Source of the DNA: a virus
Reading direction: 5' to 3' (one strand)
DNA: 27,075 nucleotides
IMG/VR virus record: IMGVR_UViG_3300042516_004714
Coordinates: 1 to 27,075 of that record
Shown: positions 1-27,075 of the stretch, piece by piece
How positions within the stretch are numbered: the stretch's first letter is position 1
Layout: every line of letters starts with the position of its first letter
The notes under the pieces: model-generated
Told to the model about the DNA's origin: nothing
Seen by the model: the letters and a program-made list of their open reading frames with translations, nothing else
Database searches by the model: none
Translations under genes and position numbers: made by a program

Positions 1-92
1 TGACTATAACACAACACGTGACGGAATTGATTAAGGATGTGGAGATGAATTGTGAATATAGTGGATTACCATCTGTTAAGGCATATGAATAA
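1..92 (+). CDS. C-terminal end of a gene cut by the window edge
   Basis: An open frame runs in from the left edge (first full codon at base 3) and stops with TAA at 90-92, leaving 29 residues that end in SGLPSVKAYE. No domain can be recognised in such a short tail. The codon use and the tight spacing (21 bases) to the next small gene fit a run of small same-strand genes. It could also be a chance frame, because only 90 bases are visible. Confidence 0.45.
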   Translation, partial: TITQHVTELIKDVEMNCEYSGLPSVKAYE

Positions 93-113
93 ACCCAGTA
101 AACAAACACAAAT

Positions 114-242
114 ATGAACGATAAACAATCAAATAAAATAGGTGATGTGTTTTATGTTATGACGATAATAGTAGCCTCGTTTGCTATTGTAATGGGATTT
201 CTAGCTTTGGTAGGCAAGATAGTAATGAGTATATTTAATTAA
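114..242 (+). CDS. small single-pass membrane protein, unknown function
   Basis: A 42-residue frame starts at ATG 114 after an A-rich leader (aaacacaaat), which is how most genes here start. Residues 1-10 are polar. Residues about 13-41 are strongly hydrophobic (VMTIIVASFAIVMGFLALVG and onwards), enough for one membrane helix, with a lysine near the end. It lies in a run of small genes with short gaps. No family is recognised. A role in altering the host envelope would be a guess from size and hydrophobicity alone. The ORF is shorter than usual gene-calling cut-offs, so spacing, leader and hydrophobicity are the only support. Confidence 0.6.
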   Translation: MNDKQSNKIGDVFYVMTIIVASFAIVMGFLALVGKIVMSIFN

Positions 243-252
243 ATAAATAAGT

Positions 253-459
253 ATGAAAAATAAAGTATAGTATAAAATAGAAATTGCGACAGAGGGACAA
301 AATGTATCAATATATCCAAGTGAAACCTATGATGGCATCATTGTGGAAACGAAAGAATTAGATGATAGAACGATAAGTCCAAGACTATATCTTAATAAAA
401 ATGAAATGGAATTGTTGATTGAAAGAATGATTGAGATGATGAAATATGTTAAACAGTAA
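253..459 (+). pseudogene. small acidic/amphipathic protein gene interrupted by an in-frame amber codon
   Basis: ATG 253 opens a frame reading MKNKV, then TAG at 268-270, and continues without another stop to TAA at 457-459. With the amber read as an amino acid the product is 68 residues. The part after TAG looks protein-like (YKIEIATEGQNVSIYP, an acidic middle, and a C-terminal helix rich in E, M and I ending in YVKQ). The ATG has the usual A-rich leader 11 bases after the preceding stop, and the next gene starts just past the end, so the layout expects a gene here. Either a CAG (Gln) or similar codon mutated to TAG, or the codon is read through. TAG appears to be used as a normal stop elsewhere in the window (3106, 3664, 4593, 7273, 9420), so general recoding is unlikely. 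Confidence 0.55.
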
Positions 460-463
460 TAAT

Positions 464-757
464 ATGAAAACATATAGAAAAATAGCAACAGTACAAGCTA
501 AATTATTTGAAGAGGGTGATGAGGATGGATTTGTAACCAGATATTACAATGATGAAGATGTTGATGATGATGGATGTATTCACACTTCAGGTTTTGTTGG
601 AGAACATGAGATTAAAATACCATATGTATCTACATTGGAAAATCAAAAACATTTAAGCCATGGGTTTGGTAGGGAATATTTGTGTGTGGGTATTAAAGGA
701 GAGAGATGGTTGGTTGAAAAAGAAATATTCGAATCAACATACGAAGAAATAAATTAA
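464..757 (+). CDS. hypothetical acidic protein, 97 aa
   Basis: I place the start at ATG 464 (MKTYRKIATVQAKLFEEG) rather than the in-frame ATG at 446. The upstream ATG lies inside the end of the preceding frame, and only 464 has the stop-then-short-leader arrangement seen at neighbouring genes. The protein has an acidic patch at about residues 18-38 (EEGDEDGF, NDEDVDDDG) and a C-terminal part with YVSTLENQKHL and GEREWLVEK-like strands. The EDGF, YVSTLENQ, GREYLCVGIKGERW pattern suggests a small beta-rich fold, but no family is recognised. It belongs to the run of small early-type genes at the left of the window. Confidence 0.75.
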   Translation: MKTYRKIATVQAKLFEEGDEDGFVTRYYNDEDVDDDGCIHTSGFVGEHEIKIPYVSTLENQKHLSHGFGREYLCVGIKGERWLVEKEIFESTYEEIN

Positions 758-768
758 ATAAATAAAAT

Positions 769-930
769 ATGAGCGCAAGTAATGTAGTTATGTTGTTAGG
801 TTGGTTAATTTTGATAGTAAGTTGGTTGTGGCCGAAGACTAAATGGGGAGGAACCACAATAAAAATAGCATTAGCTGCCTTAAGTACCGGTGCTTTCTTG
901 GCGAATGCCATATATAGTATTATGTCATAA
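769..930 (+). CDS. small two-helix membrane protein
   Basis: A 53-residue frame starts at ATG 769, 11 bases after the preceding TAA, with an A-rich leader (aaataaataaaat). Residues about 5-22 (NVVMLLGWLILIVSWLW) and 33-50 (IALAALSTGAFLANAIYS) are hydrophobic, separated by a short basic loop PKTKWGGTTIK. This predicts a hairpin with two membrane passes. Nothing identifies its function. Small two-pass proteins in phages include holins and envelope-modifying proteins, but its place among accessory genes and away from the endolysin gives no support for holin in particular. Confidence 0.65.
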   Translation: MSASNVVMLLGWLILIVSWLWPKTKWGGTTIKIALAALSTGAFLANAIYSIMS

Positions 931-953
931 TAACAATACAAAAACAAAGAATA

Positions 954-1154
954 ATGGCACAATTCCGAATCATTGAATCTCGCCCCGCAACGTACTACTG
1001 GGAATACATTGTAGAGGCAAACGACGAGAACGAAGCATTGCAAATGGTGTTTGACGGGGAAGTGGAAGCAGAAGAATCATGGTGTGAGGAAAGTGAGGAT
1101 GATGATAGTGAATTTGATGTGTATCCAGCTGATGACGATAACGACGGCGAGTAA
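954..1154 (+). CDS. small acidic protein, possibly DpnD/PcfM-like
   Basis: The 66-residue product begins MAQFRIIESRPATYYWEYIV and continues with VEANDENEALQMVFDGE. The YxVEAxxxxEAL pattern resembles the small DpnD/PcfM-type domain found in phages and plasmids; this is a resemblance from memory and was not tested. Residues about 35-66 are almost entirely acidic (EAEESWCEESEDDDSE and onwards). Such extreme acidity is seen in some DNA mimics, but the protein is very short. The start is unambiguous: ATG 954 follows an A-rich leader 23 bases after the previous stop. Confidence 0.75.
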   Translation: MAQFRIIESRPATYYWEYIVEANDENEALQMVFDGEVEAEESWCEESEDDDSEFDVYPADDDNDGE

Positions 1155-1190
1155 AACTAATTAAATAACGCTCAATTAAATTGATGATGT

Positions 1191-1430
1191 ATGTCTGAAT
1201 TTAGCAAACAATGGTGCGATATAAACGACCCTGAAATGCCATATGACTTTGATATAATGGATGAGTTCCATAAATTGAAACCTGACATGTATGTACCTTA
1301 TATATGTGAGGGATTTGGCTTCATAGCAATCGGACGTAATGAAAATGACGAGTGTATATTGGCGATGCCTGTTGAAAATGCGCCTTTTGGTACTGTTGTC
1401 TGGAAAACATATGATGAAATTATCAAGTAA
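1191..1430 (+). CDS. hypothetical acidic protein, 79 aa
   Basis: The frame from ATG 1191 encodes an acidic, aromatic-rich protein (MSEFSKQWCDINDPEMPYDF at the N-terminus; GFGFIAIGRNENDECILAMP near the middle). It is compact and soluble-looking, with no signal or membrane segment. No family is recognised. It is the last gene before a 460-base non-coding stretch. A perfect 16-base palindrome begins one base after its stop codon, so its mRNA probably ends there or nearby. Confidence 0.7.
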   Translation: MSEFSKQWCDINDPEMPYDFDIMDEFHKLKPDMYVPYICEGFGFIAIGRNENDECILAMPVENAPFGTVVWKTYDEIIK

Positions 1431-1431
1431 C

Positions 1432-1447
1432 CACTAATATATTAGTG
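1432..1447. promoter_or_regulatory. perfect 16-bp palindrome after the 1191-1430 gene
   Basis: CACTAATATATTAGTG is its own reverse complement, centred between 1439 and 1440. It has no T-tract behind it, so it is a better candidate for an operator bound by a dimeric protein than for a classical terminator. It marks the left edge of the largest non-coding stretch of the window. Confidence 0.5.
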
Positions 1448-1881
1448 ATTGAATGATAGAGAGATGCGTTTTTTAGCGCATTTACTGCGTAGATAGCGCG
1501 ATTTTTGTACGCGTGGAATATAGTTTTTTTATCGCAATGGGTGGAAAACTACATAACGTAGGATAACTACACGTAGTAGTTTTTTACTAACTACAATCCT
1601 TAGTTATATAGTATGTGGAATGTTATCATAGTAGGTGATGAGCGGAGTTGGGCAGAGTCCCTTTTTTTCTTCGCCACTCCACCTTTTTTTTATCGACAAA
1701 ATATATACTACGTAATTTAGTAAATACTACATTTTGTAGTACTAATTTTTGTAGTCATCCTACATAACTAAAAATAGATTTTTTTTGAAGGAGAGTTGGT
1801 TTAGTCAAAATTTTTTCGTAACTTATCACCAATTTTTTTTTGTTTTTTTGTTTTTTTTTTGTCGTGGCGGGGTTTTTTTCT
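1448..1881. other. long non-coding stretch with repeated ACTAC/GTAGT motifs and T-tracts
   Basis: No credible gene is present; the frame from 1785 is mostly Phe encoded by T-runs. From about 1548 to 1772 the pentamers ACTAC/CTACA and their complement GTAGT recur in both orientations: ACTACATAAC near 1549, AACTACACGTAGTAGTT near 1566, CTAACTACAA near 1589, ATACTACG near 1706, ACTACATTTTGTAGT near 1726, GTAGTCATCCTACATAAC near 1752. Several form small stem-loops. The right part (1771-1875) is dominated by T-runs of 6-10. Such clustering fits an origin, a binding array for a regulator, or a region bound by the AT-hook proteins encoded just downstream. Confidence 0.5.
1644..1691 (+). terminator. 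candidate Rho-independent terminator in the non-coding stretch
   Basis: GGAGTTGG (1644-1651) can pair with CCACTCC (1674-1680) if one T is bulged, and a run of eight T follows at 1684-1691. The loop is long (about 22 bases) and itself contains GGG...CCC followed by seven T. Either could terminate transcription from the left-hand genes. The stem is imperfect. Confidence 0.35.
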
Positions 1882-1889
1882 TAGATTCA
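1882..1889 (+). promoter_or_regulatory. TAGATTCA promoter-like box 4 bases from ATG
   Basis: TAGATTCA followed by CG matches the TATATTCACG box of the early cassettes, but lies only 4 bases before ATG 1894. The sequence from a T7 run through CTTAGATT is almost the same as that before the next gene (2131-2138). If this is the -7/-10 box, transcription would begin at or next to the start codon. Confidence 0.4.
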
Positions 1890-1893
1890 CGTC

Positions 1894-2106
1894 ATGACAT
1901 TATTAGAAGCATACCCACAAACAATGGAACCTGGGACAGTAGTGTTCGCAGTGGTTTTTTTCGCCGTGATGTTTTTTTTATACATGCTCCGAAACACCCC
2001 GGGGTTTAGAACGCTGTGGCGTTTAGTGGTGATTTTTTTCTTAGTATTATTCGGAACTGTTTTTTGGAATAACATCAAATCAGACATCAAAGATTTTTTG
2101 AAGTGA
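1894..2106 (+). CDS. small two-pass membrane protein
   Basis: The 70-residue product has two predicted membrane helices, residues about 14-32 (GTVVFAVVFFAVMFFLYML) and 41-58 (LWRLVVIFFLVLFGTVFW), joined by a basic loop RNTPGFRT and followed by a polar tail NNIKSDIKDFLK. Several Phe-Phe pairs are encoded by T-runs, so the gene shares the unusual T-tract composition of the region in front of it. The ATG sits 4 bases after a TAGATTCA box with no room for a ribosome-binding site. The gene shares this leader with the AT-hook gene that follows, which suggests common control. Function is unknown. Confidence 0.6.
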   Translation: MTLLEAYPQTMEPGTVVFAVVFFAVMFFLYMLRNTPGFRTLWRLVVIFFLVLFGTVFWNNIKSDIKDFLK

Positions 2107-2130
2107 TTTGTTTTGTCCAGGTTTTTTTCT

Positions 2131-2138
2131 TAGATTTA
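2131..2138 (+). promoter_or_regulatory. TAGATTTA promoter-like box 4 bases from ATG
   Basis: TAGATTTA is preceded by a T7 run plus CT and followed by TGTC and ATG 2143, the same architecture as at 1882-1889. The two leaders align base for base over about 25 positions with only a few changes, which points to duplicated regulatory DNA. Confidence 0.4.
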
Positions 2139-2142
2139 TGTC

Positions 2143-2790
2143 ATGAAAGTAATAGAAAGAGATTTTATCGTTGGTGGAGCTAAACTCGGCACATACAACG
2201 CGTATGAGAATGTTGAGCCTGAATTATTACGTTTCCGTCCTGGACAACGTGTACTCCCAGCCCCGTTTTTTTATGAATCGGGGGAGTCATTTACATTAAT
2301 TAAGCAACACGAGCCTGGTGCTCGGTTTTATCCAAATGGTGGTTTTGAGGTACGTGATGGGGGAGGTGGTGTACGTCACTATGATATTGATCAGGTGATT
2401 GTACATCCAGAAATTATCAAGCACAAACCAACACTGGATCTGATGTCCAGACGTGAGGAGCGTGAGGCGGCAGCCGCTGAACGAGCTATTTTACGCGGTG
2501 ATAAGGTGAAGGTAGTGGTGGAGGGTGGACGTAGGGGACGTCCAGCACTCGATCCAGCTGTGAAAGCAGCTCGCGATGCGGAAAAGGTAGCTCGAGCTAC
2601 GCGATCTGGAGGTAAGAGGGGTCGTCCAGCAAGTGGGGTGTTGAAACCGCAGACACCAAAGGCCACTAGCGGCAAGCGTGGGCGCCCAAGTCTCACGCCA
2701 GAGGCGATCGCCCAGAGGGTGTCTGTGAAGACGGCTACTAGAGCGCGTAGCGGAGGTAAGCGCGGGAGACCAAAAACCACTCGTAGATAA
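2143..2790 (+). CDS. AT-hook DNA-binding protein with four hooks
   Basis: The 215-residue protein has two parts. Residues 1-about 100 form a globular domain of unknown family (FRPGQRVLPAPFFYESGESF, then RFYPNGGFEVRDGGGGVRHY). Residues about 101-215 are a basic, Ala/Arg-rich tail with four AT-hook cores: RRGRP at 130-134 and KRGRP at 158-162, 178-182 and 206-210, three of them preceded by Gly or Ser-Gly. AT-hooks insert the GRP core into the minor groove of AT-rich DNA, so this is probably a chromatin-like or regulatory protein for the AT-rich phage or host genome. The coding DNA of the tail is distinctly richer in GC than its surroundings because of the Arg, Gly, Ala and Pro codons. It sits directly upstream of a second AT-hook gene. 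Confidence 0.85.
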   Translation: MKVIERDFIVGGAKLGTYNAYENVEPELLRFRPGQRVLPAPFFYESGESFTLIKQHEPGARFYPNGGFEVRDGGGGVRHYDIDQVIVHPEIIKHKPTLDLMSRREEREAAAAERAILRGDKVKVVVEGGRRGRPALDPAVKAARDAEKVARATRSGGKRGRPASGVLKPQTPKATSGKRGRPSLTPEAIAQRVSVKTATRARSGGKRGRPKTTRR

Positions 2791-2863
2791 GTTTTGTTCG
2801 GTCCAAATTTTTTTATACATTTACAATACACAAATATTAATAATAAAAACAAAAATTAAGGTT

Positions 2864-3106
2864 ATGTCAAACGAAACAAAGTCAGTAAAAAGGGGTCGCC
2901 CCACAGTAGAAGGTTCAGCTCGTCAATCACGTCTAGAAGCCAGAGCAGCACGCGTTGCAGCTGGTGGTGAAGTAAAGCGTGGCCGTCCAGCAAACACTAG
3001 TTCAGCACGTCAAGCTAAGTTGGCCGTTAAGGCAGCTAAGATCGCTGCTGGTGAGGTTATTAAGCGCGGTCGTCCATCAACTAAGCAAGCAGAAGTAGCT
3101 GCATAG
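2864..3106 (+). CDS. small repeat protein with three AT-hooks at a 29-residue period
   Basis: The 80-residue protein is highly basic. KRGRP cores lie at residues 9-13, 38-42 and 67-71, exactly 29 apart. Between them the sequence repeats too: SARQ, then a basic/Ala helix (SRLEARAARVAAGGEV, then AKLAVKAAKIAAGEVI). It is therefore a 29-residue hook-plus-helix unit repeated about two and a half times. Each hook should contact an AT minor groove and the helices space them, so the protein could bind runs of A/T or bridge DNA, as nucleoid proteins do. It starts at ATG 2864 after an A-rich leader and ends before a strong terminator. With the preceding gene it forms an AT-hook pair. Confidence 0.85.
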   Translation: MSNETKSVKRGRPTVEGSARQSRLEARAARVAAGGEVKRGRPANTSSARQAKLAVKAAKIAAGEVIKRGRPSTKQAEVAA

Positions 3107-3123
3107 TTTTTGTCCGCCAAGAC

Positions 3124-3155
3124 CCCCGTCCACCCGTTTGGGTGGCGGGGTTTTT
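3124..3155 (+). terminator. Rho-independent terminator after the AT-hook gene
   Basis: CCCCG and CCACCC (3124-3135, one bulged T) pair with GGGTGG and CGGGG (3140-3150) around a GTTT loop, followed by five T at 3151-3155. The GC-rich stem stands out from the AT-rich surroundings. Confidence 0.85.
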
Positions 3156-3188
3156 CTTATTATCTTTATTATAACCAAAAATTAAATT

Positions 3189-3410
3189 ATGATTACATCA
3201 GTTGATCGCTTGATTGAAATCGAAAATGAAAGACAAAACACAATGAATGACCCTGGTTTCCAGACGTGGGTGAAAGAATTGGGTGTGTCGGTTGTTTATA
3301 AGGATAGGGAGCCAATCCATAGGGCTCAAGACATGATGCGTGAATATGATTTTAACAAACATTTTGTTAAGCGGAAAACTTTTAGTATATTTAATCTAAT
3401 TAATAATTAA
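3189..3410 (+). CDS. hypothetical protein, 73 aa
   Basis: It begins MITSVDRLIEIENERQN after an A-rich leader (accaaaaattaaatt) and lies just beyond the terminator at 3124-3155, so it should have its own promoter; TATCTTTAT at about 3160 is a weak candidate. The N-terminal half is charged and helical-looking (DRLIEIENERQNTMNDPGF), and the C-terminal third is basic (FNKHFVKRKTF). No family is recognised. It is followed after 11 bases by another small gene, so the two are probably co-transcribed. Confidence 0.7.
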   Translation: MITSVDRLIEIENERQNTMNDPGFQTWVKELGVSVVYKDREPIHRAQDMMREYDFNKHFVKRKTFSIFNLINN

Positions 3411-3421
3411 AATTAAATTTT

Positions 3422-3664
3422 ATGAACCAAGAATCAACCAAATTTTGTATTATTAGTAATAACGGTGAAGATGTAAGTGTGGAGATTGAGGGTGGATCAA
3501 AAGACCTAACTAACCTTCTGGCTACCGTGATTGCCGAGAGTGAAGAAATAGAAATGATCGTTACAATGGCCCTATTGGCTGTTAAAATGCAACAGGATAA
3601 GAGTGGTGAGGATGATATGTTGAGTAGAGTGATGAGTTCAATTAAACCAAAAGCGCAAGCGTAG
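3422..3664 (+). CDS. hypothetical acidic protein, 80 aa
   Basis: The start ATG 3422 follows the preceding stop by 11 bases with an A-rich leader. The product opens with a short beta-like stretch (STKFCIISNNGEDVSVEIEG), then a largely helical acidic middle (LLATVIAESEEIEMIVTMAL) and a Lys-containing tail ending KPKAQA. It has no signal or transmembrane segment; the hydrophobic residues are interspersed with acidic ones as in an amphipathic helix. Function is unknown. Confidence 0.7.
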   Translation: MNQESTKFCIISNNGEDVSVEIEGGSKDLTNLLATVIAESEEIEMIVTMALLAVKMQQDKSGEDDMLSRVMSSIKPKAQA

Positions 3665-3687
3665 TTTGTTATGTCAAAGTTTTTGTG

Positions 3688-3695
3688 TATATTCA
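3688..3695 (+). promoter_or_regulatory. TATATTCA promoter-like box
   Basis: GTGTATATTCATT lies 29 bases before the ATG at 3725 and is followed by the A-rich leader ttaaaattaaac. It is the first clear copy of the box that repeats through 3.7-5.8 kb. Confidence 0.5.
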
Positions 3696-3724
3696 TTCTA
3701 TCATTAACATTAAAATTAAACATT

Positions 3725-4144
3725 ATGGCCACAAGATCTTACATTGGAGTTAGAAATTTAGATGCATCAGTAGATTATATTTATTGCCATTTTGATGGCT
3801 ACCCAGACCACAACGGTGTGATCCTAACTGAACACTATGCAGATATGGATAAAGTAAACGCATTAATGAAGTTGGGTGATTTGAGTGTGTTGGGAAAAGA
3901 GATAGGTGAGAAACAGGATTTCAATGATCGAGACGAACCAAGAAGGAAAAGTTGGTGTCTGGCGTATGGTAGAGATAGGGGTGAGTCGAACGTGAGTGTA
4001 AAGACGAGTGATTATAAAGCGTTAATTAACGATCAAGATGTAGATTATGTGTACGTGTTTGATGGTGATTACTGGGAGTGCTTTGATACCAGCGCTCCAG
4101 AGACACCAATCAATTTATATAATTCAGTACCCACGGGTGCTTAA
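3725..4144 (+). CDS. conserved phage protein of the MATRSxIG / CHxDGYPxHNG family
   Basis: I choose ATG 3725 (MATRSYIGVRN) over the in-frame ATG at 3671. The upstream ATG would put the promoter-like box inside the gene, and relatives I remember start with M(A/T)TRS. The 139-residue protein carries IYCHFDGYPDHNG at residues 19-31 and then HYADMDKVNALMKLGDLSVL, a signature shared by a widespread family of phage proteins of unknown function. The C-terminal half is beta-rich (DYVYVFDGDYWECF). His, Asp and Asn in the signature could bind a metal or ligand, but no reaction is established. It has its own promoter-like box and is followed by a terminator, so it is a single-gene unit. Confidence 0.85.
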   Translation: MATRSYIGVRNLDASVDYIYCHFDGYPDHNGVILTEHYADMDKVNALMKLGDLSVLGKEIGEKQDFNDRDEPRRKSWCLAYGRDRGESNVSVKTSDYKALINDQDVDYVYVFDGDYWECFDTSAPETPINLYNSVPTGA

Positions 4145-4178
4145 AGACGGTTCATACTTTTAATTTTTAATGGTTAGC

Positions 4179-4209
4179 GGCCCTGGGTATTTACCCGGGG
4201 CCCCGTTTT
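4179..4209 (+). terminator. Rho-independent terminator, 10-bp stem
   Basis: GGCCCTGGGT (4179-4188) pairs with ACCCGGGGCC (4193-4202), with one wobble, around the loop ATTT. CCG and four T follow. It separates the 3725-4144 gene from the next promoter-like box. Confidence 0.75.
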
Positions 4210-4211
4210 GT

Positions 4212-4238
4212 CTGGTCAGAATCAAACGCGTATATTTA
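4212..4238 (+). promoter_or_regulatory. CTGGTCAGAAT plus TATATTTA promoter-like element
   Basis: CTGGTCAGAAT at 4212-4222 is followed 8 bases later by TATATTTA at 4231-4238. The same 11-mer with the same 8-base gap to TATATTTA recurs at 5171-5197. The box lies 15 bases before ATG 4254. Confidence 0.55.
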
Positions 4239-4253
4239 TCTAAATTAAAACAT

Positions 4254-4418
4254 ATGGATTTAAATTTAAAAGATGTAAATGATCTCTATTACGTAGTAGG
4301 TACAATGATGGGGGTAGATAAGAAAGACAGGATGTTCATTAGTGATGAAGAATTAGAGGCACTAGGGGATAAATTGAGGGAATTGATTGAGGTAAAGTAC
4401 GAGGAGGAAAATTACTAA
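4254..4418 (+). CDS. small acidic helical protein, 54 aa
   Basis: The start at ATG 4254 (MDLNLKDVNDLYYVVGTMMG) is chosen because the TATATTTA box and A-rich leader lie directly before it. A frame opening at 4170 would begin inside the terminator stem. The product is acidic and appears all-helical: ISDEELEALGDKLRELIEVK is a good amphipathic helix with heptad-like Leu/Ile spacing. It may dimerise or bind a partner protein. No family is recognised. The stop is followed within 10 bases by a stem-loop. Confidence 0.75.
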   Translation: MDLNLKDVNDLYYVVGTMMGVDKKDRMFISDEELEALGDKLRELIEVKYEEENY

Positions 4419-4424
4419 TAATAA

Positions 4425-4457
4425 ACGAGGCGGGTCAAAACCCGCTTCGTATATTCA
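4425..4457 (+). promoter_or_regulatory. stem-loop fused to TATATTCA box (PeSL-like cassette)
   Basis: ACGAGGCGGGT (4425-4435) pairs with ACCCGCTTCGT (4440-4450), with one wobble, around CAAA. The last T of the stem is the first base of TATATTCA (4450-4457). The box is followed by CGTTATAAAATT and the ATG at 4477. A transcription stop and a new promoter are thus joined in one element. Confidence 0.65.
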
Positions 4458-4476
4458 CGTTATAAAATTAAAATAT

Positions 4477-4593
4477 ATGAGCACACTAGATCAAATCGTA
4501 ATGCACACCCAATTCGTTCTGTTCGGAGTAATAATGGTTATGTTTGCTGGAATGGTAATCCATTCCATATATAGTAGATTCAAACGTTGCTAG
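4477..4593 (+). CDS. tiny single-pass membrane protein, 38 aa
   Basis: ATG 4477 lies 19 bases after the TATATTCA box and in the same context as the start at 5217, which makes a gene here very likely despite its length. The product is MSTLDQIVMHTQFVLFGVIM and onwards. A hydrophobic segment of about 20 residues (FVLFGVIMVMFAGMVIHSIY) is followed by the basic tail SRFKRC, as expected for a helix whose positive end stays in the cytoplasm. The stop is TAG at 4591-4593. Function is unknown. Confidence 0.7.
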   Translation: MSTLDQIVMHTQFVLFGVIMVMFAGMVIHSIYSRFKRC

Positions 4594-4608
4594 GCAAAAC
4601 ACAACACG

Positions 4609-4616
4609 TATATTCA
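4609..4616 (+). promoter_or_regulatory. TATATTCA promoter-like box
   Basis: CGTATATTCACGTTA lies 22 bases before ATG 4639, with the A-rich leader accaaaaaattaaat in between. Any stem-loop upstream of it is weak. Confidence 0.5.
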
Positions 4617-4638
4617 CGTTAACCAAAAAATTAAATAT

Positions 4639-4914
4639 ATGAATAAGAAAGAAATTAAATCAGCAATTAACAAAGCCGCTTACCAGTTTGCCGAGTCACT
4701 CGGATACGATATCTCAGACGATGGGATGGGTGGATCAGTTACGTTCATGAAGCCGGGAGCGCGTGGGGATGACAGTATAGACTGGCACCGTAGCTACCAG
4801 GAGACATGTGTGTTGAATTGGGCTAGTGATGAGGTGAAGGTGGATGCTGAACGGATAGACGCCTACATGAAACCAATAATAGACAATTATAACAGTATGT
4901 ACGTGGCGAAGTAA
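4639..4914 (+). CDS. hypothetical protein, 91 aa
   Basis: It begins MNKKEIKSAINKAAYQFAES, a basic amphipathic helix, followed by a glycine-rich acidic loop (DISDDGMGGSV) and a C-terminal half with Trp and Tyr residues (SIDWHRSYQETCVLNWASDE). It looks like a small soluble alpha/beta protein with no signal sequence. It is the only gene between its own promoter-like box and the stem-loop in which its stop codon lies (4912-4914 is in the loop). No family is recognised. Single-gene units like this are typical of the variable accessory regions of T4-type phages. Confidence 0.75.
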   Translation: MNKKEIKSAINKAAYQFAESLGYDISDDGMGGSVTFMKPGARGDDSIDWHRSYQETCVLNWASDEVKVDAERIDAYMKPIIDNYNSMYVAK

Positions 4915-4928
4915 GCTACGTACATTCA
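4899..4928 (+). promoter_or_regulatory. stem-loop overlapping a TACATTCA box (PeSL-like cassette)
   Basis: GTACGTGGC (4899-4907) pairs with GCTACGTAC (4915-4923), with one wobble. The loop contains the stop codon of the previous gene. The promoter-like TACATTCA (4921-4928) starts inside the stem, 23 bases before ATG 4952. Confidence 0.55.
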
Positions 4929-4951
4929 CTATATAATAAAAATTAAAACGT

Positions 4952-5164
4952 ATGTTAACTAAACAAATGAGAGAATTAGAGCGCCAAGCGCAAGTAGTAA
5001 ACCAGAATAAGGAATACATGATCCAATTGAGCGATCTAATGTTCGATGAATACAATGGAACGTATTACGTGGGTAATATAGTGGATATGGATGGTAGTGA
5101 TTGGGTGAATAGAGATATGGCTCAACAGATACTCAATCAACTAAATGTTGATTGGATGAGTTAA
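4952..5164 (+). CDS. hypothetical protein, 70 aa
   Basis: ATG 4952 follows an A-rich leader (aaaaattaaaacgt). The N-terminus is a charged helix (MLTKQMRELERQAQVVNQNK), the middle is beta-like with repeated aromatic residues (DEYNGTYYVGNIVDMDGSDW), and the C-terminal helix (NRDMAQQILNQLNVDW) ends the protein. No known domain is seen. It shares the layout and leader of its neighbours and is probably expressed from its own box at 4921-4928. Confidence 0.7.
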   Translation: MLTKQMRELERQAQVVNQNKEYMIQLSDLMFDEYNGTYYVGNIVDMDGSDWVNRDMAQQILNQLNVDWMS

Positions 5165-5170
5165 GTGTGG

Positions 5171-5197
5171 CTGGTCAGAATATAACATGTATATTTA
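5171..5197 (+). promoter_or_regulatory. CTGGTCAGAAT plus TATATTTA promoter-like element
   Basis: This is the second copy of the element at 4212-4238, with the same 11-mer and the same 8-base gap. From the box onwards it is nearly identical over about 30 bases to the sequence at 4449-4480, with a single C/T difference, including the leader and the ATG. Confidence 0.6.
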
Positions 5198-5216
5198 CGT
5201 TATAAAATTAAAATAT

Positions 5217-5486
5217 ATGAAACAAATAACAACACAACCAGTAGTAACATTTAAGGTAGGCGATCGCGTTCAATTTAATAGATCAATTAACGAGCGAGGT
5301 ATGAGTGTATATCTGAATACTGAATATGGTATAATAATTAAAATGAATAAGGTAACAGCTATAGTGAAAACACAAACGGCTACCTGGAAGATGAATATAG
5401 ATGAACTAGTACCATATGTTGATCCATTCAGTGGATGGAGAGTGTATATGGATGAGGATAGTACATTAGTATCACAGTCAAAGTAA
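5217..5486 (+). CDS. small SH3-like/KOW-type protein, 89 aa
   Basis: The start is ATG 5217 (MKQITTQPVVTFKVGDRVQF), 19 bases after its TATATTTA box. The in-frame ATG at 5187 lies within the promoter-like element and is rejected. The pattern FKVGDRVQF, EYGIIIKMNKVTAIVKT and TWKMNIDELVPY is that of a small five-stranded SH3-like barrel (KOW-type fold) common in short phage proteins, where a conserved GDRV strand is followed by a strand describing its own turnover of charge. Such folds bind nucleic acid or protein, but no specific partner can be named. The C-terminus (FSGWRVYMDEDSTLV) is acidic. Confidence 0.75.
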   Translation: MKQITTQPVVTFKVGDRVQFNRSINERGMSVYLNTEYGIIIKMNKVTAIVKTQTATWKMNIDELVPYVDPFSGWRVYMDEDSTLVSQSK

Positions 5487-5492
5487 TGATCG

Positions 5493-5500
5493 TATATTCA
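5493..5500 (+). promoter_or_regulatory. TATATTCA promoter-like box
   Basis: CGTATATTCATC lies 24 bases before ATG 5525, with an A-rich leader (caattaaaataataaac). No convincing stem-loop precedes it. Confidence 0.5.
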
Positions 5501-5524
5501 TCACACAATTAAAATAATAAACAT

Positions 5525-5773
5525 ATGAAACAATTAATCGCATTATTAGTATTAGTAATTACATTCGCTAGCTGTACCGATGCAACCAGAGCCAAATTAG
5601 GTGGATATGGAGACACGTACACTATTAAAGTAATGTCCTGCGACACAATCATCACTTATAAATCGAGTGGTAAAGTAATAAGTGAAGGACAGAGCGACGG
5701 TTATTATTTCAATGATGCAACCACAGGTAAGTTAATTGAAGTATCAGGTACAGTAATAATAGAACAGAATTAA
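5525..5773 (+). CDS. small phage-encoded lipoprotein
   Basis: The 82-residue product starts MKQLIALLVLVITFASC. A Lys, then about 12 hydrophobic residues, then Phe-Ala-Ser-Cys form a type II (lipoprotein) signal with Cys17 as the predicted lipidated residue. The mature part (TDATRAKLGGYGDTYTIKVM, then GKVISEGQSDGYYF) resembles a family of small lipoproteins I recall from Bacteroidota and their phages (RAKLGGYGD, GKVxSEGxSDGYYF). Its function is not established. An outer- or inner-membrane lipoprotein made early could block superinfection, which is inference only. A stem-loop follows its stop codon within a few bases. Confidence 0.85.
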   Translation: MKQLIALLVLVITFASCTDATRAKLGGYGDTYTIKVMSCDTIITYKSSGKVISEGQSDGYYFNDATTGKLIEVSGTVIIEQN

Positions 5774-5777
5774 ATGT

Positions 5778-5806
5778 GACGGGGCAACACCCCGTCTATA
5801 TATTCA
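5778..5806 (+). promoter_or_regulatory. stem-loop followed by TATATTCA box (PeSL-like cassette)
   Basis: GACGGGG (5778-5784) and CCCCGTC (5790-5796) form a perfect 7-bp stem around CAACA. TATATTCA lies at 5799-5806, and CGTTATAAAATTAA follows exactly as in the other cassettes. Confidence 0.7.
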
Positions 5807-5825
5807 CGTTATAAAATTAATGAGT

Positions 5826-6065
5826 ATGAATTACATGATCAATGACCCAGCAAGTAAAGAAGTAGCAATCGCGTTCGCCAAGTGGACTATCCTTAACGGT
5901 ATGTACATATCGGACCTGACATTCGAGGAGCAATACGAGTGCTGGATGAAGGAACTGGATGATCAGGCACATGATGCTAGGTTGGCGTATGATACGACGG
6001 ATATGGATGAGTATGATGATTTCGAGCGCCAGCTCGAGTATATGTCGGGCGCGTACGAGGATTAA
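5826..6065 (+). CDS. hypothetical acidic protein, 79 aa
   Basis: Two in-frame ATGs are possible, 5820 and 5826. I prefer 5826 (MNYMINDPASKEVAIAFAKW) because it lies exactly 19 bases after the TATATTCA box, the same spacing as at 4477 and 5217; the ATG at 5820 falls within the leader motif. The protein is very acidic towards the C-terminus (DTTDMDEYDDFERQ) and has an aromatic helix-forming middle (FEEQYECWMKELDDQ). It is soluble, with no membrane segment and no recognised family. It is the last gene before the GC-rich folded segment. Confidence 0.7.
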   Translation: MNYMINDPASKEVAIAFAKWTILNGMYISDLTFEEQYECWMKELDDQAHDARLAYDTTDMDEYDDFERQLEYMSGAYED

Positions 6066-6071
6066 AGATTA

Positions 6072-6158
6072 CGTCGATCGCGGGTCGCTAGCGGTTGCTA
6101 GCGGTCCGATAGCGGGGTGATCGCGGAGTGCTCCCATGCCAATTGCGGTCCATCGACG
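6072..6158 (+). ncRNA. GC-rich, strongly folding segment; possible structured RNA
   Basis: CGTCGAT (6072-6078) and ATCGACG (6152-6158) could close the segment. Inside, 6081-6092 pairs with 6097-6108 to form a 12-bp stem (two G-U pairs) around GGTT. The octamer GCTAGCGG occurs twice with a third variant GATAGCGG, and GATCGCGG occurs twice. No open frame covers it. Its GC-richness is unlike anything nearby. It is not a recognisable tRNA. A terminator, a stable small RNA or a DNA recognition site are all possible; no T-run follows on this strand. Confidence 0.4.
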
Positions 6159-6385
6159 GGGCGTGGTCGTTGTAAAAAAAAGACATGTACATTCAACAGA
6201 CATACGATCTTTACGCCCCGACAGTATATACACATATACCGCATTTCCCTTTAACCCATTTTACACCCACTTGTCAACCTCCCAAAATCTCCTCTAATAC
6301 ACTTTTTTGCGTCGACAAAAGGATATATGTATTAGCGTATAAGGTACACAAACGTATCCATATCATACGTAATAACATATAATTT
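6159..6385. other. non-coding stretch between the folded segment and the 6386 gene
   Basis: The frame from 6185 has an implausible composition and begins inside a promoter-like sequence (GTACATTCA at about 6186-6194), so I call no gene. The middle is pyrimidine-rich and C-rich (6238-6300). TCGACAAAA at 6312-6320, after a T-run, repeats the arrangement at 1693-1701 in the other long non-coding stretch. Confidence 0.5.
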
Positions 6386-6544
6386 ATGCAAAAATACATT
6401 CAAGATTCACTAATGCTAACTAAAGAAGCGTTTGAACAATACATCCAACAACAACGTGAATCCGAAGCATTACAATATGGATTAACACTTGAAGAATACA
6501 ACCAAGCAATTCTAAGCGGAAGTGTTGTCCAAACTAAGCCCTAA
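6386..6544 (+). CDS. small hypothetical protein, 52 aa
   Basis: The frame from ATG 6386 to TAA 6542-6544 reads MQKYIQDSLMLTKEAFEQYI and onwards. It is a Gln- and Glu-rich helical protein (QQQRESEALQYG, then LTLEEYNQAILSG) with no hydrophobic segment. An AT-rich leader precedes the ATG. Codon use is like its neighbours, and the frame is uninterrupted where the other frames are not. Function is unknown. It lies 56 bases before the T5orf172-like gene and may be transcribed with it. Confidence 0.65.
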   Translation: MQKYIQDSLMLTKEAFEQYIQQQRESEALQYGLTLEEYNQAILSGSVVQTKP

Positions 6545-6584
6545 TGGGATTAGTGCTTTTGGCAAAGTCCCCATCCGACATTCC

Positions 6585-6599
6585 ACCTAAACAATAGGT
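6585..6599 (+). promoter_or_regulatory. small stem-loop directly before the start of the T5orf172-like gene
   Basis: ACCTA (6585-6589) and TAGGT (6595-6599) pair around AACAA, ending one base before ATG 6601. It could affect ribosome access. The stem is short and may be coincidental. Confidence 0.3.
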
Positions 6600-6600
6600 T

Positions 6601-7101
6601 ATGAAACGTATTTCCGTTGAGGAAGCAAAACAATATCGCGTACTTACAAACGAATATATTCGTTTACGTAGTATGCGTGAGGTAGTTGCTTTTACTCTTA
6701 CCCCCATCCCCAATGAACCCGGTTGGGAACAAGTAACGTACTACGGTGCTAGCTGGGTAGATCCTACCAATATCCCTCATCGCCCACATTATCTCTATAT
6801 TCTCGTTAACCCATCAATTCCAGGTATTTGCAAAATCGGTTACACTACTACGACTGTGTACGATAGAGTTAAACAAATTAATTCAGCTACTGGTGTCATC
6901 ACACCATGGTATCCAGTATTTACGTATAAGTGCCCAAATGGACGTATGCTTGAGCAGGAAGTACATGAAGAACTTGCGCTAATGGGTATGCGTATTAATG
7001 ATAGACGCGAAGGATTCGCTATTGATACTGATAGTGCGCGCGCTGTAATTGAAAAACTAGGTAAAAAATATAAAACAAACGATTTAAACGATGAAAACTA
7101 A
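6601..7101 (+). CDS. T5orf172-type GIY-YIG-like protein
   Basis: The 166-residue protein contains HYLYILVNPSIPGICKIGYT, then VYDRVKQINSATGVITPW, EQEVHEELALMGMRI and REGFAID. This order (YxLxNP, KIGxT, DRxxQIN, E at the helix, EGF) is the signature of the T5orf172 / Mug113 branch of the GIY-YIG nuclease superfamily, with YIL and KIG in place of GIY and YIG. Members are found as free-standing phage genes and fused to other domains. A DNA-cutting role is plausible but not proved for this branch. The N-terminal about 60 residues (MKRISVEEAKQYRVLTNEYI) are unassigned. The last codons overlap the next gene. Confidence 0.8.
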   Translation: MKRISVEEAKQYRVLTNEYIRLRSMREVVAFTLTPIPNEPGWEQVTYYGASWVDPTNIPHRPHYLYILVNPSIPGICKIGYTTTTVYDRVKQINSATGVITPWYPVFTYKCPNGRMLEQEVHEELALMGMRINDRREGFAIDTDSARAVIEKLGKKYKTNDLNDEN

Positions 7102-7273
7102 ATTTCCTATAATTTTGTCGTGGGTTTTAACTCATATTTTAGTATATACTTTACATACTGATTTTATCCACAATTGTGATAGTGTACAAATAGCTATATT
7201 GGCAACTATTATTTCAATCTATTTACATTATAAAGTATCTTATTTCTTCTCGACACGTGTTATTTGGAAATAG
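7091..7273 (+). CDS. small membrane protein overlapping the T5orf172-like gene
   Basis: ATG 7091 lies within the end of the preceding gene (11-base overlap in another frame), which suggests coupled translation. The 60-residue product has hydrophobic segments at about residues 6-21 (PIILSWVLTHILVYTL) and 32-46 (VQIAILATIISIYLH), then a basic aromatic tail (YKVSYFFSTRVIWK). A holin role could be considered, but the endolysin gene is 8 kb away. Function is unknown. Confidence 0.6.
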   Translation: MKTKFPIILSWVLTHILVYTLHTDFIHNCDSVQIAILATIISIYLHYKVSYFFSTRVIWK

Positions 7274-7336
7274 TATATACGGATATGAAGAGGGGAGGAG
7301 ATAGTCACAAGGCTATGGCGGGAGTTATTTTCTGTG

Positions 7337-7345
7337 TATATTTAT
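7337..7345 (+). promoter_or_regulatory. TATATTTAT promoter-like box (late class)
   Basis: TATATTTAT ends 10 bases before ATG 7356, with the leader tgtaaataaa. This is the first clear ATATTTAT box of the right-hand, tail-gene part of the window. Confidence 0.5.
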
Positions 7346-7355
7346 TGTAAATAAA

Positions 7356-7934
7356 ATGTCTACATTCAAAATAAAACTTGAGGATAAAGCTGCGTTTTTG
7401 AATCGTATGGAAAAGGCAGGAGCTGCCTTAGATACAGATCAAACCGTAGATAATAAGTTAGAGGGATATTTTGAAGTAATAGTTGATGATCCAAAACAGT
7501 TAGAAGCTGTTAAAACAATTTTAAAACAATCTCCAAAAATTAACACCATACAAGAAATGGAAAACAAAAAGAAATTAACTAAGAGCGAATTAAAAGAAAT
7601 GGTTCGCAAAGAACTAGTTGCTGTATTAGCTGAAAAGAAAAAAGCTAAAGGCGAAGACAAGAAAGTAAAAATGGATGAAGCTTTAAGTCCTGAAATGATG
7701 GATGCCGTTCAAGCCATTGGTGGATTCGGTGCTTTAGCTGCTACTGCTTTCGGTATTGTTAAAGCTGGTACTATGGCTGCTAAAAAAGAAATTGTTGCTA
7801 AATTAAAAGCTAAAGGAGCAGAAATCCCAGATGATAAAACATTGGAAAAATTAGCTACTCAATCATTTAAAGGTGCTATGGATAGAGCTACCGGTGCCGG
7901 AATGGGTGCTAGTACTCCAGATGTAAAAATCTAA
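7356..7934 (+). CDS. Lys/Ala-rich protein, probably virion-associated, 192 aa
   Basis: The N-terminal about 60 residues (MSTFKIKLEDKAAFLNRMEK, then YFEVIVDDPKQLEAVKTIL) look like a small alpha/beta domain. Next comes a highly charged helix (KLTKSELKEMVRKELVAVLA), then an Ala/Gly-rich helical stretch (GGFGALAATAFGIVKAGTMA) that could insert in a membrane or pack in a shell, and a second Lys/Ala helix ending AGMGASTPDVKI. The ELKEMVRKELVAVLAEKK pattern also occurs in the protein at 12286 (KQLIKEAVREAVREEIGVLL). The gene has its own box and a strong terminator, as expected for a highly expressed product. No family is recognised. Confidence 0.75.
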   Translation: MSTFKIKLEDKAAFLNRMEKAGAALDTDQTVDNKLEGYFEVIVDDPKQLEAVKTILKQSPKINTIQEMENKKKLTKSELKEMVRKELVAVLAEKKKAKGEDKKVKMDEALSPEMMDAVQAIGGFGALAATAFGIVKAGTMAAKKEIVAKLKAKGAEIPDDKTLEKLATQSFKGAMDRATGAGMGASTPDVKI

Positions 7935-7956
7935 TTTTAATAAATTATAATAAAAG

Positions 7957-7985
7957 AGGGTGTCTTGAAAAAGACGCCCTTTTTC
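7957..7985 (+). terminator. strong Rho-independent terminator with GAAA loop
   Basis: AGGGTGTCTT (7957-7966) pairs with AAGACGCCCT (7971-7980), with one wobble, around a GAAA tetraloop, then TTTTC. It ends the 7356-7934 transcript. Confidence 0.9.
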
Positions 7986-8002
7986 TTTGGAGGTATAAAA
8001 TT

Positions 8003-8083
8003 CCCTTCGTAACTTCAACCTACGCGGGTTGGGAAAAAGGGAAATGGGGGAATGGGAAAAACGCCGAAGGGTTGGGGAACGGG
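8003..8083 (+). other. G-run block with G-quadruplex potential between two genes
   Basis: Eight runs of three or more G lie at 8026-8028, 8031-8033, 8039-8041, 8046-8050, 8054-8056, 8069-8071, 8074-8077 and 8081-8083. The first five have loops of 2-5 bases, which fits the usual quadruplex rule. CCCTTCG (8003-8009) and CGAAGGG (8065-8071) are complementary and could form a competing long stem. The block lies between a terminator and a late-class box. Confidence 0.55.
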
Positions 8084-8091
8084 AAAACACA

Positions 8092-8100
8092 TATATTTAT
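8092..8100 (+). promoter_or_regulatory. TATATTTAT promoter-like box (late class)
   Basis: TATATTTAT ends 15 bases before ATG 8116 and lies just after the G-run block. Confidence 0.5.
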
Positions 8101-8115
8101 ATATAAACATATATT

Positions 8116-8313
8116 ATGAAATTTAAAAACAACACACTTGATAAGTTGAATCAATTAGATGCAACTGCTAATAGAATTAAAATTCAAGTAAATAGAGGAA
8201 TGGATCAAGATAGTATTCTTGAATCTATCGATAATTTAAAAGAACAAATTGAAAAAGTTCGAGAAATTGTTTCTTTAGAACAAGATGATTTTTCACAACA
8301 ATTTGCTAGATAA
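8116..8313 (+). CDS. small coiled-coil-like protein, 65 aa
   Basis: The product (MKFKNNTLDKLNQLDATANR, then SILESIDNLKEQIEKVREIV) is almost entirely helical, with hydrophobic residues at heptad-like intervals from about residue 7 to 55, as in a short coiled coil. It has its own late-class box and is followed by the next gene after two bases, so the two are co-transcribed and their products may interact. No family is recognised. Confidence 0.75.
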   Translation: MKFKNNTLDKLNQLDATANRIKIQVNRGMDQDSILESIDNLKEQIEKVREIVSLEQDDFSQQFAR

Positions 8314-8315
8314 TT

Positions 8316-8591
8316 ATGATGTGGATTTGGATTGTAGTTATTCATTTAATTGAATTAGCAGCTATTGGTATAATTTTGCTTATTAGACGCAACAGTGCTC
8401 TTGAAAAAGCAGTAATACAACAACGTGAATATATGGATGCTATTAGTATCCTTGTAAATAATTCTAACGAAAAGTTAAAAGAATTAGATACATTGGGTGC
8501 TTTTGAGTCTGACGACGAAGTTGGAACTTTTTTCAAAAATCTAAGAGAAATACAAAATTCAATAAGCGAATTTAATAGTTCTCGTAATTAA
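8316..8591 (+). CDS. membrane-anchored coiled-coil protein, 91 aa
   Basis: An N-terminal hydrophobic segment (residues about 2-23, MWIWIVVIHLIELAAIGIIL) is followed by Arg-Arg and a long helical region (NSALEKAVIQQREYMDAISI). The tail has ESDDEVGTFFKNLREIQNSI, an acidic-aromatic motif I associate with a small protein often encoded near gp55-type genes in aquatic myoviruses. The layout (a single N-terminal membrane helix, then coiled coil) could suit a spanin- or scaffold-like role, but nothing decides this. The start could be ATG 8316 or ATG 8319. Confidence 0.75.
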   Translation: MMWIWIVVIHLIELAAIGIILLIRRNSALEKAVIQQREYMDAISILVNNSNEKLKELDTLGAFESDDEVGTFFKNLREIQNSISEFNSSRN

Positions 8592-8601
8592 GTTTGGTTA
8601 C

Positions 8602-8645
8602 GTGATTTTTTTTCCTTATATTGGGATTAAAAATTAGGAAATCAC
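8602..8645 (+). promoter_or_regulatory. inverted repeat that could hide the ribosome-binding site of the late sigma gene
   Basis: GTGATTT (8602-8608) and, after extra Ts, CC pair with GGAAATCAC (8637-8645). The 3' arm includes an unusually clear Shine-Dalgarno-like AGGA (8636-8639), 7 bases before ATG 8647. The loop contains TATATTGG, which resembles a host-type TAnnTTTG box. Confidence 0.4.
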
Positions 8646-8646
8646 T

Positions 8647-9420
8647 ATGTCATATTATGATAATTATGGTGCTGATATATTTGCTGAAGATACTCTAGCA
8701 CTAACTAAACGAGGTAAACCGCGTAAACGCAAACCAAAAGAACCTCGTATTTATTTTACTCAAGATACTGAAGATGCAATTGTAGAATATTTGGCTTGTA
8801 CTGATCAGGCTGAACGTAATCGTATCTATAACGACCGTATTGAATATGGTTTTTATAAATTGTCCGAAAACATTATTCATACATTTAAATTTTACTATAC
8901 GGATACAGATACGATTGAGGAACTTAAACATGAGGTAATTACATTCTTACTAGAAAAACTCCACTTATATAAACCTGAAAAGGGTAAAGCATTCTCCTAT
9001 TTTGGCACTATCGCCAAACGCTACCTTATTGTTTATAACGAAAATAACTACAAGAAACTCCAGGAGAAAGCTGATGTAGATGAATCAGATGATGAACAAA
9101 TGATGCTTTATGAAAATGATAAAAACATAGAGCAAGCATTTGATGAAATGAGTTTTATAGATCAATACATCAAATATATTGATACTCATATATTCAGATT
9201 ATTCCCTAAAAAACAAGATGCTCAAACGGCTGATGCTATTGTTGAATTATTTCGTAAACGTGAAACATTAGAAATATTTAATAAAAAAGCACTATACATC
9301 TATATACGCGAAATTACAGACGTATCTACTCCTCAAATTACCAAGATTATCAAAAAACTTAAACTTATCTATGTTCAGTTATATAATGAATATTATAACC
9401 ATGGATATGTAAAGATTTAG
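8647..9420 (+). CDS. 55: late sigma factor, T4 gp55-like
   Basis: The 257-residue protein has a basic N-terminal patch (KRGKPRKRKPKEP, residues 21-33). A sigma region 2-like helical block follows at about 66-140 (EYGFYKLSENIIHTF, IEELKHEVITFLLEKLHLYK, KGKAFSYFGTIAKRYLI); the Y-K-P-E-K-G-x-A-F-S-Y-F order is characteristic of gp55 and region 2.2-2.3. A C-terminal helix-turn-helix candidate follows at about 222-245 (YIREITDVSTPQITKIIKKL). T4 gp55 directs the host RNA polymerase to late promoters together with the sliding clamp. The gene stands directly in front of the tail cluster, several genes of which carry an ATATTTAT box, a possible target. Length is greater than T4 gp55. The start is fixed by AGGA at 8636-8639. 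Confidence 0.8.
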   Translation: MSYYDNYGADIFAEDTLALTKRGKPRKRKPKEPRIYFTQDTEDAIVEYLACTDQAERNRIYNDRIEYGFYKLSENIIHTFKFYYTDTDTIEELKHEVITFLLEKLHLYKPEKGKAFSYFGTIAKRYLIVYNENNYKKLQEKADVDESDDEQMMLYENDKNIEQAFDEMSFIDQYIKYIDTHIFRLFPKKQDAQTADAIVELFRKRETLEIFNKKALYIYIREITDVSTPQITKIIKKLKLIYVQLYNEYYNHGYVKI

Positions 9421-9425
9421 TTATT

Positions 9426-9434
9426 CATATTTAT
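9426..9434 (+). promoter_or_regulatory. CATATTTAT promoter-like box (late class)
   Basis: CATATTTAT follows the sigma gene stop at once and ends 14 bases before ATG 9449. Confidence 0.5.
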
Positions 9435-9448
9435 TGATAAACGCATTT

Positions 9449-9838
9449 ATGGCTAATTTTGACGACGTAACAGTATTTGATGGTATGTCCTTATCGGACT
9501 TATTCAAAAAAATACATAAAAATAACAAAGATATTGACAAACAAATTGGTGAATTCATTGATACTATGAAACCAATGGCAACATCCAATGCAGGTTCTGC
9601 GGTAATGTTGATGCCTACTGTTAAAGATTTAATTGATGTTAATGTAAAAAATAACGAACAATTAATTAAGATGGCAGCTATCGCGCAACGTGCAGCAACT
9701 GTCAACTCCAGTCAGGGAGTTGATTTAATTAACATGGATGAAATCAATGCTTTATTAGAAGAACAAAAAGCAGTACAAGAACAAGGACAAAAACTATTAG
9801 ATCAAGCACCAATAGTGCATTTAGAAGCTTCAAAATGA
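9449..9838 (+). CDS. small helical tail-module protein, 129 aa
   Basis: I choose ATG 9449 (MANFDDVTVFDGMSLSDLFK) over the non-ATG start at 9434, which would lie in the promoter-like box. The protein is largely helical and acidic-basic mixed (FKKIHKNNKDIDKQIGEFID, then INALLEEQKAVQEQGQKLLD near the end) with a hydrophobic middle (AGSAVMLMPTVKDLIDV). Its last codon overlaps the start of the gp5-like gene by ATGA, so the two are translationally coupled, which makes it a probable structural partner or chaperone of the spike/hub. No family is recognised. Confidence 0.75.
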   Translation: MANFDDVTVFDGMSLSDLFKKIHKNNKDIDKQIGEFIDTMKPMATSNAGSAVMLMPTVKDLIDVNVKNNEQLIKMAAIAQRAATVNSSQGVDLINMDEINALLEEQKAVQEQGQKLLDQAPIVHLEASK

Positions 9839-11007
9839 GAGTAAGGGAAAACTTATCATCCGTTGTATCTGCTATAGGTAGAAATAATTATGCTCCTCTT
9901 AAAAGTTCTCAAGTAGGAAGAGTGTATGGGGTTGTTACTACAGAAGATACCCCAACACCAGAAATGTTTAATAAAGCTGGAGGGTTTAATGGAGTTGGAA
10001 GTGTTTTTTATTTGGATTATGAACAATCTAAAAACATAACTGGAAGCATTGCTGATAGTTTTTTGGATACTTGTAAAATAGCAAAACCTCTTTATCCTCA
10101 ATATCAGTATTATCCTATTTTAGGAGAGTTAATATACATAGAAAATCTCCCATCTCCCGCTAGCCAGATATCAAGTACTGCAACTCAGAAATACTATATT
10201 AGTACTATTAACATTTGGAATAATCAACAACAAAATTCTCAACCAGCAGATAAAGATGCTAGTTTAGGAACTACTTTTGTTGAAAATCCAAATATCAGAA
10301 ATCTTCTTTCTTTTGAAGGAGACCATATAATTCAAGGTAGACAAGGAGCAGCTTTACGTTTTAGTTCTACAACTAAATTATATAATAATATAAATGAATG
10401 GAGTGATATTGGAGCTGAGGATAGTCCTGTTACTATTTTAACTAATGGATTAAATTTTAATCCAAATCAAAATTATTATGTAGAACAAATAAATCAAGAT
10501 TCATCTTCTATTTATTTAACTACTACTCAAAAAATACCTTTACAAACAAATAAAACAGGTACATTAAATAATTTAACTAATCCCTTAAATGCACCTGATT
10601 ATTTTAATTCACAATTAATATTAAATGCAGATAGGGTTACTTTAAATTCTAAGAAGGATGAAGTAATGATATTTGCTACTACTAATGTTGAAATTAATAC
10701 TAAAAATGTTATTAATCTAAATGCTGATATTAGAGTGCATTTAAATTCTAACTCAGTATTTTTAGGCCCTTATGATAATAATAATATCCCTCAGCCTGTG
10801 TTGTTAGGAAATGAAACTATAAATTTATTAATTTATCTTCAACAAACATTAACTACATTAGCCGGTTATTTAACTAGTACTGTAAGTGCACCTGTTGGTT
10901 CTCCTATTATTGGTTTAAATGCTGCTGGTAAAGATTTGATTAATGATATGAAAAAAATGATTGATTTAATAGATAAATTACCATCACAAAAAGTATTTAC
11001 AGTATAA
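9835..11007 (+). CDS. baseplate hub/spike protein, gp5-like
   Basis: The 390-residue protein begins with an OB-fold-like region at about residues 20-125 (LKSSQVGRVYGVVTTEDTPT, then YPQYQYYPILGELIYIENLP), as in gp5 and VgrG-type hub proteins. Residues about 255-315 contain short repeated strands rich in Asn, Val and Ile (LILNADRVTLNSKKDEVMIF, TNVEINTKNVINLNADIRVH, LNSNSVFLGP), the pattern of the gp5 C-terminal trimeric beta-helix that pierces the outer membrane. T4 gp5 also has a lysozyme domain, which is not seen here; the GH19 enzyme at 14883 may serve instead. The final part is helical (NETINLLIYLQQTLTTLAGY). The stop overlaps the next start (TAATG). Confidence 0.7.
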   Translation: MRVRENLSSVVSAIGRNNYAPLKSSQVGRVYGVVTTEDTPTPEMFNKAGGFNGVGSVFYLDYEQSKNITGSIADSFLDTCKIAKPLYPQYQYYPILGELIYIENLPSPASQISSTATQKYYISTINIWNNQQQNSQPADKDASLGTTFVENPNIRNLLSFEGDHIIQGRQGAALRFSSTTKLYNNINEWSDIGAEDSPVTILTNGLNFNPNQNYYVEQINQDSSSIYLTTTQKIPLQTNKTGTLNNLTNPLNAPDYFNSQLILNADRVTLNSKKDEVMIFATTNVEINTKNVINLNADIRVHLNSNSVFLGPYDNNNIPQPVLLGNETINLLIYLQQTLTTLAGYLTSTVSAPVGSPIIGLNAAGKDLINDMKKMIDLIDKLPSQKVFTV

Positions 11008-12272
11008 TGGCAAACGATAAAAATAAACTAAATGTAGCCCCTGTTATATCCCCTGATATATTAAAAACAATATCAGCTGCTACTGCCATTAAAACTTTTG
11101 GTGCTCAATTAGTCAATAAAAATAAAGAAACATTAGTTGTAGGAAACCAAACTAAAACTAATCAGATAAATAATGAGTTACAAGCTTTAGATTTACAAGA
11201 ACAAAAAGCAGGTGAAACTCAAAAATCTACAATTGAAAAAGCTCAAAAGGATTATAATACAAACCAAATAACTCAAAAGCAATATAATGAGATAAAAATA
11301 CAAGCTCAAATTGCTTATGAAAAAGAAATAGCATCTATTAATTTAAAAAGAGCTAAATTACAATTAGATAAAAATCTTATTGAAAATAATCCTTATAATA
11401 GAATAAAACAAAATCAAAAAGGATTTAAATTTAGTCTTAAAAATTTAAAAAAAAGAACTCAAAACGAAGAAACTAAATCTAACAGAGATTTAGCTAAACA
11501 GGTAGCATTAAATGTTTCAAAAACATTAGCTCCTGTAATAGCACTTCAATTGGCTAATCAACTTTTTAAAGTAATAAACCAAAGAAAGAAATTAGAAGAC
11601 TTAGTAGAACAAGTAAACAGTTATATAAACACTCAAGTTAAAGACGAACAAACTGTTGTTATAGCTACTAATTTAAGAAATAATGCTGTTAGATTAATTG
11701 ATAATAATACTAAAAAATTAGAAAATCTAAAAAAAAGTATTGAAAAAATAGTAAAAAACATAGCTATATTAACAGCTATTATTTTAGTAATTCAAAAAAT
11801 CCTTAGTTTACCTTTTCCTTTTTTAATTCCTATTAAAATTAGTCTTCAACCAAGATTACAATCAACTGTTACTCTAATAGCAGCATTAAGTGCTGTGTTG
11901 GTTATTGCTTCTAATTTATTAGGTAATGAAATAACAAAATTAATTGAATTAAAGGATAGATTACAAGAAATTAGTTTAAAATTAGATGGAAAAACATTAA
12001 GCAACCTAAATGATAAACAATTTGCTGAATTAACTGATTTCTTCACCCCAGCAGGAATTAATGATTTTCCTCCTTATAAAGGGTTTAATTTTAAAATTAA
12101 AGTAGAAGAAAATAAATCTTTTGAAGTTAAAGGAAATAAACGCCGCTATGCCGTAGCTATTAATCGTGATGGGGTAGAACAAATTAAAAGTGATTATTCA
12201 TTTACTTTAGACCCGAATGATTTAATAGAACAATTAAAACTAGTCATCGACCAACGAAACTTACAAGGATAA
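11007..12272 (+). CDS. coiled-coil tail-module protein with two hydrophobic segments
   Basis: The 421-residue protein is Lys/Gln/Asn-rich. Residues about 50-130 are a long predicted coiled coil (ELQALDLQEQKAGETQKSTI and onwards), and 190-250 a second one (KKLEDLVEQVNSYINTQV, KKLENLKKSIEKIVK). Two hydrophobic segments follow at about 251-278 (NIAILTAIILVIQKILSLPF) and 286-305 (STVTLIAALSAVLVIASNLL). The last 90 residues are a folded domain (TDFFTPAGINDFPPYKGFNF). Coiled coil plus membrane-like segments recall tape-measure proteins, but it is short for one; a hub component or membrane-contacting tail part is also possible. It overlaps the gp5-like gene by one base. Confidence 0.65.
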   Translation: MANDKNKLNVAPVISPDILKTISAATAIKTFGAQLVNKNKETLVVGNQTKTNQINNELQALDLQEQKAGETQKSTIEKAQKDYNTNQITQKQYNEIKIQAQIAYEKEIASINLKRAKLQLDKNLIENNPYNRIKQNQKGFKFSLKNLKKRTQNEETKSNRDLAKQVALNVSKTLAPVIALQLANQLFKVINQRKKLEDLVEQVNSYINTQVKDEQTVVIATNLRNNAVRLIDNNTKKLENLKKSIEKIVKNIAILTAIILVIQKILSLPFPFLIPIKISLQPRLQSTVTLIAALSAVLVIASNLLGNEITKLIELKDRLQEISLKLDGKTLSNLNDKQFAELTDFFTPAGINDFPPYKGFNFKIKVEENKSFEVKGNKRRYAVAINRDGVEQIKSDYSFTLDPNDLIEQLKLVIDQRNLQG

Positions 12273-12281
12273 AATATTTAT
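12273..12281 (+). promoter_or_regulatory. AATATTTAT box 4-5 bases before an ATG
   Basis: AATATTTAT begins right after the preceding stop, and only AACT separates it from ATG 12286. If it is a promoter box, the transcript would be leaderless or nearly so. Confidence 0.4.
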
Positions 12282-12285
12282 AACT

Positions 12286-12612
12286 ATGAATGCAAAATTA
12301 TTTAAACAATTAATTAAAGAAGCAGTTCGTGAAGCCGTTCGCGAAGAAATTGGTGTTCTTTTATTAGAACAAAAGAAACAAGAATTAACTGAAAGTAAAA
12401 TGGTTAGTTTCAATAGTAGTGATGTTCCATCAGGAAACATTGAAGCTAAGGCTGCTTTGAGAAATAAAGTAGGAGCCATGTTTGGATATGACGCACCTCA
12501 ATCTCAACTTAAAGTTGATAAAACATCAGACAACCCATTTGCCGCCTTTATAGCAGATGCCGGAGCAAACATGTCTCAACAAGACTTATCAGGATTAAGA
12601 AATTTAGGATAA
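12286..12612 (+). CDS. small tail-module protein, 108 aa
   Basis: The N-terminus is a charged amphipathic helix (MNAKLFKQLIKEAVREAVRE, then EIGVLLLEQKKQELTES), similar in style to a helix in the 7356-7934 protein. The rest is less ordered (MVSFNSSDVPSGNIEAKAAL, then NPFAAFIADAGANMSQQDLS). It lies two bases before the gp25-like gene and is certainly part of the same operon. The family is not recognised; position suggests a baseplate or assembly role. Confidence 0.75.
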   Translation: MNAKLFKQLIKEAVREAVREEIGVLLLEQKKQELTESKMVSFNSSDVPSGNIEAKAALRNKVGAMFGYDAPQSQLKVDKTSDNPFAAFIADAGANMSQQDLSGLRNLG

Positions 12613-12613
12613 T

Positions 12614-13024
12614 ATGCCAATACCTCAAACGATACGAGTAAATCCATTAGATTTACAAAAGAATATTGCTATTGGGGTATCTCTTCCTTTTAATGGCCCT
12701 GGTGTATTTAATAGTACTTTTACTACTAAAGATCAAATTAAATCAAATTTAGTTAATTTATTATTAACAGATATTGGTGAACGTGTAATGAATCCTGAAT
12801 TTGGATGTAACCTAAAAAAATATATTTTTGAAGGTATTACAGAAGCCAATTCAGAATTACTAGTTAATAATTTAGCCAATAGTATTGCAATTTTCATACC
12901 AGAAATAACTGTAACTAATATCATAGTTACCCCTAACCCAGATTATAATCTAATAGAATTAACTGTTGATTATATAATGAATATATCTCAAACACCAGAT
13001 CAAGTAACTGTACAATTTAATTAA
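12614..13024 (+). CDS. 25: baseplate wedge protein, gp25-like
   Basis: The 136-residue length is that of the gp25/GPW family. The family core is present: TDIGERVMNPEFGCNLKKYI at residues 52-71, with GER and the PEFG turn, followed by FEGITEANSELLVNNLANSI and a C-terminal beta-pair (NPDYNLIELTVDYIM). In contractile tails gp25 is a sheath-initiating baseplate protein that lies beside gp6 and gp53. The adjacency to the next gene (two bases apart) matches the order in T4-type and P2-type tails (W before J). No sign of truncation. Confidence 0.9.
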   Translation: MPIPQTIRVNPLDLQKNIAIGVSLPFNGPGVFNSTFTTKDQIKSNLVNLLLTDIGERVMNPEFGCNLKKYIFEGITEANSELLVNNLANSIAIFIPEITVTNIIVTPNPDYNLIELTVDYIMNISQTPDQVTVQFN

Positions 13025-13026
13025 TA

Positions 13027-14859
13027 ATGGCTAACGAAGATAAAAATATATCCTATTTAAATAAAGATTTTGGTGCTTTTAAAACTGAATTACAGCAGTA
13101 TGCCAAAACTTATTTTCCAACAACATATAATGACTTCTCCGAAGCAACTCCCGGTAATTTATTTATCGAAATGGCTTCTTATGTAGGTGACGTTATGTCA
13201 TTTTATTTAGATACCCAAGTACAAGAAAATTTCTTACTATATGCTAAGGAAAAAGAAAACCTATATGCAATGTCATATGTTATGGGTTATCGTCCTAAAG
13301 CATCTTACGCCTCAAATACTGTTGTTGATATATATCAATTAGTACCTTCTATAATTAGTGGAAGTATAACATATCCTGATTATCAAACATATGGATTGAT
13401 TATTCCTTCTAACACAACTCTTACATCCACTTCAACAGGTACTAAATTTTTAACAACACAACAAATAGACTTTACTGATACTGGCAGTACAGAGATTACC
13501 TTTGTAGATAATAACTATTATCTTTTTAAAAAATCTGTTCCTGCTATTTCTGCTGAAATAAAAGAAACAACTATTAATGTTGGAACAAATCAAAAGTTTG
13601 CTACTTCTAATATTATTGACACTAATATATTACAAGTATTAAATGTAACATCTAGTGATGGGAATTTTTGGTATGAAGTTCCATATTTAGCCCAATCATC
13701 TATTTTTGTAAAAGCAAATAATTCTACATCAGGAAGTGATGGAGTTCCTTATTTACTACAGTTACAAAGAGCACCTAGGCGTTACGTATCTAGAATCCTC
13801 TCAGATAATACTTTACAATTAGAATTTGGAGCAGGTTTAACATCTGGAAAAAGTGATAGTCAAATTATTCCTACTCCTTCCAATATACAAAATGGATTTG
13901 TTCCTGGTATTTCGGATTTAACAAATAATTATAATGAAGCCTCTGTATTTTTCACCCAAGAATATGGATTAGTCCCTTCAGGCTCATTAACTGTAAAGTA
14001 TACAGTAGGTGGTGGTATTACATCTAATATACCAGCAAACGATTTGACAATTATAGATTCTTCTGTTGCTTATTTTAAAAATACTCCCGGACCTTTATCT
14101 AGTTCTATATTAAGTAGTGTTGTTTCTTCTAATCCAATTCCTTCATCAGGTGGAAGAAATGGAGATACAACAGAAGAAATTCGTCAAAATGCTTTATATG
14201 CTTATTCAACTCAATTAAGAGCCGTAACTAAAGAAGATTATATTATAAGAGCACTATCAATGCCTTCTGATTATGGTACTGTGTCTAAAGCTTATATTTC
14301 ACAGGATCTATTGCAAAATCCAACACAAACGGTATCAGTAATTCCTCAAAATAATCCATTAGCTTTAGATTTATACGTTTTATCATATAACAGTAATAAA
14401 CAATTAACTCAAGCATCTGCTACATTAAAAAATAATTTAATAACATACATAAACCAATACAGAATGGTTACTGATGCTATTAATATTAAAGATGCTTACT
14501 ATATTAATATTGGTGTTAATTTTGATATTATTGTACTAAGTGGATATAGTAATAAGGATGTTTTAACAAACTGCATAAATGTATTAAAAGACCATTTTAA
14601 TATAGACAATTGGCAAGTTAACCAACCAATTATATTGTCAGATATTATTTCCAAATTACTCCAAGTTAGAGGAGTTCAATCAGTAGTAAAACTTGAAGTT
14701 GTTAATAAACAAGACCCTACAGGTACTACATATTCTCAATATGGGTATGATATAGCAGGAGCTACTAGAAATGGAAATGTATATCCTTCAATGGACCCTG
14801 CAGTATTTGAAGTTAGATATCCTAACACCGATATTCAAGGTAGAGTGGTTGTTCAATAA
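13027..14859 (+). CDS. 6: baseplate wedge protein, gp6/J-like
   Basis: The 610-residue protein opens with a helix-rich N-terminus (YLNKDFGAFKTELQQYAKTY, then EATPGNLFIEMASYVGDVMS, FYLDTQVQENFLLYA), which matches gp6 of T4-like phages. Residues about 375-410 carry GRNGDTTEEIRQNALYAYST, then QLRAVTKEDYIIRALSMP; GR, EEIR and RAVTxxDY are the core of the Baseplate_J/gp6 family. The C-terminal third (DNWQVNQPIILSDIISKLLQ, then RGVQSVVKLEVVN) matches the end domain. Gp6 dimers link the wedges in a ring. T4 gp6 is of similar length. Confidence 0.9.
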   Translation: MANEDKNISYLNKDFGAFKTELQQYAKTYFPTTYNDFSEATPGNLFIEMASYVGDVMSFYLDTQVQENFLLYAKEKENLYAMSYVMGYRPKASYASNTVVDIYQLVPSIISGSITYPDYQTYGLIIPSNTTLTSTSTGTKFLTTQQIDFTDTGSTEITFVDNNYYLFKKSVPAISAEIKETTINVGTNQKFATSNIIDTNILQVLNVTSSDGNFWYEVPYLAQSSIFVKANNSTSGSDGVPYLLQLQRAPRRYVSRILSDNTLQLEFGAGLTSGKSDSQIIPTPSNIQNGFVPGISDLTNNYNEASVFFTQEYGLVPSGSLTVKYTVGGGITSNIPANDLTIIDSSVAYFKNTPGPLSSSILSSVVSSNPIPSSGGRNGDTTEEIRQNALYAYSTQLRAVTKEDYIIRALSMPSDYGTVSKAYISQDLLQNPTQTVSVIPQNNPLALDLYVLSYNSNKQLTQASATLKNNLITYINQYRMVTDAINIKDAYYINIGVNFDIIVLSGYSNKDVLTNCINVLKDHFNIDNWQVNQPIILSDIISKLLQVRGVQSVVKLEVVNKQDPTGTTYSQYGYDIAGATRNGNVYPSMDPAVFEVRYPNTDIQGRVVVQ

Positions 14860-14866
14860 TATTTAT
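14858..14866 (+). promoter_or_regulatory. AATATTTAT promoter-like box (late class)
   Basis: AATATTTAT overlaps the stop of the gp6-like gene and ends 16 bases before ATG 14883, so the endolysin gene may have its own late promoter. Confidence 0.5.
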
Positions 14867-14882
14867 AATAAACCAATAAAGT

Positions 14883-15476
14883 ATGAATTTAGAAAAATTA
14901 AAAGGACACATTCCTGATAGTGTTATCTCACAAATTCCAGATGTAATGAAAACATTTGGTATTGATACCCCAGTAGAACTAGCACACTTTTTATCTCAGT
15001 GTGGTCATGAATCAGCTGGTTTTAGAGTTGTAAATGAAAATTTAAACTATAGCGCTAAAGGTTTATTGGGTATATTTAAAAAATATTTCCCATCACAAGC
15101 TTTAGCTGAATCATATCAACGCAAGCCTGAAAGAATTGCTAATCGTGTTTATGCATCTCGTATGGGCAATGGTGATGAAGCATCAGGTGAAGGGTTTAAA
15201 TTCCGCGGACGTGGTTATATTCAATTAACAGGTAAGCAAAACTACACTGCTTTTGGTAAAGCAATTGGTGTTGATATTCCTGCTAACCCTGACTTAGTTG
15301 CTACTAAATACCCATTATTATCAGCTGCTTGGTTCTTTAGTAAGAACTGTTTAGGTAGATGTAAAGATGCTTCTGATGCATCTGTATTAGCTGTGACTAA
15401 ATGTGTTAACGGCGGTACAATCGGTTTAGCCGATCGTCAAAAACACTTTAAAGAGTATTACCATTTATTGGCGTAA
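14883..15476 (+). CDS. GH19 (chitinase-type) endolysin
   Basis: The 197-residue protein is a complete glycoside hydrolase family 19 domain. HFLSQCGHESAGF (residues 35-47) has the catalytic Glu43, NENLNYSAKGLL has the second acid Glu52, and GFKFRGRGYIQLTGKQNY (104-121) forms the substrate-binding segment. In phages these enzymes cut the glycan chains of peptidoglycan. There is no signal peptide or membrane helix, so release needs a holin or delivery on the tail. The position inside the baseplate cluster, between gp6-like and appendage genes, and the missing lysozyme domain in the gp5-like protein make a tail-carried role possible; a normal end-of-infection endolysin is equally possible. Confidence 0.9.
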   Translation: MNLEKLKGHIPDSVISQIPDVMKTFGIDTPVELAHFLSQCGHESAGFRVVNENLNYSAKGLLGIFKKYFPSQALAESYQRKPERIANRVYASRMGNGDEASGEGFKFRGRGYIQLTGKQNYTAFGKAIGVDIPANPDLVATKYPLLSAAWFFSKNCLGRCKDASDASVLAVTKCVNGGTIGLADRQKHFKEYYHLLA

Positions 15477-15493
15477 AACAATTTAGTAGTTAC

Positions 15494-15502
15494 TATATTT
15501 AT
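15494..15502 (+). promoter_or_regulatory. TATATTTAT promoter-like box (late class)
   Basis: TATATTTAT ends 18 bases before ATG 15521. GTAGTTACT and GTAGTAATTACT flank it, forming a loose repeat around the box. Confidence 0.5.
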
Positions 15503-15520
15503 ACGTAGTAATTACTAATT

Positions 15521-16615
15521 ATGGCTATTTACAAAATATTCCCAGAAAAGAGCGCAACTCTTTACTCATTTTATCCTGCTTTAAATACAGGATTGGATGA
15601 AATTTTAGAACTTAGTACGTACGAATCTATCGACAGTACTAATGAAGTATCACGACCTTTAATACAATTTCCATCGAGTGAGATAGTAGACATTATCCAA
15701 AATAAAGTTGGTACTAGTTCTTTTGATGCTTATCTTAAAGTATATTTAGCAGATGCTTCCCAAATCCCTTTAAATTACACTGTATTTTGCCATCCAGTAG
15801 CAGCCAATTGGAATCAAGGAACAGGTCGGTTAGGCAATTCCCCAGCTGTTACTGATGGGGTAAGTTGGGTATATACAAACCAATCAGGGAGTAATTTATG
15901 GATACAAGGTAGTTTTCCTCCACTCATAACAGGATCTTATAATAATACTATTGGTGGTGGTACATGGTATAGTAGTTCATTATATCAAGCTACACAATCA
16001 TTTACTTTTATATCTACTAAAGATATAGAAATGAAAGTATCAAATACTGTAAAAGCATGGTATAGTGGTTCTATTCCTAATTATGGTTTTATTTTAAAAC
16101 ATTCATCCTCAATAGAATTTACAACAGCTTCTAAATTTGAAACAAAGTATTTTTCAGATACAACTCATACAATTTATCCTCCATCATTAGAGATTAGATG
16201 GAACGATTCTTCATATTCAACAGGTTCATTAGTAGTAGTTACATCAAGTTATTGTGTACCTACATTAAATAATAATAAAGGTGAATACCAACAAGACTCA
16301 GTTCAACGTTTTAGAATTGCTGTAAGAGATATTTATCCTTCTGTAACATTTAGAACATCTTTAAGTTTTGCTAATCAAAAAGCATTACCTTCTTCTTCAT
16401 ATTGGTCAATAGTAGATTTGGATACTGAAGAAATTGTCGTAGATTACGACACATTATATACTAAAATTAGTTGTGATTCAAATAGTAATTATTTCAATGT
16501 ATATATGAATGGCCTAGAACCAGAACGCTACTATAAAATTCTTTTAAAATCAGTAATGGCTAATGGAGAAACAGTAGTATTTGATAATAATTACATTTTT
16601 AAAGTAGTAAGATAA
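15521..16615 (+). CDS. virion appendage protein with DNRLRE-like domain
   Basis: The N-terminal about 235 residues (KIFPEKSATLYSFYPALNTG, RPLIQFPSSEIVDIIQ, AWYSGSIPNYGFILKHSSSI, YPPSLEIRW) have the order of the DNRLRE beta-sandwich: an ATLYS.YP start, an R-PLIQF strand, an N-Y-G-F-I-L-K strand and a final P-x-LE-I-x-W strand. These domains occur in surface proteins and some bind polysaccharide. The remaining about 125 residues (RFRIAVRDIYPSVTFRTSLS, then DSNSNYFNVYMNGLEPERYY) look like a second beta domain. Probably a tail or baseplate appendage. It is the first gene of an overlapping TAATG chain with the two that follow. Confidence 0.65.
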   Translation: MAIYKIFPEKSATLYSFYPALNTGLDEILELSTYESIDSTNEVSRPLIQFPSSEIVDIIQNKVGTSSFDAYLKVYLADASQIPLNYTVFCHPVAANWNQGTGRLGNSPAVTDGVSWVYTNQSGSNLWIQGSFPPLITGSYNNTIGGGTWYSSSLYQATQSFTFISTKDIEMKVSNTVKAWYSGSIPNYGFILKHSSSIEFTTASKFETKYFSDTTHTIYPPSLEIRWNDSSYSTGSLVVVTSSYCVPTLNNNKGEYQQDSVQRFRIAVRDIYPSVTFRTSLSFANQKALPSSSYWSIVDLDTEEIVVDYDTLYTKISCDSNSNYFNVYMNGLEPERYYKILLKSVMANGETVVFDNNYIFKVVR

Positions 16616-16959
16616 TGTCTCAAATACCTGTACAAAAAATAGTATTTAGTAAAGATTCTTTTAGTAAAGTAGTTAATACCCAATTTAACCAACTAATAGA
16701 TTCAACAGCGGGAGAAGAACAATTATCTTTTTCTGTTGATGATTTCTTTGAACTATACGACCAGGTGTTTTACCAAATACCCACAGAAGGAGAATCAAAT
16801 TCACATCAATATATTTTACAACGTGAAGCTGATTATTTAGGAGTAAGCATTAGTCAAGATGATGTCCAGGCTTTGTTAGACGAAATAACATCTTTAAGAC
16901 AACAATTGCTTGATTCCCAAACAACAATAAACGAATTGACAGGAACAACTAATGCATAA
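16615..16959 (+). CDS. small tail-module protein, 114 aa
   Basis: It overlaps both neighbours by TAATG, so all three genes are co-translated. The protein is acidic and mostly helical: FSKVVNTQFNQLIDS, a middle with FSVDDFFELYDQVFYQIP and a C-terminal coiled coil (VQALLDEITSLRQQLLDSQT). SHQYILQREADYLGV resembles the join between a helical plug and its partner. Position directly before the 1246-residue protein suggests a connector or chaperone for it. No family is recognised. Confidence 0.75.
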   Translation: MSQIPVQKIVFSKDSFSKVVNTQFNQLIDSTAGEEQLSFSVDDFFELYDQVFYQIPTEGESNSHQYILQREADYLGVSISQDDVQALLDEITSLRQQLLDSQTTINELTGTTNA

Positions 16960-19900
16960 TGGCAGATAATATCAAAATAGTAGGTGAAATTTTAGACACA
17001 CAGCGTGTAAATCGTTACGATGCTGATGATCTCAATCTCCTTTCTCCATTTTTAATTAAGGAAGATTTTGGTCAACAAAATGATTATATAGAATATTTTG
17101 TATATGATGCTGGTAACAATCTTTTAAATATAAATTATAGTTATAAAGATTTTAAACTACCTCCAACATCATATGTAGATCCTAGTGGATCTTTACCTAT
17201 AATTGAAATTGATCCTGTTAAAGATCTTCAAAATTTAGGTTATTCATCAGGTGAATTTAGAGTTCAATATAACTTTTTTAATAGTAAGGTTTCTGATCCT
17301 CAACAATCAGGATTATTTGTAAAAGAAATTTCCGCTGATAGAACAGAATTAAGATTGGGATCTACTGTTTTAACAAACGAACAAATAGAAAGCGGGTCCT
17401 TATCTCTCATAAATGAATATTCTAGTTCTGTTTATTTTATTGATTACATTGCTGATTTTGGAAACAATACTCAATCCACTATTGTAAATGTTGCTCTAAA
17501 TAAACTTGAATCAGGATATGAAATATTACTAAAATTATATCAACCCCTTCCTTCTAGTACTCAAGAAAAAACAACATTATGGATTGTTAAAGAAAAAGTA
17601 AATCCATATGTTTTTGATATTAACTTAGATAAACTTATTATATCTGCCCCTGGCCCTCAGCTTAGAGGTCCTAACTTTGCTATTGACATTCCCAACCAAA
17701 ATAACGTAGCTACTTCTTATCAAACATATAATAATTTAATAGATAGCGTACAAAATATATCTACAGCCTCTTATCAACAACTTTTGAGTATAATGACTTC
17801 ACAAAGTATTGATATAAATGTAGATTATTCAAATTTTACTAATTTTATATTTTTTAGTTCAGCTGAACAGCGTTTAAAGAATTTTTATTCTAAAATACAA
17901 AGTATTGAAGATTATAATAACAATATTGCCTATTATTCTTCAAATGCTTTTTCATCAAGTTTATCCTCTAGTTTTATTAATACAGCAACATCAAGTATAG
18001 ATGTTATTATAGCTGGGTTTGATGGATTTGAATATTATTTATATTTTGAATCTGGATCAACAACATGGCCTAAAACAAATAATTCACTCCCTTATATAAA
18101 TGCAACTACAGCATCTGCTACTAGCTGGTATAATGCCTATACATCAAGTGCTGAAAGTTATGATAATGAAAATCAAAATAATTTAATATATACAGTACCA
18201 TCTTTTATTAAAGATGATTCTAATAATGAACAATACTTGACTTTCCTAAACATGGTTGGTCATTATTTTGATAATATATGGATTTATTTAAAAGCAGTTA
18301 CTGATATTAATTTAGCCAACAATAATCTTGAAAAAGGTATTTCCAAAGATTTAGTATATTATGTACTTGAATCACTAGGAACCAAACTATACAACCAATA
18401 TGGTGATGTTGATAATGTAGATTATTTAATAGGAAATAGCGGTAGTGCAAATTGGGATAATAATTTTACTTATACTGGATCTTATTTAAACACAATTCCA
18501 CGTAAAGATTTAGTTGCTGAGTCTTATAAACGTATCTACCATAACTTACCTTTGTTATTAAAAACTAAAGGTACAACTTATGGTTTACAAACATTAGTTT
18601 CTACATTCGGTGTTACAAGTAGTGTTTTACCTATTAAAGAATATGGTGGTGATTTAAAATCAAATACACTAGACGAATTTAATAATGATAAAGTTCGAAT
18701 TGTAACAGGAAATGTTGTAACAGGCAGTGTATTATCTCCTTATATCAGTGTAGTAGAATATCCAACAGCATCAGCACAATTTAGAACAAACGACTTAAAT
18801 TATGTTGATATCTCATTTTCTCCACAAGATAAAATTGATATATACACATCAGCTTCTATTGTAGCTTCAAACCCAACATGGAGTTTAGATGATATTTTAG
18901 GTGATCCTGGATATCAATATAGTAGTTCTTACTCGGCTTTAGAAGCAGCAAGAATAACTTATTTATCTCCACTATCTGCATCTCAACTCCCCTACACAGC
19001 TTCCTCAGCAAGTGGGTCATTAGCTGCAACTGATTATAATAGCTTTATTCGTTTAATTCAGTTTTTTGATAATTCATTGTTCAAAATGCTACAGGATTTT
19101 ATTCCTGCAAGAACAAGTTTATCAACTGGTGTAACTATTAGTTCACCTATACTTGAAAGAAATAAATGGTCTTATGCTAATCCTTCCTCCACATCAGATA
19201 TTGATGTACAAACAGGTAGTATAGCAGGACCAACTATTGGGACTGAATACACAGACATTTATTATGGATTAACTGGTAGTAGAGCGGCTTATTACAATGG
19301 AGTATTTACAGGAAGCTATATAAATACTTACAAATATTTTGAAAGTGGAACCTTTAATCCTTATTTACTCCCAACATCCAGTACTTTAACCCCAGGACAA
19401 ATTTACGTTTTTAATCATACTGATTATAACGTAATGTTAAATAATGTTTCTCAAAGTTTAATATCTAGAAACAGATTAAAGGCAGAACCTATTTTTGGAA
19501 CAAATAATAATATTTTAGTTCCAACCCAACTTCAAGATTCATACGAAACATTATTAACACATCAGCTTTCTCGCTACGATGGAGTTAAATTAAGCAGTGC
19601 AAAATATAACACATATACTGAGGGTGATATTTCTTACGGCAAAACAGCAGTAATTGATAAAAATGTTCTTAAATTAGGTTTGTTTTCTGAGGTTGTAACT
19701 AGTAAATTTCTACCAAAAAGAAATAATGTTGCCTTAAAATATTTAGTTGATATTAAAGGTGATTTAACCGAATTGAATCTTCGCAATAAACATTGGGTTG
19801 AGGTACAAAATACCTTTATCCAAGACGATACAGGAAGTATATCTCAGTTTAATAATCAATTATATAGTAATCAAAAAATTACTGATGGTGAAAAACCAAT

Positions 19901-20699
19901 ATTTGATAGTGGATATACTTACGAACCTATTTTATATTTTGGACCTACTGGGTCTGGGTTTGACCAATATTTGGCTTTTTTAAATACAGTAGATTTAAAT
20001 GCTTATTTAGCAACTGCTCAAAATACATTAAATCCAAACTCTTATATTAGTGGCAGTGGGGCTAACGCTTATCCTTTAAGTGGAAGCTATGTTTATAACA
20101 TATTTGATAGAACTATTGAAGGATCACAATATTTTAAATCAGGATCCACAACCAATTTCCCAACATATTCAGTTCAAGAAACCGGAGATCATTTAGTCCA
20201 GGTGAGTTTACCTTTTACATATACTGTAGGAACAAGCCCTATAAATAATGCTACTTGGTCATTACAAGTGTGGAAAAGTGGATCTGGTGGGGAAACATTA
20301 CTACAAAAGGATATACAATATTTCGTAGCTGGAGATCCAGAAACATCAACATTATATTTTCTTAGTTATTCTAATGATACTTTCTACTTCCAACTATCTG
20401 ATGCAATTCCATCAACTAACGTTAGTATTAGTTATGCTTCTGTTATGGGGTATAGTGGGGGTAGCTGTAATACAAACAGTGAAGATGACCAATTAAGTGC
20501 TAATCTATTAATAACTGCTGGTAATACTATAGGAAATCAAACGGGTGCCTACGGAATGGGATGTGGTACTAGCAATTATAGAAAAGGTTCGTACATAGTA
20601 GTAAATGGACAGCCTGCTTATAATGGTAGTGTTATAACTATTGGAGGAACACAACTAACTGTAGTAATAGATAACAATTGTGATTATTATGCTTGTTAA
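16959..20699 (+). CDS. very large baseplate or fibre-attachment protein, 1246 aa
   Basis: The largest gene of the window. Residues about 1-200 are beta-rich (QRVNRYDADDLNLLSPFLIK). About 425-560 is a helical block (YFDNIWIYLKAVTDINLANN, then KDLVAESYKRIYHNLPLLLK, KTKGTTYGLQTLVSTFGV) that recalls the short conserved stretch of P2 gpI-type and gp7-type baseplate proteins. The remainder is Ser/Tyr/Gly-rich with repeated beta strands, as in fibre-like proteins. The last 90 residues contain four to five Cys (GGSCNTNSEDD, GMGCGTSNYRKG, NNCDYYAC), which is unusual in a cytoplasmically made phage protein. T4 gp7 is of similar size (about 1000 residues). Function is assigned from location and the central block. 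Confidence 0.65.
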   Translation: MADNIKIVGEILDTQRVNRYDADDLNLLSPFLIKEDFGQQNDYIEYFVYDAGNNLLNINYSYKDFKLPPTSYVDPSGSLPIIEIDPVKDLQNLGYSSGEFRVQYNFFNSKVSDPQQSGLFVKEISADRTELRLGSTVLTNEQIESGSLSLINEYSSSVYFIDYIADFGNNTQSTIVNVALNKLESGYEILLKLYQPLPSSTQEKTTLWIVKEKVNPYVFDINLDKLIISAPGPQLRGPNFAIDIPNQNNVATSYQTYNNLIDSVQNISTASYQQLLSIMTSQSIDINVDYSNFTNFIFFSSAEQRLKNFYSKIQSIEDYNNNIAYYSSNAFSSSLSSSFINTATSSIDVIIAGFDGFEYYLYFESGSTTWPKTNNSLPYINATTASATSWYNAYTSSAESYDNENQNNLIYTVPSFIKDDSNNEQYLTFLNMVGHYFDNIWIYLKAVTDINLANNNLEKGISKDLVYYVLESLGTKLYNQYGDVDNVDYLIGNSGSANWDNNFTYTGSYLNTIPRKDLVAESYKRIYHNLPLLLKTKGTTYGLQTLVSTFGVTSSVLPIKEYGGDLKSNTLDEFNNDKVRIVTGNVVTGSVLSPYISVVEYPTASAQFRTNDLNYVDISFSPQDKIDIYTSASIVASNPTWSLDDILGDPGYQYSSSYSALEAARITYLSPLSASQLPYTASSASGSLAATDYNSFIRLIQFFDNSLFKMLQDFIPARTSLSTGVTISSPILERNKWSYANPSSTSDIDVQTGSIAGPTIGTEYTDIYYGLTGSRAAYYNGVFTGSYINTYKYFESGTFNPYLLPTSSTLTPGQIYVFNHTDYNVMLNNVSQSLISRNRLKAEPIFGTNNNILVPTQLQDSYETLLTHQLSRYDGVKLSSAKYNTYTEGDISYGKTAVIDKNVLKLGLFSEVVTSKFLPKRNNVALKYLVDIKGDLTELNLRNKHWVEVQNTFIQDDTGSISQFNNQLYSNQKITDGEKPIFDSGYTYEPILYFGPTGSGFDQYLAFLNTVDLNAYLATAQNTLNPNSYISGSGANAYPLSGSYVYNIFDRTIEGSQYFKSGSTTNFPTYSVQETGDHLVQVSLPFTYTVGTSPINNATWSLQVWKSGSGGETLLQKDIQYFVAGDPETSTLYFLSYSNDTFYFQLSDAIPSTNVSISYASVMGYSGGSCNTNSEDDQLSANLLITAGNTIGNQTGAYGMGCGTSNYRKGSYIVVNGQPAYNGSVITIGGTQLTVVIDNNCDYYAC

Positions 20700-20709
20700 A
20701 AATAAATAA

Positions 20710-21441
20710 ATGGCTCAAAAGACAACAAATACTACTTTTAATATTAATATTCCTTCTACACCCTTAAATGTAGGAGAAAAATTAATATTTAAATTCCAAA
20801 TGGAGGGAAATACTACAGGTAGTTTTACTGCTTCTTTAGGAACGGGCACTTTAAAAGTATCTTCATTAGCTGCTTCTTTAGGTTATGCTTCAACTCCTAC
20901 TTCTTATTTTAGTAGTGCTTCCATTGCTACTGGTTCTAACAATAATGAAATTGTTTTTTCTCCTGGTGTGAGTGGATTTCATGGGGGAAATTATATATTT
21001 GTACCAAATCCATTATCTGGTTCTACAAGTACTTTGTATGATGAATACGGGGATGTTGATTATAACTTTACTATTAATCCTTCTGATATAATATTAGTAT
21101 ACTTATCAGATAATACTTTTGTAGAAGCAAGAGTATTAGGAGTAACTACCCAATTAGGATTACTACGTGTGAGACTAGATATCGAATTATCTGCTACACT
21201 AAAATCAGAAATAGCAAACCAAACATATACTCGCTTTTTAGTATTATCTCGACGACAAGATGAAACAAATGTAATATTATCTTTTACAAAACGAGCTGGA
21301 AAAACATCATATGGGTTTTTAATACCTGATAATATATCTCCTGCTGTTTTAGCAAACATTGATACTATTACTCGTGAAGTAAAACAAAAACTACTTAATG
21401 ATCAGCCAGCAATAGATAACATTAACGGCGGAAGTTTCTAA
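20710..21441 (+). CDS. tail/baseplate structural protein, 243 aa
   Basis: It starts MAQKTTNTTFNINIPSTPLN, ten bases after the large gene. The protein is Ser/Thr/Gly-rich and beta-strand-rich throughout the first 150 residues (GSFTASLGTGTLKVSSLAAS), with a more conserved-looking C-terminal part (SDIILVYLSDNTFVEARVLG, FLVLSRRQDETNVILSFTKR) ending in an acidic-helical tail. This style fits a fibre or decoration protein. No named family is recognised. Its end is followed by a late-class box. Confidence 0.75.
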   Translation: MAQKTTNTTFNINIPSTPLNVGEKLIFKFQMEGNTTGSFTASLGTGTLKVSSLAASLGYASTPTSYFSSASIATGSNNNEIVFSPGVSGFHGGNYIFVPNPLSGSTSTLYDEYGDVDYNFTINPSDIILVYLSDNTFVEARVLGVTTQLGLLRVRLDIELSATLKSEIANQTYTRFLVLSRRQDETNVILSFTKRAGKTSYGFLIPDNISPAVLANIDTITREVKQKLLNDQPAIDNINGGSF

Positions 21442-21447
21442 ATTTAA

Positions 21448-21456
21448 CATATTTAT
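21448..21456 (+). promoter_or_regulatory. CATATTTAT promoter-like box (late class)
   Basis: CATATTTAT ends 20 bases before ATG 21477, the first gene of the adhesin group. Confidence 0.5.
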
Positions 21457-21476
21457 AGTATATACAATAGAAAACT

Positions 21477-22139
21477 ATGGCAATTTTAAATCCTACAACA
21501 ATAACTGTAGATGCAATATTAACCACGAAAGGCCGTGAATTATTGGCTCGCAATGACGGCTCATTTCAAATCACTCAATTTGCTTTAGCTGATGATGAAA
21601 TTGATTATACCTTATATAATCCAAATCACCCATCAGGATCAGCATATTATGGTGAAGCAATTGAAAATACTCCTGTATTAGAAGCTATTCCAAACGAATC
21701 ACAAGTAATGCGTTACAAATTAGTAACTTTACCTCGTGGCACTTCTAAATTACCAGTAATTAACTTAGGATATAATAGTATTACTTTACGCCAAGGTGCT
21801 TCATTAACTATTACTCCACAAACACTTAACTATTTAGGTGCTACAAGTACATTTGAAGCAAACGGTTACACAGCTACAATTGCCGATTCTCGTTTAGTAT
21901 CTACATTTACAGGTACAGGTATTACAACAACTGAACCAACAGGTAACCTTAACACAACTACAGGTACTGTATTGTCTGTAACTCAAGTTGGTACTTCATT
22001 TACAATTACAGGTACTACAATTAATACATTATTTGGTTCTACACTAACACAATTAACTACAACATTTACTGTAATTGGTAGAGATAGTGGTGCTAGAATC
22101 ACTATTCCTTTGAATATTCAAAAAGTATCAACAATCTAA
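21477..22139 (+). CDS. virion structural protein of the ILTTKGRELLA family
   Basis: The 220-residue protein opens with VDAILTTKGRELLARNDGSF, then QITQFALADDEIDYTLYNPN. This N-terminal block recurs in structural proteins of many uncultured aquatic phages, in my recollection, and I treat it as a family signature with no known function. The second half is Thr-rich and strand-rich (TSTFEANGYTATIADSRLVS, GTGITTTEPTGNLNTTTG), like a small surface domain. It has its own late-class box and starts the group of surface-type proteins. The N-terminus may attach to the baseplate while the C-terminus is exposed. Confidence 0.75.
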   Translation: MAILNPTTITVDAILTTKGRELLARNDGSFQITQFALADDEIDYTLYNPNHPSGSAYYGEAIENTPVLEAIPNESQVMRYKLVTLPRGTSKLPVINLGYNSITLRQGASLTITPQTLNYLGATSTFEANGYTATIADSRLVSTFTGTGITTTEPTGNLNTTTGTVLSVTQVGTSFTITGTTINTLFGSTLTQLTTTFTVIGRDSGARITIPLNIQKVSTI

Positions 22140-22147
22140 TTTAACAT

Positions 22148-23161
22148 ATGTCATTCGTAAGATACAACCCAGAAGACTCAGTAATTAGTTCAGAAACCGT
22201 AATACGTGGTTTTTGGAGTGGAGATGTAAATGCAAATTCAAGTAATTTTGTTAGCCAAAGCACAACATCTGAATATTATTTAGATGTCTATAATGGTATC
22301 CCTTCCTTATCAAGTTCTGCTGTTCAATTCAGTATTCAATTTGGTAATCTATTTGGATCTGGATCTGCATTGATTAATGCAAATGTTCCTACAGGAGGAT
22401 ATACTCCATCACGTGTTGTATATGGAGAATATAGAAATTTAGTTTACGGGACTGAAACAGTAAACTTTAGTTTTGATAACAGTGCTACTACTGCAAGCCA
22501 AATATTTGTACTTAACTTTGCTCGTAACCGCTATAAAGAATCTTTACAACCAGGTTCTTTTAATTTAGCTTTAAAAAGCGGAAGCAGTATTATCTACTTA
22601 ACAGACGATAGTGGTACTACAAATTTAACTCGCTTTATTGGTGAAAATGAAGTATATTATGTAATTAGTGGTAGTAATGGTACTGGATATAATGCCGCTG
22701 CCTCTGCTTCTTACTATGGAATGATGTTCCCTGACCTTAATGTTATTGTATTAAATGCAACTTCAGGTTCAGCAACTTCTTTACTACCTTATATTACTGG
22801 TTCTGCAAATATGAATCAGAGTACTTCATCAGCAAGTTTTAATACATTAGGATTATATAACTCAATTGTAAGTGGATCTGTAACAAGTAGCTTTACTTTA
22901 CAATCATCTGAAACTGTTTCTTCACGTTATTTCTTTACAAGAGTAAAGAATAGTGAATTTAACTATACAACAAACCCATCTATTATAGATGCAAATGGTA
23001 ACTTGCTATATACTACATTGATTGATAATCCTCAAACATTCCCTACTGCTGTAGGTATGTATAATGATAACAATGAATTGTTAGCTATAGCTAAATTAAG
23101 TCAACCATTGACAAAAGATTTTACTAAAGAAGCCTTGATTAGAATCAAATTAGACTATTAA
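22148..23161 (+). CDS. tail surface protein, 337 aa, paralogue of its downstream neighbours
   Basis: MSFVRYNPEDSVISSETVIR begins the protein. The middle (IFVLNFARNRYKESLQPGSF, then NLALKSGSS) shares the pattern xxNxxxxGxxLPGxFxL with the 542-residue neighbour (NQGVFGNKILPGNFQI), so the two have a common domain. The last about 75 residues (RVKNSEFNYTTNPSIIDANG, then AVGMYNDNNELLAIAKLSQP) match the small protein at 26664 (KSSDYNLSYNPTLVSG, QIGLYSDSDELLAVAKLGKP). The protein is therefore a central domain plus a mobile C-terminal domain. Likely an adhesin or its adaptor. Confidence 0.75.
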   Translation: MSFVRYNPEDSVISSETVIRGFWSGDVNANSSNFVSQSTTSEYYLDVYNGIPSLSSSAVQFSIQFGNLFGSGSALINANVPTGGYTPSRVVYGEYRNLVYGTETVNFSFDNSATTASQIFVLNFARNRYKESLQPGSFNLALKSGSSIIYLTDDSGTTNLTRFIGENEVYYVISGSNGTGYNAAASASYYGMMFPDLNVIVLNATSGSATSLLPYITGSANMNQSTSSASFNTLGLYNSIVSGSVTSSFTLQSSETVSSRYFFTRVKNSEFNYTTNPSIIDANGNLLYTTLIDNPQTFPTAVGMYNDNNELLAIAKLSQPLTKDFTKEALIRIKLDY

Positions 23162-23164
23162 TGC

Positions 23165-24793
23165 ATGTCTTCATTCAAACAGTTAAGCAGATCAGACGTT
23201 ACAGTTGTAGCAAACCAAGCTAACAAACAATGGACTTTACCTTATTGTCCATACCCTACTTCATCTGACTATTTAACTATATATAAAGGCACAAACGTTA
23301 CAGGTGCTTTTTCTGCAGATAATGATCCTGTTACTGAAGGTGAGTATGAACGCTTAGTTTATGCTCAAATAAACCAGATGTTCTATCAGGTTTATACTGC
23401 TTCATTGAATACCAGTTCATTAATGTTTACCTTAAACAATTATGAATCTGCTTCTCAACAACGCCCTACATCTTCTTATTTTATCTATAATGATAATGAT
23501 AGACTAGTTCAAACTTTCCCTACTGGTGCTAATGAAGGGATTAGAGTTGTAGCCACCAACCAAGGAGTATTTGGTAATAAAATACTACCAGGAAATTTTC
23601 AAATATCTTCCTCAGCGTACAATATTAAAGATGACAGCTATGGAAACTTATATGACTATTCCGGAAGTAAAACACACGTTGGAAACATATATTATGCTCA
23701 AGGATTAGCAATAGTTACTAATCAAGATTATCAATTAATGTTTCCTCTACCTCCACTAGCTAAAAATGATAGTGGAAATTTTTTAACTACAGACACACCA
23801 AAAACAATTTCAACATTTCTTAACGATGATGGAAGAAGTGGAACCTTACTTACAGGCTCAATTGTGTTATCAGGTAGTGCTTCTGATTTGATTTATTGGT
23901 CAACAGGAAGTAACGGTACTGTTATTTTAACTACTACTGTAGCTGGTACTTATACTATTTATTATACTATAGGAGCTCAAGTTACTGGTTCTTGTCCTAC
24001 TACTTTAAGAAGTAATAAAGCAAAAATTATTGCTACTGTAGCGGAACCAACTACAACTACCACTACAACAACTACTACAACAACTACTAGTACGACTACC
24101 ACCACTACAACAGTACCAACAACTACTAGTACGACTACCACCACTACAACAGTACCAACAACTACTACAACAACTACTAGTACGACAACAACTACAACAA
24201 CCTGTGCTCCACAAAATGCACAAAGTATGTATTATGATTATGATACAGGATTACCTAGAATGTTTGGAACTAGTTCTGCTGATGCTGCATGTAATTTATT
24301 AGTTAGTGCTTCTACTGTATATTATACTTCATCATTAGCACTTACTAATGGTACGCCTTTATATTATGATGAATGCCTTACTATACCTATAACAGCTAGT
24401 GCTTATACAACTTCTTCTCAACAATATTTTAAAATTGGTCCGTATTATGTAAATTTTGAAACTAATGGATATGTTGTAAGGGATGTAACAGTTTGTACTT
24501 CTCCCACTACAACAACTACTACTAGTACGACTACAACTACTACAACAGCAGATCCATATTATTACTATTCAGTTAGTAAATTTGATTGTGGATCATCATG
24601 TGCTTATGTATCACCAGATTTAGTGGCTAGATCAAGTACTCCTTTATCAACAATTGATGGTGTTTACTATAAACCTTTAGGTTCATTTACTTATCAAATC
24701 CAAAATGAAATTACACCGGCACCTATGTCATTTGATATTAGTTTAGATGGTGCTCCATCAAATGCTAATTGTATATCTGCTTGTAGTCTTTAA
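23165..24793 (+). CDS. modular adhesin with poly-threonine linkers, 542 aa
   Basis: Domains in order: N-terminal fold shared with the 22148 protein (residues about 1-195; EGEYERLVYAQINQMFYQVY, NQGVFGNKILPGNFQISSSA); an Ig/cadherin-like domain about 196-290 (PLAKNDSGNFLTTDTPKTIS, NGTVILTTTVAGTYTIYYTI); a Thr-rich linker 296-346 with scattered S, V and P; a globular domain about 347-447 bounded by Cys (CAPQN, then VTVC); a second Thr linker 448-461; and a C-terminal domain of about 80 residues with four Cys (DCGSSCAY, NCISACSL). Thr-rich linkers are typical sites of O-glycosylation in surface proteins. Two glycosyltransferase-like genes follow. No chaperone is seen. Confidence 0.8.
   Translation: MSSFKQLSRSDVTVVANQANKQWTLPYCPYPTSSDYLTIYKGTNVTGAFSADNDPVTEGEYERLVYAQINQMFYQVYTASLNTSSLMFTLNNYESASQQRPTSSYFIYNDNDRLVQTFPTGANEGIRVVATNQGVFGNKILPGNFQISSSAYNIKDDSYGNLYDYSGSKTHVGNIYYAQGLAIVTNQDYQLMFPLPPLAKNDSGNFLTTDTPKTISTFLNDDGRSGTLLTGSIVLSGSASDLIYWSTGSNGTVILTTTVAGTYTIYYTIGAQVTGSCPTTLRSNKAKIIATVAEPTTTTTTTTTTTTTSTTTTTTTVPTTTSTTTTTTTVPTTTTTTTSTTTTTTTCAPQNAQSMYYDYDTGLPRMFGTSSADAACNLLVSASTVYYTSSLALTNGTPLYYDECLTIPITASAYTTSSQQYFKIGPYYVNFETNGYVVRDVTVCTSPTTTTTTSTTTTTTTADPYYYYSVSKFDCGSSCAYVSPDLVARSSTPLSTIDGVYYKPLGSFTYQIQNEITPAPMSFDISLDGAPSNANCISACSL
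24050..24202 (+). repeat. threonine-codon minisatellite with a 39-base unit
   Basis: The stretch is built almost only from ACN codons. The unit from ACTACTAG to the next one is 39 bases (starts 24083 and 24122; 13 residues with the pattern Thr-Ser-Thr and Val-Pro). A degenerate third copy follows. A second, shorter Thr-codon run lies at 24506-24547. Confidence 0.85.
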
Positions 24794-24835
24794 TGAATAA
24801 TTTGGAATTATAAATTCAATTACTTATATTAGGTT

Positions 24836-25792
24836 ATGAAAAATCTACGCTATATTTGTGTACAACCTCGCCTACTTTACTATGCTTGGCAGGTTGAAGT
24901 AATGATTAATAATTTCATAAAACATGGAATTAACCCAAACAACATTGATATTCTTGTCGCTTGGAATCCTAATGACCTAACCACATCAGTACAAGCTAAT
25001 GTTGATGCTTGGGATAAACTAGCGGCATATTATAGTTCGGTTCGTTTTTTCTTTTATCAAGATACTAGACAACAACCCATATATTATATTTCGTCTGTAC
25101 GCCCCAATATATTAAAACAACACTTTAAAGCGCATCCTGAACTGGAATCTGAGGCGATCTTCTATCATGATTGTGATATTGTATTTACCCAAACACCTAA
25201 TTGGAATCAATTTTTAAATGACAATATTTGGTATTTAAGTAATACAAATTCATACATTAACTATGATTATATTAAATCTAAAGGAATTGATGTGTACTAT
25301 CAAATGTGTAGTATTGTTGGAATGGAACTTATAGTTCCCCAACTAATGAATTCTAATTCAGGTGGTGCACAATATATAATGAAAAATATTAATCATTCCT
25401 ATTGGAATAAAGTTGAAAAAGATAGTGAACAATTATTCTACCAAATTACTCAGCTTAATAATCAGAAAAAAATAGCTGACCCAACATACCATGAACTTCA
25501 GATTTGGTGTGCTGATATGTGGGCTGTTCTTTGGAATGGATGGATGTTAGGAAACGAAACTAAAGTAGTACCTGAAATGAATTTTAGTTGGGCTACTGAT
25601 CCAAAACACAGATGGGAAGAAACAACTATATTTCACAATGCTGGTGTAACAGGAACAGGAAAACATTTTTACAAAGGGATATATCAACAACAACTACCAT
25701 ATAATATTGAGGATACATTTGATGAACAATTTTGTTCTAAATTATATTTTAATGAAATTAAAGAAACTGCTACTAAATCATGTCTGATTTAA
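24836..25792 (+). CDS. glycosyltransferase-like protein with a DxD motif
   Basis: The 318-residue protein (MKNLRYICVQPRLLYYAWQV) has an alpha/beta pattern of a GT-A type nucleotide-sugar enzyme: an N-terminal VEVMINNFIKHGINP helix, IDILVAWNP strand, and EAIFYHDCDIVFTQTPNW at residues 106-123. The HDCD includes a D-x-D (112-114), where GT-A enzymes bind the metal and sugar nucleotide. A later conserved-looking stretch (ADMWAVLWNGWMLGNETKVV, TTIFHNAGVTGTGKHFYKG) would bear the acceptor side. The family is not named; the call rests on fold pattern. Direct neighbour of the Thr-rich adhesin gene and overlapped by a second such gene, so modification of that adhesin is a plausible role. Confidence 0.65.
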   Translation: MKNLRYICVQPRLLYYAWQVEVMINNFIKHGINPNNIDILVAWNPNDLTTSVQANVDAWDKLAAYYSSVRFFFYQDTRQQPIYYISSVRPNILKQHFKAHPELESEAIFYHDCDIVFTQTPNWNQFLNDNIWYLSNTNSYINYDYIKSKGIDVYYQMCSIVGMELIVPQLMNSNSGGAQYIMKNINHSYWNKVEKDSEQLFYQITQLNNQKKIADPTYHELQIWCADMWAVLWNGWMLGNETKVVPEMNFSWATDPKHRWEETTIFHNAGVTGTGKHFYKGIYQQQLPYNIEDTFDEQFCSKLYFNEIKETATKSCLI

Positions 25793-26652
25793 AAATATTA
25801 AAAGCTACTTACGGTGGGGTTGATTGTACTTCTCAAATACAATCCAAAGTAAACGGAAATAAACTTATAATTCGTTCTGGTAACGATATTATAGGAGATA
25901 CCCAACCAGGAACTGTAAAATATTTAGAAATACAAATAGAACACGAAGGTGAAATTTCCGATCATAAAACTAAAGAACATAATTTATTTGTATTCCCTAA
26001 ATCAAAAACTAATAAACTAGGAATATTTTATTCAAACAACAATACCCCCTCTATATACCCAGCAATTCAAGCTTCTTTAAAATCAATTCAAAAAGCTGCT
26101 GAAGGTAAAGCAGATGTTTTAACTTGTATGTGGCAACATGAACCACAAAATCCATTTCCTGAATTTATTGCTTGGACTCATACTTCTAGTCACTTAAATC
26201 AGTTATTGCAAGTGATGCAGTTGCTTTATCAAGCAAGAGAAATACATAATTACAAATATGTTTCATTTTTAGAACACGATGTATTATACCCAGAAGGTTA
26301 TTTTGATTTTCCTGATTTTGAAGAAGGATGTGTAATAACTAATATGAATTATATGGGTATTAATGTTGATGGGTTTCAACCATTAGGACAGCGTGATGAA
26401 CCATTTCATCAAATGACTATGAGGTTTGATGAAGCTATTAAACATTGTGAATCTATACTTGCAAATGCTTTAATTAGAAATGCTGGATTGATTGAGCCTC
26501 AAAATATTGTTAGGAAACAATGGAATTGTATAAATCCACCTATCCATATCAATCACGGTAAACATTTTACTTCTCATTTTAGTATATATACAAAAAATGT
26601 ATATATAAACCATGACTATTGGGGTGAACACAAAAATGTTTGGCCCTTCTAA
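25780..26652 (+). CDS. two-domain protein: DUF3395-like N-terminus plus glycosyltransferase-like domain
   Basis: The 290-residue protein overlaps its neighbour by 13 bases. Residues 3-57 (LKILKATYGGVDCTSQIQSK, then NGNKLIIRSGNDIIGDTQPG, KYLEIQIEHEGE) resemble the DUF3395 domain found at the end of DnaJC11-type proteins: I-x-x-A-x-Y-G, DxT, L-I-I, GD-x-x-PG, K-x-L-x-I. Residues about 78-280 form a GT-A-like domain (NYKYVSFLEHDVLYPEGYFD; EHD at 165-167 in place of DxD). The DUF3395-like domain may bind glycans or protein; I did not test it. Together with the preceding gene this gives a pair of sugar-transfer enzymes in the tail cassette. Confidence 0.6.
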   Translation: MSDLKILKATYGGVDCTSQIQSKVNGNKLIIRSGNDIIGDTQPGTVKYLEIQIEHEGEISDHKTKEHNLFVFPKSKTNKLGIFYSNNNTPSIYPAIQASLKSIQKAAEGKADVLTCMWQHEPQNPFPEFIAWTHTSSHLNQLLQVMQLLYQAREIHNYKYVSFLEHDVLYPEGYFDFPDFEEGCVITNMNYMGINVDGFQPLGQRDEPFHQMTMRFDEAIKHCESILANALIRNAGLIEPQNIVRKQWNCINPPIHINHGKHFTSHFSIYTKNVYINHDYWGEHKNVWPF

Positions 26653-26659
26653 TATTTAT
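26651..26659 (+). promoter_or_regulatory. AATATTTAT box 4-5 bases before an ATG
   Basis: AATATTTAT overlaps the preceding stop codon. ATATTC then leads to ATG 26664, so only 4 bases lie between the box and the start, as at 12273. Confidence 0.4.
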
Positions 26660-26663
26660 ATTC

Positions 26664-26975
26664 ATGCCAGCAGTAGTACATACCGGATCCTTTGTAATGT
26701 CATTCAAAAACGAACACACCGTTTATGAAAATGAAGTGCGCTGCTTAGTAAAATCAAGTGATTATAATTTATCTTATAATCCTACTCTAGTATCAGGTAG
26801 TTATTTTAGTGGTTCTTTAAAAGGATTCGCTACTAGCGAAAGTTTCTACACTTACGCTACCCAAATCGGTTTATATAGTGACAGCGATGAATTGTTAGCT
26901 GTGGCTAAATTAGGCAAACCAATTATGATGTCTCCCGATACAGATATGACTTTTATTGTAAAATATGATATCTAA
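26664..26975 (+). CDS. stand-alone copy of an adhesin C-terminal domain, 103 aa
   Basis: The start is ATG 26664 (MPAVVHTGSFVMSFKNEHTV), which directly follows the late-class box; the in-frame ATG at 26640 lies inside the preceding gene. The product matches the C-terminal about 75 residues of the 22148 protein in order and spacing (SSDYNLSYNPTLVSG, then YATQIGLYSDSDELLAVAKL, GKPIMMSP). The DNA matches too: a 26-base run at 23073-23098 differs at two positions from 26888-26913. The gene may supply an extra copy of this domain to a fibre tip. It ends by overlapping the GIY-YIG gene. Confidence 0.7.
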   Translation: MPAVVHTGSFVMSFKNEHTVYENEVRCLVKSSDYNLSYNPTLVSGSYFSGSLKGFATSESFYTYATQIGLYSDSDELLAVAKLGKPIMMSPDTDMTFIVKYDI

Positions 26976-27075
26976 ATGGAAAAGCTGGGATGAAATAAAC
27001 CCAGAAAAATATTTTGGTTTTGTTTATAAAATAACTAATCTAAAAACTGGAAAGTTTTACGTTGGTAAAAAAGTG
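26965..27075 (+). CDS. GIY-YIG nuclease-like protein, 5' part
   Basis: The frame from ATG 26965 overlaps the preceding stop by 11 bases and is open to the window edge (37 codons). It reads MISKWKSWDEINPEKYFGFV, then YKITNLKTGKFYVGKKV. The F-V-Y-K-I-T-N and K-F-Y-V-G-K pairs are the two signature strands of the GIY-YIG nuclease domain, here as FVY and YVG, with the spacing expected. Such free-standing genes in phages are often homing endonucleases; others are host-DNA degrading enzymes. Only the N-terminal third is visible. Confidence 0.75.
   Translation, partial: MISKWKSWDEINPEKYFGFVYKITNLKTGKFYVGKKV

Follow-up and report, generated by a model that had tools for sequence, protein, structure and literature searches.

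A predicted phage glycosyltransferase family linked to poly-threonine tracts on virion proteins

A phage glycosyltransferase dedicated to poly-threonine (poly-Thr) tracts on the phage's own virion proteins is very probably encoded by a gene, designated hereafter as A, in the window, that is, the whole 27 kb IMG/VR virus contig analysed here. In the window, the tracts would be the Thr linkers of a tail-locus protein, T, and the product of the adjacent gene B would modify or extend the sugar. A preliminary description had proposed an O-glycosylation cassette from the adjacency of a Thr-rich protein and two transferase-like genes; the genomic data strongly supported this putative cassette, its core being A and not the A-B pair.

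The window contained two types of baseplate-wedge gene, gp25-like and gp6-like, as well as an endolysin. Judged by structural genes, its closest cultured relatives were the 'immuto' myoviruses of Flavobacterium (Immutovirus). Their gene order agrees with that of the window as far as T, after which they carry tail fibre and tail spike genes. T, A, B and a fourth gene, C, were located downstream of the baseplate-wedge and other tail structural genes, bearing out the earlier placement in a tail cluster. The three open reading frames described earlier were recovered at 23165-24793 (542 amino acids), 24836-25792 (318 amino acids) and 25780-26652 (290 amino acids), and the overlap of the latter two amounts to 13 shared bases. 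The gene names and features used here are as follows.

21477-23161, + strand: S3 and S4, conserved structural genes directly upstream of T; S3 is the anchor of the control sample
23165-24793, + strand: T, modular tail-locus protein of 542 amino acids with a conserved N-terminal domain and Thr linkers
24050-24202, + strand: Thr tract 1, residues 296-346 of T (44 Thr in 51 residues), proposed acceptor
24506-24547, + strand: Thr tract 2, residues 448-461 of T (13 Thr in 14 residues), proposed acceptor
24836-25792, + strand: A, predicted GT-A fold glycosyltransferase of PHROG 4417 (profile and model), proposed initiating O-glycosyltransferase on poly-Thr
25166-25177, + strand: HDCD, residues 111-114 of A, DxD metal/nucleotide-sugar motif with invariant D112 and D114
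25634-25645, + strand: HNAG, residues 267-270 of A, second invariant motif in the same alignments
25780-26652, + strand: B, rhamnose-binding-lectin-like N-terminal domain (about residues 1-75) and GT-A-like domain (profile and model)
26272-26280, + strand: EHD, residues 165-167 of B, DxD-equivalent acidic motif, invariant in 34 sequences
26640-26975, + strand: C, separate C-terminal domain of the putative ancestral tail protein, beyond the cassette (match to immuto35A_165)

T comprised an N-terminal domain (approximately residues 1-205), present in relatives both with and without A, and small cysteine-containing domains joined by Thr linkers; its match to immuto35A_165 of a Flavobacterium phage was weak. 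Both Thr-rich linkers reported earlier were confirmed, and Thr density peaked at 19 of 20 consecutive residues, the runner-up among the window proteins tested reaching 10. Since the Thr codons were a mixture of ACT, ACA, ACC and ACG, a simple DNA microsatellite, and with it a repeat-DNA artefact, was ruled out as the source of the tracts. T had also been called a surface adhesin; the analysis established a modular tail-locus protein, for which adhesin would be a putative role.

Comparison of A with Pfam and NCBIfam gave no family match, a profile of A found no match in the PDB, and five relatives of A had only chance-level matches in Pfam. Sequence searches with B against Pfam, NCBIfam and the PDB likewise gave no glycosyltransferase family, and fold comparison was therefore needed for both proteins. 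A proved to be a full-length member of PHROG 4417 (phrog_4417, E 2.1e-59, residues 5-311 on positions 2-291 of the 293-position profile), which is annotated as 'unknown function' and appears in several annotations as 'prophage pi2 protein 34'; the Bacilli prophage copy of A that was tested (L264) belonged to the same family. An AlphaFold2 model built with 34 homologues had a pLDDT of 96.6 and a pTM of 0.92. Foldseek returned 140 PDB matches to it at E<=0.001, the top ones listed being GT-A enzymes, among them the UGGT catalytic domain (E 3.7e-8), LARGE1, XXYLT1, glycogenin, collagen galactosyltransferase and a3GalT, with moderate TM-scores (0.4-0.5) and identities of about 10%. Among viral models there were two close structural relatives, including Orf49 of Lactobacillus phage LP65 (TM 0.72); beyond these, the matches were mostly annotated glycosyltransferases, several of them of family 8. 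D112 and D114 were invariant in 34 diverse homologues and in an alignment across phages of Bacteroidota and Firmicutes, so that the HDCD motif noted earlier was upheld, with its position corrected from 112-114 to 111-114. Both this DxD and the HNAG motif were invariant in phages ranging from the Flavobacteriia type to those of Enterococcus and Lactobacillus. On the strength of the model, A was confidently predicted to be a GT-A fold glycosyltransferase with an invariant DxD, in agreement with the earlier suggestion of a GT-A sugar transferase. Sequence profiles did not place A in CAZy families GT8, GT24 or GT6. The enzymes of families 24, 8 and 6, to which A is nearest, are retaining, and A is therefore probably a retaining enzyme. 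PHROG 4417 was previously without an assigned fold, activity or substrate, and all three are proposed here.

The N-terminal domain of B matched the 5h4s lectin profile (E 1.6e-9) and CSL3 (E 3.5e-5). The model of B was also confident (pLDDT 91.5), and its best solved matches were GT-A glycosyltransferases (B4GALNT1, CHSY3 and BoGT6a, with modest TM-scores of 0.3-0.4), consistent with the earlier prediction of a second sugar transferase; EHD was confirmed at residues 165-167 and was invariant in 34 diverse homologues. A and B had no detectable sequence relation (hhalign probability 0.2), and homology between them was rejected. An obligate partnership was rejected as well, B being one of many cassette genes and many B loci having no A nearby. 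From its predicted fold, B is proposed to be a glycan-extending enzyme, one of several alternatives at that position.

The linkage of A to Thr tracts was examined in a control sample of at least 80 loci fetched by S3, which lies two genes upstream of T, and hence blind to A. These were pooled with loci selected by A and made non-redundant; T homologues were recognised by the N-terminal domain alone, and a tract was defined as at least 12 Thr in 20 residues. Among the loci listed, a tract was present in 29 of 35 T homologues with A, versus none of 35 without A (Fisher 8e-14, a value that ignores kinship). One locus with a tract and no A (L229) was excluded from the count because its contig ends right after T. 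In six loci A was accompanied by a T lacking a tract; four of these (L037, L038, L041 and L191, each with a T of 176 amino acids) were close relatives, and the others were L231 and L163, in the latter of which the tract was located in the gene after T. In one group of loci (L049-L076) A and B were distant from any Thr-rich neighbour, and strict searches of the whole records found (ACN)n runs in a minority of them. The preliminary description had suggested looking for conserved co-occurrence of the Thr-rich protein with the gene pair. Co-occurrence with A was strong in samples anchored on other genes and was also seen in prophages and cultured phages; the A-B pair did not track the tracts, B being interchangeable. 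Cultured phages bearing A included Lactobacillus phage iLp84, whose major capsid and major tail proteins share the ending TTTTTTTSK, and Enterococcus phage phiFL1A.

C was 37.5% identical over 112 amino acids to the C-terminal end of immuto35A_165. As in immuto35A_165, the same domain was fused to the C-terminal end of T in 24 of 49 relatives without A, where the T proteins were mostly about 300 amino acids long, versus none of 49 with A; beside A, all 49 T proteins lacked the domain and C was a separate gene. Because the fusion occurred only in relatives without A, the Thr tract, A and tailoring genes appear, from these gene arrangements, to have lodged inside an ancestral tail gene and split it, with T now on the upstream side and C on the downstream side. 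The interval between A and C varied by phage in relatives of the window and included GT6, GT2, DXD sugar, Fringe-like and GT61-like transferases, FkbM and other methyltransferases, an NAD-dependent epimerase, a radical SAM protein and B. Relatives without A had another set of genes downstream of T. Long fibre-like insertions were seen at the cassette site in some other relatives.

Among the 84 980 genomes of bacteria and archaea that were scanned, 39 A loci were identified, mostly in Bacilli (Lacticaseibacillus among them), in which the gene immediately upstream of A usually encoded a structural protein with a C-terminal Thr tail, identified by PHROG as a major tail protein, a major head protein or a small head-position protein. 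Together with T, the unrelated acceptor candidates beside A comprised two major-head families, two major-tail families and small head-position proteins. A second test used as query the major tail family TIGR01603 minus its Thr tail, with which at least 80 viral loci were fetched; only loci with at least 1 kb of downstream sequence were counted. The seeds of this query were taken from prophages carrying A, a choice that bears on the number of A loci and not on the association within the sample. Among the loci listed, the major tail protein carried a C-terminal Thr tail in all 16 with A versus none of 60 without A, and the A-bearing loci also had a second Thr-tailed protein, mostly a head protein. 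On the tail-protein tree, in which 15 of 68 distinct rows bore A, the presence of A changed at least eight times. Its strongly supported branches yielded four independent pairs, all in agreement, and across the two tests the independent contrasts on supported branches (four and three) were all concordant or neutral; the sign tests on the trees were non-significant because few branches were strongly supported. In 34 loci with at least two Thr-tailed proteins, 17 of 56 pairs were identical after the last Thr run (endings included SA, GA, QA, SHA and AAV), whereas 2000 shuffles gave 2.9 such pairs on average and never more than 10. This matching within a phage suggests that the Thr tail acts as a tag kept alike per phage.

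In the reverse direction, a DNA pattern of seven Thr codons at a gene end retrieved 53 viral stretches. A was nearby in 6 of 40 assessable Thr-tagged open reading frames and present in 5 of 20 whole records, and it is therefore not the sole partner of such tails. In three stretches covering the end of the tail cluster (L366, L376 and L402), the tagged genes were followed by an island starting with a GT-B (family 4/1-like) transferase; read further, the islands of L366 and L376 contained other transferases and methyltransferases, with a hexapeptide acetyltransferase in L366. GT2 genes occurred in 9 of the 20 whole records. The transferase islands that follow Thr-tagged genes lacking A point to Thr tails as putative glycosylation tags in general. 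There is about an even chance that poly-Thr serves tailed phages as a portable glycosylation tag, taken up by capsid, connector and tail proteins that are unrelated to one another, and that at least two unrelated types of island act on it (the A-type, GT-A, and a GT-B type), with tailoring genes altering the sugar coat between close relatives in a serotype-like manner. In some cases the tag would be placed on a small fraction of the subunits by programmed frameshifting, for which CCC-TAA in Staphylococcus phage SA2 is a candidate site.

Modification of host polysaccharide or of DNA had been considered from the outset. In the former case A and B would act on the host surface, for receptor masking or superinfection exclusion, with the Thr tracts as passive linkers. 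It is well known that some phage glycosyltransferases modify host glycans (mentioned in PMC12619734), and some copies of A and B lie far from Thr-rich genes. A host-glycan function, however, leaves unexplained why the same tail and capsid proteins are Thr-tailed exactly where A is present and why tails match within a phage, and the genes are embedded in the late structural cluster, where those of the window lineage are flanked by the two parts of a split tail gene; we consider it quite improbable. Glycosylation by A of modified bases in phage DNA has precedents in phage enzymes for DNA hypermodification (also cited in PMC12619734), but it too fails to account for the Thr tails. A adjoins Thr-tailed structural genes in unrelated phages and has no sequence match to any named family, and an unsystematic look noticed no base-modification gene beside it, making a DNA substrate extremely unlikely.

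The tracts might also be structural linkers spread by repeat slippage, with A hitchhiking in a mobile cassette without acting on them. They are low in complexity and variable in length, co-transfer of a cassette would yield an association, and A does form one block with the tract in the lineage of the window. In Bacilli prophages, however, the tails are on several separate genes (head, adaptor position and tail) up to six genes from A, which argues against hitchhiking as one block; other Thr-tailed lineages carry a different transferase island, and a hitchhiking linker leaves the matched endings within a phage unexplained. Such an origin thus appears very unlikely.

Under the preferred reading, in which A acts on the tracts, we infer Thr to be the acceptor and the sugar to be O-linked. 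A would place the first sugar on Thr residues of the tracts, and B or its replacements would then extend or cap it. The glycosylated linkers of T would form mucin-like stalks on the tail-locus protein, and in Bacilli prophages the outcome would be a sugar coat over capsid and tail tube. The Thr tract, A and tailoring genes would move together as a block, and B's place may be taken in sister phages by other glycosyltransferases, methyltransferases or the epimerase, with the consequence that the type of glycan could vary between close relatives. Candidate purposes of the glycosylation are protection from proteases, spacing of the tip domains, attachment to the host and escape from surface traps.

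Mycobacteriophages are already known to glycosylate their virions with enzymes of their own; as far as searched, the enzyme family, the Thr tag and the host range are apparently new. The literature search found nothing on poly-Thr virion tails or virion glycosylation of the PHROG 4417 type, a weak negative since subscription papers were mostly outside its scope. If correct, the proposal gives a phage family of no known function a substrate hypothesis and extends virion glycosylation, so far a mycobacteriophage trait, to phages infecting Bacteroidota and Bacilli. A Thr tail next to a PHROG 4417 gene would be a simple sequence signature for recognising glycosylated virions in metagenomic data, and the system might also supply short peptide tags for bacterial O-glycosylation.

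According to PMC12363180 and PMC12619734 (citing Freeman et al., 2023), glycosyltransferases of mycobacteriophages Che8, Corndog and Myrna act on the C-termini of capsid and tail-tube proteins, and the glycosylation shields particles from antibodies. The A system resembles these in its phage-encoded glycosyltransferases and, in A-bearing Bacilli prophages, in the position of the Thr tails at the C-termini of capsid and tail proteins. In contrast, poly-Thr tails are missing from the capsid and tail proteins of Che8, and its gp108-110 are encoded at the end of the genome, well away from the structural genes. These three match the GT2, GT25 and methyltransferase families. Profile comparison rejected kinship of A with gp109 and gp110 (hhalign probability 0.2). 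A shares its predicted fold and DxD with GT8, GT24 and GT6 enzymes (LARGE1, XXYLT1, glycogenin, UGGT and a3GalT), several of which act on proteins or protein-bound glycans, but differs from them in its low identity, moderate TM-scores and absence of a Pfam or PDB profile match. SdgA and SdgB, described in PMC3794999 as bacterial enzymes that glycosylate Ser-Asp repeats, have in common with A the concept of an enzyme dedicated to a repetitive Ser or Thr tract; the likeness is one of concept, their targets being bacterial surface proteins whereas those proposed for A are virion proteins.

The major tail protein of Staphylococcus phages SA2, PG-2021_4 and RQ1 and of Arcanobacterium phage TPWB06 ends in ACT-CCC-TAA, and past this end a long poly-threonine open reading frame extends in the +1 frame. 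Taken together, these two sequence features suggest programmed +1 frameshifting, by which some of the major tail protein subunits in these phages would receive a C-terminal threonine run (Thr tail). The arrangement resembles that of SPP1 gp17.1* and of Listeria phage PSA. The +1 frame sites among the loci collected for comparison (L-numbers) were as follows, A being the predicted GT-A glycosyltransferase gene (PHROG 4417).

L415, 5640-5930: +1 frame poly-Thr site
L416, 5690-5926: +1 frame poly-Thr site
L417 and L418: +1 frame poly-Thr sites upstream of A

Unlike this arrangement, the Thr tail is in frame in PT1-1 and PMBT8. Enterococcus phages Planchet and 9183 each have a major capsid protein that terminates at C-CCA-AAA, a -1 slippery heptamer, and a poly-Thr reading frame then follows in the -1 frame, immediately ahead of A. 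A -1 frame poly-Thr reading frame was likewise present in VFW, EfKM29 and vipetofem, where no canonical slippery site was found at it.

L412, 5715-5880: -1 frame poly-Thr site
L421, upstream of 2001: -1 frame poly-Thr site
L003, 5640-5870: -1 frame poly-Thr site
L422 and L423: -1 frame poly-Thr sites

Thr tails terminating in an alanine residue also occurred in a separate phage lineage (L360, L365, L382, L400, L402, L410), in which gene A was not found. The proteins carrying them were the major head protein (PHROG 29 in L400) and proteins of ~220 and ~210 amino acids. A tail-protein locus without gene A, L289, encodes a 105-amino-acid protein with ten threonines at its end, perhaps a relic following loss of A.

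In the contig group L049-L076, A is followed by B (the gene with lectin-like and GT-A-like domains), adjoining a phosphoesterase-like gene and an endolysin; no Thr-rich gene neighboured A and B in these contigs. Another cassette gene (L034, 5245-6249) appears to combine B's lectin-like N-terminal domain with a C-terminal part unlike that of B, so that the lectin-like part may be a portable module.

A C-terminal domain, GLY.D..ELLAVAKL..P, is common to the conserved structural gene S4 (window 22148-23161) and the separate C-terminal domain gene C (26640-26975), and is found at the C-terminal end of both immuto35A_164 and immuto35A_165 of Flavobacterium phage immuto35A. This domain is a module that recurs within the tail locus.
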